In this document: positions 1 to 64,000 of the stretch, in pieces
How positions within the stretch are numbered: the stretch's first letter is position 1
How the letters are laid out: the number at the start of each line of letters is the position of its first letter
Source of the DNA: Nocardioides jiangsuensis
Lineage (GTDB): Bacteria > Actinomycetota > Actinomycetes > Propionibacteriales > Nocardioidaceae
DNA: 64,000 bases
Direction of reading: 5' to 3'
Assembly: GCF_019679455.1 (NCBI RefSeq)
Contig: NZ_JAIEZQ010000003.1
Coordinates: forward strand, 1 to 64,000
Notes under the pieces: model-generated
Told to the model about the DNA's origin: nothing
Databases searched by the model: none
What the model saw: only the letters and a program-made list of their open reading frames with translations
Program-made: the position numbers and the translations under genes

Positions 1-36
1 AGCCGACCGGTACTAATAGGCCGAGGGCTTGTCCCT
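1..36 (+). rRNA. 23S rRNA, 3' end (partial)
   Basis: The window opens inside the last helix of a bacterial 23S rRNA. The text around the start matches the conserved terminal segment (accggtactaataggccgag), which closes the 23S gene in actinobacteria. The exact 3' end is judged by comparison with the family and is uncertain by several bases. The gene continues to the left of the window. Confidence 0.9.
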
Positions 37-128
37 CAAAGATGTTGCGCGTCCACTGTGTGGTTCCCGAGTTACGGACGGGAACCCAAGACACACCACT
101 GTTTTGGAACTGTTGATAACTCCATAGC
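37..128 (+). other. 23S-5S internal transcribed spacer
   Basis: This is the spacer between 23S and 5S rRNA. It holds an inverted repeat, ggttcccg at about 62-69 and cgggaacc at about 79-86, that could form the double-stranded processing stem usual between these RNAs. There is no tRNA in it. Confidence 0.6.
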
Positions 129-246
129 GTTTCGGCGGCCATAGCGAAAGGGAAACACCCGGTCCCATTCCGAACCCGGAAGTTAAGCCTTTCAGCGCCG
201 ATGGTACTGCACACGGGAGTGTGTGGGAGAGTAGGACGTCGCCGAA
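129..246 (+). rRNA. rrf: 5S ribosomal RNA
   Basis: The 5S rRNA is a component of the large ribosomal subunit. It is recognised from the central conserved segment (cccattccgaacccggaagt) and the late segment (gggagagtaggacgtcgcc), with complementary ends that close helix I. The length of about 118 nt is normal. It is the last gene of the rRNA operon. The ends are set by pairing and may be off by one to three bases. Confidence 0.92.
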
Positions 247-257
247 CATAACTGTTG

Positions 258-298
258 AGAAGACCCCCGCGGGTGACCGCGGGGGTCTTCTTGTTTTT
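258..298 (+). terminator. Intrinsic terminator of the rRNA operon
   Basis: A stem of about 15 bp (arm 258-272, arm 277-292) with a four-base loop is followed by a short T-run (TTGTTTTT). It begins about 12 nt after the 5S gene, so it is the natural end of the rRNA operon. Confidence 0.9.
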
Positions 299-303
299 GC
301 GTG

Positions 304-320
304 TTCGTGCATTGCACGAA
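304..320. promoter_or_regulatory. 17-bp palindrome upstream of the M4 protease
   Basis: TTCGTGCATTGCACGAA is a perfect inverted repeat with 8-bp arms around one central base. It lies between the rRNA terminator and the start of the secreted metalloprotease, about 100 nt before the start codon. Position and symmetry fit an operator for a dimeric regulator, but no regulator is identified. Confidence 0.4.
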
Positions 321-418
321 GACCCGTCTAGCGCAGGATGCCCGCGTTTGTGAGGCTGCCGCACGTGACACCGACCAGGCGCGGAGATCCCGGGGCCTGG
401 ACAGAGAAAGGCACGTGC

Positions 419-2455
419 GTGAAGCGAGCATCTCTGGGGGTCAGCGTGGTCGGCGTCGCCGTCCTCACGCTGGCACCCCTCACTGTCCTGGCCCCTGCCA
501 CGGCAGCCGGCGACAACTCCGGTGCCGACCGCGTCCGGACCGCAGCCGCGCTCCGGCTCGGGGACCAGGAGTCCCTCGTCGTGCGCGACGTGGTCGTGGA
601 CGCCAACGGTGCGGAGCACGTCCGCTACGACCGCACCTACGCGGGGCTGCGCGTCATCGGGGGTGACCTCGTGGTGCACGAGAGCCCGGCGGGCGACGTA
701 CGCACCGTGAGCTGGGCCAGCCCCGACCGCATCGTCGTCGCAGGCACCACCCCGGCGATCAGCGGCCAGACCGCCGCGGATGCCGCGGCGAGGCGCAGCG
801 GTCTCGAGAGCGGCAGCGCGGCCCCGGAGCGCGTCGTCTACGCCTCGGACCACAAGCCGGTGCTGGCCTGGGAGACCACGGTGACCGGGACCGCCGCAGA
901 CGGCACCCCGGTCCGGGACCTGGTGTACACCGACGCGCGAACCGGCAAGCAGCTCGGCACCCGGCCCCTGATCGTCAACGCCAACGGCACCGGCAGCTCG
1001 CTCTACAGCGGCACCGTGGGCATCCAGACCAACCTGTCGGGTTCGTCGTACCAGCTCTACGACACCACGCGCGGCGGTCACAGGACCTACGACGCCAACA
1101 ACTCCACGAGCACCTCGACCGGCACGCTGATGACCGACGCCGACAACGCGTGGGGCAACGGCAGCACCTCGAGCCGGCAGAGCGCGGCGGTCGACGCCCA
1201 CTACGGCGCGGCGGTGACCTGGGACTTCTTCAAGGACGCCTACGGCCGCAGCGGGATCCGCAACGACGGTGTCGCCGCCTACTCCCGGGTGCACTACGGC
1301 AACAGCTACGAGAACGCCTTCTGGGACGACAGCTGCTTCTGCATGACCTACGGCGACGGCGGGACCACGTTCAGCCCGCTCACCTCGCTCGACGTCGCCG
1401 GCCACGAGATGTCGCACGGGGTCACCTCGCACACCGCGAACCTCAACTACTCCGGTGACGCCGGCGGCCTGAACGAGGCCACCTCCGACGTGTTCGGCAC
1501 GATGGTGGAGTTCAAGGCCGCGAACGCGTCGGATCCCGGTGACTACTACATCGGCGAGAAGATCGCCAAGGACGGCACCTACCTGCGGCGGATGGACAAC
1601 CCGTCGGCCGACGGGGCGTCGGTCAACTGCTGGACCTCCGCCACCAGGAACCTGGACCCGCACTACTCCTCGGGCGTGGGCAACCACCTGTTCTACCTGC
1701 TCGCCGAGGGCGCCGGCACCAAGACCATCGGCGGCCGCACGCACACGGGCACGACCTGCAACGGCTCGAGCCTCACGGGCATCGGCCGCACGCAGGCTGC
1801 GGCGATCTGGTACCGCGCGCTGACCACCTACATGACCTCGACCACGACCTACCCGCAGGCTCGTGACGCCATGGTCCGGTCCGCCAAGGACCTGTACGGC
1901 GCCGCCTCGAGCCAGTGCACGGCGACGGCCAACGCCTGGTCCGGGGTGAGCGTCTCCGGCTCCGAGACCTGCGGGGGCACCACGCCGGCGCCGTCGGGGA
2001 ACCTGCTGGCGAACCCCGGCTTCGAGTCCGGTGCCGTCTCGTGGAGCGCTACGTCGGGCGTGATCACGAGCTCGACCAGCGCGACGCCGCGGACCGGGTC
2101 CTACTACGCCTGGCTCAACGGCTACGGCACCACGACGACCGACACGCTCTCGCAGACCGTCGCGGTCCCGTCCGGCAAGAGCAGCGCGACGCTGTCGTTC
2201 TACGTCAAGGTGAGCAGTGCGGAGACCACCACGACCTCGGCCTACGACACGCTCAAGGTCCAGGCGGTCAGCGGCGGCGTGACGACCACCCTGGCGACGT
2301 ACTCCAACCTCAACAAGGGCTCGTCCTACGTCCAGCGGTCGCTCAACCTGAACAGCTACATCGGCAAGACGGTCACCGTGAAGTTCCTCGGCACCGAGGA
2401 CTCCTCGCTGGCGACCAGCTTCTTCGTCGACGACACCTCGCTCACGACGGGCTGA
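419..2455 (+). CDS. Secreted M4 (thermolysin-type) zinc metalloprotease with C-terminal accessory domain
   Basis: This is an extracellular neutral metalloendopeptidase of 678 aa. The GTG start at 419 is chosen because AGAAAGG lies 7 nt before it and a signal peptide follows at once (VKRASLG, a hydrophobic core, then ATAAG); an in-frame ATG at 338 would put 27 unrelated residues in front. Residues about 45-200 look like the FTP/PepSY inhibitory propeptide. The catalytic domain carries HEMSH (residues 329-333) and the third zinc ligand in the NEATSD motif (Glu353), so both zinc-binding elements are intact. From about residue 528 a Thr/Ser-rich module begins NLLANPGFE, typical of jelly-roll binding domains attached to secreted hydrolases. 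It stands alone after the rRNA operon. The preferred substrate cannot be told from sequence. Confidence 0.9.
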   Translation: MKRASLGVSVVGVAVLTLAPLTVLAPATAAGDNSGADRVRTAAALRLGDQESLVVRDVVVDANGAEHVRYDRTYAGLRVIGGDLVVHESPAGDVRTVSWASPDRIVVAGTTPAISGQTAADAAARRSGLESGSAAPERVVYASDHKPVLAWETTVTGTAADGTPVRDLVYTDARTGKQLGTRPLIVNANGTGSSLYSGTVGIQTNLSGSSYQLYDTTRGGHRTYDANNSTSTSTGTLMTDADNAWGNGSTSSRQSAAVDAHYGAAVTWDFFKDAYGRSGIRNDGVAAYSRVHYGNSYENAFWDDSCFCMTYGDGGTTFSPLTSLDVAGHEMSHGVTSHTANLNYSGDAGGLNEATSDVFGTMVEFKAANASDPGDYYIGEKIAKDGTYLRRMDNPSADGASVNCWTSATRNLDPHYSSGVGNHLFYLLAEGAGTKTIGGRTHTGTTCNGSSLTGIGRTQAAAIWYRALTTYMTSTTTYPQARDAMVRSAKDLYGAASSQCTATANAWSGVSVSGSETCGGTTPAPSGNLLANPGFESGAVSWSATSGVITSSTSATPRTGSYYAWLNGYGTTTTDTLSQTVAVPSGKSSATLSFYVKVSSAETTTTSAYDTLKVQAVSGGVTTTLATYSNLNKGSSYVQRSLNLNSYIGKTVTVKFLGTEDSSLATSFFVDDTSLTTG

Positions 2456-2494
2456 CCTGGCTCGACCCGGCCACGCCCGGGCGCGCGCGACGAT

Positions 2495-2547
2495 GTGACG
2501 GCGGTCTCAGCTGGTTACCCAAGGGTAGCCTCTGAGATCGCCGTCAC
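2495..2547. promoter_or_regulatory. 53-bp imperfect palindrome before the aldehyde dehydrogenase
   Basis: The outer arms 2495-2510 and 2532-2547 are complementary at 15 of 16 positions. An inner pair, ggttaccc and gggtagcc (2513-2530), pairs at 7 of 8. The structure ends 14 bases before the ATG at 2561, so it covers the expected promoter or leader of that gene. It could also terminate the protease transcript, but there is no T-run. The inner core TACCCAAGGGTA looks like an operator for a dimeric repressor. Which of these roles applies is inference. Confidence 0.55.
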
Positions 2548-2560
2548 ATACTCTCGGTAT

Positions 2561-4192
2561 ATGAACCCGATGTCCGATCCCGCACCCGAGCACGCCTCCG
2601 GCCTCGCCACGGCCGGCCCGGCGGACCCCGAGCACGACCGGACCGCGTCGTACGCCCTCGACCCCGGCTACGTCCGGGCCCTCACCGACCGCGTGGTCTC
2701 CACGACGGGGGAGAGTGTGCCGACGTACTCCCCGTTCACCGGCCAGCCGCTCGGCGCGATCCCGCAGTCGAGCACCGCCGACGTGGAGACCGCCTACCGG
2801 CGGGCGCAACGGGCGCAGGAGGCGTGGGCGGCCACCCCGCTCGAGGACCGGTCGCGCGCCATGCTCGCCCTGCACGACCTGATCCTGGACCGGCAGGACG
2901 AGATCATCGACCTGGTCTGCTGGGAGTCGGGCAAGGCCCGCAAGCACGCGTTCGACGAGCCCCTGCACGTCGCGCTGACCGCCCGCTACTACGCCCGGAC
3001 CGCGCACGAGCACCTCGACCCGTCCCGCAAGGCCGGGGTCGTGCCGGGGCTCACCCGCGTCGAGGTGAACCGGGAGCCGAAGGGCGTCGTCGGGGTCATC
3101 TCGCCGTGGAACTACCCGTTCACGATGGCGCTGTGCGACGGGCTGCCCGCGCTGATGGCCGGCAACGCCGTGGTGCACAAGCCCGACGCGCAGACCATGC
3201 TGTCCGCGTTGCTCGGGGTGCAGCTGCTCGAGGAGGCCGGGTTCCCGCGCGACCTGTGGCAGGTCGTCGCCGGGCCCGGTCGCGAGCTGGGCGGCCCGAT
3301 GATCGAGCGGTCGGACTACGTCTGCTTCACCGGCTCCACGGCCACCGGCAAGGTCATCGCCCGCCAGTGCGCCGACCGGCTGATCGGCTGCTCGCTGGAG
3401 CTGGGCGGGAAGAACCCGATCCTGGTGCTGCGCGACGCCGCCGTGGACCGCGCCGCCGAGGGCGCCGTACGCGCCGCCTTCTCCAACGCCGGCCAGCTGT
3501 GCGTCTCGATGGAGCGGATGTTCGTCGCCGACCAGGTCTACGACCGGTTCGTGGCGCGGTTCGTCGAGCGCACGAAGGCGATGCGCCTCGGCTCCGGGCT
3601 GGAGTGGGGCAGCGACATGGGGTCGCTGATCTCGAAGGCCCAGCTGGACACGGTCACGGCGCACGTCGAGGACGCGGTCGGCAAGGGAGCCCGGGTGCTC
3701 GCCGGCGGGCGGGCTCGCCCGGACCTCGGTCCGTACTTCTACGAGCCGACCATCCTCGAGGGCGTCACCCCCGACATGACCTGCTTCGGGGACGAGACGT
3801 TCGGCCCCGTGATCGCGCTGTACCGCTTCCACGACGAGGCCGAGGCGGTCGCCCGTGCCAACGCGGGGGAGTACGGCCTCAACGCCTCGATCTACTCCCG
3901 GGACGGCAAGCGGGCCCGCGCGATCGCCCGGCAGATCCGGTGCGGCACGGTCAACATCAACGAGGCGTTCGGCGCCACGTTCGCCAGCATCGACTCGCCG
4001 ATGGGAGGCATGCGCCAGTCGGGGATGGGCCGCCGCCAGGGCGCCGAGGGGATCCACCGCTACACCGAGAGCCAGTCCGTGGCGACCCAGCGTGTGGTCC
4101 GCTTCGCGCCGATGCTCGGGATGAGCGACCAGGCCTACGCCCGGATGATGACTGCGAACCTCCGGCTCATGAACAAGCTGCGCAGGAAGTGA
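2561..4192 (+). CDS. NAD(P)-dependent aldehyde dehydrogenase (succinate-semialdehyde dehydrogenase type)
   Basis: This enzyme oxidises an aldehyde to its acid with NAD(P). It is 543 aa from the ATG at 2561; a second ATG, nine bases later, is also possible. The family features are all present: ISPWNYPF in the cofactor region, FTGSTATGK, the general base in LELGGKNP (Glu280) and the catalytic cysteine in NAGQLCVS (Cys314). It resembles mycobacterial GabD2-like proteins, so succinate semialdehyde is a reasonable but unproven substrate. It ends only seven bases before the ChoD-like gene, which suggests one transcript and possibly a shared role in alcohol, sterol or aldehyde oxidation. A large palindrome sits directly upstream. 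Confidence 0.85.
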   Translation: MNPMSDPAPEHASGLATAGPADPEHDRTASYALDPGYVRALTDRVVSTTGESVPTYSPFTGQPLGAIPQSSTADVETAYRRAQRAQEAWAATPLEDRSRAMLALHDLILDRQDEIIDLVCWESGKARKHAFDEPLHVALTARYYARTAHEHLDPSRKAGVVPGLTRVEVNREPKGVVGVISPWNYPFTMALCDGLPALMAGNAVVHKPDAQTMLSALLGVQLLEEAGFPRDLWQVVAGPGRELGGPMIERSDYVCFTGSTATGKVIARQCADRLIGCSLELGGKNPILVLRDAAVDRAAEGAVRAAFSNAGQLCVSMERMFVADQVYDRFVARFVERTKAMRLGSGLEWGSDMGSLISKAQLDTVTAHVEDAVGKGARVLAGGRARPDLGPYFYEPTILEGVTPDMTCFGDETFGPVIALYRFHDEAEAVARANAGEYGLNASIYSRDGKRARAIARQIRCGTVNINEAFGATFASIDSPMGGMRQSGMGRRQGAEGIHRYTESQSVATQRVVRFAPMLGMSDQAYARMMTANLRLMNKLRRK

Positions 4193-4199
4193 GGACCCG

Positions 4200-5930
4200 G
4201 TGACCCAGGACAGTGCTCCCGGCTTCGACTACGACGTGCTCGTGGTCGGGTCCGGCTTCGGCGGCTCGGTGGCCGCGCTGCGTCTCACCGAGAAGGGCTA
4301 CCGGGTCGGCGTCCTCGAGGCGGGCGCCCGCTTCGAGGACCAGGACTTCGCCGACACCTCCTTCGACGTCAGCCGGTACCTGTTCGCGCCGCAGGTCGGC
4401 TGCTACGGCATCCAGCGCATCGACAGCCTCAAGGACTGCCTGATCCTGTCGGGCGCCGGGGTCGGCGGCGGGTCGCTGGTCTACGCGAACACGCTCTACG
4501 AGCCGCTCGACGCGTTCTACCAGGACCCGCAGTGGCGCGACATCACCGACTGGAAGGCCGAGCTCGCGCCGTTCTACGACCAGGCCAAGCGGATGCTCGG
4601 GGTGGTGGAGAACCCGCTGCGCACGCCCGCCGACGACGTGATGGAGAAGGTCGCCCACGACATGGGCGTCGGCGAGACCTTCCACCCGACCCCGGTCGGG
4701 GTGTTCTTCGGCGGGCCCGACCAGCCGCAGGGCACCCGGGTCGACGACCCCTACTTCGGCGGCGCCGGCCCGGACCGCAACACCTGCCTCGGCTGCGGCG
4801 AGTGCATGACGGGCTGCCGGCACAACGCCAAGAACACCCTGGTCAAGAACTACCTCTACCTCGCCGAGCAGCGCGGGGCGGTGGTGCACCCGCTGACCAC
4901 CGTCGAGCGGGTGCGGCCCCGTGAGGGCGGTGGCTACGAGGTGGCGGTGCGCTACACCAAGGCGAAGGTACGGCGGTCCGCGGTGCGCCGTACGCTCACC
5001 GCCGAGCAGGTCGTCCTCGCCGCCTCCGCCCTCGGCACGCAGCGGCTGCTGCACCGGATGTGTGACCAGGGGCACCTGCCGGAGCTGTCGGCCCGGATCG
5101 GGCACCTGTCGCGCACCAACTCCGAGTCGATCCTCGGCGCGATCGCCCCCGACACCACGGTCGACTACAGCCAGGGCGTCGCGATCACCTCCAGCTTCCA
5201 CCCCGACGACGAGACGCACATCGAGCCGGTCCGCTACGGCAAGGGCAGCAACGCGATGTCGTTGATGCAGACCGTGCTCACCGACGGGGACGGCCCGCTG
5301 CCGCGGTGGCGGACCTGGCTCCAGGAGATGTGGCGCGAGAAGGGCAGCGTGCGCGACCTCTACGACCTGCGGCACTGGTCGGAGCGGACCGTGATCGCGC
5401 TGGTCATGCAGACCGTCGACAACTCGATCACCACTTTTTCGAAGCGGAGCCGGCTGACCCGGCGCTGGTACCTCAGCTCGCGCCAGGGGCACGGGACACC
5501 GAACCCGACCTGGATCCCCGTCGCGAACAAGGCGGTGCGGATGATGGCGCAGGTCATCGGCGGCAAGCCGGGAGGCTCGATCGGTGAGCCGTTCAACCGG
5601 CCGCTGACCGCGCACTTCATCGGCGGCTGCACGATCGGCGAGTCCGACGGGACCGGGGTGATCGACCCCTACCAGCGGGTCTTCCACTACCCGGGGCTGC
5701 ACGTGGCGGACGGATCGGCGATCTCGGCGAACCTCGGCGTGAACCCCTCGCTGACGATCACCGCGCAGGCGGAGCGGGCGATGGCGTTCTGGCCGAACAA
5801 GGGCGAGCCCGACCCGCGGCCGGCGCTGGGGGAGGGGTACGTGCGGCTCGACCCGGTCGCGCCGTCCGCCCCGGCGGTGCCGCCCACGGCCCCCGCGGCG
5901 CTGCGGCTGCCCATCGTCGGGGTGTCCTGA
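4200..5930 (+). CDS. choD: FAD-dependent GMC oxidoreductase, ChoD (cholesterol oxidase)-like
   Basis: This flavoprotein oxidoreductase of 576 aa starts at GTG 4200, with GAGGA close upstream. The N-terminus has the FAD dinucleotide fold GSGFGG, followed by RLTEKGYRVGVLEAG. A four-cysteine motif, C-x2-C-x2-C-x3-C (Cys196, 199, 202, 206), follows in the middle, as in the mycobacterial ChoD family. C-terminal GMC features include DGSAISANLGVNPSLT. The whole sequence is collinear with mycobacterial ChoD, and, as there, it lies near guaA. Members are annotated as cholesterol oxidases, but true sterol activity of this branch is not certain. It is probably translated from the same message as the upstream aldehyde dehydrogenase. 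Confidence 0.85.
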   Translation: MTQDSAPGFDYDVLVVGSGFGGSVAALRLTEKGYRVGVLEAGARFEDQDFADTSFDVSRYLFAPQVGCYGIQRIDSLKDCLILSGAGVGGGSLVYANTLYEPLDAFYQDPQWRDITDWKAELAPFYDQAKRMLGVVENPLRTPADDVMEKVAHDMGVGETFHPTPVGVFFGGPDQPQGTRVDDPYFGGAGPDRNTCLGCGECMTGCRHNAKNTLVKNYLYLAEQRGAVVHPLTTVERVRPREGGGYEVAVRYTKAKVRRSAVRRTLTAEQVVLAASALGTQRLLHRMCDQGHLPELSARIGHLSRTNSESILGAIAPDTTVDYSQGVAITSSFHPDDETHIEPVRYGKGSNAMSLMQTVLTDGDGPLPRWRTWLQEMWREKGSVRDLYDLRHWSERTVIALVMQTVDNSITTFSKRSRLTRRWYLSSRQGHGTPNPTWIPVANKAVRMMAQVIGGKPGGSIGEPFNRPLTAHFIGGCTIGESDGTGVIDPYQRVFHYPGLHVADGSAISANLGVNPSLTITAQAERAMAFWPNKGEPDPRPALGEGYVRLDPVAPSAPAVPPTAPAALRLPIVGVS

Positions 5931-5968
5931 CCCACCCGCCGCCCTCCCGGGTCGGCCCCCTGACATGA

Positions 5969-6010
5969 CTCAGGGCCCGACCGGGGAGGGAGGGTTGGTC
6001 GGGCCCTGAG
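5969..6010 (+). terminator. Strong hairpin after choD
   Basis: Perfect 14-bp arms, ctcagggcccgacc (5969-5982) and ggtcgggccctgag (5997-6010), lie 38 nt past the choD stop. There is no T-run, as is common for terminators in high-GC actinobacteria. Confidence 0.7.
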
Positions 6011-6203
6011 GCGTCCACACGGCTGCGGACAGCAGCACGGACGAGAAACCCGGCCTGGGAGGGAGCAAAGCCACCGGGTTCTGACCTTCCTAACGACCGG
6101 TCCATACCGGGGTTACGGCCGTGGGGAGAAATTCTCGGCGATAGACTGCCGCTTCGCCGGTACGCCGGCGGACCGCCCAGATCCTCTCGCCGAAAGGCCC
6201 CCG

Positions 6204-7772
6204 GTGACCACCGAACACGACCTGGTCCTCGTCGTCGACTTCGGAGCGCAGTACGCCCAGCTCATCGCGCGCCGCGTCCGCGAGGCGCGGGTGTACTCCG
6301 AGATCGTCCCGCACACGACGCCGATCGAGGAGATGCTGGCGAAGAACCCGAAGGCGATCATCCTGTCCGGCGGCCCCTCGTCGGTCTACGAGCCCGGCGC
6401 CCCGTCGGTCAACCGCGCGGTGTTCGAGGCGGGCGTCCCCGTGTTCGGCATGTGCTACGGCTTCCAGGCGATGGCGCAGGCGCTCGGCGGCGAGGTACGC
6501 CGTACCGGCGTCTCGGAGTACGGCCGGACGCCGGTCACCGTCACCGTCCCGGGCACCCTGCTCTCCGACGTGCCGGAGTCGCACCGGGTGTGGATGAGCC
6601 ACGGCGACTCGGTCGTGGCCGCACCCGAGGGCTTCACCGCGCTGGCCACCTCGGCCGGCTCCCCGGTGGCCGCGTTCGAGAACCTCGAGCGCCGGCTCGC
6701 CGGCGTGCAGTGGCACCCGGAGGTGCTGCACACCGAGCACGGCCAGGAGGTGCTCACGCACTTCCTGCACAACATCGCCGGTTGCCACCCGACGTGGACC
6801 ATGGTCAACATCGTCGAGGAGCAGATCGAGCGGATCCGCGAGCAGATCGGCGACAGGCGCGCGATCTGCGGGCTCTCGGGCGGCGTCGACTCCGCGGTCG
6901 CCGCGGCCCTGGTGCAGCGGGCGATCGGCGACCAGCTCACCTGTGTCTTCGTCGACCACGGCCTGCTCCGCAAGGGCGAGGCCGAGCAGGTGGAGCGGGA
7001 CTTCGTCGCCGCCACCGGGGTCTCCCTCCACGTGGTCGACGCGCAGCAGCGGTTCCTCGAGGCGCTCGCCGGGGTCAGCGACCCCGAGGAGAAGCGGAAG
7101 ATCATCGGCCGGGAGTTCATCCGGGTCTTCGAGGCCGCCGAGATCGAGGTCATCGGCGAGGCCGCCGAGCACGGCGAGAAGGTGGAGTTCCTGGTCCAGG
7201 GCACGCTCTACCCCGACGTCGTGGAGTCCGGCGGCGGCGCCGGCACGTCGAACATCAAGTCCCACCACAACGTCGGCGGTCTCCCCGAGGACCTCGAGTT
7301 CTCCCTCGTCGAGCCGTTGCGCACCCTGTTCAAGGACGAGGTCCGGCTGGTCGGCGAGCAGCTCGGCCTGCCGGCCGAGATCGTGTGGCGGCACCCGTTC
7401 CCGGGCCCCGGCCTGGGGATCCGGATCGTCGGCGAGGTCACCCACGACCGGCTCGAGACGCTGCGCGAGGCGGACGCGATCGCCCGCGAGGAGCTCACCC
7501 GCGCCGGGCTGGACCGCGACATCTGGCAGTTCCCCGTCGTCCTCCTGGCCGATGTGCGGTCGGTCGGCGTGCAGGGTGACGGCCGGACCTACGGCCACCC
7601 GGTCGTGCTGCGGCCGGTGACCTCGGAGGACGCGATGACCGCGGACTGGGCGCGGCTGCCGTACGACGTGATCGAGACGATCTCCACCCGGATCACCAAC
7701 GAGGTGCGCGAGATCAACCGGGTCACCATCGACGTGACGAGCAAGCCCCCGGGCACCATCGAGTGGGAGTAG
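6204..7772 (+). CDS. guaA: GMP synthase (glutamine-hydrolysing)
   Basis: GuaA converts XMP to GMP using ATP and glutamine, the last step of guanine nucleotide synthesis. It is 522 aa, the usual length. The N-terminal class I amidotransferase has its nucleophile in GMCYGF (Cys84) and the His/Glu partners in QWHPEV. The ATP-pyrophosphatase P-loop is SGGVDS near residue 224. The C-terminal dimerisation domain ends in the conserved KPPGTIEWE. The GTG start at 6204 has GAAAGG a few bases upstream. It is flanked by the choD hairpin on the left and meets the ROK gene tail to tail on the right. Confidence 0.98.
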
Positions 7773-7814
7773 GCGGCGGGTCCGCCGTGGCGACCGTGGG
7801 TCGGACGCGGTAGC

Positions 7815-9017
7815 TCAGCCGAGGCCCTGGGCGGGCACCAGGTCGGTCCGGTCGAGGGCCAGGAGCAGGGCGCCGATCACCGAGGCCCGGTCGCCGAGCG
7901 CCGCCCGGGTGACCAGGGTGGTGGAGGAGACCGAGGCCAGCGCGTGACGGCGCATGCCGATGTGGATCGAGTCCAGCAGCAGGTCGCCGGCGCGGGCCAT
8001 GTCCCCGCCGACCACGATCGCGCTGGGGTCGATCAGGTTCGCCAGCATCGCCAGCCCCCAGCCGAGGTGGAGGCCCGCGTCCTCGAACATCCGCAGGGCG
8101 GAGACGTTGCCGTTCTTCGCGGCGGCCACGATGTCGTCGATGGAGGCGTTGGGCAGCTGGTCCGCCAACGCGGTCGCCGCCATGCCGATCGACGCGTACG
8201 CCTCCAGGCAGCCGCGGCTGCCGCACCGGCAGAACGGACCCTGCTCGTCGATCGTGAGGTGCCCGATCTCGCCCGCCGTACCGTGCGACCCGCGGAACAG
8301 CTCGCCGTCGAGGATCATGCCGGCGCCGACGCCTGACGAGACCTTGACGAAGACCATGTTCGGGTGCCCCATGCCCGCGCCGTGACGGTGCTCGGCCAGG
8401 GCGCCGAGGTTGGCGTCGTTGTCGATGTGCGCGGGGCGGCCGAGACGCGCCTCGGCCTCGACGCGGGCGTTGACCCCGACCCACCCGGGCAGGATCGCCG
8501 AGGACATGACCACGTCCTCCCGGGTGATCGGCGCCGGCAGGCCGAGGCCGATGTTCAGCACGTCCTCACGCGTCGCGTCGAGCTTGGCCAGCAGGCTGTC
8601 GAGCATCGCGGCGGCCCGGTCCAGCCCGTCACCGTAGCGATGGTCCTGGGCGATCGGCTCGCGCTCGTCGGCGATCACCTCGCCGGTCAGGTCGCCGATC
8701 GCGACCCGGACGTGCCGGTGCCCGAAGTCGATCCCGACGACCAGGCCCGCGTCCCGGGAGATCCGCACCGTCGTCCCCCGGCGGCCGCTGCCCATCACCG
8801 TCTCCACCATCCCGGCTGCGGTCAGGTCACGGACGATGTTGGACACCGTCGCCGGCGCGAGCTGCGTGCTGCGGGCGATGTCCGCCTGGGTCAGCGGCTC
8901 GCCGGCCGTCTGCTGCTGGAGCAGCCGGATCACCCGGCGCTGGTTGGCGGAGCGCAGGGACGCGGTCGACCCGGGGGCCGGGGCCGACGTGGGGGCGTCG
9001 TCACGCTCTGCTGGCAT
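7815..9017 (-). CDS. ROK-family transcriptional repressor
   Basis: This is a sugar-responsive regulator of the NagC/XylR type, 400 aa. The start is the ATG at 9017 (MPAERDD), because the coding extension further upstream has no family match and would run through the promoter of the divergent gene. Residues about 25-80 form a winged helix (RSANQRRVIRLL, TQADIARSTQL, ATVSNIVRDL). The ROK sugar-kinase-like body follows (VVGIDFGHRHVRVAIGD) with the zinc motif C-x-C-G-x2-G-C-x-E (FCRCGSRGCLE) near residues 261-269. It is divergent from the sugar importer operon, with paired repeats in the shared region, so it most likely represses that operon until its sugar binds. Confidence 0.9.
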   Translation of the reverse strand: MPAERDDAPTSAPAPGSTASLRSANQRRVIRLLQQQTAGEPLTQADIARSTQLAPATVSNIVRDLTAAGMVETVMGSGRRGTTVRISRDAGLVVGIDFGHRHVRVAIGDLTGEVIADEREPIAQDHRYGDGLDRAAAMLDSLLAKLDATREDVLNIGLGLPAPITREDVVMSSAILPGWVGVNARVEAEARLGRPAHIDNDANLGALAEHRHGAGMGHPNMVFVKVSSGVGAGMILDGELFRGSHGTAGEIGHLTIDEQGPFCRCGSRGCLEAYASIGMAATALADQLPNASIDDIVAAAKNGNVSALRMFEDAGLHLGWGLAMLANLIDPSAIVVGGDMARAGDLLLDSIHIGMRRHALASVSSTTLVTRAALGDRASVIGALLLALDRTDLVPAQGLG

Positions 9018-9046
9018 GGCTGAACTGTGTCCTACGTCGCATTCGA

Positions 9047-9119
9047 CGTCAAGACATGACGGCAAAATGGCAGCCAGGACAGCGGGGAGCGATTTTGCGT
9101 TCAAGTCTTGACGGCAACG
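9047..9119. promoter_or_regulatory. Paired operator-like repeats between the ROK gene and the sugar importer
   Basis: Two related direct copies are visible: tcaagacatgacggcaa (about 9049-9065) and tcaagtcttgacggcaa (about 9101-9117), identical at 14 of 17 positions. The second contains the perfect palindrome TCAAGTCTTGA. Its TTGACG could also be the -35 box of the importer promoter. The spacing is 52 bp, about five helical turns. These are good candidate binding sites for the neighbouring ROK protein; binding itself is inference. Confidence 0.55.
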
Positions 9120-9189
9120 GTGTGACGGAGCACACTCTGACGGAGACAGGACCTCCGGGCGCGAACGCCCGGTCCCACGAGGAGGAACA

Positions 9190-10263
9190 GTGGCACTTTC
9201 CATCAGGCGAGCGGGACTGACCGCGGCCGCCCTTGTCATCGGTGCCGGCGGTCTCGCTGCCTGTGGCGCCAACGAGGCCCAGAACGGATCGGAGGGCGGC
9301 GACGGCGCGAAGAAGATCGCGCTGCTGCTCCCGGAGTCCAAGACCACCCGGTACGAGGCGTTCGACAAGCCTCTGTTCGAGGACAAGGTGGCCGAGCTCT
9401 GCAGCGACTGCGAGGTCGTCTACTTCAACGCCGACCAGGACCCGGCCAAGCAGCAGCAGCAGGTCGAGACCGCGATCACCGACCAGGTCGACGCCATGGT
9501 GCTCGACCCGGTCGACGGTGAGGCCGCCGCGGGTCTGGTCGTCTCGGCGCAGGAGGCCGACATCCCGGTCATCGCCTACGACCGGTTCATCGAGGGCTCC
9601 GACTACTACATGTCCTTCGACAACGCCCAGGTCGGCAAGCTGCAGGCCGAGTCCCTCGTCGAGGCCGTGGGAGGCAGCGGCGGCATCCTCATGCTCAACG
9701 GCGCGCCGACCGACCCGAACGCCGCCCAGTTCAAGGAGGGGGCGCACAGCGTCCTCGACTCCAGCGGGGTCGACATCCTCGCGGAGTACGACAACCCCGA
9801 CTGGAGCCCCGACAACGCGCAGCAGTGGACCACCGACCAGCTCGGCAAGTACGAGCCGGCCGAGGTCAAGGGTGTCTACGCCGCGAACGACGGCCAGGCC
9901 GGCGGTGTGGTCGCAGCGCTGACCGGTGCCGGCATCAGCGCCGACGCGCTCCCGCCGATCACCGGCCAGGACGCCGAGCTCGCCGCGATCCAGCGCATCG
10001 TCGCCGGGGAGCAGTACATGACCATCTACAAGCCGATCAAGGTCGAGGCCGAGAAGGCCGGCGAGATCGCGGTCCAGCTCGCCAACGACGAGAAGATCAC
10101 GGGCACCGAGGACTTCCAAGGCGTCGCGTCGTTCATCTTCGACCCGATCGTCGTGACCCAGGACAACGTCGCCGACACGGTGGTGAAGGACGGGTTCTAC
10201 AGCGTGGACGACATCTGCACCGAGAACTACGCCGACGCCTGCACGCAGGCCGGCCTGTCCTGA
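9190..10263 (+). CDS. Sugar ABC transporter substrate-binding lipoprotein
   Basis: This is the extracellular sugar receptor of an ABC importer, 357 aa. The N-terminus has a lipoprotein signal with lipobox LAAC (Cys25), so the protein is anchored to the membrane by lipid. The rest is a type I periplasmic-binding fold of the ribose/xylose class (ALLLPESKTTRYEAFDKPLF, VEAVGGSGGILMLNGAPTDPNA, YAANDGQAGGVVAAL). AGGAGG lies just before the start. It heads the operon with the ATPase and permease and lies next to a ROK repressor. Xylose or a similar monosaccharide is likely; the exact sugar cannot be read from the sequence. Confidence 0.88.
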   Translation: MALSIRRAGLTAAALVIGAGGLAACGANEAQNGSEGGDGAKKIALLLPESKTTRYEAFDKPLFEDKVAELCSDCEVVYFNADQDPAKQQQQVETAITDQVDAMVLDPVDGEAAAGLVVSAQEADIPVIAYDRFIEGSDYYMSFDNAQVGKLQAESLVEAVGGSGGILMLNGAPTDPNAAQFKEGAHSVLDSSGVDILAEYDNPDWSPDNAQQWTTDQLGKYEPAEVKGVYAANDGQAGGVVAALTGAGISADALPPITGQDAELAAIQRIVAGEQYMTIYKPIKVEAEKAGEIAVQLANDEKITGTEDFQGVASFIFDPIVVTQDNVADTVVKDGFYSVDDICTENYADACTQAGLS

Positions 10264-10277
10264 CCAGCTGACGAAGG

Positions 10278-10308
10278 GGGGTGGCCCGCTGACAAAGCAG
10301 GCCACCCC
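10278..10308 (+). terminator. Intergenic hairpin between the binding protein and ATPase genes
   Basis: Nine-base arms, ggggtggcc (10278-10286) and ggccacccc (10300-10308), lie 15 nt after the binding-protein stop and about 36 nt before the ATPase start. There is no T-run. In such operons this kind of hairpin usually stabilises the receptor message or partly stops read-through, giving excess receptor. That role is inferred. Confidence 0.5.
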
Positions 10309-10344
10309 TGTCACGATCGAACTAGGCGACAACAGGAGGCGGCC

Positions 10345-11172
10345 ATGACCGCGACGACCACTGAGCGCCCCGCCCCCGCGGGCACCGCAGTCCTCTCTCT
10401 GGAGGGCATCAACAAGAGGTTCGGTGCCGTGCAGGCGCTGACCGACGTCAGTCTGGACGTGGCCCCCGGCGAGGTGGTCGCGCTCGTGGGCGACAACGGC
10501 GCGGGCAAGTCGACGCTGATCAAGATCATCTCGGGGGTCTACCAGCCCGACGGCGGCACGATCACGTTCGCCGGCCGGGTGGTGCACGTCGGCGGGCCCA
10601 GCGAGGCCCAGGCGCTGGGCATCTCCACGGTGTTCCAGGACCTCGCCCTGTGCGACAACCTCGACGTGGTGGCCAACCTCTTCCTGGGCCAGGAGAAGGG
10701 GACCGCGGGCTGGCTCGACGAGGTGACCATGGAGAAGGAGTCGTGGCGGCTGCTGCGCACCCTCTCGGCCAAGATCCCGTCGGTGCGCATCCCGATCGCC
10801 TCGCTGTCCGGTGGCCAGCGGCAGACCGTCGCGATCGCCCGCAGCCTCGTGGGCGCGCCGAAGGTGGTCATGCTCGACGAGCCGACCGCGGCCCTCGGCG
10901 TCGCGCAGACCGCGGAGGTCCTCAACCTGATCGAGCGGCTCCGGGAGACCGGTCTCGGGGTCATCCTGGTCAGCCACAACATGGCCGACGTCCAGGCGGT
11001 CGCCGACCGCATCATCGTCCTCCGCCTCGGCCGCAACGCCGCCGAGTTCAACGTCGACGAGACCACGACCGAGCAGCTCGTCGCCGCCATCACCGGCGCC
11101 TCCGACAACGTCGTCGCCGACCGCATCCGCCGCAACCAGGCCGCCCACCATGCAGGAGCCCACGATGCCTGA
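10345..11172 (+). CDS. Sugar ABC transporter ATP-binding protein (single-domain)
   Basis: This is the cytoplasmic ATPase of the sugar importer, 275 aa. AGGAGG precedes the ATG. It has one complete nucleotide-binding domain: Walker A GDNGAGKST (residues 49-57), signature LSGGQRQ, Walker B VVMLDEP and the switch histidine in LVSHNM. Many carbohydrate-importer ATPases of the ribose/xylose class have two fused domains of about 500 aa. This one has a single domain, as in FrcA-type systems, so it should work as a homodimer. The stop overlaps the permease start. Confidence 0.9.
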   Translation: MTATTTERPAPAGTAVLSLEGINKRFGAVQALTDVSLDVAPGEVVALVGDNGAGKSTLIKIISGVYQPDGGTITFAGRVVHVGGPSEAQALGISTVFQDLALCDNLDVVANLFLGQEKGTAGWLDEVTMEKESWRLLRTLSAKIPSVRIPIASLSGGQRQTVAIARSLVGAPKVVMLDEPTAALGVAQTAEVLNLIERLRETGLGVILVSHNMADVQAVADRIIVLRLGRNAAEFNVDETTTEQLVAAITGASDNVVADRIRRNQAAHHAGAHDA

Positions 11173-12469
11173 GGCAACCCCGACGACCCCGAAGAACCCG
11201 ACGACCGCGCCGACGGTGCAGGACGAGATGAGCCCGGCCGTTCCCATCCCCGCCGACCTCAGCGACGAGCGGCTCGTGCACGCCCGCGGGGTGCGGGGAG
11301 CCCTCGACAGCTTCACCCGCAAGGTCCGCGGCGGTGACCTGGGCAGCCTGCCCGTGATCATCGGGCTCATCGTGATCTCGCTGGTGTTCTACGCGCAGGA
11401 GCCGACGTTCCTGTCCTCCCGCACCCTCGTGAACATCACCCTCTTCGCCGCGCCCATCGGCATCATCGCGATCGGCGTGGTGCTGGTCCTGCTGCTCGGC
11501 GAGATCGACCTGTCGGTCGGCTCGGTCAGCGGCCTGGCCGCGTCCGTGATGGCCGTGATGGTGGTCTACGAGGGCTACTCGCTGTTCGTGTCGATCCTCG
11601 CGGGCGCGCTGACCGGCCTCGCGATCGGCGTGCTCTACGCGGTGCTGTTCACCAAGGTCGGCGTCCCGAGCTTCGTGATCACCCTGGCCGGCCTGCTGGG
11701 CTTCCTGGGTCTGCAGCTCGTGGTGCTGGGCAAGAACGGCACGGTGAACCTGCCTCCGGACTCCCGTCTGGTCGAGTTCGCCCGGAGCTCGTTCGTCACC
11801 GGCGTCGCGTCGTACGTCCTGGTCCTGGTGGTGGCGGTCGGGTACGGCGCCGCGCTGCTGTGGAGCATCCGCCGCCGCACGGCCGCCGGGCTCTCCGCAC
11901 CGTCCCTGGTGAGCGTCGCGGTCAGGACCGGGCTGCTCGCCGGTGGCCTGCTCTACCTGACCTACTACCTCAACATCGACCGCGGCCTGGGCTACCTGCC
12001 GCTGCTGTTCGTCGCGCTCGTCGTGCTCATGGACCTGCTGCTCCGCAAGACCACGTGGGGGCGTCACGTGTTCGCGGTCGGCGGCAACGTCGAGGCCGCC
12101 CGCCGGTCCGGCATCCGGGTCACCCGGGTGTACCTCTCGGTGTTCGCGCTGACCGGGCTGTTCGCGGCGATCGGTGGGCTGCTGGCCGCCGCCCAGCTCA
12201 CCTCGGTGTCGCAGGCCAGCGGTGGCACCGACACCAACCTGACCGCGATCGCGGCGGCCGTGATCGGCGGCACCAGCCTCTTCGGTGGCCGCGGCACCGC
12301 CTACGCGGCGCTCCTGGGCATCATCGTGCTCCAGTCGATCCAGACCGGGCTGAACGTGATCGGCGTCGACTCGTCGGTGCGCTACATGGTCACCGGTGCG
12401 GTGCTCCTCCTCGCGGTGTCGATCGACTCGGTCTCGCGGAGGGCGCGTTCGAGCAGCGGACGCGGCTGA
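11165..12469 (+). CDS. Sugar ABC transporter permease
   Basis: This is the membrane channel of the sugar importer, 434 aa, with many hydrophobic segments of the RbsC/XylH class. The late motif GTSLFGGRGT is typical. The ATG at 11165 is preferred because AGGAG lies six bases upstream; an ATG at 11150 in the same frame is possible but lacks a ribosome site. It overlaps the ATPase gene by eight bases, showing translational coupling. The length is closer to XylH (about 390) than to RbsC (about 320), because of an extended polar N-terminus and extra central segments. Confidence 0.88.
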   Translation: MPEATPTTPKNPTTAPTVQDEMSPAVPIPADLSDERLVHARGVRGALDSFTRKVRGGDLGSLPVIIGLIVISLVFYAQEPTFLSSRTLVNITLFAAPIGIIAIGVVLVLLLGEIDLSVGSVSGLAASVMAVMVVYEGYSLFVSILAGALTGLAIGVLYAVLFTKVGVPSFVITLAGLLGFLGLQLVVLGKNGTVNLPPDSRLVEFARSSFVTGVASYVLVLVVAVGYGAALLWSIRRRTAAGLSAPSLVSVAVRTGLLAGGLLYLTYYLNIDRGLGYLPLLFVALVVLMDLLLRKTTWGRHVFAVGGNVEAARRSGIRVTRVYLSVFALTGLFAAIGGLLAAAQLTSVSQASGGTDTNLTAIAAAVIGGTSLFGGRGTAYAALLGIIVLQSIQTGLNVIGVDSSVRYMVTGAVLLLAVSIDSVSRRARSSSGRG

Positions 12470-12478
12470 CGCCGTACT

Positions 12479-12528
12479 GCGGACAGGCGGCGGCCGGGGC
12501 CCTGGGCTCCCGGCCGCCGCCTCGTCCG
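12479..12528 (+). terminator. Terminator hairpin of the sugar importer operon
   Basis: Perfect 13-bp arms, ggcggcggccggg (12486-12498) and cccggccgccgcc (12509-12521), with an outer cggac/gtccg pair, begin about 10 nt after the permease stop. There is no T-run. Confidence 0.7.
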
Positions 12529-12631
12529 TTACCGGGGTCCATGCCGGCCGGCCGGGCACAGGAGTGTGAGAGGGTGCGGTCGGTCCGCGGCCGGCGGTCC
12601 GGCCGGCACGACGCACGAGAGGGGTGCCGAC

Positions 12632-13183
12632 GTGGAGGAGCAGGGTCTGGCCGGGGAGTACGGGATCCGCGAGCTCTGCGCGGAGGACGCCGCCCCGGTG
12701 CTGGCGGCGTACCTGCGCAACCGCGAGCACCTCGCGCCCTACGAGCCCGACCGCGGCGACGGGTACCTCACCCTCGAGGGTCAGCGGGCCGCGGTCGCCG
12801 AGCGGCTGGACGGCATCCGGGCCGGGCAGGCGGCGTCCTGGGTGCTCACCCACGGGGACGACGTCGTGGGCCGGGTCAACCTGAGCACGATCGTGCGCGG
12901 CATCTTCCGGAGCGCGAGCGTCGGCTACTGGGTCGACCGCGACCACGTCGGGCGGGGGCTGGCCACGGCGGCGGTCGGGTACGTGTGCGGCGCCGCCCTC
13001 GACCTCGGCCTGCACCGGCTCCAGGCGGGTACCTACCCCGACAACGTCGGCTCGCAGACGGTGCTGCTCAGGAACGGCTTCACGCTGATCGGCCCGGCGC
13101 CGGCGTACCTGTTCATCGCCGGGGAGTGGCGCGACCACCTGCTCTACCAGCGGGTGCTGCACGACCGCCCGCCAGTGGGCTGA
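12632..13183 (+). CDS. GNAT acetyltransferase, RimJ/RimL type
   Basis: This is a 183-aa acetyl-CoA-dependent N-acetyltransferase. The GTG at 12632 is chosen because AGAGGGG lies seven bases before it and the fold begins immediately (YGIRELCAEDAAPVLAAYL). The acetyl-CoA loop is DHVGRGLATAAV, preceded by GYWVDRD, the usual RimJ/RimL order; NVGSQTVLLRNGF follows. Targets in this family include ribosomal protein N-termini and small amines, and the substrate here is unknown. It is a single gene facing fbiC tail to tail. Confidence 0.85.
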   Translation: MEEQGLAGEYGIRELCAEDAAPVLAAYLRNREHLAPYEPDRGDGYLTLEGQRAAVAERLDGIRAGQAASWVLTHGDDVVGRVNLSTIVRGIFRSASVGYWVDRDHVGRGLATAAVGYVCGAALDLGLHRLQAGTYPDNVGSQTVLLRNGFTLIGPAPAYLFIAGEWRDHLLYQRVLHDRPPVG

Positions 13184-13235
13184 ACCCGCCTCCGCGCGCC
13201 GGAGACCGCCGTACGGCGGCCCATGGAGGTCGCGG

Positions 13236-15977
13236 TCAGGCGGCCGTCCGGTCCACCGGTCCGTAGGTGGTGGTGCGCTGGCGGACCGGCCGGCCGATGC
13301 CGGCACCGATCTCCTCGAGCTCCGCCACGCTCTTCGCCGAGCCGTGCTCGGAGCCGGCCATCCGCGAGATGGTCTCCTCCATCAGCGTCCCGCCGAGGTC
13401 GTTGGCGCCGGCCCGCAGCATCGCCTGCGTGCCCGCGACGCCGAGCTTGACCCACGACGTCTGGATGTTGTCGATCCGCCCGTGCAGCATGATCCGCGCC
13501 ATCGCGTGCACGGCCAGGTTGTCCCGCATGGTGGGGCCGGGCCGGGCCACGCCCGCCAGGTAGATCGGGGCGCTGTGGTGCACGAACGGCAGCGGCACGA
13601 ACTCGGTGAAGCCACCGGTCTCGTCCTGGATCCGGGACAGCACCCGAAGGTGCCTCACCCAGTGCGCGGGGTTGTCCACGTGGCCGTACATCATCGTCGA
13701 GCTCGACCGCAGGCCCACCTGGTGAGCGGTGGTGACCACGTCGACCCAGGTGGAGGTCGGCAGCTTGCCCTTGGTCAGGATCCAGCGCACGTCGTCGTCC
13801 AGGATCTCCGCGGCCGTGCCGGGGATGGTGTCCAGCCCGGACTCCTTCGCGCGCACCAGCCAGTCACGGACCGACAGGCCGGTGCGGGTGGCGCCGTTGA
13901 CGACCTCCATCGGGGAGAACGCGTGTACGTGCATCGCCGGCACGCGTGCCTTCACCGCGGCGGCGAGGTCGAAGTACGCCGTCCCGGGCAGCTCCGGGTC
14001 GATGCCGCCCTGCATGCACACCTCGGTCGCGCCGTCGGCCCACGCCTGTTCGGCGCGGTCGGCCACCTCGTCGAGGGAGAGCGTGTAGGCGTCGGCGTCG
14101 GTACGGCGCTGGGCGAACGCGCAGAACCGGCAGCCGGTGTAGCAGACGTTGGTGAAGTTGATGTTGCGGTTGAGCACGTAGGTGACGTCGTCACCGACCA
14201 CGTCGCGGCGCAGGTCGTCGGCGATCCGGGCCACCTCGCGGAGGGCCGCGCCGTCGGCGGTCATCAGGGTGAGCGCCTGGGCGTCGGTGAGGGCCCGCGG
14301 GTCGCTCTCGGCGACCGCCAGCGCGGCCCGGGTGTCGCCGTCGAGCCGTCCGGAGGCGTCGGCCGAGCTGGGCGCCGAAGCGGGCCCGGGCACCCGGCCT
14401 CGCTCGTTCCTCGCTCGGCTGCCAGGCCCGTCCACGCCCGGGCCCCCTCCGTCGCCGGGCCCGGCCGCCGCAGCCGCGGGCTCCGGGCTCCGGCCGTCCA
14501 CGCCCGGGCCCCCTCCGTCGCCGCGCCCGGCCACCGCGGGCCCCGCCGCCTCCGGGGTCCGGCCGTCCTCGGCAGTCGACCGGGCGGCTACCTGCTCGCG
14601 GAGGAGGGCCCAGTCGCCGTAGACGGAGTCGAAGTCGTCGCGGCGGTCGGAGGTGCGGCCGTCGGTGTCGATGGACTCGTGGAGGTCGGTGCGGCCGGTG
14701 GAGGTGGTGAGCGCGAAGCCGCCGTCGGGCTCCTGCCAGGGGAGACCGGTGGGGCGTGCGCCGGGGCAGGCGAGCCCGTCGGCGGTGGCGAGCGCGGCGA
14801 CGTGGCCGCTGACCCGCGGGTCGAGCCACGGCTCGCCGGCGCGCACGTACTCCGGGTGCACGGTGAGCCGCTCGGCGAGGGAGAAGCCGGCGGCCTCGGT
14901 CACCGAGCGGAGCCGCTCGAGGGAGGGCCAGGGCCGCTCGGGGTTCACGTGGTCGGGGGTGAGCGGGGAGACCCCGCCCCAGTCGTCCACGCCGGCGCCG
15001 AGCAGGGCGGTGCACTCGGCGAGGTCGACCAGGTTCGGCGGGGCCTGCACGCGCATCCTCGGCCCGAGCACGATGCGGGCGACGGCGATCGTGGCGAGGT
15101 ACTCCTCGAGGCCGAGGTCCGCCGAGGTTCGCATGGCGGTGTCCGGCTTGGCCCGGAAGTTCTGCACGATCACCTCCTGCACGGCGCCGTACTGCCGGGC
15201 CACCTTGCGGATCGCGAAGACCGACTCGGCCCGCTCGGTCAGGTTCTCGCCGATGCCGACCAGGATCCCGGTCGTGAACGGCACGTTGAGCCGCCCGGCG
15301 TCCTCGAGCACCCTCAGCCGCACCGCCGGGTCCTTGTCGGGGGAGCCGTGGTGGGCCAGGCCCTTCTCGGTGAACAGCCGGGTCGAGGTGGTCTCCAGCA
15401 TCATCCCCAGCGACGGGGCGACCGGCTTGAGCCGGCCGATCTCCTCCCAGGACAAGACGCCGGGGTTGAGGTGGGGCAGCAGCCCGGTCTCCTCGAGCAC
15501 CCGGACCGCCATCGCCCGGAGGTAGTCGAGCGTGGAGTCGTAGCCGTGCTCGTCTAGCCACCGCGCCGCCGCCGGCCAGCGGTCCTCGGGCCGGTCGCCG
15601 AGCGTGAACAGCGCCTCCTTGCAGCCGAGGGCGGCGCCCTGCCGGGCGATCTCCACGACCTCGTCGGGGGACAGGTAGGGGGACTGCCCCGCGGCGGCGA
15701 GCTTGTTCGGGGTGGTCACGAACGTGCAGTAGTGGCAGCGGTCGCGGCACAGCCGGGTGAGCGGGATGAACACCTTCGGCGAGTAGGTCACCACGCCGGG
15801 ACGGCCCGCCGCCTCGAGCCCGGCGTCGCGCACCCGCGCGGCCGTCCGGCACAGCGCCTCGAGGTCGTCGCCGCGGGCGGCCAGGAGTACGGCGGCCTCC
15901 GCGACGTCGAGGGTCGCGCCGCGCTCGGCCCGGGCCAGGGCGCGACGCGTCGCCTGGGGGGTCACGGGTGCATCCAT
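13236..15977 (-). CDS. fbiC: FO synthase FbiC (bifunctional, two radical SAM domains)
   Basis: FbiC makes 7,8-didemethyl-8-hydroxy-5-deazariboflavin (FO), the chromophore of coenzyme F420, from tyrosine and a ribityl-uracil. It is 913 aa from the ATG at 15977, with AGGAG nine bases upstream. The CofG-like half has the first radical SAM cluster C-x3-C-x2-C at Cys77/81/84. The CofH-like half has the second at Cys612/616/619 (CYTGCRFC). The ending RQRTTTY is conserved. The mycobacterial protein is about 856 aa; the extra length is a Gly/Pro/Ala-rich linker at about residues 465-540 containing a duplicated [10 protein letters not shown] unit. The upstream frame stays open far into fadD, but that part is not FbiC. 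Confidence 0.96.
14429..14532. repeat. Direct repeat inside the fbiC linker
   Basis: Two 38-base copies, at 14429-14466 and 14495-14532, are nearly identical and lie 66 bases (22 codons) apart, so the reading frame is kept. They encode the twice-repeated [10 protein letters not shown] in the linker. Just before them on the plus strand is ctcgctcgttcctcgctcgg, a simple GAGC/GAACG-rich element. Confidence 0.75.
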
Positions 15978-16111
15978 GAAAGGGGACTCCTCGACGTCGC
16001 CGGGGTCCGCGCCCTCGATCGCGTTCAGCCGCTCCATCCGGCGCCGGACCATCGCTGCTCCCGGCAACGTATCCAACTGCTCCAAGGTCAGGTTCACCAG
16101 TGCGAACCGGT

Positions 16112-17962
16112 TCAGGAGTACAGCCGCTCCAGGACCTCCTGGTACTTCGCGTGCACCACCCGGCGCTTGAGCTTCAGGGTGGGGGTGAGCTCCTCGCTCT
16201 CCGCGGTCCACTCGACCGGGAGCAGCTCGAACTTCTTGACCTGCTCCGGCCGCGAGAGGCGCTCGTTCGCGGCGTCGACCGACTGCTGCACGAGCGCACG
16301 GACCTGCGGGTTGCGGGCCAGGTCGGCGAGGTCGGTGAACTCGATGCCGTTGCGCCGGGCGACCTGCGGCGCGACCTCCCCGTCGAGGGTGAGCACCGCG
16401 ACGCAGTAGGGCCGGCCCTCGCCGAACACCAGCGCGTGCCCGACCAGCGGGCTCTCCTTGAGGTAGTTCTCGATGTTGGACGGCGCGATGTTCTTGCCGG
16501 CGGAGGTGATGATCATCTCCTTCTTCCGGTCCACGACGTAGAAGAAGCCGTCCTCGTCGCACTGGCCGATGTCGCCGGTGTGCAGCCACCCCTCCTCGTC
16601 GATGAGCTGCCGGGTGGCGTCCTCGGCCTTGAAGTAGCCGGGCGTGGACACCGGGCCCCGGACCAGGATCTCCCGGTCGTCGCCGAGGCGGACCTCGACG
16701 CCGGGCAGGGGCCGGCCGACGCTGCCGAGCCGGAACTGGTCCGGGCCGTTGCCGGTCACCACGGCGCTGGTCTCGGTCATCCCGTAGACGTCGTAGATGG
16801 ACAGCCCGAGGCCGGCGAAGAAGCGGGCCACCTCGAGCGGCATCGGTGCGGCGGCGCTGGCCGCCCACTCCACCCGGTCGAGGCCGAGCAGCGACCGGAT
16901 CGGACGGAGCACGGCGGCGTCCATCGCGCGGAACTCCTCCGCGAGCTCGGGCGAGGTCTGCTCGCCGGTCTGCAGCGACTCGACGTACCGCAGGCCGACG
17001 TCCATCGCCTTGGCGACCGCGGCGACCTTCTGCTCGTCGGTCTCGGCGGACAGCAGGGCGGAGACGCCGGTGCGGACCTTCTCCCAGACCCGGGGCACCC
17101 CGAAGAACCGGGTCGGGTGCACCTCCCCGAGCGCGCCGACGAGCAGCGCCGGGTCGCCGACCAGGTGCACGTGGCCGCCCTGGTACTGCGGGATGTAGAT
17201 GCCCAGCATCCGCTCGGCGATGTGCGCGAAGGGCAGGTACGACACCGTCACACCCGGCTCGCGCATCCCGCTGACATCGAGAGAGCTCTCGGTCTCGAAC
17301 AGGATGTTGCGGTGGGTGAGCACCACGCCCTTCGGGTTCCCGGTGGTGCCCGAGGTGTAGAGGATCGTCAGCGGGTCCTCCGGGCGCACCGAGCGCCACA
17401 GGTCGTCGTACCGGCCGGGGTCCGCGGCCCGCGCCGCGCGGCCGCGCTCCAGCAGGTCGGTCCAGCCCACGAACCGGGCGTCGTCGGCGGGGAGGGCGGC
17501 GTCGTCGATGACCACGACCGCCGCGATGCTCGGGCACCCCTCGAGCGCGAGCCGCCACCGGGCGAGCTGGTCGGCGCCCTCGAGGACGACCACCGACGGC
17601 TGGGCGTGGCCGGCGACGTAGGCGACCTGCTCCGGAGCCAGGGTCGCGTAGACCGACATCGGGATCCCGCCCGCGTGCACCCCGGCGAAGTCGGCGAGGA
17701 CGTGCTCGGTCCGGTTCGAGGCCATCACCGCGACCGTGCCGTGCGGCGCGAGCCCGAGGGCGACGTAGCCGGCCGCGAGGTCGAGGGTCTGCTCCCGGAC
17801 CTCGTCCCACGACAGCGTCCGCCAGCCCTCGCTCACGCCGACCTTGTCGGAGTACGCCGGCGCGCCGCCCCGCTCCGCGACGGTCCAGGCGAGCGCCGTG
17901 CAGAACGTCTGCCCCTCGATCCGCTGCTCGATCTCTGCGCGCTGCTCCAGGACGTCGCTCAT
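16112..17962 (-). CDS. Long-chain fatty-acid-CoA ligase (FadD15-like AMP-forming synthetase)
   Basis: This 616-aa enzyme activates a fatty acid to its CoA thioester through an acyl-adenylate. The ATG at 17962 (MSDVLEQ) has GGAG seven bases upstream. The AMP-binding P-loop is [12 protein letters not shown]. The second core motif is YDVYGMTET, followed by the GWLHTGDIG and DRKKEMI motifs. The length is normal for bacterial long-chain synthetases. It lies between the acyl-CoA dehydrogenase and fbiC on the same strand, with gaps of about 110-135 nt, so co-transcription is likely but not certain. The preferred chain length cannot be judged. Confidence 0.92.
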
Positions 17963-18069
17963 GCGTGGTCTCCGTTTCGCGGGTCGGGTGGCCGGTGGGA
18001 CCGGTAGGCCGATCCTCGGGGCGCGGCGGTCCCTTCCGCAATACCCCCGGACACGCGCATTCCGCCCCG

Positions 18070-19209
18070 CTAGATCCCGAGCGAGCGGCCGATGATCTCC
18101 TTCTGGATCTCCGTGGTGCCGCCGTAGATCGTCTGGATCCGGCTGTCCACGTAGGCCCGGGCGATCGGGTACTCCATCATGTAGCCGTAGCCGCCGTGCA
18201 GCTGCACGGCCCGGTCGACGAGCTTGTTCTGCAGCTCGGTGGTCCACCACTTCGCCATCGACGCCAGCTTCGCGTCGAGCTCGCCGCGGTTGTGCCGCTG
18301 CACGCAGTCGTCCACGAACACCCGGGCGATGTGCGCCTCGGTGGCCATCTCCGCGATCAGGAACCGGTTGTGCTGGAACTTCCCGATCGGGCGGCCGAAC
18401 GCCTCGCGCTCCTTGGCGTAGGCGAGCGACAGGTCCAGGATGTGCTCGCAGGCCGCGGCGGCGATCATCGCGATGGAGAGCCGCTCCTGGGGGAGGTTCT
18501 GCATCAGCGACACGAAGCCGCTGCCCTCCTCGCCGAGCAGGTTCTCCTTCGGGACGACGACGTCGTCGAAGAACAGCTCGGCGGTGTCCTGCGCCTTGAG
18601 GCCCATCTTGTCCAGGTTGCGGCCGCGCTCGAAGCCGTCCATGCCGCGCTCGACGACGAGCAGGCTGATCCCCTTGTGCCCGGCCCCGGCGTCGGTGCGG
18701 GCGACCACGATCACCAGGTCGGCGAGGATGCCGTTGCTGATGAAGGTCTTGGACCCGTTGAGCACGTAGTGGTCGCCCTTGTCGACCGCCGTGGTCCGGA
18801 TGCCCTGCAGGTCGCTGCCGGCGCCGGGCTCGGTCATCGCGATCGCGCTGATCGTCTCGCCGCTGACCAGGCCGGGGAGCCAGCGCCGCTTCTGCTCGTC
18901 GGTGCCGAGGCTGCTGAGGTAGGGGACGATGATGTCGGTGTGCACCGGGAAGCCGGGGCCGCTCGCGCCGCACCGGCTGAGCTCCTCGGCCATCACCATG
19001 TTGTAGCGGAAGTCCTTGACCCCGGCGCCGCCGTACTCCTCGTCGACGTCGAAGCAGAGCAGGCCGAGCGCGCCGGCCTTGGTCCAGAGCTCGCGGGGGA
19101 CCATGCCGTCCTTCTCCCACTGCTCGTGGTGGGGGACGACCTCCTTCTCCAGGAACGACCGGACCGTGGAGCGGAACGACTCGTGCTCGTCCTCGAAGAT
19201 CGCGCGCAT
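18070..19209 (-). CDS. Acyl-CoA dehydrogenase
   Basis: This FAD enzyme introduces a 2,3-double bond in an acyl-CoA; it is 379 aa, normal for the family. Both signatures are present: [15 protein letters not shown] in the FAD-binding middle domain and, near the C-terminus, [16 protein letters not shown] followed by [12 protein letters not shown]. The start MRAIFEDEH lies two bases beyond the stop of the upstream LLM gene, so the two are translated together. An in-frame ATG 15 bases earlier is also possible. The pairing with an acyl-CoA ligase suggests oxidation of a fatty or branched acid. Confidence 0.92.
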
Positions 19210-19211
19210 GG

Positions 19212-20240
19212 TCAGGACACCCATTCCTTCAGCCGGCTGACCAGGGCCGCCGGGTCGTCGTCGACCGGGGTCACCTGGAGGCTGGTCACGCCCGCCTCGG
19301 CGAACGCCGCGATCCGCTCCTTCACGTAGGACTCCGGCCCGACGAGGTTGCACATCTCGAGCAGCTCGAGCGGGACGAGCGCCTCCGCGTCGCGCTTGTT
19401 GCCGCCGAGGTAGAGCTCCTGGATCTGCGCGGCCTCCTTCTCGAAGCCGTAGCGGCTGACCAGGGTGTTGTAGAAGTTCCTGCCCTTGGCGCCCATGCCG
19501 CCGATGTACAGCGCCGCCATCGGCCGGGCGAGGTCGAGCAGACCCTTGACGTTGTCGCCGACGGCGACCATGCCGCCCGCGGAGATCTCGAGCGGGCCGA
19601 GGTCGGCCGAGCGCCTGGCCCGCCCCGCGGCGAGCGCCTCGCCCCACACGTCGTGCGCCCTCTCCGGCGCGAACAGGAACGGCAGCCAGCCATCCGCGTA
19701 CTCCGCGGTGCCCTGCACGTTCTTCTCGCCGAGCGCGGCCACGTAGATCGGCACCGCGGGGCGCTCGGGCTTGGTCAGCATCTTCAGCGGCTTGCCGAGC
19801 CCGGTGCCCTGGTCGGGGGGCAGCGGCAGGGTGAAGATCCCGTCGTGACGCAGGGTCTCCCGGCGCAGTGCCCTGCGCACGATGTCGACCACCTCGCGCG
19901 TCCGGCCGAGGGGCTTGTCGTAGGGCAGGCCGTGCCAGCCCTCGATCACCTGGGGGCCCGAGGCGCCGAGGCCGAGGATGGCCCGGCCGCCGCTGACGTT
20001 GTCGAGGCCCGCCGCGGTCTGCGCGATCAGGGCCGGCGTGCGCGAGTAGACGTTGAGGATCGCCGAGCCGATCTCGACGGTCTCGGTCTTGGCCGCGAGG
20101 TAGCCCATCAGGGTCGGGGAGTCGAAGCCGTACACCTCCGCCACCCAGACCGTGTCGAGTCCGGCCTTCTCCAGGGCGACCACCGAGTCGGCGGCCTCGC
20201 GCGGGTTCCCGGCGTACATCAGGGGCATCGAGAGCTTCAT
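19212..20240 (-). CDS. LLM-class flavin-dependent oxidoreductase, probably F420-dependent
   Basis: This is a luciferase-like TIM-barrel oxidoreductase of 342 aa. Features include MKLSMPLMYAG at the N-terminus, VWVAEVYGFDSPTLMGYLA, the conserved SGGRAILGLGASGPQV loop and VPIYVAALGEKN. This actinobacterial branch usually uses F420 rather than FMN. The neighbourhood of fbiC on the same strand and npdG on the other supports that. It is the first gene of the leftward run. Its promoter must lie in the 125-nt region shared with npdG, which contains a perfect palindrome. The substrate is unknown. Confidence 0.88.
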   Translation of the reverse strand: MKLSMPLMYAGNPREAADSVVALEKAGLDTVWVAEVYGFDSPTLMGYLAAKTETVEIGSAILNVYSRTPALIAQTAAGLDNVSGGRAILGLGASGPQVIEGWHGLPYDKPLGRTREVVDIVRRALRRETLRHDGIFTLPLPPDQGTGLGKPLKMLTKPERPAVPIYVAALGEKNVQGTAEYADGWLPFLFAPERAHDVWGEALAAGRARRSADLGPLEISAGGMVAVGDNVKGLLDLARPMAALYIGGMGAKGRNFYNTLVSRYGFEKEAAQIQELYLGGNKRDAEALVPLELLEMCNLVGPESYVKERIAAFAEAGVTSLQVTPVDDDPAALVSRLKEWVS

Positions 20241-20304
20241 GACCTAACCTTCGCTGTGTCGAGTGACGGGCACCCGGCGGGGAGGGGCCGCGCAGGCACT
20301 ACCG

Positions 20305-20321
20305 TGACAGTACCGCTGTCA
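20305..20321. promoter_or_regulatory. TGACAG-N5-CTGTCA palindrome in the divergent F420 promoter region
   Basis: TGACAGTACCGCTGTCA is a perfect six-base inverted repeat with a five-base spacer. It sits in the short region from which the LLM operon (left) and npdG (right) are transcribed. The size fits a TetR- or GntR-type dimer, which could control both directions. No such regulator gene is nearby. Confidence 0.5.
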
Positions 20322-20365
20322 TCATGGCAAGGGACGGCGCGAGGTTCCAGGCGAGGAGTGAGCAC

Positions 20366-21040
20366 GTGACGACGTACCAGATCGCGGTCATCGGGGGCAC
20401 CGGCCCGCAGGGCAAGGGGCTCGGCTACCGGTTCGCCCGGCACGGGCACACCGTCGTCCTCGGCTCGCGAGACGCCGACCGGGCGGAGCAGGCCGCGGCC
20501 GAGATCCGCGGGCGCGTCCCGGACGCAGCGGTGACGGGTGCGGCGAACGCCGAGGCGGCCGCCGCCTGCGACGTGGTCCTGCTGGCGGTGCCGTACGACG
20601 GGCACGACGCCCTCGTGAAGGAGCTCGGCCCCTCGCTCGCGGGGAAGGTCGTGATCAGCTGTGTGAACCCCCTCGGCTTCGACCGGCAGGGGCCCTACGG
20701 ACTCGACGTGCCCGGCCGGAGCGCCGCCGAGGCCGCCTCCGCGCTCGCGCCGGAGGCCCGGCTCGTCGGCGCGTTCCACCACGTCTCCGCGGTGTCGCTG
20801 TGGGGCGAGGAGGAGTACCTCTCGCACGAGGACGTGCTGGTCTGCGGTGACGACGCCGAGGCCAAGGCGGTGGCCGTGGAGCTGGCCCGCACCGTCACCG
20901 GACGGGACGGCGTGGACGCCGGGAAGCTCCGGCTCGCCCGGCAGCTCGAGCCGCTCACGGCGGTGCTCATCTCGATCAACAAGCGCTACCGGACCCGCTC
21001 CGGCATCGCGATCTCCGGCCTGCCGGGCGCGCACGAGTGA
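20366..21040 (+). CDS. npdG: NADPH-dependent F420 reductase
   Basis: This enzyme passes hydride between NADPH and coenzyme F420. It is 224 aa from the GTG at 20366, which has AGGAG seven bases upstream; an earlier in-frame ATG lacks a ribosome site and adds residues foreign to the family. The N-terminal Rossmann loop IGGTGPQGKGLGYRF is the family signature, followed by VVLGSRDADRAEQ and the F420-side segment SCVNPLGFDRQGPYG. The C-terminus includes RYRTRSGIAISGL. It is divergent from the likely F420-using LLM gene. Its stop overlaps the next start (GTGA). Confidence 0.92.
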   Translation: MTTYQIAVIGGTGPQGKGLGYRFARHGHTVVLGSRDADRAEQAAAEIRGRVPDAAVTGAANAEAAAACDVVLLAVPYDGHDALVKELGPSLAGKVVISCVNPLGFDRQGPYGLDVPGRSAAEAASALAPEARLVGAFHHVSAVSLWGEEEYLSHEDVLVCGDDAEAKAVAVELARTVTGRDGVDAGKLRLARQLEPLTAVLISINKRYRTRSGIAISGLPGAHE

Positions 21041-21450
21041 GCCGCCTGGAGCTGGTGCGCCCCGAGTCGCTGACCGACCGGGTCCCCTACGCCTACGCCA
21101 CCGTCGTCACTCCCGGCCGGACCGTCTTCACCGCCGGTGCCTGCCCGCTCGACGCGGCCGGCGACGTCGTCGCCGAGGGAGACGTGCCCGGCCAGGCCCG
21201 CCAGGTGATGGCCAACCTGCGCACCACCCTCGAGGCGGCCGGCTGCACGCTCGCCGACGTCGCCAAGTCGACGGTCTACGTCGCGTCGAGCCGTCGTGCC
21301 GACCTGGTCGCCGCCTGGGGCGTGGTGCGCGAGGAGCTCGGCGACCACGACGCCCCGAGCACGCTGCTCGGCGTGACCGTGCTCGGCTACCCCGGCCAGC
21401 TGGTGGAGGTCGAGGCCGTCGCGGTGCAGCCGGTCACCGACCCGGCCTGA
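21037..21450 (+). CDS. RidA-family (YjgF/UK114) protein
   Basis: This is a small trimeric-type protein of 137 aa. Members hydrolyse reactive enamine and imine intermediates or act as other deaminases. The family pattern is visible in YAYATVVTPGRTVFTAG, DVPGQARQVMANLRTTLEAAG and VYVASSRRADL. Its GTG start overlaps the npdG stop by four bases, so the two are coupled. The late conserved arginine, R in the archetypal A-R-V segment, is not obvious here (TLLGVTVLGYPGQLVEVEAVAV), so classic RidA imine hydrolysis is uncertain and another subgroup is likely. Confidence 0.85.
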   Translation: MSRLELVRPESLTDRVPYAYATVVTPGRTVFTAGACPLDAAGDVVAEGDVPGQARQVMANLRTTLEAAGCTLADVAKSTVYVASSRRADLVAAWGVVREELGDHDAPSTLLGVTVLGYPGQLVEVEAVAVQPVTDPA

Positions 21451-21469
21451 GCCCGGCTCGGCGGACGGG

Positions 21470-23227
21470 TCAGCTCGTCCCGTGCCAGGAGGACCAGAGC
21501 GCGGCGTACGACCCGTCCTCCTTGACGAGCTCGTCGTGGGAGCCGAACTCGCTGATCCGGCCGTCCTCGACGACCGCCACCCGGTCGGCGTCGTGCGCGG
21601 AGAACAGCCGGTGCGCGATCGCGATCACGGTGCGGCCGTGGAGTACGGCGGCCAGCGACCGCTCCAGGTGACGCGCGGCGCGGGGGTCGATCAGCGAGGT
21701 CGCCTCGTCGAGCACCAGCGTGTGCGGGTCGGCGAGGACCAGCCGGGCCAGCGCGAGCTGCTGGGCCTGCGGCGGCGTGAGCGTGCGCCCGCCCGACCCG
21801 ACCACCGTGTCGAGCCCCTGTGGCAGGGCGGTCACCCAGTCCCGGGCGTCGACCGCCTCGAGCGCCGCGAGCAGCCGCTCGTCGCTCGCGACGTCGTCGA
21901 TGGCGAGCGCGAGGTTCTCCCGGATCGTGCCGACGAAGACGTGGTGCTCCTGGGTGACCAGGGCGACGTGCCCGCGCAGGTCGGTGATCGGCAGCTCGGT
22001 CAGGCCCACCCCGCCCACCGTGACCGCACCGGTGCGCGGCGGGTGGATGCCGGCCAGGAGCCGCCCGAGGGTGGACTTCCCGGCGCCGGAGGGGCCGACC
22101 ATCGCGATCCGCTCGCCGACCCCGACGGACAGGTCGACCCCGTGCAGCACGTCGCGCCCGTCGACGTACGAGAACCGCACGTCCTCGGCCTCGATCCGCT
22201 CCCCGTCGGGGACCCGCCCGGTGGCCACGCGGTCGTCGGGGACGTGCGCCACCCCCAGCAGCCGGGCCAGCGACGCCGCGCCGACCTGGAGCTCGTCGAG
22301 GATGCTGACGATCCGGTCGACCGGGTCGATCAGCATCTGCACGTAGAGCGTCGCCGCGGTCACGTCGCCGAGCGACACCGACCCCTGGGTGTACAGGTAG
22401 CCGCCGAACAGCAGGGTGGCCACCGTCGGGATCAGGTAGGCCACCTCGACGCTCGGGAAGAACACCGTGCGCAGGTAGAGCGTGTACTTCTCCGCGGCGT
22501 ACGACTCGGCGATGTCCCCGTCGATCCTTGCCACGCGCTTGCGCCCGAGGTCGAGCGCCTCGACGGTCCGGGCGCCCTCGACGGTCTCGGTGAGCGAGGC
22601 GTTGATCGCGGAGTAGGAGGCGTTCTCGCGCAGGTAGCCGTCCTTGGCGCGGCGCAGGTACCAGCGCAGGCCGACCACCAGCGGTGGGATGCCGAGCAGG
22701 CACGGGATCGCCACCCACCAGCCGACGAGCAGCGCGGCGCTGAAGGTCATCACCGCGGTGAGCACGGCGATGCTCCACTCCGGCAGCGCCCAGCGCACCG
22801 ACCAGCCGAGCTGCTCGACGTCGCGGGAGGTGCGGGTGAGCAGGTCGCCGCTGCCGGCGCTCTCCACCACGCCCACCGGCAGCGCCAGCGTGTTCTCGAC
22901 GAAGTCCTCGCGGAGCTCGGCGAGCACCCGCTCGCCGAGGGTGAACGAGACGTAGCGCGCGTAGCGGGTGAGCACGGTCTGCAGCACCAGGAACAGCGCG
23001 AGCAGCGTGATGGTCCGGTCGACCTCGCCGACGGTGGTGCCGGTCTCCACGGCCTCGACGAGGTTGCCGAGCAGCCGCGGGCCGGCGAGCGCCGCGAGCG
23101 CCGCCGCGCCGTGCAGGCCCGCCGCGAGCCAGACGGCGCGCGGGTACTGGCGCAGCAGGGCCACCGCGTAGCGGCCCACCTGCCGGGTCGTGGCCACCGG
23201 CAGGACCTGCTGGCTCGAGGTGCTCAT
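21470..23227 (-). CDS. ABC exporter half-transporter with intact Walker motifs and altered signature
   Basis: This is one half of a heterodimeric ABC exporter, 585 aa: six membrane segments, then an ATPase domain. Walker A is intact (GPSGAGKST), as are Walker B (VLDEATS) and the switch histidine (IAIAHRL). The signature is LTPPQAQ instead of LSGGQ. The ATG at 23227 overlaps the end of the partner gene by four bases (ATGA), so they are translated together. The partner has the reverse pattern, so together they should form one good and one degenerate ATP site. The exported compound is unknown; this type includes lipid and drug exporters. Confidence 0.9.
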   Translation of the reverse strand: MSTSSQQVLPVATTRQVGRYAVALLRQYPRAVWLAAGLHGAAALAALAGPRLLGNLVEAVETGTTVGEVDRTITLLALFLVLQTVLTRYARYVSFTLGERVLAELREDFVENTLALPVGVVESAGSGDLLTRTSRDVEQLGWSVRWALPEWSIAVLTAVMTFSAALLVGWWVAIPCLLGIPPLVVGLRWYLRRAKDGYLRENASYSAINASLTETVEGARTVEALDLGRKRVARIDGDIAESYAAEKYTLYLRTVFFPSVEVAYLIPTVATLLFGGYLYTQGSVSLGDVTAATLYVQMLIDPVDRIVSILDELQVGAASLARLLGVAHVPDDRVATGRVPDGERIEAEDVRFSYVDGRDVLHGVDLSVGVGERIAMVGPSGAGKSTLGRLLAGIHPPRTGAVTVGGVGLTELPITDLRGHVALVTQEHHVFVGTIRENLALAIDDVASDERLLAALEAVDARDWVTALPQGLDTVVGSGGRTLTPPQAQQLALARLVLADPHTLVLDEATSLIDPRAARHLERSLAAVLHGRTVIAIAHRLFSAHDADRVAVVEDGRISEFGSHDELVKEDGSYAALWSSWHGTS

Positions 23228-24933
23228 ACGGTCGCCTCCTCCTCGCGGGTCACCACGGAGCGGTACTCCGGCACGTCGCGCAGCAGGTCGCGGTGCGCGC
23301 CGAACGCGACCACCGCCCCGTCGCGCAGGAACGCCACGTGGTCCACCCGGTCGAGCAGCAGCGGGCTCGACGTGGTGACCACGGTCGTGCGGCCGGCGCG
23401 GTGCTCGCGCAGCCGGTCCGCGACCCGGGCCTCTGTGTGCGCGTCGACGGCCGACGTCGGCTCGACCAGGACCAGGATCTCGGGGTCGGCCGCGAGCGCG
23501 CGGGCCAGCACGAGCCGCTGCCGCTGGCCGCCGGAGAACGACCGGCCGCGCTCGGTGACCAGGGCGTGCATGCCCTCGGGGAGCGCCTCGAGGACGTCCT
23601 CCGCGGACGCGGTGCGCAGGGCGCGGGCCACCGCCTCCGGTCCCCGGTCGTGGATGTCGAGCTGCTCGTCGAGCCGGCCGGAGAACAGCGTGCTGCCGGT
23701 GTCGGACACGACGATCCGGCGCCGTACGACCGCCCGGTCGAGCATGTCGAGCGGCACCCCGCCCCAGAGCACCTCCCCCTCCGCGTAACGGCCGAGCCGG
23801 TCCGCGACGGCGGCGCTGTCGTCGGGCGGGTCCGAGACGACCGCGGTCAGGCAGCCGTGCGGGACCCGCAGCCCGCTGCGTACGTCGACCAGCTCGGCGC
23901 CGACCGGCGGCTCGTCGTACGACGTGTCCGGGTCGACCACCTCGGGCTCGAGCGCGAGCACCCGGATCACCCGGCGGGCGGCGACGAAGGCGCGGATCCA
24001 CTTGTTCGCGAACTCGGTGGCCGTGCGCAGCGGGATCATCAGGAAGGCGGCGTAGCCGTAGAAGGCGACCAGCTCGCCGGCGGTGATCCGGCCCTCGACC
24101 GCGAAGCGGGCGCCGATCCAGACCACGAGGACCACGAAGACACCGGGCAGGAAGATCTGCAGGGCGTCGAGCACCGACTGGAGCCGGCCGACCTGGACCC
24201 CGGCCTCGCGGACCTTCTGGGAGTCGCGCACGTAGCGGTCGTGGAAGACCGCCTCGCCGCCGATGCCGCGCAGCACCCGCAGCCCGCCGACGATGTCGGT
24301 GGCGAGGTTGGACAGCTCGCCCATCATCTCCCGCTGCGCCATGTTGCGCCTCTGCAGCGGCTTGAGCAGCGGGCCGATCGCGAGCAGCAGCAGCGGCACC
24401 CCGAGGAGCACCAGGAGCCCGAGCGTCACCGACGTGCGCAGCAGGATCACCGCGACGACCAGGAACGACACCACCGCGCCGGCCGCGCGGGCGGTCACGT
24501 CCATCGCGTTGCCGAGGTGCGAGAGGTCGTTGGTGCCGATCGCGACCACCTCGCCGGTCGCGACCCGCTTGGGCAGGGTGGCGCCGAGGTGGGTGGCCTG
24601 CCGGGCGACGAGCTGCACGGTGCGGTAGGCGGCGGTGAGCCAGTTGGTCACCGCGAACCGGTGACGCATGATCCCGGCGACGGCCTGCACCAGCCCGATC
24701 CCGAGCATGACCGCGGTCCACTTCACCAGCATGCCGGTGTCCTTCGCCGCGACGCCCTGGTCGATCGCGAGACCGATCATCGCGGGCATCACGGCCTGGG
24801 AGACCATCCACACGATCCCGAAGAACATGCCGAGCAGCATGGTGTGCCACTGACCGGTGATCAGCCACCACAGGAACCGCATCGGGCTGCGGTGGTCGGC
24901 GGTGCCGGGGTGGTCGAGCGGAAGGTGTCGCAC
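23224..24933 (-). CDS. ABC exporter half-transporter with degenerate Walker A and B motifs
   Basis: This is the partner half-transporter, 569 aa from the GTG at 24933 (VRHLPLDHPG), with an N-terminal membrane domain and a C-terminal ATPase domain. The ATPase is atypical. Where Walker A should be there is VSDPPDDSAAVADRL, with no GxxxxGK. Walker B reads VLVEPTSAVD, with Val for the usual Asp. The switch region TTSSPLLL lacks His. The signature FSGGQRQR is intact. It should therefore bind nucleotide poorly itself but complete the partner's site. Earlier in-frame ATGs, at 25002 and near 24960, are less likely because family members start at the HLP segment. Confidence 0.88.
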   Translation of the reverse strand: MRHLPLDHPGTADHRSPMRFLWWLITGQWHTMLLGMFFGIVWMVSQAVMPAMIGLAIDQGVAAKDTGMLVKWTAVMLGIGLVQAVAGIMRHRFAVTNWLTAAYRTVQLVARQATHLGATLPKRVATGEVVAIGTNDLSHLGNAMDVTARAAGAVVSFLVVAVILLRTSVTLGLLVLLGVPLLLLAIGPLLKPLQRRNMAQREMMGELSNLATDIVGGLRVLRGIGGEAVFHDRYVRDSQKVREAGVQVGRLQSVLDALQIFLPGVFVVLVVWIGARFAVEGRITAGELVAFYGYAAFLMIPLRTATEFANKWIRAFVAARRVIRVLALEPEVVDPDTSYDEPPVGAELVDVRSGLRVPHGCLTAVVSDPPDDSAAVADRLGRYAEGEVLWGGVPLDMLDRAVVRRRIVVSDTGSTLFSGRLDEQLDIHDRGPEAVARALRTASAEDVLEALPEGMHALVTERGRSFSGGQRQRLVLARALAADPEILVLVEPTSAVDAHTEARVADRLREHRAGRTTVVTTSSPLLLDRVDHVAFLRDGAVVAFGAHRDLLRDVPEYRSVVTREEEATV

Positions 24934-25047
24934 CCGCCAACGGTACGTATCGGGACACATCGAGGGCCACCGGTTTTCGGTGGGGCGTCGCTCCCCGTTC
25001 ACCCGCCTTTGGGGTCCGTGACACGTCGTCCGGGTTGTGTCGGTCCC

Positions 25048-26226
25048 ATGTTCGAACCCGGGACCTCAGGTCGGCTCCAGCAAGGGGTACTCCTCATGGC
25101 CGCATCCGTACTCGCCTCCTCGGTGACCCTCACCGGAAGCCTCACCGCACCCGCCTCCGCCGCCGGGACCTCCCCGGCCGTCCCGGCCGCGGACGCCGGC
25201 GTCGACGAGCCGCTCGTGATCGCCCACCGCGGCGCGAGCGGCTACCGGCCCGAGCACACGCTCGCGGCCTACAAGCTCGCGATCCAGATGGGCGCGGACT
25301 ACGTCGAGCCGGACCTGGTCTCCACCAAGGACGGTGTCCTCGTCGCCCGCCACGAGAACGAGATCTCCGGTACGACGGACGTCGCCGACCACCCGGAGTT
25401 CGCCGACCGGAGGACCACGAAGGTCGTCGATGGTCACGAGGTCACCGGCTGGTTCACCGAGGACTTCACCCTCGCCGAGCTCAAGACGCTGCGCGCCGAG
25501 GAGCGGCTGCCCGACGTACGTCCGGGGAACACCCGGTACGACGGCCGCTACCAGGTACCCACCTTCGACGAGGTGCTCGACCTGGTCGCCCGCGAGAGCC
25601 GCCGTCGCGGCGAGGTCGTCGGGGTCTACCCCGAGACCAAGCACCCCACCTACTTCGACTCGGTCGGCCTGTCCCTCGAGGAGCCGCTGGTCGAGGCGCT
25701 GCAGCGCCACCACCTGAACCGGCCGAACGCGCGGGTCTACATCCAGTCCTTCGAGACCGGCAACCTGCGCGAGCTCGCCGACACGGTGCGGGTGCCGCTG
25801 GTCCAGCTCGTCGACGCCGCCGGGGCGCCGTACGACCTGCAGGCCGCCGGCGACCCCCGGACCTACGCCGACCTCGTCACGCGCGAGGGGCTGCGGGAGA
25901 TCGCGACGTACGCCGACTCGGTCGGCGCCAACAAGGACATCGTGCTGCCGCGGGACGCGGAGGGCTACCTGACCCGGCCGTCGTCGGTCGTCGACGACGC
26001 CCACGACGCGGGCCTCGACGTCCACGTCTGGACGATGCGCGACGAGAACCGTTTCATGGCCAGGGACTTCTGGATCGGCAGCGACCCGAACGCCAAGGGC
26101 GACGCGTTCGCGGAGTACGCCGCGTTCTTCGACGCCGGGGTCGACGGGGTGTTCTCCGACTACTCCGACACCGCGGTCGCGGCCCGCGAGGCATGGTTCG
26201 CGGAGCAGCGGGCGCTCGCCGGCTGA
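25048..26226 (+). CDS. Secreted glycerophosphodiester phosphodiesterase
   Basis: This enzyme hydrolyses glycerophosphodiesters (deacylated phospholipids) to glycerol-3-phosphate and an alcohol. It is 392 aa from the ATG at 25048, and carries an N-terminal hydrophobic export segment ending near ASAAG. Catalytic features are IAHRGASGYRPEHT, then YVEPDLVSTKDGVLVARHE, carrying the two active histidines and metal ligands. A C-terminal barrel segment (LDVHVWTMRDE) completes the fold. An ATG at 25096 has a better ribosome site (AAGGGG), but starting there leaves a signal peptide with no positive residue, so the start is uncertain. It stands alone, divergent from the exporter genes. Confidence 0.9.
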   Translation: MFEPGTSGRLQQGVLLMAASVLASSVTLTGSLTAPASAAGTSPAVPAADAGVDEPLVIAHRGASGYRPEHTLAAYKLAIQMGADYVEPDLVSTKDGVLVARHENEISGTTDVADHPEFADRRTTKVVDGHEVTGWFTEDFTLAELKTLRAEERLPDVRPGNTRYDGRYQVPTFDEVLDLVARESRRRGEVVGVYPETKHPTYFDSVGLSLEEPLVEALQRHHLNRPNARVYIQSFETGNLRELADTVRVPLVQLVDAAGAPYDLQAAGDPRTYADLVTREGLREIATYADSVGANKDIVLPRDAEGYLTRPSSVVDDAHDAGLDVHVWTMRDENRFMARDFWIGSDPNAKGDAFAEYAAFFDAGVDGVFSDYSDTAVAAREAWFAEQRALAG

Positions 26227-26246
26227 GCCACTCGAAACGCACGTGA

Positions 26247-26280
26247 ACGGCCCCCGCGTCCTGCTGGACGCGGGGGCCGT
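26247..26280. terminator. Bidirectional terminator between the phosphodiesterase and the PspC operon
   Basis: Perfect 15-bp arms, acggcccccgcgtcc (26247-26261) and ggacgcgggggccgt (26266-26280), enclose a four-base loop between two convergent genes. There is no T-run on either side. Confidence 0.75.
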
Positions 26281-26323
26281 CGTACACCTGTGTCGCGGGC
26301 CGGGACCGCCGGCACCGGGCCGG

Positions 26324-26560
26324 TCACTCCTCGGGCATCAGCACCCAGGCGACGAGGTAGGCGAGGAGCAGCGAGCCGAACCCGATGATCGTGCCGATCA
26401 CCACGACCAGCCGGACCAGGTTCGAGTCCACGCCGAAGTACTTCGCCACGCCGCCGCAGACCCCGGCGACCCAGCGGTCGTCCCGGCTGCGCACCAGGCG
26501 CCTCGGGCCCGCCGCGGGCGGGTTGCCGCCGGTCGGGGGAGTGGGGGTGTTCTCGGTCAT
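26324..26560 (-). CDS. Small PspC-domain membrane protein
   Basis: This 78-aa protein has a proline-rich cytoplasmic head and one PspC domain: LVRSRDDRWVAGVCGGVAKYFGVDSNLVRL, then a hydrophobic helix ending in WVLMPEE. PspC domains sit in the membrane and take part in envelope-stress sensing. It is the last gene of a three-gene operon; its start overlaps the stop of the gene before it by four bases. The operon is divergent from a kinase carrying the same domain, so it is probably part of the same response. Confidence 0.85.
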   Translation of the reverse strand: MTENTPTPPTGGNPPAAGPRRLVRSRDDRWVAGVCGGVAKYFGVDSNLVRLVVVIGTIIGFGSLLLAYLVAWVLMPEE

Positions 26561-26862
26561 CGGAGGTCTCCTTCGTCGGTGGGGTAGCGGTAGGTGTCGG
26601 TGGAGCCGTCTGCGGGGCTCTCGGTGGTGTCCGGCCCGGTGGGGGTGCTCCGGCCGGAGAGGCCCTTGGCCGCGGCGGCGCCGAGGCCGATGACGCCGGC
26701 GACCACGAGGGTCATCGGGAGCAGCCAGCGGACCTCGCCGAGGTCGACCACGCCCGCCTCGCGCAGGGCCCAGGAGCCCGCGATGCCGAGGAAGACCAGG
26801 CCCATGACCAGGTAGCTGACGTTGAGCGGGTGGGTGACCCGGTGGGTGGTGTGCTCGTTCAC
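26557..26862 (-). CDS. Small two-helix membrane protein of the PspC operon
   Basis: This 101-aa protein has two hydrophobic segments (VSYLVMGLVFLGIAGSWAL and LLPMTLVVAGVIGLGAAAA) and a charged C-terminal tail rich in Pro, Thr and Asp. I do not recognise a named family with certainty. It overlaps both neighbours by four bases, so all three proteins are made from one message. It may help place the PspC proteins in the membrane; that is a guess from context. Confidence 0.7.
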   Translation of the reverse strand: MNEHTTHRVTHPLNVSYLVMGLVFLGIAGSWALREAGVVDLGEVRWLLPMTLVVAGVIGLGAAAAKGLSGRSTPTGPDTTESPADGSTDTYRYPTDEGDLR

Positions 26863-28064
26863 GGCTGCCTCACTTCGATGCTGCCGACGACCAGGTCCAT
26901 CTTGAGCTCGATCTCCGGGGCGTCGGCTCCGCCGTCGATCTCGCGCTGCACGTGTACGTTGGTGCCGTCGAACACCTCGCCGTCGATGTTCGCCTCGCCG
27001 GCGACCGCGATGTCGGCGTCGACCACCGCGTCCACCCCCTCGGGCAGGACCACGGTGAGGTCACCGGCCCTCGCCTCGACCTCGATGGTCCGGCCCTCGA
27101 GCCGCGCGATGTCGTGGATGTTGCTCATGTCCAGCAGGATGCTGCCGGCCGGGACGAAGTAGCGGTCCTCCACCCGCATCGCGGTGACCGGGTCCTCGAC
27201 GGTCCGGCGGTCCCCGCCGAACCGCGGCTCGGCGACCGAGGCGGCGGCCAGGGCCAGCGCGGCGACGACGCCGAGGAGGATCAGGCCGCCGGCGCGGCCG
27301 ACCCAGGCGCCGAGCACGAGCATCGCGCCGATGACGGTGAGGGCCAGCGCCGGGTACGCCGCGTCGGGGACGTCGGCGCCGGCCACCTCGACGAGGCCGA
27401 GCGTGCCGAGTGCGACCGCCACCAGGGCCAGGGTGACCCAGAACAGCTTCGGTCCGCGGTGCGCCGGGGGAGCCGGCGACGGGTAGGTGGGGCCCGCGGG
27501 CGGCAGCCACGGGGGCGCCGGCGGCTCGGCGCCGAACACGGTGGTGTCGTCGGTGGGCCCGGTGGGCGTGGTGCCACCGGCGCCGGGCGCGATCACACCG
27601 GTCCCACCGGACGGCGGGGGGCTCCCGGCGGGCGGACCCGCAGGGGTCTGGTCGGACATGGGCTTCTCCCGGAAGGTGAGGACGAGCAGGACGACCAGGC
27701 CCACGAGCACCAGCGGCCACGGGAAGCCGAAGCCACCCCAGCTGTCGCCGATGAGCAGCAAGGCCGCGACCACGGCGGCGGCGATGAGCAGCGCGTTGCG
27801 GGTGCTCGGGCTGGTCGAGATCACCGCCTCGTCCTTGCCCTCCTCCGGCACGAGCAGCCAGGCGGCGCCGTACAGCAGGAAGCCTGCGCCGCCGAAGAAG
27901 CAGAGGACGACGAGGATGACGCGGATGACCGTGGGGTCGATGTTCAGGTGCCGGCCGAGGCCGCCCGCGACGCCGGCGATCTTCCGGTCCGTCAGGCTGC
28001 GGCGCAGCTGGCTGTAGTCACGCAGGTGCTCGGTGGCGACCCGCTGCTGGGGTGCTTCTGTCAT
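26859..28064 (-). CDS. PspC-domain membrane protein with C-terminal LiaF-like beta domain
   Basis: This 401-aa protein begins with a PspC domain (LRRSLTDRKIAGVAGGLGRHLNIDP, then a membrane helix ending AAWLLVPEE). More membrane segments follow, interrupted by a Pro/Gly-rich stretch near residues 137-200. The last 120 residues form a beta-rich region (DMSNIHDIARLEGRTIEVEARAG split by short loops) like the LiaF/DUF1707-associated domains found in envelope-stress systems. It is the first gene of the leftward operon, divergent from the PspC-kinase. It probably holds the kinase inactive or reports membrane state; that role is inferred from related systems. Confidence 0.82.
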   Translation of the reverse strand: MTEAPQQRVATEHLRDYSQLRRSLTDRKIAGVAGGLGRHLNIDPTVIRVILVVLCFFGGAGFLLYGAAWLLVPEEGKDEAVISTSPSTRNALLIAAAVVAALLLIGDSWGGFGFPWPLVLVGLVVLLVLTFREKPMSDQTPAGPPAGSPPPSGGTGVIAPGAGGTTPTGPTDDTTVFGAEPPAPPWLPPAGPTYPSPAPPAHRGPKLFWVTLALVAVALGTLGLVEVAGADVPDAAYPALALTVIGAMLVLGAWVGRAGGLILLGVVAALALAAASVAEPRFGGDRRTVEDPVTAMRVEDRYFVPAGSILLDMSNIHDIARLEGRTIEVEARAGDLTVVLPEGVDAVVDADIAVAGEANIDGEVFDGTNVHVQREIDGGADAPEIELKMDLVVGSIEVRQP

Positions 28065-28110
28065 GCCTCGATCCTGCGCCCTCGCGGGGTGTCGGCACTA
28101 TGGGGGAGAG

Positions 28111-28185
28111 CCCTGGTTCAGGGAGCCGTTCGACCCCTGTCGCGGGCGGTGCGGGTCAGGGTGGTTCTCAGGGTCGTGTCAGGGT
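28111..28185. promoter_or_regulatory. TCAGGGT repeats in the divergent PspC/kinase promoter region
   Basis: Three direct copies of TCAGGGT lie at 28156-28162, 28168-28174 and 28179-28185, 11-12 bases apart, about one helical turn. A related palindrome, CCCTGGTTCAGGG, is at 28111-28123. Together they look like binding boxes for the LuxR-type response regulator encoded next door, placed to act on both directions. Confidence 0.5.
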
Positions 28186-28233
28186 CGAAACTCATGGTCG
28201 GTGCTGACCCGCTGTGTGACGATTGAGGCGACC

Positions 28234-29523
28234 ATGAAGCCACAGCACAGTGCCGCCACGGCGGCCGCGACCTACCAGCCCCGCCGGGCCACCCGGAGCA
28301 CCGGAGACCGCCTGCTCGGCGGGGTGTGCGCCGGCCTCGCCGACCACCTGGGCGTGGACGTGATGCTGGTCCGCGGCGCCTTCGTGGTCGCCTCGGCGCT
28401 CGGCGGGCTCGGCGTGGCGGTGTACGCCGGCCTCTGGATGATCCTGCCCACCGACGCCCGGTTCGCCGCGGCCGCTCCCGGGCTGGAGGCGGCCTCGCGC
28501 CAGGGCCGGCGGCCGACCACCGCGTCCCGGCTCGAGGACGTCGGTCCGCTCGTCGCGCTGGCGGCCGTCGCGCTCGGTGTGGTCGTCCTGGTGCAGAGCG
28601 TCGTCGGCAGCACCGTGCTGTTCTGGCCCCTGCTGCTCGGCCTGCTCGGCCTGGCCGTGCTGTGGCGCCAGGCCGACGAGGCGCAGCGCGAGCGCTGGGC
28701 GGACGCGACCGGGCGGATCGACCCGCTGCGCGCCGTCGTCGGCCGCGGGGGAGTGGCGTCGTGGGCCCGGCTCGCCGCGGGGGTCGGGCTGCTGCTGTCG
28801 GCGCTCGTGCTGTTCGCCGCGCAGAGCGGCCAGGCCGGCGTCGCCCGCGAGGTGCTGGTCGCCGGGGCGCTCGGCGTGGCCGGCCTCGCCCTCACCGTGG
28901 GCCCGTGGCTGTTCCGGCTCGCCGGCGACCTCTCCGAGGAGCGCGCGGAGCGGGTGCGCAGCCAGGAGCGGGCGGACGTGGCCGCGCACCTGCACGACTC
29001 GGTGCTCCAGACGCTGGCGCTGATCCAGAAGCACGCCGACGACGGCCGCACGGTGACCCGGATCGCCCGGGCGCAGGAGCGCGATCTGCGGACCTGGCTG
29101 TACGGCGACGTGGATGCGGCGGACACCTCCGTCGCGGGCGCCCTGCGCCGGGCCGCCGCCGAGGTCGAGGACGCGCACGGCGTGCCGGTCGAGGTGGTGA
29201 CCGTCGGCGACGTACCCCTCGGGGAGCGGGCGCGGCCGCTGGTGCTCGCCGCGCGCGAGGCGATGGTGAATGCCGCGCGGCACTCGGGCGCCGCGCAGGT
29301 CGACGTCTACGCCGAGGCGGGGCCGACCACCCTGGAGGTCTTCGTCCGCGACCGCGGCGTCGGGTTCGACCGCGGGGCGGTCCCCGGCGACCGCCTCGGG
29401 GTGCGCAACAGCATCGAGGACAGGATGCTCCGACACGGCGGGAACGCCGACGTACGCACGGCGCCGGGCGAGGGCACCGAGGTGCACCTGTCGATGACCA
29501 CGAGGAACGAGGAGAGCCGATGA
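28234..29523 (+). CDS. PspC-domain sensor histidine kinase
   Basis: This 429-aa membrane sensor kinase starts at the ATG at 28234, with GAGG six bases upstream. The PspC domain comes first (STGDRLLGGVCAGLADHLGVD), then several membrane helices to about residue 230. The kinase part is of the NarL-partner type: the phosphorylated histidine lies in VAAHLHDSVLQTLALI, and the ATPase domain has LAAREAMVNAARHSG and DRGVGFD. Its stop overlaps the response regulator start (ATGA). The divergent operon encodes two more PspC proteins, so the set probably forms one envelope-stress system like other actinobacterial PspC-kinase systems. Confidence 0.92.
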   Translation: MKPQHSAATAAATYQPRRATRSTGDRLLGGVCAGLADHLGVDVMLVRGAFVVASALGGLGVAVYAGLWMILPTDARFAAAAPGLEAASRQGRRPTTASRLEDVGPLVALAAVALGVVVLVQSVVGSTVLFWPLLLGLLGLAVLWRQADEAQRERWADATGRIDPLRAVVGRGGVASWARLAAGVGLLLSALVLFAAQSGQAGVAREVLVAGALGVAGLALTVGPWLFRLAGDLSEERAERVRSQERADVAAHLHDSVLQTLALIQKHADDGRTVTRIARAQERDLRTWLYGDVDAADTSVAGALRRAAAEVEDAHGVPVEVVTVGDVPLGERARPLVLAAREAMVNAARHSGAAQVDVYAEAGPTTLEVFVRDRGVGFDRGAVPGDRLGVRNSIEDRMLRHGGNADVRTAPGEGTEVHLSMTTRNEESR

Positions 29524-30173
29524 CCACGCCCGAGGGACGACGCACCGTGGTGATCGTCGACGACCACGCGATGTTCCGGACCGGGGTCCGCGCCGAGCTC
29601 GCCGACCACGTCGAGGTGCTGGGGGAGGCGGCCGACGTGGACACCGCGGTGGGCGCCGTGCTCGCGCTCCGCCCGGACGTGGTGCTGCTCGACGTGCACC
29701 TGCCCGGCGGCGGCGGGGTCGAGGTGATGCGCCGGGTGGCCACCCGGGTGCCGGAGACCCGGTTCCTCGCGCTGAGCGTCTCCGACGCCGCCGAGGACGT
29801 GATCGGGACGATCCGCGGGGGAGCCCGTGGCTACGTCACCAAGACCATCACCGGTCCCGAGCTGGTCAGCGCGATCGACCGGGTCGCCGACGGGGACGCG
29901 GTGTTCTCACCCCGGCTGGCCGGGTTCGTGCTCGACGCGTTCGCCGGCTCGATCGCGGTGGCGCAGGTCGACGAGGACCTCGACCGGCTCACCGAGCGGG
30001 AGCGCGAGGTGATGCGGCTGATCGCCCGCGGCTACGCGTACAAGGAGGTCGCCGGGGAGCTGTTCATCTCGGTGAAGACCGTGGAGACCCACGTGTCGAG
30101 CGTGCTGCGCAAGCTCCAGCTGTCCTCACGGCACGAGCTGACCCGGTGGGCGTCGGAGCGCCGCCTCCTCTGA
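29520..30173 (+). CDS. LuxR/NarL-type response regulator
   Basis: This 217-aa transcription factor is the partner of the PspC-kinase. The receiver domain has VIVDDHAMFRTG, the phosphorylated Asp in VVLLDVHLPGG and Lys in YVTKTI. The C-terminal LuxR helix-turn-helix is LTEREREVMRLIARGYAYKE followed by SVKTVETHVSSVLRKL. The start overlaps the kinase stop. Likely targets are its own divergent promoter region, which carries repeated TCAGGGT boxes. Confidence 0.93.
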   Translation: MTTPEGRRTVVIVDDHAMFRTGVRAELADHVEVLGEAADVDTAVGAVLALRPDVVLLDVHLPGGGGVEVMRRVATRVPETRFLALSVSDAAEDVIGTIRGGARGYVTKTITGPELVSAIDRVADGDAVFSPRLAGFVLDAFAGSIAVAQVDEDLDRLTEREREVMRLIARGYAYKEVAGELFISVKTVETHVSSVLRKLQLSSRHELTRWASERRLL

Positions 30174-30222
30174 TCCCGGTCGCGTCCTGCGAGGCGTCCG
30201 TCGTGCCCTCGAGCGAATCGCC

Positions 30223-30228
30223 TAGATT
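30223..30228 (+). promoter_or_regulatory. -10-like hexamer, probable leaderless start
   Basis: TAGATT lies six bases before the ATG at 30235 and no ribosome site is visible. A transcript from this box would begin at or next to the start codon. Confidence 0.45.
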
Positions 30229-30234
30229 GTGCGC

Positions 30235-30591
30235 ATGGAAACCCTGCGGCTGGTGCTCCTCTTCCTCCACCTCGTCGGCTTCGCCTCGCTCTTCGGCGGC
30301 CTGTTCGTGCAGATCAAGGCGGAGCCGCGCGTGGTCAACAACGCCGTGCTGCACGGCGCGCTGACCGCGCTGGTCACCGGGCTGCTGCTCGTCGGCGTGC
30401 TCGAGGGCTCCGACGAGACGGTGAACAACGTCAAGATCGGCGTCAAGCTGGCCGTCGCGCTCGTGGTGACCGTGCTCGCCGTGGCGAACCGCAAGAAGAC
30501 GTCGCTCCCCGGTGGCCTGTACCTCGGGATGATGCTGCTCACCCTGCTCAACGTCGGCCTCGCCGTGTTCTGGGCTCCCGTCCACGGCTGA
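30235..30591 (+). CDS. Small four-helix membrane protein
   Basis: This is a 118-aa integral membrane protein with about four hydrophobic segments and very few soluble residues. Local features are LLFLHLVGFASLFGGLFVQ at the start, KIGVKLAVALVV and a late LLTLLNVGLAVFW. It resembles short actinobacterial integral membrane proteins of unknown function. It is a single gene between the response regulator and uvrD. The start follows a -10-like box directly, suggesting a leaderless message. Confidence 0.75.
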   Translation: METLRLVLLFLHLVGFASLFGGLFVQIKAEPRVVNNAVLHGALTALVTGLLLVGVLEGSDETVNNVKIGVKLAVALVVTVLAVANRKKTSLPGGLYLGMMLLTLLNVGLAVFWAPVHG

Positions 30592-30674
30592 GCCGTCCCA
30601 GGGCACGCCCCGGGGCGTCCGGGACGCCGCGGCGCTGCCACGCTGTCGGCGCCGGGACGTAGGCTGGTCGCGAC

Positions 30675-33098
30675 ATGAGTGCGCTGTTCCCCATCCCCCA
30701 GGCCGTCGACCCCACCTCCTCGCAGGACACCCCGCACCCGGGACAGGGGCGGGGCCGCCGTACCCCTTCCCCCGAGGAGCTGCTCGACGGGCTCAACGAA
30801 CCGCAGCGCGCCGCGGTGGTGCACGCCGGCTCGCCGCTGCTGGTCGTGGCGGGCGCGGGTTCGGGCAAGACGCGGGTGCTGACCCGGCGGATCGCGTGGC
30901 TGATCTCGGAGCGCAAGGCGCACCCCGGCTCGATCCTCGCGATCACGTTCACCAACAAGGCCGCCGCGGAGATGCGCGAGCGCGTCGAGGACCTCGTCGG
31001 CCGCCGCGCCCGGATCATGTGGGTCTCGACCTTCCACTCCGCGTGCGTGCGCATCCTGCGCAAGGAGATCGACAAGTTCGGCTACAAGTCGTCGTTCTCC
31101 ATCTACGACGCCGCCGACTCCAAGCGGCTCATGACGCTGGTGCTGCGCGACCTCGACCTCGACCCGAAGCGTTACCAGCCGCGCGCGGTGCTCAACTGGG
31201 TCTCGACCCAGAAGAACGAGCTGGTCGACGAGGAGAAGGCGACGGCGAACGCCAAGAACCACCTCGAGGAGACGTACGCCGAGGCCTACACGATCTACCA
31301 GCGGCGGCTGCGCGAGGCGAACGCCCTCGACTTCGACGACCTGATCATGACCACGGTGCACCTGCTGCAGGCCTTCCCGGAGGTGCGCGAGACCTACCGC
31401 CGGCGCTTCCGGCACGTGCTCGTCGACGAGTACCAGGACACCAACCACGCGCAGTACGCCCTCGTCCGGGAGCTGTGCGCCGACGAGCCGGGCGCGGAGA
31501 CCGGTGGCGCCGACCGGGTCGAGCCCTCGGAGCTGATGGTGGTCGGTGACGCCGACCAGTCGATCTACGCGTTCCGCGGCGCGAACATCCGCAACATCCT
31601 CCAGTTCGAGGAGGACTTCCCGAACGCGCGCTCCATCCTGCTCGAGCAGAACTACCGCTCGACGCAGACCATCCTCAACGCGGCGAACTCCGTGATCAGC
31701 CGCAACAAGGGGCGCAAGCCGAAGAACCTGTGGTCCGACGCCGGCGACGGCGACAAGATCACCGGGTACGTCGCCGACGACGAGCACGACGAGGCCCGCT
31801 TCGTCTCCGAGGAGATCGACAAGCTCACCGACGCGGCCAAGGCGAAGCCCGGCGACGTCGCGGTGTTCTACCGGACCAACGCGCAGTCCCGTGTGTTCGA
31901 AGAGGTCTTCATCCGGGTCGGCATGCCCTACAAGGTCGTCGGCGGGGTGCGCTTCTACGAGCGCAAGGAGGTCCGCGACGCGCTGGCCTACCTGCGGATG
32001 CTCGTGAACCCGGCCGACGAGATCTCGCTGCGCCGGATCCTCAACGTCCCCAAGCGGGGCATCGGCGACCGGGCCGAGGCCTGCGTCGAGGCGCTCGCCC
32101 AGCGCGAACGGCTCACCTTCTGGGACGCGCTGCGCCGCGCGGAGGAGGCGCCGGGCATCGCCAGCCGCTCGCTCAACAGCATCCGGGCGTTCGTCGACAT
32201 GGTCGACGAGCTGCAGTCGATGGTCGACGCGGGGGAGCGGGCGGACGTCGTCCTCGAGCAGGTGCTCGCCCGCAGCGGCTACCTCAAGGAGCTCGAGGAC
32301 TCCGACGACCCGCAGGACGAGACCCGCGTGGAGAACCTCGCCGAGCTCGTCGCGGTGGCCCGCGAGTTCGCCGACGAGCCCGTGTCGGGCCCCTCGGTCG
32401 ACCCGGCCGACACCGACGCGCCGCCGCCCGGGCTCGGCGACTTCCTGGAACGGGTCGCGCTGGTGGCCGACTCCGACCAGATCCCCGACCAGCCCGAGGG
32501 CGGCGACGACAACGGCGTGGTCACCCTGATGACCCTGCACACCGCGAAGGGCCTGGAGTTCCCGGTGGTCTTCCTGACCGGGCTCGAGGACGGCGTGTTC
32601 CCGCACATGCGCTCGCTCGGGGACCAGACCGAGCTCGAGGAGGAGCGCCGGCTGGCGTACGTCGGTCTCACCCGGGCCCGGGAGCGGCTCTACGTGTCAC
32701 GGGCCGTCGTCCGCTCGGCCTGGGGTGCGCCCGCGCACAACCCGGCGTCGCGGTTCGTCGACGAGCTGCCGGTGGACCTCGTGGACTGGCGCCGTACCGA
32801 GGCCGCACAGACCTCGTGGAACCGGCCGGTCATGCCGTCGCTCCCGCAGCGCAACGCCGGCGGCGTGACCCGGAGGTTCGGCACCGCCGCGATCCGGGCC
32901 GACTCCGCCGCGAAGGCGAAGGGCACGCGCGAGATCCCCTCGCTCGACCCGGGCGACCGGGTGCTGCACGACAGCTTCGGCATGGGCACCGTGGTGTCCC
33001 TCGACGGCGCCGGAGACAACGCGGTGGCCTCGATCGACTTCGGCTCCGAGGGCGTCAAGCGGCTGCTGCTGCGCTACGCACCGGTCGAGAAGCTCTGA
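30675..33098 (+). CDS. pcrA: ATP-dependent DNA helicase UvrD/PcrA
   Basis: This is a superfamily 1A 3'-5' helicase for DNA repair and plasmid or phage rolling-circle replication, 807 aa. Motif I (Walker A) is GAGSGKT at residues 60-66. Motif Ia TFTNKAAAEM, motif II (Walker B region) VLVDEYQDTN, motif III GDADQSIYAFRGA, motif IV QNYRST, motif V TLHTAKGLEF and motif VI VGLTRARERLYV are all present. The C-terminal tail ends in the small tudor-like domain (LDPGDRVLHDSFGMGTV) that in PcrA binds RNA polymerase. TAGGCT lies nine bases before the start. Confidence 0.96.
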   Translation: MSALFPIPQAVDPTSSQDTPHPGQGRGRRTPSPEELLDGLNEPQRAAVVHAGSPLLVVAGAGSGKTRVLTRRIAWLISERKAHPGSILAITFTNKAAAEMRERVEDLVGRRARIMWVSTFHSACVRILRKEIDKFGYKSSFSIYDAADSKRLMTLVLRDLDLDPKRYQPRAVLNWVSTQKNELVDEEKATANAKNHLEETYAEAYTIYQRRLREANALDFDDLIMTTVHLLQAFPEVRETYRRRFRHVLVDEYQDTNHAQYALVRELCADEPGAETGGADRVEPSELMVVGDADQSIYAFRGANIRNILQFEEDFPNARSILLEQNYRSTQTILNAANSVISRNKGRKPKNLWSDAGDGDKITGYVADDEHDEARFVSEEIDKLTDAAKAKPGDVAVFYRTNAQSRVFEEVFIRVGMPYKVVGGVRFYERKEVRDALAYLRMLVNPADEISLRRILNVPKRGIGDRAEACVEALAQRERLTFWDALRRAEEAPGIASRSLNSIRAFVDMVDELQSMVDAGERADVVLEQVLARSGYLKELEDSDDPQDETRVENLAELVAVAREFADEPVSGPSVDPADTDAPPPGLGDFLERVALVADSDQIPDQPEGGDDNGVVTLMTLHTAKGLEFPVVFLTGLEDGVFPHMRSLGDQTELEEERRLAYVGLTRARERLYVSRAVVRSAWGAPAHNPASRFVDELPVDLVDWRRTEAAQTSWNRPVMPSLPQRNAGGVTRRFGTAAIRADSAAKAKGTREIPSLDPGDRVLHDSFGMGTVVSLDGAGDNAVASIDFGSEGVKRLLLRYAPVEKL

Positions 33099-33166
33099 CC
33101 GCAGCCCACGGCAGGGGGCCCACCCGGCAGGACGGCGGGCCGGGGACCCGCTCGGGACCCGGCAGG

Positions 33167-34246
33167 TCAGGGCTGGAGGCCGTGCGCGACCAGCGCGGCG
33201 TACGGGTCGACCGCGTCGCCGGCGCCCGGACGGACCTCGAGGTGGAGGTGCGAGCCGGTCGAGTTGCCGGTGGAGCCCACGGTGCCGATCTGGTCACCGC
33301 CGTTGACGGTGTCGCCGGGGGAGACGTTGAACGAGGTGAGGTGGCAGTACCACGTCTCGGTGCCGTCCTCGTGGGTCAGCACGATGCGGTTGCCGTAGGC
33401 GCCGGCCCAGTCGGTCGAGGTGACCGTGGCGTTGGCGACCGCCATCACCGGGGTGCCGGACGGCGCGGCGAAGTCGAGGCCGGTGTGCGTGCTCGCCCAC
33501 AGGCCGCTGGAGTAGCCGAACTGCGCGGTGAGCGTGTAGCCGGAGACCGGCAGCGACCAGGCGTTGGCGGCGATCTTGCTGGCCTGCTTCTCGGCGCTCG
33601 CGGCGAGCTGGGCGAGGGCGGCGTTGCGCTCCTCGGCCTGAGCCTCGGCTGCGGCCTGGAGCTCCTCGGCGGCGGCGTCCTCGAGCGCCTCGCGCTGGGA
33701 GTCGCGGCTGACCGCGCGCTCCCGGACGTCGGCGGTGTTGCTGGAGAGGTCCGCGCTGGTGCCGGTGAGGGCGGAGGCGTGGGTGTAGAGCTTGGGGGCG
33801 GTCGTCGCCGTGGCGGTGATCTCCTCCTCGGCGCCGCTGCCGATCGTCACCGCGCCGGTGGCGGCCAGCAGCAGGGCGGCCGCGCCCACCGCGGTGGGCG
33901 CGGAGGGGAGCAGCGGGAACAGAGCCTTGCGCCCACCGACGTGGGGGCCCTGGGAGATCTTGGCCGTCGGCCGCGGGGCCTGGCGGGCCGGCCGCTCGAA
34001 CGCGCTCGCGGCGGGGGCAGGAGTCTGGGGGGCCTGCGGGGTGGGGGCGTCGGCGGTCTTCTCGACCACGATGGGTGCCACGTGCGGGGGTAGTGAGAGC
34101 GGGGACTGCCTGCGCTGTGCCCGGGTGGGTTTGACGGCCTTGCGCTTGCCTGGCGTGCGGTCGACGCGAGAAGCGGTGTGCTTCTCAGCCCGGTGGTTCG
34201 CCACGAATCGGTTCCAATCGTCGATTGACACGCAGCGCACCACCAT
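33167..34246 (-). CDS. Membrane-anchored M23 peptidase (peptidoglycan endopeptidase)
   Basis: This 359-aa cell-wall peptidase has a long cytoplasmic head, basic and proline-rich, of about 110 residues. A single membrane helix follows (AVGAAALLLAATGAVTIGSG). Outside is an Ala/Glu-rich coiled coil of about 50 residues and a C-terminal M23 domain. The zinc ligands are in HTGLDFA and HLHLEV, both intact, so it is probably active on peptide cross-bridges. The ATG at 34246 is used; a GTG 15 bases later in frame is possible. It is convergent with uvrD and divergent from the B12-binding gene. I looked upstream for a c-di-AMP switch and did not recognise one. Confidence 0.85.
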   Translation of the reverse strand: MVVRCVSIDDWNRFVANHRAEKHTASRVDRTPGKRKAVKPTRAQRRQSPLSLPPHVAPIVVEKTADAPTPQAPQTPAPAASAFERPARQAPRPTAKISQGPHVGGRKALFPLLPSAPTAVGAAALLLAATGAVTIGSGAEEEITATATTAPKLYTHASALTGTSADLSSNTADVRERAVSRDSQREALEDAAAEELQAAAEAQAEERNAALAQLAASAEKQASKIAANAWSLPVSGYTLTAQFGYSSGLWASTHTGLDFAAPSGTPVMAVANATVTSTDWAGAYGNRIVLTHEDGTETWYCHLTSFNVSPGDTVNGGDQIGTVGSTGNSTGSHLHLEVRPGAGDAVDPYAALVAHGLQP

Positions 34247-34493
34247 AGGGGACAAATGATGGCGATACGCGACGAGTCACACTACATGTGGATCAAGTCA
34301 CACCGACCGGGAGGGTTTGGTCGGCAATCCCCCGGGTACTTTCCAACGTTCCAGGCTGCCCGTGGTTACGGCGCCGAAACACCGGTCTAGTCTGCGACGG
34401 CGCCCGGTCGGTTACTCTGCGCCCAGCACGTGACCGTACTTCTTCCTCGTCTCTGCAGCACGCGCAGAGGGACTTCAAGGTGGTGGCAGCTTC

Positions 34494-34907
34494 ATGGTGG
34501 CTCCGATCCGGATCGTGGTGGCCAAGCCCGGGCTCGACGGGCACGACCGGGGCGCGAAGGTGGTTGCCCGCGCGCTCCGTGACGCCGGCAACGAGGTCAT
34601 CTACACGGGGCTGCACCAGACGCCCGAGCAGATCGTGGAGACCGCGATCCAGGAGGACGCCGACGTGATCGGCCTCTCGGTTCTCTCCGGCGCGCACATG
34701 ACGCTGTTCAAGAAGGTCGTTGACCTTCTCGAGGCTCGCGACGCCGGCGACATCGTCGTGTTCGGCGGCGGCATCATCCCCGAGGACGACATCCCGCTGC
34801 TCGAGCAGGCCGGGGTCGCCAAGGTGTTCACGCCGGGTGCGACGACGACCGAGATCGTGGCGTGGATCAAGGACAACGTCGCCGACACCTCCGGCGTGGA
34901 CGCCTGA
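34494..34907 (+). CDS. Free-standing cobalamin (B12)-binding protein
   Basis: This 137-aa protein is a single B12-binding Rossmann domain like the C-terminus or small subunit of methylmalonyl-CoA and isobutyryl-CoA mutases. The cobalt-ligating motif D-x-H-x2-G is present in [20 protein letters not shown] and [11 protein letters not shown] complete the cofactor pocket. No mutase catalytic subunit is next to it, so its partner is encoded elsewhere or it acts as a sensor or chaperone. AAGGTGG lies about ten bases before the ATG, and a small hairpin ctctgc/gcagag sits before that. No B12 riboswitch box was recognised. Confidence 0.88.
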
Positions 34908-34916
34908 GCCGCAGGC

Positions 34917-36761
34917 CTAGAAGCGCAGGTCCCCGCTCAGCGGGAGCCGCAGCACGCTCGGGCGTGCGGGGCTGGTCGTGACCGTGACCGGCTGCACCGT
35001 CGGGTTGTTCGCGTACGCCGCGTCGCTGGCCGCCACCACCACCTGGATGCGGTGACCCTGCGCGAACCGGTGCACCACGCCCGGCAGCTGCACCCGCACC
35101 GGCCTCGTCACGTCGGACACCCGGACCGGGGAGACGAGCCGGTTCTTCAGCGTGGGCGTCCCGTCGGGCGCCACGTCGTACACCTTGGCGAACAGGATCA
35201 GCTGGCCCGCCGGACCGCCGTCCTGGGTGCCCGCCGCGAGCGGGGCGTCGAGCCGCAGCGTGAGCGTCGGTGACCCGACCAGGTCCGCCGGCGCGGCCAG
35301 CGGCCGGCTGGTGAACGCGGCGAAGGTGCCCGGCACGTCGGAGACGGGCTGGTTCACCTGGTTGCCCTCGACGCCGGAGGTCTCGGAGTACGACGTGGGC
35401 GCCCCCGGCGCGTTGGCGTACTGCTGCGAGCCCGGCCTGACCCGCGACGCGGCCGGCGTGAGCCGGTCGTCGCCGGTGAACCACAGCGACGCGGTGGGCC
35501 GCTGGGAGAACGACGGGCGCCGCGCGTAGGCCCGGGCCACGGCCCGCCCCGCGACGCCGGCGGAGGTGTCGTAGCGGACCCAGTCGCGGAAGTACTCGAA
35601 GCGGGGGCCCGCGGGCGCCGTACGGTCACCGCGCACGTGCCGGTCCATCCAGTCCAGGAAGCGGCGGCCGAGGTAGGAGTCGTCGAGCGACCGGGCGCCG
35701 AGGTCGAGCTCGCCGGGCGCCGGCGACCCTCCGGAGTGGCCCCAGGACTGCCACACCATCCGCGCCTCGGTGCCCTGGGCGCGCAGGGCGCGGTAGGTCG
35801 CCACCGCCTCCTGCAGGTTGAACAGGGTGTCCTTCTGGCCCTGCACGACCAGCGTCGGCGCCTTCACGCGGGAGGCGTACGACGCCACCGAGGCTTGCCG
35901 CGCGAGGTCGAGCGTCGTGCTGCCGGGGTACCCGAGGGTGTGCAGCTCGGCCACCGCCGCGCACGCCTCGTCGGTGAAGTTGGGGCAGCCCACGTTGCGC
36001 GCCGGGTCGACCGTCGCGTCGTCGACGCCGTCGATCACGCCGGCGCCGAAGAACAGGTCGGTCCACTGCCGCTTGTGGACGCCCGGGGTCCGGTAGGTGA
36101 CGCCGCGGGCGAGGTCGGTGTTGTTCGGGGCCAGGGAGTAGGAGAGGTCGTTCCAGGTGATGATCGGGATCAGCGCGTCGACCCGCCGGTCCTGCATGGC
36201 CACGGCGTACTGGATCTGGCCGCCGTACGACCCGCCGATCATCCCCACGCGGGGGTCGCCGGGTCGCTCCTGTGCGACGTAGCGGACGCGGCCGGCGCGC
36301 CCGGTGTCGGACCAGGTGAACGTCCGCTTGCCGGCCAGGACGCTGACCAGCTGGCGGCCCGCGCGGCCGTCCCACGCGGGGTCGTCGAGGTGGATCTTGC
36401 AGCCGGACCCGCCGAACCCGAGGCCGGAGTAGGACAGCACGGCGTAGCCCTCGCGGACGAAGCCCCGGGCGATCGCCTTCTGGTTGCCGTCCGCCTTGTT
36501 CCCGCCGAAGCCGTGCGTGGTGAGGATCGCGGGGACGCGGCGCCGTGCGGTCGCGCCGTCGGGGCGGTAGAGGTCGGCCGAGATCGTGCAGGGCTGGTCG
36601 CCGTCGGGGCCGACGAGCACGTCGACGCTGAGGTGGCGCAGCGAGTAGCCCGGCGTGGAGTCGATGACCGCCTGCGCGCCGGGCAGGCCGGGCGCGGCGA
36701 TCGTGAGCGTCGTGAGGGCGAGGGCGCCCGCGGCCAGGGCGGCGGTGGGTCGGCGTTTCAT
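34917..36761 (-). CDS. Secreted CocE/NonD-type S15 alpha/beta hydrolase
   Basis: This 614-aa exported serine hydrolase has an N-terminal signal peptide (MKRRPTAALAAGALALTT, cleavage near AQA). The alpha/beta-hydrolase domain carries LTTHGFGGNK and the nucleophile elbow GGSYGG. Its C-terminal 200 residues form the jelly-roll seen in the X-Pro dipeptidyl-peptidase and cocaine-esterase families (IQVVVAASD, PARPSVLRLPL). Members cleave prolyl peptides, beta-lactam side chains or esters; which one applies here is unknown. It is convergent with the B12-binding gene, with nine bases between their stops. Confidence 0.85.
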   Translation of the reverse strand: MKRRPTAALAAGALALTTLTIAAPGLPGAQAVIDSTPGYSLRHLSVDVLVGPDGDQPCTISADLYRPDGATARRRVPAILTTHGFGGNKADGNQKAIARGFVREGYAVLSYSGLGFGGSGCKIHLDDPAWDGRAGRQLVSVLAGKRTFTWSDTGRAGRVRYVAQERPGDPRVGMIGGSYGGQIQYAVAMQDRRVDALIPIITWNDLSYSLAPNNTDLARGVTYRTPGVHKRQWTDLFFGAGVIDGVDDATVDPARNVGCPNFTDEACAAVAELHTLGYPGSTTLDLARQASVASYASRVKAPTLVVQGQKDTLFNLQEAVATYRALRAQGTEARMVWQSWGHSGGSPAPGELDLGARSLDDSYLGRRFLDWMDRHVRGDRTAPAGPRFEYFRDWVRYDTSAGVAGRAVARAYARRPSFSQRPTASLWFTGDDRLTPAASRVRPGSQQYANAPGAPTSYSETSGVEGNQVNQPVSDVPGTFAAFTSRPLAAPADLVGSPTLTLRLDAPLAAGTQDGGPAGQLILFAKVYDVAPDGTPTLKNRLVSPVRVSDVTRPVRVQLPGVVHRFAQGHRIQVVVAASDAAYANNPTVQPVTVTTSPARPSVLRLPLSGDLRF

Positions 36762-36917
36762 GTGATTCCCATCTCGTGTGCGGAGTCACACCTCCAACGA
36801 GCCAGCCGCGCTGGAGGTACGTCGCGCCGCCGGGACCGGTCGCGCAACGCCCGGGGCACCGGGGGACGGGACGTGGTGGAGCGGGCCGGCTGACTGGCGC
36901 ACCCACCCCGCTCGCGG

Positions 36918-36923
36918 TACAAC
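36918..36923 (+). promoter_or_regulatory. -10-like hexamer before the epimerase gene
   Basis: TACAAC lies seven bases before the ATG at 36931, which has no clear ribosome site. This would give a leaderless or nearly leaderless message. Confidence 0.4.
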
Positions 36924-36930
36924 GAGGCCC

Positions 36931-37983
36931 ATGAAGGTCATGGTCACCGGAGGAACCGGGTTCGTCGGCGCGGGTGTCACCGCGGGGCTGGTCGGGGCGG
37001 GGCACGACGTCCGCCTCCTGGTACGGCGGCCCGCCCAGGTGCCGGCGTCGCTGTCCCCCTGGGGCGTGCGGGTGGACGACCTGGTCGAGGGCGACGTCCT
37101 GGACCCGGACGCGGTCGACCGCGCGCTCGACGGCTGCGACGCGGTGGTCCACGCCGCCGCCGTGTACTCCCTCGACGCGCGGCGTGCCGACGAGATGCGC
37201 CGCACCAACGAGCGGGCCGCCGAGCTCGTGCTGACCCGGGCCGTCGAGCGCGGCCTGGACCCGGTGGTGCACGTGTCCAGCACGGTGGCCCTCACCCGGC
37301 GCGGCGGCAGCGGCCCCGACCTCCCGCTCGGCGACGTGACGATGCCCTACACCGCGTCGAAGATCGCCTCCGAGGTGGTCGCGCGCCGGCTCCAGGACGG
37401 CGGCGCCCCGGTCGTGACCGTCTACCCCGGCGGCGTGCTGGGCCCGCACGACCCCTACCGCGGCGACCAGGGGGAGCGGCTGCGCTGGCAGCTGCTCGGA
37501 CGGCTCCCGCTGTGGCCCCGCGGCGGCACCCACGTGGTCGACGTACGCACGGTGGCGGACACCGTCGTGGCGGTCCTCCGGCCCGGCCGCGGCCCGCGCC
37601 GGTACGTGGTCCCCGGCCACCACGGCACGGGCGACCTGCTCTACTCAACGCTCACGGAGGTCACCGGCCGGCGGCTGCCGCACGTGGAGCTTCCCGAACG
37701 GGTGGTGGTCCCGGCGATCGGCGCGGTCGAGGCGGTCCAGCGCCGGCTGCCCGGCCGGCTGCACATGCCGACCGACCTCGAGGGCGTGGTGCTCGCCGTC
37801 CGCGACACCCGGGTCGACGACGGGCCGGCCCGGACCGAGCTGGGCGTGGCGCCGGCACCCTTCGACAGGACGGTCCGCGACACCGTCGTGTGGCTGGTGG
37901 AGTCCGGCCGGATGCCCGCGAGGTACGCGGGGAAGGCGCTCGGCCCGCGCGGTGAGCGCGGACGTGGCGAGGTGCCGGTGTGA
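36931..37983 (+). CDS. NAD-dependent epimerase/dehydratase family (extended SDR) protein
   Basis: This 350-aa Rossmann oxidoreductase begins with the NAD(P) loop TGGTGFVGAGV. The segment VVHAAAVYSLD fits extended SDRs. Ser in HVSSTVAL and the active Tyr-x3-Lys in YTASK are present. This set occurs in dihydroflavonol-reductase-like and sterol-dehydrogenase-like proteins, as well as sugar epimerases, so the substrate is not known. It is a single gene between the S15 hydrolase and sucCD. Confidence 0.82.
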   Translation: MKVMVTGGTGFVGAGVTAGLVGAGHDVRLLVRRPAQVPASLSPWGVRVDDLVEGDVLDPDAVDRALDGCDAVVHAAAVYSLDARRADEMRRTNERAAELVLTRAVERGLDPVVHVSSTVALTRRGGSGPDLPLGDVTMPYTASKIASEVVARRLQDGGAPVVTVYPGGVLGPHDPYRGDQGERLRWQLLGRLPLWPRGGTHVVDVRTVADTVVAVLRPGRGPRRYVVPGHHGTGDLLYSTLTEVTGRRLPHVELPERVVVPAIGAVEAVQRRLPGRLHMPTDLEGVVLAVRDTRVDDGPARTELGVAPAPFDRTVRDTVVWLVESGRMPARYAGKALGPRGERGRGEVPV

Positions 37984-38085
37984 CGGACCCTACGTGGTCG
38001 TGACGGGGGTTACAGGTCTAGTGTCGGCGGTGCAAATGCCCAGGCAAGCTTGCAGGCCGGAAGAACCGATAGGACGGGCTGAACC

Positions 38086-39249
38086 GTGGACCTGATGGAG
38101 TACCAAGCGAAGGAGCTCTTCGCGAAGCATGACGTGCCGGTCACCCTCGGCACTGTGGTCGAGAAGGCGGACGACGCCGCCGCGGCCGCCGAAGCCAACG
38201 GTGGCAGGGTCGTCGTCAAGGCGCAGGTGAAGATCGGCGGACGGGGCAAGGCCGGTGGCGTGAAGCTGGCCGAGGACCCCGACGAGGCCGTGGCCCGCGC
38301 GAACGACATCCTCGGCATGGACATCAAGGGCCACACGGTCCACCGGGTCCTCATCGCCCCGACCGCCGACATCGCGGAGGAGTACTACTTCTCCTTCCTC
38401 GTCGACCGGGCGAACCGCAACTACCTGTGCATCGCGAGCATCGAGGGTGGTGTCGAGATCGAGGAGGTCGCGAGGACCAACCCCGACGCCGTCGCGAAGG
38501 TCTCCATCGACCCGGGTACCGGTGTCGACGACGCCAAGGCCGCCGAGATCGTCGCCGCGACCCGCTTCCCGGCGGAGGTCGCCGACGAGGCGAAGGACGT
38601 CGTCAAGAAGCTGTGGAAGGTCTTCATCGAGGAGGACGCCTCGCTGGTCGAGGTGAACCCCCTGGTCCGGCTGGGCGATGGGCACCTCGAGGCGCTCGAC
38701 GGCAAGGTCACCCTCGACGAGAACGCCGACTTCCGCCACCCCGACCACGCGCAGTTCGAGGACAAGGCCGCCGCCGACCCGCTCGAGGCGCAGGCCAAGG
38801 AGAAGGGCCTCAACTACGTCAAGCTCGACGGCGAGGTCGGGATCATCGGCAACGGCGCGGGCCTGGTCATGTCCACCCTCGACGTCGTCGCCTACGCCGG
38901 TGAGGCCCACTCGGGCGTCAAGCCGGCCAACTTCCTCGACATCGGGGGCGGCGCCTCCGCCGAGGTGATGGCGAACGGTCTCCACATCATCCTGGGCGAC
39001 CCGCAGGTCAAGAGCGTGTTCGTCAACGTCTTCGGCGGGATCACCGCCTGCGACGCGGTCGCGAACGGCATCGTGCACGCGCTCGAGCTGCTCGGCGACG
39101 AGGCGAACAAGCCGCTCGTGGTCCGCCTCGACGGCAACAACGTGGAGGAGGGTCGCCGGATCCTCGACGACGCCAACCACCCGCTGGTGACGTTGGTCGA
39201 CACGATGGACGGTGCGGCCGACCGCGCCGCCGAGCTGGCAGCGAAGTAG
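38086..39249 (+). CDS. sucC: Succinyl-CoA synthetase (ADP/GDP-forming) beta subunit
   Basis: SucC is the nucleotide-binding and succinate-binding subunit of succinyl-CoA synthetase, a TCA-cycle step giving substrate-level phosphorylation. It is 387 aa, the normal length. It begins with [16 protein letters not shown], has an ATP-grasp body ([20 protein letters not shown]) and the conserved [13 protein letters not shown] and [13 protein letters not shown] segments. The start is GTG at 38086 (VDLMEYQ). It is 12 bases ahead of sucD. Confidence 0.97.
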
Positions 39250-39261
39250 AGGTCTGAAGAG

Positions 39262-40146
39262 ATGGCAATTTTCCTCAACGAGAACAGCAAGGTCATCGTC
39301 CAGGGCATGACCGGCTCGGAGGGTCAGAAGCACACCCGCCGGATGATCGCCTCGGGCACGAGCATCGTCGGTGGCGTGAACCCGAAGAAGGCCGGCCAGG
39401 AGATCGACTTCGACGGCACCGCCGTCCCGGTCTTCGGCTCCGTCGCCGAGGCCATGGAGAAGACCGGCGCCGACGTGTCGGTGGTCTTCGTGCCGCCGGC
39501 CGGCACCAAGGGCGCCGTGGTCGAGGCCGTCGACGCGGGCATGCCGCTCGTCGTCGTGATCACCGAGGGCGTCCCGGTGCACGACACCGCGGAGCTCTTC
39601 GCCTACGCACAGGCCAAGGGCACCACCCGGGTCATCGGCCCCAACTGCCCGGGCCTGATCAGCCCCGGCAAGTCCAACGCCGGCATCATCCCCGCCGACA
39701 TCTCCAAGGGCGGCCGCGTGGGCCTCGTGTCGAAGTCCGGCACGCTGACCTACCAGATGATGTACGAGCTGCGTGACTTCGGCTTCTCCTCCGCCGTGGG
39801 CATCGGCGGCGACCCGATCATCGGTACGACGCACATCGACTGCCTCCAGGCGTTCCAGGACGACCCGGAGACCGACGCGATCGTGATGATCGGCGAGATC
39901 GGCGGCGACGCCGAGGAGCGTGCCGCGGCGTACATCAAGGACAACGTGACCAAGCCGGTGGTCGGCTACGTCGCCGGGTTCACCGCCCCCGAGGGCAAGA
40001 CCATGGGCCACGCCGGCGCCATCGTGTCCGGCTCGTCGGGCACCGCGCAGGCCAAGAAGGAGGCCCTCGAGGCCGCCGGGGTCAGGGTCGGCAAGACGCC
40101 GTCCGAGACCGCGCAGCTGATGCGGGAGATCCTGCAGAACCTCTGA
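39262..40146 (+). CDS. sucD: Succinyl-CoA synthetase alpha subunit
   Basis: SucD is the CoA-binding, phosphohistidine-carrying subunit of succinyl-CoA synthetase, 294 aa. The CoA fold is in [28 protein letters not shown] and [12 protein letters not shown] are conserved. The active histidine is in [12 protein letters not shown]. Its ATG follows sucC closely, with GAAGAG upstream, so both are from one message. A strong hairpin ends the operon. Confidence 0.97.
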
Positions 40147-40168
40147 CCCGTCCGGGCCAGGAGACGTA

Positions 40169-40206
40169 CGAAGGCCGCCGTACCCCTCGGGGTGCGGCGG
40201 CCTTCG
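40169..40206. terminator. Terminator between sucD and the sigma-operon membrane protein
   Basis: Arms cgaaggccgccg (40169-40180) and cggcggccttcg (40195-40206) form a perfect 12-bp stem with an inner cccc/gggg pair. It lies between convergent stops, and its right end abuts the stop at 40210. Confidence 0.8.
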
Positions 40207-40209
40207 CCG

Positions 40210-41655
40210 TCAGCCGGCCTCGCACGACCCGTCGGCGAAGACGCACATCTCCCCGGCGATGCTCGCGACATCGGCGTTGAGCTTCGCGGCGGCCGCGTCC
40301 TCACCTGCCGCGGACGAGGAGTCGGAGAGCTGGGCGACGAGCAGGGCACGGCCGACCTGGACGACTCGGGTCAGCGTCCGGCCCGGGACGCGCGTGTCCG
40401 TGTCGTCGGCGTACACCAGGCCGTCGATCCCCAGGACGGCGGGCGAGCCGTCGTACTCCTCCAGCGACCAGCGCATCTCCGAGGGGTCGGTGGGGTCGTC
40501 CGCCGACGTGCCGAGGATCTCGTTGCAGACGACCGCCGAGGATCGCAGCTGCCTCAGGGCGTCGGACGCCGCCTGCTCGGTCCCGAACACCAGCAGGTGC
40601 CGCCAGGCGTTCTCGTCCGGAGGTGATACCTCGACGCGGAAGCTGGCCGTCGGCTGGCTGGGCAGGTTCTCGGGACCGCCGCAGGCGACCGCGGACAGCG
40701 GGTCATCCTCGGTCCACGTCCACTCCGGCACGTCGCCGCCGGGGTTCGGCAGCCCGCGGGCGATCGTCTCCTTGTCGAACGACGCCGACTCCTCGGGGGT
40801 CACGCTCCCGCACGGGCCCTCCATCCACAGGCACCACGCTGCGCGCAGCACCGCCTCGTGGGAGTCCTCGAGCCGCTGCCAGGGCAGGCGCTCCTTCTGG
40901 CTCCGTCCGGACCGCGAGACGAACACCGACCGGCCGACCTGGGTGACGGTGAGGTCGACGAAGAACGGGTGGGAGCCGTCGGCGATGGTGGAGCCCTGGG
41001 CGATCAGCCAGGAGGGCGTGGTCTCGTTGCCGGGGGACCACTCGTAGTTCCAGTCCATCGGCTGAGCGCCGGGAGGTGTGTCAGCCCCTAGGCAGGCATC
41101 GGCCGCCTTCTTGAGCGCGGTGAGAGCGCGGTCGGCGGCCACGTGGTCCTCGTAGACGAACAGCTGCCGGCTCTTGCCCCAGAAGTCACCCTCGACCCAG
41201 ACGCGGCGGGCGGCGGTGCGCCGGTCGTCCCCGGGGAACGTGACCTCCTGTCCGGGGGCCGAGCACGGCAGGCCGTACCAGGACTGGTCGGTGGCGTCGT
41301 CGCGGAGGAGGTCGGTGGAGTCCACCCCTTCGGGGGCGTCGATGTCCTGGGCGACCGGGAAGTCCTCGGGGATCTCGCTCTGGACCGCCGGAGCCGCCGA
41401 GGCAGAGGCCGACGGAGACGGCGACGGGGACGTCGACATGGCAGGGCCTACAGGAGGCTCGGCGCTGGTCAGGTTGCCGGTCACGAACGCACCGCCGGAG
41501 GCGATGACGGCGACGGCTGCGGCGGCACCGACTGCCTGGAAGGCGGTGCGGCGCCGGCGCATCCGGTTGCCGCGGCGGCGGACCTCTGCCGGTGGCAGCG
41601 GGCGTGCGTCCAGGTTGCCGCTGAGGTTCTTCAGCTCGTCGAGGGGGTCACGCAT
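40210..41655 (-). CDS. Single-pass membrane protein encoded with a SigE-type sigma factor
   Basis: This 481-aa protein has a short basic cytoplasmic head (residues 1-38), one membrane helix (about 39-58), a Ser/Pro/Ala linker, and a large outside domain with scattered Cys and Trp. It overlaps the upstream sigma gene by eight bases. Such proteins usually act as the membrane partner or anti-sigma factor; no zinc-type anti-sigma motif is seen in the head, so that role is inferred from position. The outside part repeats a pattern (TVTQVGRSVFVSR, then TRVVQVGRALLVAQL) that also occurs in the fused sigma protein at 43539-45380, suggesting common ancestry. Confidence 0.78.
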   Translation of the reverse strand: MRDPLDELKNLSGNLDARPLPPAEVRRRGNRMRRRRTAFQAVGAAAAVAVIASGGAFVTGNLTSAEPPVGPAMSTSPSPSPSASASAAPAVQSEIPEDFPVAQDIDAPEGVDSTDLLRDDATDQSWYGLPCSAPGQEVTFPGDDRRTAARRVWVEGDFWGKSRQLFVYEDHVAADRALTALKKAADACLGADTPPGAQPMDWNYEWSPGNETTPSWLIAQGSTIADGSHPFFVDLTVTQVGRSVFVSRSGRSQKERLPWQRLEDSHEAVLRAAWCLWMEGPCGSVTPEESASFDKETIARGLPNPGGDVPEWTWTEDDPLSAVACGGPENLPSQPTASFRVEVSPPDENAWRHLLVFGTEQAASDALRQLRSSAVVCNEILGTSADDPTDPSEMRWSLEEYDGSPAVLGIDGLVYADDTDTRVPGRTLTRVVQVGRALLVAQLSDSSSAAGEDAAAAKLNADVASIAGEMCVFADGSCEAG

Positions 41656-42157
41656 GGCTCACTCCTTCCAGGTCGTCGGCGGGGCCGTCGCCGAGCAGCG
41701 ACATGAGGGCGGTGCGGCCGCGGCTGAGGCGGGCCTTGACGGTGCCGACGGGTACGCCGGTCTCGGCGGCGACCTCGACGACGGGCAGGTCGCACATGTG
41801 GTGGAGCACGATCGCCCGGCGCTGGGCCTCGGGGAGCTCGCGCAGGGCATGGACCAGGGCGACGTGGTCGGGGCTGAGCTCGGCTGCGCTCTCGCGGCGC
41901 TGGAGCGCCCGGTCGGGGTCGCGGCGAGCGCGGACCGTGCGCCGCCATCTGCTCACCGCGAGGCGGTACGCCGTGGTGCGCACCCAGGCCTCGGGTGCGT
42001 GTGCCTTCTCCAGCTGGCGACGGTGTGACCACGCCCGGACGAACGCCTCCTGGACGCACTCCTGCGCCTCGTCGCGGTCACCGATCATCGCGTGGATCTG
42101 TCCCACCAGCCGGCTGAAGGACGCGGTGTAGAAGCTGTCGAACTCCTCCGCATCCAT
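41648..42157 (-). CDS. SigE-family ECF RNA polymerase sigma factor
   Basis: This 169-aa sigma factor has only regions 2 and 4. Region 2 includes FDSFYTASFSRLVGQIHAMI and CVQEAFVRAWSH. Region 4 is LPEAQRRAIVLHHMCDLPVVE, followed by the helix-turn-helix GVPVGTVKARLSRGRTAL. It has the FxxFY start typical of SigE-family members. Translation is coupled to the membrane protein that follows. It likely directs a small regulon in response to an outside signal passed through that protein. Confidence 0.92.
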   Translation of the reverse strand: MDAEEFDSFYTASFSRLVGQIHAMIGDRDEAQECVQEAFVRAWSHRRQLEKAHAPEAWVRTTAYRLAVSRWRRTVRARRDPDRALQRRESAAELSPDHVALVHALRELPEAQRRAIVLHHMCDLPVVEVAAETGVPVGTVKARLSRGRTALMSLLGDGPADDLEGVSHA

Positions 42158-42272
42158 GTACTACCCCCGTAGTCGTCGTGGTGCTGCCCGACAGAACGTG
42201 CCGTGCCGTGGGCCGCCCTGCCCTGGTTCTACGCCCCGGCGAGGCGTCCGGTTGCACCCGGATTCGTCACGG

Positions 42273-43517
42273 TCAGGTCACGACGTTCCGGGTGGCGTAC
42301 TCCGGCCGCCGGAACTCCTCCTCCGCCATCACCGCGACTAGGTGGTCCACGGCGTCGTACACGTCGGCGTGGGTGACGTAGAGCGGGGCGAAGCCGAAGC
42401 GGGCCACGTCGGGCGTGCGGAAGTCGCCGACCACCCGGCGGGCGAGCAGGGCCTGCACGATGCCGTACGCGTCGGGGTGGCGCAGCGAGACCTGGCTTCC
42501 GCGCCGGGCGTGCTCGCGGGGCGTGACCACCTCGAGGGCGCCGCCGAGTCGTACGTCGACCAGCTCGATGAAGTAGTCGGTCAGCGACAGCGACGCCGCG
42601 CGCAGCTCGGCCGGGTCGACCCCCTCGAAGACGCCGAGGGCGGCCTCGAGCGCGCTGAGCGCCAGCACCGGCGGGGTCCCCGAGGCGAGGCGGCCGACGC
42701 CGGCGACCGGCTCGTAGCCGAGCTCCATGTCGAACGGGCGGGCGTGGCCCATCCACCCCGAGAGGGGCTGGTCGAGGTCGGCCTGGAGCCGCGGGGCGAC
42801 GTACATGAACGCCGGCGAGCCGGGCCCGCCGTTGAGGTACTTGTAGGTGCAGCCCACCGCGAAGTCGACGCCGGGCCCGACCAGGTCGACCGGGACCGCG
42901 CCCGTCGAGTGGCAGAGGTCCCAGAGGACCAGCGCGCCGGCGTCGTGGGCGGCGCGGGTGACCCCGGGCAGGTCGAGCATCTCGCCGGTGCGGAAGTCGA
43001 CGTGGGTCAGGGAGACCAGCGCGGCGTCCTCGTCGATGGCCGCGACGGGGTCGGCCGAGTCGCACCAGCGCAGCTCGAGGTCGAGCATCCTGGCCACGCT
43101 CGCCGCGATGTAGCCGTCGGTGGGGAAGGTCGCCCGTTCCAGCACGATCGCCCGGCGTCCCGGCCGGAGCCGGCAGGCCGCCACCATCGTCTTGAACAGG
43201 CTGACACTGGTGCTGTCGCTGACCCAGACGTCCTCGCCGGACACCCCGAGGATGCCGCCGATCCGGGCGCCGACCCGGCGGGGGAGGTTGATCCAGTCCG
43301 CGGTGTTCCACGACGAGATGAGGTCGCGCCCCCACTCCGCGGTCACCGTCTCCTGGAGCCGCTCCGGGACCGCCCGGGGCAGGGCGCCGAGGGAGTTCCC
43401 GTCGAGGTAGACGGTGCCCTCGGGCAGCAGGAACAGGTCGCGGCGGTCACGCAGCGGGTTCGCCCGGTCACGGGCGAGGGCGACGTCGCGGTCGAGGTGG
43501 GCGGGGAGTGCAGGCAT
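42273..43517 (-). CDS. kynU: Kynureninase
   Basis: KynU splits kynurenine into anthranilate and alanine in tryptophan breakdown, using PLP. It is 414 aa, normal for the family. Family features are YLDGNSLGALP at the N-terminus, SDSTSVSLFK, LWDLCHSTGAVPVDL and the PLP lysine in GCTYKYLNGGPGSPAF. The rest of the pathway (tryptophan dioxygenase, formamidase) is not in the window. Its start is 21 bases after the stop of the fused sigma gene on the same strand, so it may share that message. Confidence 0.95.
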   Translation of the reverse strand: MPALPAHLDRDVALARDRANPLRDRRDLFLLPEGTVYLDGNSLGALPRAVPERLQETVTAEWGRDLISSWNTADWINLPRRVGARIGGILGVSGEDVWVSDSTSVSLFKTMVAACRLRPGRRAIVLERATFPTDGYIAASVARMLDLELRWCDSADPVAAIDEDAALVSLTHVDFRTGEMLDLPGVTRAAHDAGALVLWDLCHSTGAVPVDLVGPGVDFAVGCTYKYLNGGPGSPAFMYVAPRLQADLDQPLSGWMGHARPFDMELGYEPVAGVGRLASGTPPVLALSALEAALGVFEGVDPAELRAASLSLTDYFIELVDVRLGGALEVVTPREHARRGSQVSLRHPDAYGIVQALLARRVVGDFRTPDVARFGFAPLYVTHADVYDAVDHLVAVMAEEEFRRPEYATRNVVT

Positions 43518-43538
43518 GAGCCGACTCTAGGGCCAGCC

Positions 43539-45380
43539 TCAGGCGAGCTCGCGGAGCCGGTCCGCGGCACGCAGCACCAGGTCGCGGAACTGCACCGGCG
43601 TCATCTCGGCGCTGCCGGCCGGGGCGAAGGTCAGCTGTGCCACGGTCTTGCCGACGCGGACGAAGCCCACGTCGAACCGCACCGTCTCGGAGTCGGAGAC
43701 CTCGGTCTCCAGCTGCCAGGTCGAGGCGTCGAACCCCTCGCGGGCACTGCCGAGCGTCCGGGGCGCGAGCACCTGGGTCGCCAGGTCCCGGTCCTCGCAG
43801 GCGTCGAACCGGCCGCGGATCTCGTCGAGGAACCGCTCGGCGGCGCGGGAGGTGCGGAAGGTGCCGTAGGTCTCCGACAGCCCGAACTGGGGCGGCAACC
43901 GCTCCCCGGGCACGAGGAAGGTCCGGGTGCGGGTACGCGTGGCACCGTCGGCCTTGAAGCTGGCGCGGTCGCAGGTGGTCTCGGACGGGTTCCTCGCGGC
44001 CCCGGTCGGCTCGGTCGCCGCCCACGGCTCGTCCAGGCCCGCGATCGGCGGGAGGTCCACGGTGGCCAGGATCCCTGCCTCCTCGCCCGACGGCGGGGGT
44101 GGGGCGAACCGGGTCCGGGGCTTGGCCGCACAGCCGCCCTCGCCCGCCCGCTCGCAGATCGCCCGGGCCGACGTCGCGAGGACGCCGACCGTCTTGGCGG
44201 CGGGGGCGGAGTCGCCGCGCACGGTCGTGCCGACCGTGGACGTCACGACCTGGCCGACCTGGGCCACCGCGACGGAGTAGCTGGTGGTCGGCCTGGTCCG
44301 CGACTGGAGCTCCAGGACGGTGGCCTGGTCGCCGACCTTGCGGACGTCGAGCGTGCGGCGCAGCTGTAGGCGGCCGTCGGGGCAGCCGGCGTACCAGCCG
44401 ACGGTGGTCGCGTAGGCGTCCTCGGCCTGCTCCCGGGAGGCCGAGATCTCCATGGTCTGGATCGCCGAGCGGCGCGGAGACCCCGACGCCTTGAACTCGC
44501 GGACCATCGCGGAGAGGCCGTCGGGGTCGGCGAACCGGGCCTGCTGGCACACGGTGTTGATGCCGTCGCCGTCTGTGTTGTCGTGGGTGCGGACCACCCG
44601 CCATCGCTGCCCCTTGCCGAGCGCGTCCACGTCGCCGGCGGTCAGCAGGTCGGTCGCCGAGGGCAGGGTGGACCGCTCCTCGGTCACCTGGCCGGTGGAC
44701 TGGCCCCCGGAGCTGCCGGACGGCGGGGCGAGCAGCGGCGCGTCGGCGGAGTCCTCGGCGGTCGGCTCGTGGGCGAAGGCCCCGGAGGCGACGGCGAGGA
44801 AGACCACGGTCGCGGTGGCGACGAGGCTGTGCGAGCGGCGGCGCTTCCGGCCGGCCCGGCGCACGATCGAGGCCCTGGGCAGCGTGGCCTGGCTCGCCGC
44901 GCCGGCCAGGGACAGCAGCCGCGCCCGGAGCCCCGCCGAGTCCGTGTCGAGGGCGACCGCGAGGTTGGCGCTGGCCGCCTGGAGGTTGCGCTCGGCGACC
45001 TCCTGGGGCCAGTTCAGCTCGCGGGCGGCGTCGGCCATGGGTACGCCGGCCAGCTGGATGAGCAGCAGGGCCCGCCGCTGTCCGACGGGGAGCTTGTGCA
45101 GAGCGTCGAGGACCGCGCGGTCGTCGGCGGAGATGTCCTTGGTGCGGTGCCAGAGGCGGGCGGTGTGCCGACGCTGCGCGAGCTGCCAGGCGCGCGGGCG
45201 GACCCAGTCCTGCGGGTCCGGGTAGGACGAAACCTTGCGCCAGTGGTGCCAGGCGGCGACGTAGGCGTCGCGGACCGCGCTCTGCGCCGCGGCCAGGTCC
45301 CCGGTCAGCGCGAACGCCTGGAGCACGAGGGCGCGACGGGTCCCGAGGTAGAAGGAGTCGAACTCCTCCTCCTGAGCCAT
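43539..45380 (-). CDS. SigE-type sigma factor fused to a transmembrane and extracellular domain
   Basis: This 613-aa protein joins what is split in two at 40210-42157. Residues 1-145 are a SigE-type sigma factor: EEFDSFYLGTRRALVLQAF and AVRDAYVAAWHHWRK in region 2, LPVGQRRALLLIQLAGVPMAD in region 4. The recognition helix is weaker than usual (WPQEVAERNLQAASANL). A basic stretch (RRAGRKRRRS) then leads into a membrane helix at about 184-203 and a 400-residue outside domain. The ATG at 45380 is preceded by a G-rich ribosome site. The sigma part is tethered to the membrane unless cut, so activity may need proteolysis. kynU follows by 21 bases. Confidence 0.85.
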   Translation of the reverse strand: MAQEEEFDSFYLGTRRALVLQAFALTGDLAAAQSAVRDAYVAAWHHWRKVSSYPDPQDWVRPRAWQLAQRRHTARLWHRTKDISADDRAVLDALHKLPVGQRRALLLIQLAGVPMADAARELNWPQEVAERNLQAASANLAVALDTDSAGLRARLLSLAGAASQATLPRASIVRRAGRKRRRSHSLVATATVVFLAVASGAFAHEPTAEDSADAPLLAPPSGSSGGQSTGQVTEERSTLPSATDLLTAGDVDALGKGQRWRVVRTHDNTDGDGINTVCQQARFADPDGLSAMVREFKASGSPRRSAIQTMEISASREQAEDAYATTVGWYAGCPDGRLQLRRTLDVRKVGDQATVLELQSRTRPTTSYSVAVAQVGQVVTSTVGTTVRGDSAPAAKTVGVLATSARAICERAGEGGCAAKPRTRFAPPPPSGEEAGILATVDLPPIAGLDEPWAATEPTGAARNPSETTCDRASFKADGATRTRTRTFLVPGERLPPQFGLSETYGTFRTSRAAERFLDEIRGRFDACEDRDLATQVLAPRTLGSAREGFDASTWQLETEVSDSETVRFDVGFVRVGKTVAQLTFAPAGSAEMTPVQFRDLVLRAADRLRELA

Positions 45381-45540
45381 GGTCCCGCCCTTCGCCGTAC
45401 TCTCACCGACCAACCCAGAACGGTACTTCACCCGGCGACCGCACCGCGAGCCAGCCGTGCCGCGGCCGTGCGTGTGAAGCGCGCTACGTCCCGGCGTGGC
45501 GGCGCGGGGAGCCCCCGCGGCTGGGCGAAGATCGGGAGGG

Positions 45541-46782
45541 ATGACTGACCTGCTGAGCACCCTGACCCGCCGCGCCTCCGCCGAGGCCGACCCCGGCCGA
45601 CCGCTCACGGTCACCTCGGCCGTCGCCGGGGCGGTGTCCGCCGGGTCGGTGCTGCTCGTCTGCATGGCGCTCGGCCTCGCCGGGTGGTTCGCCGCCGACG
45701 CGGGGCGGTACGGGGACACCCGCGACGCGATCCGGGTCGGCGCCGACGCCTGGCTGCTCGGCCACGGCGCGCACCTGGCGCTGCCGTCCGCGACGGTCAC
45801 CGTGGTTCCGCTGGGGCTGGCCGTGCTGTGCGGCTACGTGACGTACCGGCTCGCCTGCTGGGTGGGTGCGACGTCGGCGGTCGACGACCTGCGCGGGGTG
45901 CTGACCGGGGCGACCGTGCTGTCCGGGGTGTACTCCCTGGTGGCGGTGGTCACCGCGGTGCTCGCCTCGCACCACCAGGCCGAGCCCGGCCTCGGGCGCG
46001 CCTTCGTCGGCGGCTTCGTGCTCTCCTTCCTCGCCGGTGCCGCCGGCATCGCCCGCGGAGCGGGCCGGGGTGGCCTGGTCCGCTCCGCGCTGCCCGGGTG
46101 GGCCTCGGTGGTGGCCACCGGTGCCTTCGCGGTGCTGCTGCTGATGCTGGCCGCGGGCGCGGTGCTCGTCACGGCCGCGCTGCTGCTCGACATCGGCGCC
46201 GCCGCGACGGTGCTGTCCCGCCTGCACACCGACGGTCCCGGCGGGCTGATGTACACGCTGGTCGGGATCGCGTTCGTGCCGAACGCGGTGCTGCTCGCCG
46301 GCGCGTACCTGCTCGGGCCGGGGTTCATGGTCGGCACCGGCACGCTGGTCTCGCCGACCGTCGTCGTCCTCGGCCCCGTCCCCGCCTTCCCGCTCCTCGC
46401 CGCGCTCCCCGGCGACGGCCCCACCCCGTGGTGGACGACCGGTCTGCTCGCCGTCCCGGTCCTGCTCGCGGCGGTCGCCGCACGGCTGGCCGTCCGGCGC
46501 GCGCGGGTCGACCGGTACGACGCCGCCGCGGCGCTCGGGCTGGGGTCCGGGGTCGCCGGCGCGCTGCTGTTCACGATGGTGGTCCTGCTCGCCGGCGGTG
46601 CCGCCGGCCCCGGCCGGATGGCCGACGTCGGCGCGTTCCCCCTGCAGACCCTGCTCGCCGGCGCCGTCGCGCTCGGCGCCGGCGGCCTGGTCGGCGGCGT
46701 GCTGGCCTGCTGGCGGGTACGTCGGGCCGCGGCGGGTGACCCCTCGGACGGTGCGTCCACGGAGCAGTCCCGGGCGGACTGA
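45541..46782 (+). CDS. DUF6350-type multi-pass membrane protein
   Basis: This 413-aa integral membrane protein has about ten hydrophobic segments with short loops and the sequence GRYGDTRDAIRVGADAWLLGHG after the first helix. It is the type found upstream of purN and purH in many actinobacteria (DUF6350). Its function is not known. GGGAGGG lies directly against the ATG. It ends 28 bases before purN, with a likely separate promoter in between. Confidence 0.8.
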   Translation: MTDLLSTLTRRASAEADPGRPLTVTSAVAGAVSAGSVLLVCMALGLAGWFAADAGRYGDTRDAIRVGADAWLLGHGAHLALPSATVTVVPLGLAVLCGYVTYRLACWVGATSAVDDLRGVLTGATVLSGVYSLVAVVTAVLASHHQAEPGLGRAFVGGFVLSFLAGAAGIARGAGRGGLVRSALPGWASVVATGAFAVLLLMLAAGAVLVTAALLLDIGAAATVLSRLHTDGPGGLMYTLVGIAFVPNAVLLAGAYLLGPGFMVGTGTLVSPTVVVLGPVPAFPLLAALPGDGPTPWWTTGLLAVPVLLAAVAARLAVRRARVDRYDAAAALGLGSGVAGALLFTMVVLLAGGAAGPGRMADVGAFPLQTLLAGAVALGAGGLVGGVLACWRVRRAAAGDPSDGASTEQSRAD

Positions 46783-46797
46783 CCCGGTCGCGGTCGG

Positions 46798-46803
46798 TAG
46801 CCT
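46798..46803 (+). promoter_or_regulatory. -10-like hexamer for purN, probable leaderless start
   Basis: TAGCCT lies six bases before the GTG at 46810, and no ribosome site is present. This fits a leaderless purN-purH message. Confidence 0.5.
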
Positions 46804-46809
46804 GTCCGC

Positions 46810-47442
46810 GTGCCCCCGACCTCCGCCCCCCACAGGCCTGCGCGCGTCGTGGTGCTCGTCTCCGGGGCGGGCACGAACCTCCAGGCGCTGCTCGACGCCT
46901 CCGCGGACCCGTCGTACGGGGTCGACGTCGTCGCCGTCGGGGCCGACCGGGAGGCCGTGGAGGGCCTGGCCCGGGCCGAGCGGGCCGGGATCCCGACGTT
47001 CGTGCGCAAGGTCCGCGACCACCCCTCCCGCGACGAGTGGGACCGCGAGCTGACCGCGGCGGTCCGCAAGCACGACCCCGACCTCGTGGTCCTCGCCGGG
47101 TTCATGAAGCTGACCGGCCCGGCGTTCCTCGCCGAGTTCGGCGGCCGCTGCGTCAACACCCACCCGGCGCTGTCGCCGGCGTTCCCGGGGATGAGCGGCC
47201 CCGCCGACGCGCTGGCGTACGGCGTCAAGGTCACGGGTGCGACGCTGTTCGTGGTCGACGAGGGCGTCGACACCGGCCCGATCGTCGAGCAGACCGTGGT
47301 CCGCGTGGAGGACGACGACGACGTCGCCTCGCTGCACGAGCGGATCAAGGTCGCCGAGCGGGCCATGCTCGTGGAGTGCGTGGGCCGGATGGCCCGTGAA
47401 GGATTCACCATCACCGACAGGAAGGTCCGGTTCGGACAGTGA
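46810..47442 (+). CDS. purN: Phosphoribosylglycinamide formyltransferase
   Basis: PurN transfers a formyl group from 10-formyltetrahydrofolate to GAR, the third step of purine synthesis. It is 210 aa with the usual [16 protein letters not shown] start. The catalytic residues are in [14 protein letters not shown] (Asn, His) and VDTGPIVEQ (Asp). The GTG start is set by the preceding -10-like box. Its stop overlaps the purH start by four bases. folD downstream supplies the folate cofactor. Confidence 0.96.
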
Positions 47443-49016
47443 CGGACGGCAAGAGGGCGATCAAGCGGGCACTCGTCTCGGTCTACGACAAGACCGGTCT
47501 GGAGGAGCTGGCCCGGGGGCTGAACGAGGCCGGGGTCTCCCTGGTCTCCACGGGGTCGACGGCGGCGCGGATCGCCGACGCGGGCGTCCCGGTCACCCGG
47601 GTCGAGGAGCTGACGGGTTTCCCCGAGTGCCTCGACGGCCGCGTGAAGACGCTGCACCCGAAGGTGCACGCCGGCATCCTGGCCGACCTGCGGCTCGAGA
47701 CCCACCGCGCCCAGCTCGAGGAGCTCGGCGTGGAGCCGTTCGACCTCGTCGTCTCCAACCTCTACCCGTTCGCCGACACGGTGCTGTCGGGCGCCACCCC
47801 CGACGAGTGCGTCGAGCAGATCGACATCGGCGGACCCTCGATGGTCCGGGCGGCGGCGAAGAACCACCCGAGCGTGGCGATCGTGACCTCCCCGGCCCGG
47901 TACGCCGACGTGCTGGCCGCGGCCTCCGGCGGCGGGTTCACCCTCGCCGAGCGGCAGCGGCTCGCGGCCGAGGCGTTCGTGCACACCGCGACGTACGACG
48001 TGGCGGTCGCCTCGTGGATGGGCAACGTCCTCACCGACACCTCCGAGGGCACCGGGTTTCCGGCGTGGATGGGCGCCACCTGGGACAAGAGCGCGGTGCT
48101 GCGCTACGGCGAGAACCCGCACCAGCGCGCGGCCCTCTACACCAACGGCTTCGCGCCGACGCCGGGGCTGGCGCAGGCGACCCAGCTGCACGGCAAGGAG
48201 ATGTCCTACAACAACTACATCGATGCCGACGCCGCCCGCCGCGCCGCCTACGACTTCGACCGGACCGCGGTGGCGATCATCAAGCACGGCAACCCGTGCG
48301 GCATCGCGGTCGGCGCCGACGTGGCCGAGGCGCACCGCAAGGCGCACGCCTGCGACCCGGTCTCCGCGTTCGGCGGCGTGATCGCCACCAACGTGCCGGT
48401 CACCCGGGCGATGGCCGAGCAGGTGGCGGAGATCTTCACCGAGGTCGTCGTCGCCCCCGGGTACGACGAGGGTGCGGTGGAGGTCCTCTCCGCGAAGAAG
48501 AACATCCGGCTGATCCAGTGCGCACCGCTCGAGCGGGGCGGCGTGGAGATGCGGCCGATCTCCGGCGGGCTGCTGCTCCAGGCTCGCGACGCGGTCGACG
48601 CCGAGGTCGACGGGGGCGGGGACGACCCGTCGGCGTGGACCCTCGCCACCGGGGAGGCCGCGAGCGAGGCCGTGCTCGCCGACCTGGCGTTCGCCTGGAA
48701 GGCGTGCCGCTCGGTGAAGTCCAACGCGATCCTGCTCGCCCACGACGGCGCCTCGGTCGGCGTCGGGATGGGCCAGGTGAACCGGGTCGACTCGGCCCGG
48801 CTCGCGGTGTCGCGGGCCGGGGAGCGGGCGGCCGGCTCGGTCGCCGCGTCCGACGCGTTCTTCCCGTTCGCCGACGGCCTGCAGATCCTGCTCGACGCGG
48901 GGGTCGCCGCGGTCGTCCAGCCCGGTGGCTCGGTGCGCGACGCCGAGGTCGTGGAGGCCGCGAAGGCCGCAGGCGTGACGCTCTACCTCACCGGCACGCG
49001 GCACTTCTTCCACTGA
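47439..49016 (+). CDS. purH: Bifunctional AICAR formyltransferase/IMP cyclohydrolase
   Basis: PurH carries out the last two steps to IMP and is 525 aa. The N-terminal cyclohydrolase (MGS-like) domain has [10 protein letters not shown] and [15 protein letters not shown]. The C-terminal transformylase has [14 protein letters not shown] and the Lys-His motif in [10 protein letters not shown], and ends in [10 protein letters not shown]. The GTG start overlaps the purN stop (GTGA), so both are made together. The length and all catalytic motifs are normal. Confidence 0.98.
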
Positions 49017-49062
49017 CCCGGACCACCGCCCTGACCGCCCGCGACATGGGAGGATGCACGAC

Positions 49063-49920
49063 GTGACGGCACAGATTCTGGACGGCAAGGCCACCGCGGC
49101 CGCGATCAAGGCGGAGCTGGCCGAGCGGGTCACCAAGCTCCGCGAGCAGGGCGTGGTCCCCGGGCTGGCGACGGTCCTCGTCGGCGACGACCCGGGCAGC
49201 CGGTGGTACGTCGCCGGCAAGCATCGCGACTGCGCCGAGGTCGGGATCACCTCGATCCGGGTCGACCTGCCCGAGGACGCGCCGCAGTCCGCGGTCGAGG
49301 AGGCGGTCGCCGAGCTCAACGCGAACCCCGACTGCACCGGCTACATCGTGCAGCTGCCGCTGCCGAAGCACATGGACGAGAACCACGTCCTCGGCCTGAT
49401 GGACCCCGCCAAGGACGCTGACGGCCTGCACCCGACGAACCTGGGCTGGCTGGTGCTCGGCAAGGACGCGCCGCTCCCGTGCACGCCCAACGGGATCGTC
49501 GAGCTGCTCCGCCGCCACGAGGTCCCGATCGCGGGAGCCGAGGTGTGCGTGGTGGGTCGCGGCGTGACGGTGGGCCGCCCGCTGGGCCTGCTGCTGACCC
49601 GCCGGAGCGAGAACGCCACCGTGACCCTGTGCCACACCGGCACCCGGGACCTGGCCAAGCACGTGCGCGAGGCCGACATCGTGGTCGCCGCCGCCGGGGT
49701 CACCGGCATCATCCGCGGGGACATGGTCAAGCCCGGTGCGGCCGTGCTCGACGTCGGCGTCTCCCGTGACGCCGAGGGAAAGATCGCCGGTGACGTGGCC
49801 CGCGACGTGTACGACGTCGCCGGCTGGGTCTCGCCGAACCCCGGCGGGGTCGGGCCGATGACGCGCGCGATGCTGCTCTCGAACATCGTCCGCTCCGCCG
49901 AGCTGTCCCTCCCGGCCTGA
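49063..49920 (+). CDS. folD: Methylenetetrahydrofolate dehydrogenase/cyclohydrolase
   Basis: FolD interconverts 5,10-methylene- and 10-formyl-tetrahydrofolate, giving the formyl donor used by PurN and PurH. It is 285 aa from the GTG at 49063, which has GGGAGG nine bases upstream; an ATG at 49054 lies directly against that site and is unlikely. The motifs [18 protein letters not shown] (catalytic Lys), [11 protein letters not shown] and [16 protein letters not shown] are present. It lies behind purH in the same direction. Confidence 0.97.
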
Positions 49921-49930
49921 GCGCGGCCCC

Positions 49931-50227
49931 GTGATCCTCGAGGACAACCCCGGGCGACGCCCGCAGACCTTCGGCGGCGCCGTGTACCTGGTCGTCGTCG
50001 CGATGACCCTGACCGGGCTCGCGATCACGCTCGCAGGCGCCTGGCGCACCGGGGTCAGCTGGATCGGCGCCGGCCTGCTCGTCGGGTCGTCCTGCCGCCT
50101 GGTGCTGCCGGAGCGCCGCGCCGGGATGCTGCGCGTGCGGCGGAAGGCGTCCGACGTGGTCATGCTGGCCGTCGCCGGGGTCGCGCTGATGGTGCTCGCC
50201 GTCGTCGTACCCGAACAGCTCGGGTAG
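49931..50227 (+). CDS. DUF3017 small membrane protein
   Basis: This 98-aa protein has three hydrophobic segments and the basic stretch RLVLPERRAGMLRVRRK in the middle. It is the DUF3017 protein that follows folD in many actinobacteria. Its function is unknown. GTG starts it ten bases after folD. Confidence 0.82.
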   Translation: MILEDNPGRRPQTFGGAVYLVVVAMTLTGLAITLAGAWRTGVSWIGAGLLVGSSCRLVLPERRAGMLRVRRKASDVVMLAVAGVALMVLAVVVPEQLG

Positions 50228-50238
50228 CGGCGGCCGGC

Positions 50239-51213
50239 TCAGCCGGCCATCTGCCTCCGGACGACCTCGTCGTGCCGGAACAGCAGCCGCACCGCGGTCC
50301 CGGCGGCGGTGCCGCGCAGGGTGGAGTCGTCGGCCAGGCTCCGGGCCAGCCACAGCCCCCGCCCCGACTCGAGGCCGGGCGGCGGCGGGACGTAGCCGGC
50401 GATGGCGTCGTCGAACCCTGGGCCGCCGTCGCTGATCTGCCACACGACATGCATGCCGTCGGTCCACTGGGCCACCTCGGCGGCGCCGGCGGCCCGCAGC
50501 GCGTTGGTCACCAGCTCGTAGACGGCGAGCAGCACCTCGCTCGCACGGGAGGGCACGGTCCGGGTGTCCAGCCACCCCCGGAGGTCGGCGCGGGCGGTGA
50601 CGACGTCGGTGATGCCCAGCGTGCTGTGCTCGGCCGGGGGTGCGCTCCAGGCGGGCTCGACCGACCGCAGGTAGGCCTCGGTGGGCTGGTAGTCGGGGGA
50701 GCGGACCGGCTGGTGCCCGTCCCACACCGTGGGGTGCACGCGGAGCTGGGCCCGCACCAGCGCGGGGTCGAGCCGCCGCCGGTCGTGCAGGCAGAGGCTG
50801 TAGTAGGGGAAGTCCGCGAAGGCGACGTTGGCCACCGACTCGAACCGGCTCCACACCTCCCCTCCGGGCGTCGCGAGCCAGGTGGGCTCGCCGACCAGGC
50901 GCCAGGGGACGCCCGCCTCGAGCAGCGGCTGCATCGACTCGTAGTACGTCGCCAGCGTCTCGTGCCCACCGAACCAGAAGGAGTCCGACGGCGCGTAGAC
51001 CTCGAGGTCGTCGACGCGCTTGCCGAGCGCGGCGTCGAGCATGTGGCGCACGGCGTCCCCGGCGACCACCACGACCGGCTCCCCGCGGTCGAGACCCTCC
51101 TCGACGAAGGGAAGCACGCGGGCGCGGACCGCGGCGTCGGTGTCGTACACGCACGCCTCGTGGGCGAAGCCGTAGCCGGTCCAGCCGCCCACGGTGCGGG
51201 GGGCGCCGCTCAC
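50239..51213 (-). CDS. MEDS-domain sensor with HATPase (anti-sigma-type kinase)
   Basis: This 324-aa cytoplasmic protein has two parts. The N-terminal 170 residues are a MEDS sensor domain (FAHEACVYDTDAAVRARVLPF, EPVVVVAGD, ATYYESMQPLL). The C-terminus is an ATPase of the histidine-kinase/RsbW type (VYELVTNALRA, SDGGPGFDDA, GRGLWLAR). It lacks the dimerisation histidine of a classic kinase. The GTG start at 51213 overlaps the end of the MEDS-STAS gene by four bases (GTGA). The set is suited to partner switching: the STAS domain of the neighbour is a natural substrate for this kinase. Confidence 0.82.
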   Translation of the reverse strand: MSGAPRTVGGWTGYGFAHEACVYDTDAAVRARVLPFVEEGLDRGEPVVVVAGDAVRHMLDAALGKRVDDLEVYAPSDSFWFGGHETLATYYESMQPLLEAGVPWRLVGEPTWLATPGGEVWSRFESVANVAFADFPYYSLCLHDRRRLDPALVRAQLRVHPTVWDGHQPVRSPDYQPTEAYLRSVEPAWSAPPAEHSTLGITDVVTARADLRGWLDTRTVPSRASEVLLAVYELVTNALRAAGAAEVAQWTDGMHVVWQISDGGPGFDDAIAGYVPPPPGLESGRGLWLARSLADDSTLRGTAAGTAVRLLFRHDEVVRRQMAG

Positions 51214-52043
51214 GGGGCCTCTCCCAGCCCGAACAGGCGCAGCGTGCGGAGTGCGGCCCGGCTCAGCTGCTCGAACCGGACCGGCCTGCCGTGCGCTGCC
51301 ATGTCCTGCTCGAAGAGGGCGAGCGCGCGGGTGCCGCCCACGTCGATGAAGTCGAGGTCGGCCAGCCGCAGCCGCAGCGGCCCACGGGTCGCGCGCCGGA
51401 CCGCTTCGAGCAGCGCGACGAGGTCGGCGGTGTTGGCGATGTCCACCTCGCCGACAAGGTCGACGGTCTCGCCGGAGAGGCGTACGGCGAACGCGGATCG
51501 CCCCGACGTCAGGTGCTGGATCCCGTGCACCGCGGCCGCGCGCGCCCAACTATTCCCGGCACGCCGCTGGTCGACGGCGCACAGGCCGGTGGCGGTGCTC
51601 CCCGCCATCAGCCGGTCCACGCCGAACTCGTAGTCGAGGAGCTGGGGGAGGGCGGCGGGGTCCGCGACCAGCGCGGTGACGTCGCCCAGCAAGCGCAGGC
51701 CGGGGTAGCCGTCGGCCACGGCCTGGTCCGCCTGGCGCCAGAACTCCTCGGCCCGCGCGGCGGGGTCGAAGGGGGCGGTGCCATCGAAGATGTCCTGCAC
51801 CGAGTGGAGGCGGAGCTGGCCGGAGTCGAGCAGCCGTTCCCGCTGCCCCAGGCCGCGGAGGTGGTCGGCGAGCGCGCCCTCCGGGCCGTTCCCGACGTAG
51901 ACCAGCTGCTCGCCGCGGTCGCGTCCCTCGGCGAAGTACTCGGTGACCGCCCGGTGGAAGCCGGCGTCGTCGTCGTAGGCCCAGGAGCCATGGTCTCCCG
52001 GAGCCAGCCCCGCGGCTCTCTCGAGCACCTTCAGTCGTCCCAC
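51210..52043 (-). CDS. MEDS domain fused to STAS domain (anti-sigma-antagonist-like)
   Basis: This 277-aa protein starts with a MEDS domain ([36 protein letters not shown]) and ends with a STAS domain of about 100 residues ([38 protein letters not shown]). The usual STAS phospho-serine position reads DVGGTRAL, with Gly where many antagonists have Ser, so phosphorylation, if any, may occur elsewhere. It is co-translated with the MEDS-kinase. Both sense domains are alike, hinting at one ligand or a shared dimer. Confidence 0.82.
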
Positions 52044-52130
52044 GGAGGCAGCCTAGGCAGATCTCCGGGATTCGGACGAGGAATGGGCTGGTCCGTCTCG
52101 CGAGGGGTCTGGTCCAGTGGTCCGGGACGC

Positions 52131-52171
52131 GGAAACGGGGCGTGCCCACGAGGTGGACACGCCCCGTTTCC
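52131..52171 (-). terminator. Terminator of mdh
   Basis: Fourteen-base arms, ggaaacggggcgtg (52131-52144) and cacgccccgtttcc (52158-52171), perfectly paired, lie 16 bases beyond the mdh stop. Confidence 0.8.
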
Positions 52172-52186
52172 GGGGACGTGCGGTGC

Positions 52187-53209
<1,023 letters not shown>

Positions 53210-53252
53210 CTAGCAGCGCCCCTGCCCCTGGGCAGCCCCGGGTTCACGCCGT

Positions 53253-53300
53253 GGTCGTCCGTAGCAGCGTGCGCCAGGGCGCACCCTGGTACGGACGACC
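53253..53300. repeat. Nested inverted repeat between mdh and idh
   Basis: Outer arms ggtcgtccgta (53253-53263) and tacggacgacc (53290-53300) are perfectly complementary. Within them, gtgcgcc and ggcgcac (about 53269-53284) form a second perfect seven-base pair. It lies in the middle of a divergent promoter region, so it is not a plain terminator. Confidence 0.75.
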
Positions 53301-53382
53301 GGGGGCGCGTACGGTCGGCGAGGGCGGCCCTCGTGGTGCGGGCAGGATGGGGGCGCGGCCGCCGTACGGCCCGCATGAGATA

Positions 53383-53396
53383 TCTTGACGTCAAGA
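53383..53396. promoter_or_regulatory. TCTTGACGTCAAGA palindrome at the idh promoter
   Basis: A perfect 14-bp palindrome. Its inner TTGACG can serve as the -35 box, followed after 17 bases by GTAACG as a possible -10 box, about 17 bases before the idh start at 53430. A repressor bound here would block the promoter. Confidence 0.55.
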
Positions 53397-53429
53397 AACT
53401 ATTCCCCGTAACGCGGAAACGGAGCCTCG

Positions 53430-55655
<2,226 letters not shown>

Positions 55656-55690
55656 CGCACCGCCGGACACCGTCCGGTTTCGAAGGCAGC

Positions 55691-55724
55691 GAAGGCGCCA
55701 CCCGTCCCGACGGGTGGCGCCTTC
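55691..55724 (+). terminator. Terminator of idh
   Basis: A perfect 16-bp stem, arms 55691-55706 and 55709-55724, begins 36 bases after the idh stop. There is no T-run. Confidence 0.8.
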
Positions 55725-55920
55725 CGCCGTCCCGGCGCCGGTGCACCCCCGCGCACCCGGCGCGTCCCGGCGCGTCCGGCGCACCCCGGAGGGTCCCGGG
55801 GCCGTCAGGTGCCGCCCGACCGGTCTCCGCGGGGACCGTACGGCGCCGCGGGAGCCTCCCCGCGTTGTACGGTCGGGCCACGCCACAGGCCACCACGCCA
55901 CGGGTCGAGGGGAGACGCGG

Positions 55921-56436
55921 ATGCAGTCGGTCGAGCTGCTGCTGGACCCCGCCACGGACACCCGGGTGCGCGACCAGTGGCAGCTGCTCGTGGAGGCCGA
56001 GCTGCCCAGCCAGGCCCGGCACACCGGTCCCACCAACGCCCCGCACGTGACGCTGGCGGTCCGCGACGCCGTCGACCCGGCCGCGGAGCCGCGACTGCGG
56101 GAGGTGGCCGCGACCCTGCCGCTGCCCGTGCGGCTGGGCCCGGTCGCGGTCTTCGGACGGCACCGCTACGTTCTCGTGCTGCTGCTCGTCGTGGACACCC
56201 GCCTGCTCGCCCTGCACGCCGCGGTCGCGGCGGCGCTGGGCCGCCACGGGCTGGGCGACCCGCTGACCGAGCCCGGGCGCTGGACGCCGCACGTGACGCT
56301 GGCCCGCGGGCTCGGCGCGGTCGAGGTCGGCCGCGCCCTGGAGGCCCTGGGTGGCGGCACGCCGGTGGAGGGGGCGGCCGTGGACTGCCGCCGCTGGGAC
56401 TCCGAGACCCGCCGGGCCTGGTCGCTCCGGGAGTGA
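55921..56436 (+). CDS. 2H phosphoesterase (2'-5' RNA ligase-like)
   Basis: This 171-aa protein is of the LigT/2H superfamily, which opens 2',3'-cyclic phosphates or joins 2'-5' bonds. The two H-x-T motifs are HVTLAV (near residue 43) and HVTLAR (near 125). The ATG has GGGGAGA six bases before it. It is monocistronic, after the idh terminator. A second, distantly related 2H gene is at 61551. The target RNA or nucleotide is unknown. Confidence 0.85.
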
Positions 56437-56651
56437 GCCGGGACCGAGTGCCGGTGACGGGCGCCGGTGCTCAGCGCGGGGGCAGCTGTGGCACCGGCCA
56501 GGACGGGTCCGGTGCGAAGCGCTCCCAGGCGTCGCGTAGTGCGCGTCACGCCCCGGCTCCGGAATAGTCCGGTACGCGCCGGCCTTGCACCTAGGAGCGC
56601 TGCGTACGCCGTCAGCCGACCGTCCCCGCACCATCTCCGGACAAGGACCCC

Positions 56652-57884
56652 GTGACGAACTCCGCGACGACCTCCGCGCCCGACCGCCCCACGACGACCT
56701 CCCCGCGCAGCACCCGTCACGTCACCCTGGCCACGATCGCGCTGGCCATGGGCGGCTTCGCGATCGGTACCACCGAGTTCGTGACGATGGGGCTGCTGCC
56801 CGAGATGGCCACCGGCGTCGGTGTCCCCATCCCGACCGCCGGGCACGTGATCTCCGCCTACGCCCTCGGGGTGGTGGTCGGTGCGCCCCTGATCGCGGTC
56901 TTCGGTGCGAAGCTGCCCCGCCGCGGCCTGCTGCTCGCGTTGATGCTCGCGTTCGCCGTCGGCAACGGGGGCAGCGCCCTCGCGGTCAGCTACGAGTCGC
57001 TCACCGCGGCCCGCTTCCTCGCCGGCCTCCCGCACGGCGCGTTCTTCGGGGTCGCCTCGCTGGTCGCCGCCTCGCTGGTGGAGACGCACCGGCGAGGCCG
57101 CGCGGTCAGCCTGGTGATGCTGGGCCTGCCGGTCGCGAACGTGGTCGGCGTACCCGCGGCGACCTGGATGGGTCAGCACCTCGGCTGGCGCTCGGCGTAC
57201 TGGGCTGTGACAGTGCTCGGGCTGCTCACCGTCGCGATGGTCGCGCTGTTCGTGCCGCGCGCCGACGCCGACCCAGGGGCCACCGGGCGCCGCGAGCTCG
57301 GCGCTTTCGCCCGGCCCCAGGTCTGGCTGACCCTCCTCGTCGGAGCGGTCGGCTTCGGCGGGATGTTCGCGATGTACTCCTACATCGCGCCGACCGTCAC
57401 CGACGTCACCGGCCTCTCCTCGAGCGCGATCCCGCTGTTCCTGCTGGCCTTCGGCCTCGGGGGAGTGCTGGGCACGATGCTGGGCGGGGTCCTCGCGGAC
57501 TGGTCGATCTTCCGGTCGCTGATCGCCTCCTCGGTCGCGATGGGGCTCAGCCTCGCCCTGTTCACCGTCACCGCGAAGGCGGTCGTGCCGGGGCTGCTCA
57601 CGGTGTTCACGATCGCCACCGTCGGGTCGGTGCTCGTGGTCAACCTGCAGATGCGGCTGATGCAGGTCGCCGGCGACGCGCAGACGCTGGGCGCGGCGAT
57701 GAACCACGCCTCGCTGAACGCCGCGAACGCGCTCGGTGCCTGGCTCGGCGGCCTGGTGATCGCGGCCGGCCTCGGCTACTCCGCCCCGAGCTGGGTGGGG
57801 GCCGGCCTCTCGCTGGCCGGGCTCCTGGTGCTGGCCGTCTCCGCCGTCCTGCACCGCCGTACGACGGCCGCGGCACGGGTCTGA
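56652..57884 (+). CDS. MFS efflux transporter (DHA1/AraJ-like)
   Basis: This 410-aa major-facilitator transporter has 12 membrane segments. The N-terminal block IGTTEFVTMGLLPEMA and the second-helix segment HVISAYALGVVVGAPLIAV are characteristic of the arabinose-efflux/YdhP-like group. AARFLAGLPHGAFFGVASL marks helices 4-5. It probably exports a small molecule by proton exchange; the substrate is unknown. The start is GTG at 56652, with AAGGA several bases upstream. A short palindrome, CCGGAATAGTCCGG, lies at about 56559-56572 upstream. Confidence 0.88.
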   Translation: MTNSATTSAPDRPTTTSPRSTRHVTLATIALAMGGFAIGTTEFVTMGLLPEMATGVGVPIPTAGHVISAYALGVVVGAPLIAVFGAKLPRRGLLLALMLAFAVGNGGSALAVSYESLTAARFLAGLPHGAFFGVASLVAASLVETHRRGRAVSLVMLGLPVANVVGVPAATWMGQHLGWRSAYWAVTVLGLLTVAMVALFVPRADADPGATGRRELGAFARPQVWLTLLVGAVGFGGMFAMYSYIAPTVTDVTGLSSSAIPLFLLAFGLGGVLGTMLGGVLADWSIFRSLIASSVAMGLSLALFTVTAKAVVPGLLTVFTIATVGSVLVVNLQMRLMQVAGDAQTLGAAMNHASLNAANALGAWLGGLVIAAGLGYSAPSWVGAGLSLAGLLVLAVSAVLHRRTTAAARV

Positions 57885-57918
57885 CCCCCGCCGCCAGGCT
57901 CGCGGCCCGCGGACGAGC

Positions 57919-59049
57919 TCAGCGGGTGTGCTCCGAGGCGAGCAGGTCGTAGCGGATCGTGTCCACGACGCTGCCGTCGCGCAGCCGCGAGCCGGCCCGC
58001 TCGCGCCCGGTCTGCACGAAGCCGTTCGTCTCGATGACGTGCCGCGACGCGGTGTTGGTCTCGGCCGCGCCGACGGTGAGCCGCTGCAGGCCCAGGCCGC
58101 CGACGTCCTCGGGGAGGAAGGCGTGCCGGACGACCAGCCCGCACGCCTCGGTGGTCACGCCCCGGCCGCGTGCCGCGGGGTGCGCCCAGTAGCCGATCTC
58201 GCCGCTCCGGCCGTGCTTCACGTCGAAGACCGAGATGTTGGCCAGCAGCACGTCGGTGGCCGGGTCGGCGACCACCCAGCCGATGCCGCTGCCCGAGGCG
58301 CGGTGCTCGGTGCGGCCGTCGACGTACGTCCGCGCCTCCTCGAGCGTGTACGGGTCGGGGAGGTCGGCGAACCAGTGGCGGGTCCGTTCGTCGAGGCAGG
58401 CCTCCTGGATCCGCGGGAGGTCGTCGGGCCGGTGCCCGCGGAGTACGACGTTCGCCCCGACGATGCGCGGCACGGCGTACCACGGGTGGCGCGGGACCCG
58501 CTCGTCGCTCGCGAGCAGCACGCCCACCCAGGCGTCGAGCAGCTCGCCGCGCTGCGGGAGCCACTGGCGGACCGTGCCGTCCAGCGAGAACCCGAGCTGC
58601 CAGGCGAGCCGGCGGGAGGCCCAGTTGCCCCGGTTCGCCCACCAGACCACGGTCTGCAGGCCGCGCTCCTCGAAGCCCCAGGCGAGAAGCAGCTCCAGCG
58701 CGCGGGCCATCACCCCGCGGCCCCGCGCCCAGGGGTGGGCCCCGAAGGCGACCTCGGCGCGGCCCTCCCGCTCGTTGCGCAGCGAGACGGTCCCGGCGAA
58801 CCGGGGCGTCCCGTCGTCGTCGGGCGCCTCCACGGCGAACCCCCACTCGACGTCCTCGCGCCAGCCCCCGGGCATGATCTCGCGCACGAACCGCTTCGCG
58901 TCGTCGCGGGAGTAGGGGATCGGGACCGTGGTCCACTCCTGGCTGAGCGGGTCCTGGCACTGCTCGTAGACGCCCTCGGCGTCGCCGATGTGGTGCGCGC
59001 GCAGGGTGACCGTGCCGTCGGAGAGCGTGGGGACCTCGGGGAACCTCAT
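57919..59049 (-). CDS. Tandem GNAT acetyltransferase
   Basis: This 376-aa protein contains two RimJ/RimL-type acetyltransferase domains in a row. The first (about residues 8-185) has the acetyl-CoA loop PWARGRGVMARAL. The second (about 195-370) has HPAARGRGVTTEA. Both loops keep the R-G-x-G pattern, so both halves may bind acetyl-CoA. Targets are unknown. It is convergent with the MFS gene and divergent from the CNNM gene. Confidence 0.88.
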   Translation of the reverse strand: MRFPEVPTLSDGTVTLRAHHIGDAEGVYEQCQDPLSQEWTTVPIPYSRDDAKRFVREIMPGGWREDVEWGFAVEAPDDDGTPRFAGTVSLRNEREGRAEVAFGAHPWARGRGVMARALELLLAWGFEERGLQTVVWWANRGNWASRRLAWQLGFSLDGTVRQWLPQRGELLDAWVGVLLASDERVPRHPWYAVPRIVGANVVLRGHRPDDLPRIQEACLDERTRHWFADLPDPYTLEEARTYVDGRTEHRASGSGIGWVVADPATDVLLANISVFDVKHGRSGEIGYWAHPAARGRGVTTEACGLVVRHAFLPEDVGGLGLQRLTVGAAETNTASRHVIETNGFVQTGRERAGSRLRDGSVVDTIRYDLLASEHTR

Positions 59050-59089
59050 GGCGGAACCCTGTCGTTAACGCGGGCGGGGGGCAAACCCT

Positions 59090-59095
59090 TATCCT
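59090..59095 (+). promoter_or_regulatory. -10-like hexamer before the mini-ORF and CNNM gene
   Basis: TATCCT lies seven bases before the ATG at 59103. A TTAACG element 19 bases further upstream could be a weak -35 box. Confidence 0.4.
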
Positions 59096-59102
59096 CGTGC
59101 CC

Positions 59103-59126
59103 ATGGATGAAGGTCAAAGACGATGA
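59103..59126 (+). CDS. Possible seven-codon leader ORF (MDEGQRR)
   Basis: ATG at 59103 opens a reading frame of seven codons whose TGA overlaps the ATG of the CNNM gene as ATGA. It would be the first codon of a leaderless message from the TATCCT box. It may couple translation to the next gene, or may simply be chance, since GAAGG within it can act as the ribosome site for the ATG at 59123. Confidence 0.35.
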   Translation: MDEGQRR

Positions 59127-60478
59127 ACGGCACGCTCGCCAACATCGGGCTTGTCGTCGTCTTCGTCCTCATCGGCGGCGTGTTCGCCGCCGCTGAGATC
59201 TCGCTCGTCTCCCTGCGCGACGGGCAGGCCCGGGCGCTGTCCACGCGTGGCAAGCGCGGCCGCATCGTGGCCGAGCTCAACGAGGACCCGAACCGGTTCC
59301 TCGCCGCGGTGCAGGTCGGCGTCACGCTGGCCGGGTTCCTCTCCGCCGCGTTCGGTGGCGCGACGCTCTCGGGCGACCTGACCCCGGTGCTCGTGGACTG
59401 GGGCATCCCGCCGGGCGTGGCCTCCCCGCTCGCGCTCGTCCTGGTCACGATCGCGATCTCCTACATGTCGCTTGTCTTCGGCGAGCTCGTGCCCAAGCGG
59501 CTCGGGCTCCAGCGCGCCGAGGCGTTCTCGCTGGCGCTCGGGCCGATGATCGACAAGGTATCCAAGGTCTCCCGCCCGGTGATCTGGGTGCTCTCGAAGT
59601 CGACCAACTTCGTGGTGCGGCTGCTCGGCGGCGACCCCGACGCGCAGAAGGAGCAGATGAGCGACGAGGAGCTCCGCGAGCTCGTCAACGCCCACGAGAC
59701 CCTCGGCGAGGAGGAGCGGCGGATCGTCGAGGACGTCTTCGAGGCGGGGGACCGGCAGATCCGCGAGGTGATGATCCCGCGGACCGAGGTCGACTTCCTC
59801 GACGCCTCCACGCCGGTCTACCGGGCGGCCAAGGACGCGCTGGCGCAGCCGCACTCCCGGTACCCGGTGATCCGCGGCTCCGCCGACGACGTGATCGGCT
59901 TCGTGCACGTGCGGGACCTGCTCGACCCGGAGATGGCCAACCGCTCGGTCCGTGTCGGCGAGCTGTCCCGGCAGACCCTGGTACTCCCGTGGACGCGCCC
60001 GCTGCTGGCCGCGCTCGCGGACATGCGCCGCGAGGGCACGCACCTCGCGATCGTCGCCGACGAGTACGGCGGCACCGCGGGGATCGTGACCATGGAGGAT
60101 CTCGTCGAGGAGCTCATCGGCGACATCAAGGACGAGTACGACGTCGACGAGGCCGAGACCACCCGGCTGCGCGGCGGCGACGTCGAGGTGGACGGGCTGC
60201 TCAACCTCGACGACTTCGAGGACGAGACCGGCGTGGAGCTGCCCGAGGGCCCCTACGAGACCCTGGCCGGCTTCATCATGGCCCGGCTCGGCCGCGTGCC
60301 CGAGGCCGGCGACACCGTGGACTTCGAGGACCACCGGCTCGTGGTCCGCGAGGTCGAGGGGCGCCGGGTCGCGCGCGTGCTGGTGACCGTCGTACCCCCG
60401 CCCGTGGTGCTGAGCCCGGAGGCCGCCGACGCAGCCCGCGAGGCGGAGCCCGAGATCCACACGGACCAGGCGAGCTGA
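59123..60478 (+). CDS. CNNM/CorC-type (hemolysin-family) membrane protein
   Basis: This 451-aa protein has an N-terminal DUF21/CNNM membrane domain (four hydrophobic segments; LIGGVFAAAEISLVSLR, GELVPKRLGLQ), a cytoplasmic pair of CBS domains (VMIPRTEVDFL, HSRYPVIRGSADDVIGFVHV, ADEYGGTAGIVTMEDLVEE) and a C-terminal CorC_HlyC transporter-associated domain. The family is linked to magnesium and cobalt export and to divalent-ion homeostasis; the hemolysin name is historical. It ends 30 bases before trpS. Confidence 0.9.
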   Translation: MNGTLANIGLVVVFVLIGGVFAAAEISLVSLRDGQARALSTRGKRGRIVAELNEDPNRFLAAVQVGVTLAGFLSAAFGGATLSGDLTPVLVDWGIPPGVASPLALVLVTIAISYMSLVFGELVPKRLGLQRAEAFSLALGPMIDKVSKVSRPVIWVLSKSTNFVVRLLGGDPDAQKEQMSDEELRELVNAHETLGEEERRIVEDVFEAGDRQIREVMIPRTEVDFLDASTPVYRAAKDALAQPHSRYPVIRGSADDVIGFVHVRDLLDPEMANRSVRVGELSRQTLVLPWTRPLLAALADMRREGTHLAIVADEYGGTAGIVTMEDLVEELIGDIKDEYDVDEAETTRLRGGDVEVDGLLNLDDFEDETGVELPEGPYETLAGFIMARLGRVPEAGDTVDFEDHRLVVREVEGRRVARVLVTVVPPPVVLSPEAADAAREAEPEIHTDQAS

Positions 60479-61540
<1,062 letters not shown>

Positions 61541-61550
61541 GGTTCTCCGG

Positions 61551-62081
61551 GTGACGACGATCGGCGTGGCTCTCGCGGTGCCCGAGCCGTGGGGCGAGCA
61601 GCTCCAGGACTACCGCGCCTCGCTCGGCGACGTGACCGCGAAGGGCATCCCGACGCACATCACGCTGATGCCTCCGTTCGAGGTCGAGCCCGACACCCTG
61701 CCCGCCGTGGAGGCGCACCTCGCCGACGCGGCCGCCCGCAAGACGGCGTTCCGGGTGCACCTGCGGGGGACCGGCACCTTCCGCCCGGTGTCCCCGGTCG
61801 TCTTCGTCACCGTCGTCCGCGGCATCTCCCAGTGCGAGCAGCTCGCGATGAGCATCCGCCGCGGCCCCCTGGCCACCGAGCTCGCGTTCCCGTACCACCC
61901 GCACGTCACCGTGGCGCACCATCTCGACGACCCGCTGCTCGACCGGGCCTTCGACGACCTGTCCACCTTCGAGTGCCAGTTCGACGCCGACCACTTCCTG
62001 CTCTACGTGCACGACGCCGAGATGGGCTGGCAGCCCACCCGCAGGTTCGCCCTCGCGCCCGGCGGGCCCCCGCAGCGGTAG
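61551..62081 (+). CDS. 2H phosphoesterase (2'-5' RNA ligase family)
   Basis: This 176-aa member of the 2H superfamily has its two motifs at THITLMP (near residue 35) and HVTVAHH (near 121). The GTG at 61551 is used because TAGGGT, overlapping the trpS stop, lies seven bases before it; the first residues TTIGVALAVPEPW match the family start. It follows trpS and precedes the YihY gene in the same direction. Its substrate is unknown. It is only distantly similar to the 2H protein at 55921. Confidence 0.85.
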   Translation: MTTIGVALAVPEPWGEQLQDYRASLGDVTAKGIPTHITLMPPFEVEPDTLPAVEAHLADAAARKTAFRVHLRGTGTFRPVSPVVFVTVVRGISQCEQLAMSIRRGPLATELAFPYHPHVTVAHHLDDPLLDRAFDDLSTFECQFDADHFLLYVHDAEMGWQPTRRFALAPGGPPQR

Positions 62082-62109
62082 TTCTCCGCCTTTTGGGTAG
62101 GAGAGGGAC

Positions 62110-63165
62110 ATGGCATCGCTCAAGGAACGCGTCACGTCCCGAGTCGACCGGCTGCGCGAGCGCAGACCGTCGGTGGACCACGCGGTCAAGACGTTCCAGC
62201 ACTACGGGGCGGTCAACGGCAACGGACAGGCCGGCGCGGCGACGTACTTCGGCTTCCTGTCGTTCTTCCCGATCCTCGCGCTCGCCTTCTTCGTGGTCGG
62301 CTGGGTCGCCAAGGTCTACCCCGACGCCCAGCGCGACCTGGTGGTCACCATCAACCAGCTGCTGCCCGGGATCGTCGGCAACGGCGAGAACCAGATCTCG
62401 ATCGACACGTTCGAGAAGTACGCCGGCACGATCGGTCTGATCGGTCTCTTCGGTGTGCTCTACTCCGGGCTCGGCTGGCTCTCGGGCATGCGCGACGCGC
62501 TGGAGTCGGTCTTCCAGCTCCCGCCGCGGGTGCAGCCCAACCTCGTCCTCGGCAAGATCCGCGACCTGCTGACGCTGGTGGTCATCGGCACCACCCTGCT
62601 CGTCTCCGTCGCGGTCTCCGGGATGGTCTCGGGCTTCTCCGAGCTGCTGCTCGGCTGGGTCGGCCTCGGCGACAGCGTGGTGGCCGCGGTCCTGCTGCCG
62701 CTGCTCGGCCTGGTGCTCGGGGTGGCCGCCACCACCGTGCTGTTCTTCGCGATGTACCGGCTGCTCGCCCAGCCCGGCCTGCCCCGCAAGGCCGTGCTCG
62801 AGGGTGCGGTGCTCGGCGCCGTCGGCTTCGAGGTGCTGAAGTACCTGGCCAGCTTCCTGATGGCCGGCACCAAGAACGAGCCCGCCGCGCAGGCGTTCGG
62901 CGTGGCACTGATCCTGCTGGTCTGGATCAACTACTTCAGCCGGGTCACGATGTACGGTGCCGCGTACGCCTACGCCGCCCCCGAGGCGGAGCGGCGCCGC
63001 GCCGAGGCGGCCGCGCTCGCCGAGATCCCGGTGGTCCCGGTCAGCGCCGCCGCCGTACCGGTCGGCGGGGAGAAGGACGGCCGTGGCCGCGCGGTGCTCG
63101 CGGGAGTGATGGCCGGGGCCGCGCTCGGCGCCGTGGCCGCGCGGAAGCGGACCGCGGAGGACTGA
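62110..63165 (+). CDS. YihY/BrkB-family membrane protein
   Basis: This 351-aa protein has six membrane segments of the YihY (old name RNase BN/BrkB) family. Conserved features are GNGQAGAATYFGFLSFFPILALAFF split over the first helix, the YAGTIGLIGLFGVLYSGLGWL region, and WINYFSRVTMYGAAYAYA near the end. The C-terminal tail is charged and Ala-rich. Family function is unclear; it is not a nuclease. GGAGAGGG lies just before the ATG. The SCO4848-like gene follows. Confidence 0.92.
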   Translation: MASLKERVTSRVDRLRERRPSVDHAVKTFQHYGAVNGNGQAGAATYFGFLSFFPILALAFFVVGWVAKVYPDAQRDLVVTINQLLPGIVGNGENQISIDTFEKYAGTIGLIGLFGVLYSGLGWLSGMRDALESVFQLPPRVQPNLVLGKIRDLLTLVVIGTTLLVSVAVSGMVSGFSELLLGWVGLGDSVVAAVLLPLLGLVLGVAATTVLFFAMYRLLAQPGLPRKAVLEGAVLGAVGFEVLKYLASFLMAGTKNEPAAQAFGVALILLVWINYFSRVTMYGAAYAYAAPEAERRRAEAAALAEIPVVPVSAAAVPVGGEKDGRGRAVLAGVMAGAALGAVAARKRTAED

Positions 63166-63171
63166 GACAAT
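63166..63171 (+). promoter_or_regulatory. -10-like hexamer before the SCO4848-like gene
   Basis: GACAAT lies six bases before the GTG at 63178, which has no ribosome site. A leaderless start is likely. The box overlaps the end of the yihY gene. Confidence 0.45.
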
Positions 63172-63177
63172 GACGGC

Positions 63178-63429
63178 GTGAAGCTCGAACGCAAGCACGC
63201 CGTCCTGTTCCTCGCGATCGCCGTCTGGAACCTCCTCAGCTACGCGAACTTCGCCAAGAACCTCGCGGAGACCGCCGCGGGCGGCGAGGACCGTCCCACC
63301 GGCTACTACGTGGCGCACATCGTGCTGATCGTGGTCAACGTCGTGATCGCCCTCGTCCTCGGCCGGCTCGGCTGGCGGGCGTGGCGGGCGACCTCGCCCG
63401 ACCGCGCCGCCGAGGACGCCCCGCGATGA
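63178..63429 (+). CDS. SCO4848-family small membrane protein
   Basis: This 83-aa protein has two membrane segments with the pattern KHAVLFLAIAVWNLLSYANFAKNLAE and GYYVAHIVLIVVNVVIALVLG. It belongs to the short SCO4848-type proteins found next to yihY in actinobacteria. Its role is unknown. Its stop overlaps the next start (ATGA). Confidence 0.82.
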   Translation: MKLERKHAVLFLAIAVWNLLSYANFAKNLAETAAGGEDRPTGYYVAHIVLIVVNVVIALVLGRLGWRAWRATSPDRAAEDAPR

Positions 63430-64000
63430 CCGCGCCGGGGGCCGGACGGACGACGGACCTGCCCACCCGGGCCGACGTGGAGAGCGCGGCCGCGCGGCTG
63501 GGTGAGAAGGTGCGGCACACCCCCACCCTCACCCTGCACGGCGACGAGCTCGGCGTCCCGGGCCGGGTCGTGCTCAAGCTCGAGCTGCTCCAGCACACCG
63601 GCTCCTTCAAGGCCCGTGGGGCGCTCAACTCCGTGATGGTCCTCGACGAGGGCACCCGCTCGGTGACCGCTGCGTCGGGGGGAAACCACGGTGCCGCGGT
63701 CGCCTGGGCCGCACGCCGCGACGGCCTCCGGGCCGACGTGTTCGTGCCCGGGACCGCCACGCCCGAGAAGCTCCAGCGGATCCGTGACTACGGCGCGACC
63801 CTGCACCTCGTCGAGGGGCACGTGGGGGAGGCGCTCGAGGCGTGCCGGGAGTTCAGCGAGTCCCACGGCGTGCCGCTGGTGCACCCGTACGACACCGTGG
63901 AGACGGTGTGCGGCGCCGGGACGGTCGGCCTCGAGATCGCGGAGCAGGTGCCCGCAGCAGAGCTGGTCCTGCTCGGCTGCGGCGGTGGAGGGCTGTACGC
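63426..64000 (+). CDS. PLP-dependent threonine/serine dehydratase (partial at window end)
   Basis: This beta-type PLP enzyme continues past the window; 191 residues are visible. The PLP lysine is in TGSFKARGALN, the substrate loop is AASGGNHGAAVAWAA, and the phosphate-binding glycine loop CGGGG is just visible at the end. These fit serine/threonine dehydratases. The ATG overlaps the stop of the SCO4848-like gene by four bases. Without the C-terminus I cannot say whether it carries a regulatory domain (biosynthetic IlvA) or not (catabolic type). Confidence 0.88.
   Translation, partial: MTAPGAGRTTDLPTRADVESAAARLGEKVRHTPTLTLHGDELGVPGRVVLKLELLQHTGSFKARGALNSVMVLDEGTRSVTAASGGNHGAAVAWAARRDGLRADVFVPGTATPEKLQRIRDYGATLHLVEGHVGEALEACREFSESHGVPLVHPYDTVETVCGAGTVGLEIAEQVPAAELVLLGCGGGGLY

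Follow-up and report, generated by a model that had tools for sequence, protein, structure and literature searches.

Sigma factors are usually judged by the targets that they transcribe, so what does one do when it is part of the same chain as a membrane helix? The question is raised by a locus of Nocardioides jiangsuensis in which a sigma–membrane module occurs twice, once as an overlapping gene pair and once as a single gene. We analysed it in a 64,000-nucleotide stretch (contig NZ_JAIEZQ010000003.1, positions 1 to 64,000; hereafter the window) together with its relatives in other genomes. A preliminary description held that the fused sigma factor must act tethered or be freed by proteolysis; the evidence below suggests instead that a sigma factor has seemingly been converted into a signalling domain.

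Intact and fused modules lie side by side

The features of the locus are as follows.

40210..41655, minus strand: membrane protein of the pair (P0002, 481 aa), single-pass, two outside domains, the second with a PknH/TiME-like fold
41648..42157, minus strand: sigma factor of the pair (P0003, 169 aa), SigE type, intact (TIGR02983, 147.6 bits)
42230..42255, minus strand: ECF-type promoter of the pair, GCAACC-N16-CGTA, a motif also found in related pairs
42273..43517, minus strand: gene that we take to be kynU-like, between the fused gene and the pair; a neighbour outside the module by reading frame and locus comparison
43539..45380, minus strand: fused gene (P0001, 613 aa), comprising a sigma-like domain, linker, transmembrane helix and two outside domains
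45141..45380, minus strand: sigma region-2-like part, residues 1-80
44946..45137, minus strand: sigma region-4-like part, residues 82-145, with an altered recognition helix
44841..44945, minus strand: linker, residues 146-180, homologous by hhalign to the N-terminal cytoplasmic tail of split membrane proteins
44772..44840, minus strand: transmembrane helix, approximately residues 181-203 (hydrophobic stretch; predicted continuous helix 170-201)
44127..44660, minus strand: outside domain 1, residues 241-418, PknH/TiME-like fold (PDB 4esq, Z 15.0)
43542..44126, minus strand: outside domain 2, residues 419-613, a related repeat by hhalign against domain 1

The pair proved to be what had been proposed, a SigE-type ECF sigma gene overlapping the gene of a single-pass membrane protein at 40210-42157. 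P0003 scores above the SigE-family cut-off (147.6 versus 141.55 bits for TIGR02983) and above the Pfam cut-offs for both sigma regions (Sigma70_r2, 40.1 bits; Sigma70_r4_2, 58.9 bits). Its stop codon and the ATG of the membrane gene overlap by 8 bases, an arrangement also present in 43 of 46 related pairs.

The gene at 43539-45380 does encode sigma-like and membrane parts in one chain, and its N-terminal part is 35% identical to the pair sigma. The junction is real and not a local frameshift artefact: of 80 loci in named records, 75 carry the fused gene as one uninterrupted frame. Of the remaining five, L188 stops at a contig end and four have a broken frame. In L182 the break separates the sigma part from the outside part; in L183, L184 and L187 it falls within the outside part. 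Neighbouring genes are also broken in L182, L184 and L187 and intact around L183. Apart from L182, genome G064 (L210) was the only one to show a break between the two parts, and its neighbouring genes are intact. Some Nocardioidaceae genomes gave two matches, and in the one examined (G080, L201) both parts share a single frame.

The fused sigma domain has lost residues that read DNA

SigE-type sigma factors had been suggested in both layouts, which is right for the pair and wrong for the fused domain, whose TIGR02983 score of 55.3 bits is far below the cut-off of 141.55. A profile search of the fused part gave a divided result, with Sigma70_r2 below its Pfam cut-off (13.3 versus 24 bits) and Sigma70_r4_2 above (28.2 versus 25.7 bits). 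At E ≤ 0.01, Sigma70_r2 is detected in 3 of 50 fused members and Sigma70_r4_2 in 37 of 50, compared with 45 of 45 pair sigmas for each.

Region 4.2 of a sigma factor reads the –35 element and region 2.2 contacts core polymerase. We compared both regions between 93 distinct fused and 63 distinct intact sigma sequences. Lys141 is invariant in intact sigmas and absent from all 93 fused sequences, and the neighbouring arginines fall from 98% to 5% (Arg143), from 100% to 9% (Arg146) and from 100% to 5% (Arg148). The region-2.2 residue Gln36 drops from 100% to 2%, with Arg in its place in 80% of fused sequences. The fused domain thus lacks the basic recognition helix of the pair sigmas (GTVKARLSRGR), and mean net charge of this helix is –1.18 in fused members (range –4 to 3) versus +3.11 in intact sigmas (range 2 to 4); the 10 of 93 fused members with a charge of +1 or higher are strongly diverged.

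Region 2 is nevertheless the best conserved part of the chain, with a median identity to P0001 of 0.62 versus 0.39 for the outside domains (51 rows; L030 and L055 represent one gene, and a contig end truncates L028). Trp46 and Arg60 are present in 93 of 93 fused sequences, and because Arg60 is universally kept, region 2 could still make some promoter contact. A match at E ≤ 1e-20 occurs in 205 of 215 family genomes. In five Nocardioidaceae genomes (G010, G027, G070, G086 and G103) the outside part is at the locus and the sigma part is undetectable, indicating that the sigma part is dispensable in some lineages. A sigma half without its DNA-reading parts yet so strongly preserved suggests, at the level of sequence, a new job at the membrane.

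In the AlphaFold2 model of P0001 (mean pLDDT 89.6), the sigma part resembles anti-sigma-bound sigmas (5uxx, Z 16.2; 4cxf, Z 15.1; VIA-align) and PhyR (4qic, Z 12.7), and the polymerase-bound sigmas listed fit it only at an rmsd of about 27; this closed shape of the model may be a habit of the predictor.

The sigma-type promoter is missing from fused genes

A GCAACC-N16-NGT promoter with a spacer of 16 precedes all 46 neighbouring pairs. In other families, where only the foremost sigma gene of each locus was counted, it was found upstream in 8 of 8 cases; L216 and L219 each have a second sigma gene, inside the operon, that is without it. Further pair-type sigmas carry it in 8 of 9 cases, L042 being the exception. 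By the same motif, none was found before fused genes in either of two sets (0/75 and 0/50) or before sigma-less membrane genes (0/6), and, of the 75 fused genes, L185 alone is preceded by a looser GCAAC-N17-NGT(A/C) pattern (mean of shuffled controls, 0.55). The window holds a single GCAACC-N16-NGT site, that of the pair at 42230..42255. A genome-wide scan for a regulon gave 6 matches versus 8 in the reversed control, with only the pair's own promoter evident. The motif would fit autoregulation of the split module by its own sigma factor.

Outside domains and linker tie the two layouts together

The proposed likeness of the outside domains was not seen by BLASTP (E 0.59) and emerged from profile comparison with reversed and shuffled controls. 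Structure prediction, suggested at the outset for both sets of outside domains, gave a PknH/TiME-like fold for P0001 domain 1 (4esq, Z 15.0, 163 aligned residues, rmsd 3.2; VIA-align 2) and for the second domain of P0002 (Z 13.7, to 4esq, and 12.9), whose model is middling (mean pLDDT 70.9). The outside domains of fused and split proteins are homologous and share this fold. Within P0001, domains 1 and 2 align by hhalign with a score of 37.2 (reversed control, 12.6). The fold assignment of P0001 rests on VIA-align 2: Foldseek returned no PDB match below E 0.001 (rank 1 was a thioesterase, probability 0.44), neither P0001 nor P0002 has a Pfam match to PknH_C (PF14032) at E ≤ 1, and a whole-genome PknH_C profile search gave zero matches, as did its controls.

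The linker aligns with the pair's cytoplasmic tail (26.4; reversed, 17.6) and with that of the f4 split membrane proteins (27.0; reversed, 12.6). P0001 therefore combines, in a single chain, a sigma-like domain with a membrane part homologous to a split partner, as in sigma/anti-sigma fusions; the split membrane partners would then be anti-sigmas.

One fusion at a conserved place

What lies between sucCD and DUF6350-purN-purH differs by family: the soil-bacterium family Nocardioidaceae has the fused gene there, other families have split pairs, and f3 and f2 genomes, from two further families, have a membrane protein without a sigma part. We built two sigma trees with 28 of the 50 fused domains, the second adding G064 and omitting seven far SigE rows. 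In the first, the fused domains form one clade (99/91) whose sister is the same-locus split sigmas of another family (99/95); in the larger second tree the nearest relative of the fused clade does not resolve. The same-locus layouts across families and the single fused clade point to old paralogues followed by one fusion. Of the duplication followed by fusion or fission first envisaged, paralogous versions of the module and fusion of an overlapping pair are borne out by clade, synteny and linker homology. Fission fails as the general direction, because split pairs hold the same place in other families.

In the tandem split pairs of two f21 genomes (L216 and L219), the helix of the first sigma is altered (TVENRLAKAR). 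A common origin of this sigma and the fused domain was not rejected by an AU test (P = 0.591), and the constrained tree was 4.4 log units better than the free tree. This is no proof of common origin; long branches may attract, and the membrane proteins do not decide.

A proposed receptor with a retired sigma domain, and its rivals

We read the observed architecture, homology, synteny, clade, conservation and losses of residues and promoter as follows. Ancestrally, a SigE-type ECF sigma gene at this locus would have overlapped the gene of a single-pass membrane protein whose cytoplasmic tail was short and whose outside domains were PknH-like. This split module would have been under the control of the sigma's own GCAACC-N16-NGT promoter. 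The copy adjoining DUF6350 would have fused into a single polypeptide in Nocardioidaceae, after which its sigma part would have lost –35 recognition, the sigma-type promoter and probably normal contact with core polymerase, while keeping and sharpening a region-2 surface. The product would be a membrane receptor with outside domains that detect something in the envelope and with a sigma-derived domain that, held closed by a linker descended from the partner's anti-sigma tail, acts in place through protein contacts, as mimic or decoy, without guiding polymerase to promoters. The window's pair would be an older paralogue, still an ordinary sigma/membrane-regulator system. Counting against this reading are region 4, which is above its Pfam cut-off in P0001 and detected in 37 of 50 fused members, the universal Arg60, and the five family genomes that lack a detectable sigma part. 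We give this explanation as a whole somewhat better than even credence, and lean to the same modest degree towards the fused N-terminus being the cytoplasmic domain of a membrane receptor, derived from a sigma but no longer acting as one. The fuller statement, that a retired sigma serves as the cytoplasmic output domain of a receptor, joined to its former partner, deprived of promoter recognition and of the promoter by which it activated itself, and more constrained than the sensor half across most of the family, is in our judgement evenly poised.

The preliminary view that the fused sigma must act tethered or be freed by proteolysis finds no support, since neither the residues for reading DNA nor a promoter of the sigma type has been kept. 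As a rival reading, P0001 would be a working membrane-tethered sigma that prefers other promoters and is set free by regulated proteolysis, as IutY is and as has been proposed for SCO4117. The order of parts is that of IutY and of actinobacterial ECF48, ECF52 and ECF53 fusions, as given in the available portions of PMC8999054 and PMC5826349. In Nocardioides iriomotensis (L036/L112) the neighbouring pair is itself a single 636-aa frame with sigma residues intact, so such fusions with a normal sigma can arise in the group. We nevertheless consider this reading unlikely, given the loss of –35 helix charges and of the region-2.2 Gln in nearly all fused members, the promoter counts of zero, and a Pfam search (E ≤ 1) that found no zinc-finger domain in P0001.

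The fused domain might instead be a partner-switching mimic that frees the true sigma by binding the tail of the neighbouring pair's membrane protein. Its PhyR-like fold and common ancestry with the pair sigma would suit this, as would proximity: in 38 of 42 loci, 73-163 bases separate the end of the fused gene from the pair sigma that follows, and in the remaining 4 the distance is 945-1477 bases. Many loci, however, have the fused gene and no adjacent pair, and G022 has it with no SigE-family match above cut-off. Moreover, region-2 identity by outside-domain identity bin is similar with an adjacent pair (0.65, 0.75, 0.82 and 0.91; 42 loci) and without one (0.59, 0.69, 0.90 and 0.92; 26 loci; 7 of 75 set aside), a mixed and small effect, slightly lower without a pair in the two most distant bins, that would allow a weak link. 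We therefore hold partner switching to be quite improbable. Less credible still is a vestige, a slowly decaying sigma part on a protein whose function is carried by its outside domains. The f3 and f2 genomes with just the membrane and outside part at the same place, and the five Nocardioidaceae genomes without a detectable sigma part, speak for it; the conservation of region 2, including Trp46 and Arg60, speaks against it.

Relation to known systems

Split, fused and sigma-less forms occupy one conserved place, and the promoter is absent wherever the DNA-reading residues are absent, which allows the putative path that leads from a transcription factor to a domain of a receptor to be traced. 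Intact and converted copies side by side in culturable Nocardioides provide a ready test pair. Members of the fused family, with relatives in nearly all family genomes, should not be annotated as active sigma factors. We found no description of this family among the literature matches listed (among them PMC8999054, PMC5826349, PMC6767563 and PMC7406223, in their available portions), which included few subscription papers.

Like IutY of Pseudomonas putida (ECF243) and other sigma/anti-sigma fusions, P0001 joins an N-terminal sigma to a membrane regulator in one chain. IutY is cut by Prc and RseP and becomes an active sigma, and release by proteolysis has been proposed for SCO4117 of Streptomyces coelicolor (ECF52), according to the available portions of PMC8999054 and PMC5826349; the fused protein, in contrast, has lost DNA-reading residues and a sigma-type promoter and has PknH-like outside domains. 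The ECF52, ECF53 and ECF48 proteins share with it an actinobacterial sigma domain, a transmembrane segment and an outside part. They are described, in the same portions, with a zinc-finger and, for ECF52, a carbohydrate-binding module, whereas Pfam (E ≤ 1) found neither in P0001, including a ZAS-like zinc-finger between sigma and membrane helix.

The outside domains share the fold of the mycobacterial PknH sensor domain and TiME (Z 15.0 and 13.7), but at about 10% identity, with no PknH_C match and with a sigma-like domain attached. PhyR, an anti-anti-sigma of Alphaproteobacteria, is a soluble response regulator in which a sigma-like domain is joined to a receiver domain. P0001 has no receiver domain by Pfam at E ≤ 1. 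The two are alike in a sigma-derived domain of similar fold without sigma function, in P0001 a putative one, but unlike PhyR the fused protein is membrane-bound and carries sensor-like domains outside.

Reading frames and spread of the fused gene

Three reading frames were found where the preliminary description had placed split and fused versions of one sigma–membrane module side by side; the pair's promoter motif and an intervening gene are listed with them:

40210-41655, minus strand, membrane gene of the pair (P0002)
41648-42157, minus strand, sigma gene of the pair (P0003)
42230-42255, promoter motif of the pair, GCAACC-N16-CGTA
42273-43517, gene that we take to be kynU-like
43539-45380, minus strand, fused gene (P0001), 613 aa

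The SigE-type identity proposed earlier stood for the pair sigma, a complete ECF factor of the SigE type (147.6 bits on TIGR02983, where the cut-off is 141.55), whereas the sigma-like N terminus of the 613-aa fused chain scored only 55.3 bits there and, on Pfam, lay under the cut-off for region 2 and narrowly over it for region 4. The membrane gene of the pair starts within the last codons of the sigma gene, an 8-base overlap common to 43 of 46 related pairs.

The fused frame is real. A single uninterrupted frame covers the gene, from where its sigma part begins through the last of its outside part, in 75 of 80 loci (named records titled Nocardioides, Marmoricola or Pimelobacter, or metagenome-assembled genomes assigned to the family, order or class), and 205 of 215 genomes of the window's family have a match at E ≤ 1e-20, with most of the matches listed covering near-full chain length. 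Five genomes carry an outside part at the same locus but no sigma part that could be detected (G010 and G027, and G070, G086 and G103; fetched loci L027 and L054, and L211, L212 and L213 for the last three). In genome G064 the two parts are split over two frames (L210:5314-7267), by either natural fission or sequencing error; its neighbours purH, purN, DUF6350, kynU, sucD and sucC occupy one frame apiece.

Locus organization and origin of the fusion

The gene order is purH, purN, DUF6350 and, in the opposite orientation, the fused gene. After it come kynU at some loci and the sigma/membrane pair at many, followed by sucD and sucC. At the place of the fused gene, genomes of another family of the order (f4; L050, L051, L053) have a split sigma/membrane pair, whereas those of f3 (L029, L046, L047, L052) and f2 (L048, L049, L229) show a membrane protein with outside domains and nothing else of the module; our guess is that f2, f3 and f4 are Propionibacteriaceae, Kribbellaceae and Actinopolymorphaceae. 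In the f2 proteins (L048:3165-4925, L049:4572-6959), the position of the sigma part is taken by a long N-terminal stretch, proline-rich or acidic, that contains strings rich in Thr (TTLLPRT). Split pairs return in the more distant f21 and f12, families of the same class, which carry them at the same locus (L215, L217, L218), in tandem, two per locus, in two f21 genomes. The kynU-like gene recurs in L216, L217, L219, L221 and L222, distant families included, either between the module and sucD or adjoining the pair. Within the window's family, the interval from sucD to DUF6350 showed no module gene in G005, G015, G019, G157 and G036, and in G026 it holds the pair, kynU and what is presumably an acylase-like gene. 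A profile of the outside part matched 19 of 148 sampled genomes of the class (E ≤ 1e-8), 13 of them from the window's family.

In a tree of 80 sigma sequences, all 28 included fused domains formed one clade (support 99/91), adjoined by the f4 split sigmas (99/95) and next by the neighbouring pairs, with most of the remaining SigE-type sigmas falling outside. The fused clade recurred in a second tree (82 rows; support 100/99), which gave it no supported nearest relative. Fused and pair proteins have homologous outside domains (hhalign 93.4 over 335 columns; reversed profile 21.6; 20 column shuffles ≤23.6), and three f4 membrane proteins matched domain 1 at 71.2 (reversed 11.4) and domain 2 at 40.2 (reversed 10.3). 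The linker between the fused sigma part and the membrane helix matched the cytoplasmic tails of pair membrane proteins (26.4; reversed 17.6; shuffled ≤13.5) and of f4 membrane proteins (27.0; reversed 12.6). These matches of linker and outside domains to split membrane proteins indicate that the fusion took in the entire sigma/membrane operon, from one end to the other. Duplication followed by fusion, one of the two courses suggested at the outset (fission being the other), is borne out by the single clade, the split relatives at the same locus and the linker match. Fusion has occurred a second time in Nocardioides iriomotensis, whose neighbouring pair forms a single 636-aa frame and keeps its sigma part intact (L036:964-2982; same gene in L112).

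Sequence and promoter divergence

Judged by its residues, the sigma-like domain of the fused protein is not an ordinary sigma. Between 63 distinct intact and 93 distinct fused sequences, the latter collected by similarity to the window's protein and perhaps favouring its own features, the −35-reading helix goes from 100% to 0% Lys141, 98% to 5% Arg143, 100% to 9% Arg146 and 100% to 5% Arg148, and region-2.2 Gln36 from 100% to 2%, with Arg instead in 80%. The helix carries a mean net charge of +3.11 (range 2 to 4) in intact and −1.18 (range −4 to 3) in fused sequences. At E ≤ 0.01, Sigma70_r2 matched 3 of 50 fused domains and r4_2 matched 37 of 50, compared with 45 of 45 pair sigmas for each.

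The promoter has been lost as well. GCAACC, exactly 16 bases and CGTA precede the pair sigma in all 46 named loci, beginning 60–108 bases before its start. The looser GCAACC-N16-NGT lies upstream of 8/8 first sigma genes at loci of other families and 8/9 further pair-type sigmas, several elsewhere in their genomes, and upstream of 0/75 and 0/50 fused genes (two sets, some genomes in both) and 0/6 sigma-less genes; shuffled control sets gave mean matches ≤0.10. From this pattern we infer that the pair activates its own promoter. Genome-wide, the pair motif showed no excess (6 matches versus 8 for the control). A separate string, CACGCC, lies between DUF6350 and the module in 64 of 75 fused upstream regions (150 bases, named loci; any 6-mer in shuffles ≤34) and may belong to the divergent DUF6350 gene. 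In the f21 tandem pairs (L216:4040-8094 and L219:3894-7930), the recognition helix of the first sigma is altered (TVENRLAKAR), and GCAACC-N16-NGT precedes the gene of this sigma.

Despite the loss of these residues and of the promoter, the fused domain has been retained. Conservation along the chain is highest in region 2 (median identity to P0001 over 51 rows, of which two represent one gene: region 2, 0.62; region 4, 0.40; either outside domain, 0.39), and Trp46 and Arg60 (numbered as in the pair sigma) are present in 93 of 93 fused sequences. That the sigma part is a vestige, or a decoy for the neighbouring pair, is less likely than the two readings set out below. Region-2 constraint was alike with or without a neighbouring pair, and slightly lower without one in the two most distant bins.

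Predicted structure and proposed mode of action

The chief rival holds that the fused protein is a tethered sigma released by proteolysis, one of the two modes that the preliminary description had envisaged. Such release has been demonstrated for IutY and put forward for SCO4117 (PMC8999054, PMC5826349). Against this rival stand the altered −35-reading helix and the missing promoter. The model of the fused chain is of good quality (mean pLDDT 89.6), and in it the sigma part resembles anti-sigma-bound sigmas (5uxx, Z 16.2; 4cxf, Z 15.1) and polymerase-bound sigmas, among the matches listed, fit only at an rmsd of about 27. The linker is predicted at high confidence (pLDDT 96–97), and so may hold the sigma-like domain closed.

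On our best reading, the fused protein would be a membrane receptor whose sigma-derived domain delivers its output in place, and not as a sigma. The sigma part is like PhyR in fold (4qic, Z 12.7). Outside domain 1 is like the sensor domain of PknH (4esq, Z 15.0) and TiME (7cu8, Z 13.7), and the second outside domain of the pair protein, in a weaker model (pLDDT 70.9), has the same fold (Z 13.7, and 12.9 for 7cu9). The relationship that a shared V-G-x-x-V pattern had hinted at is confirmed by both profile and fold, and in the predicted model these strings coincide with strands of the PknH/TiME-like fold.
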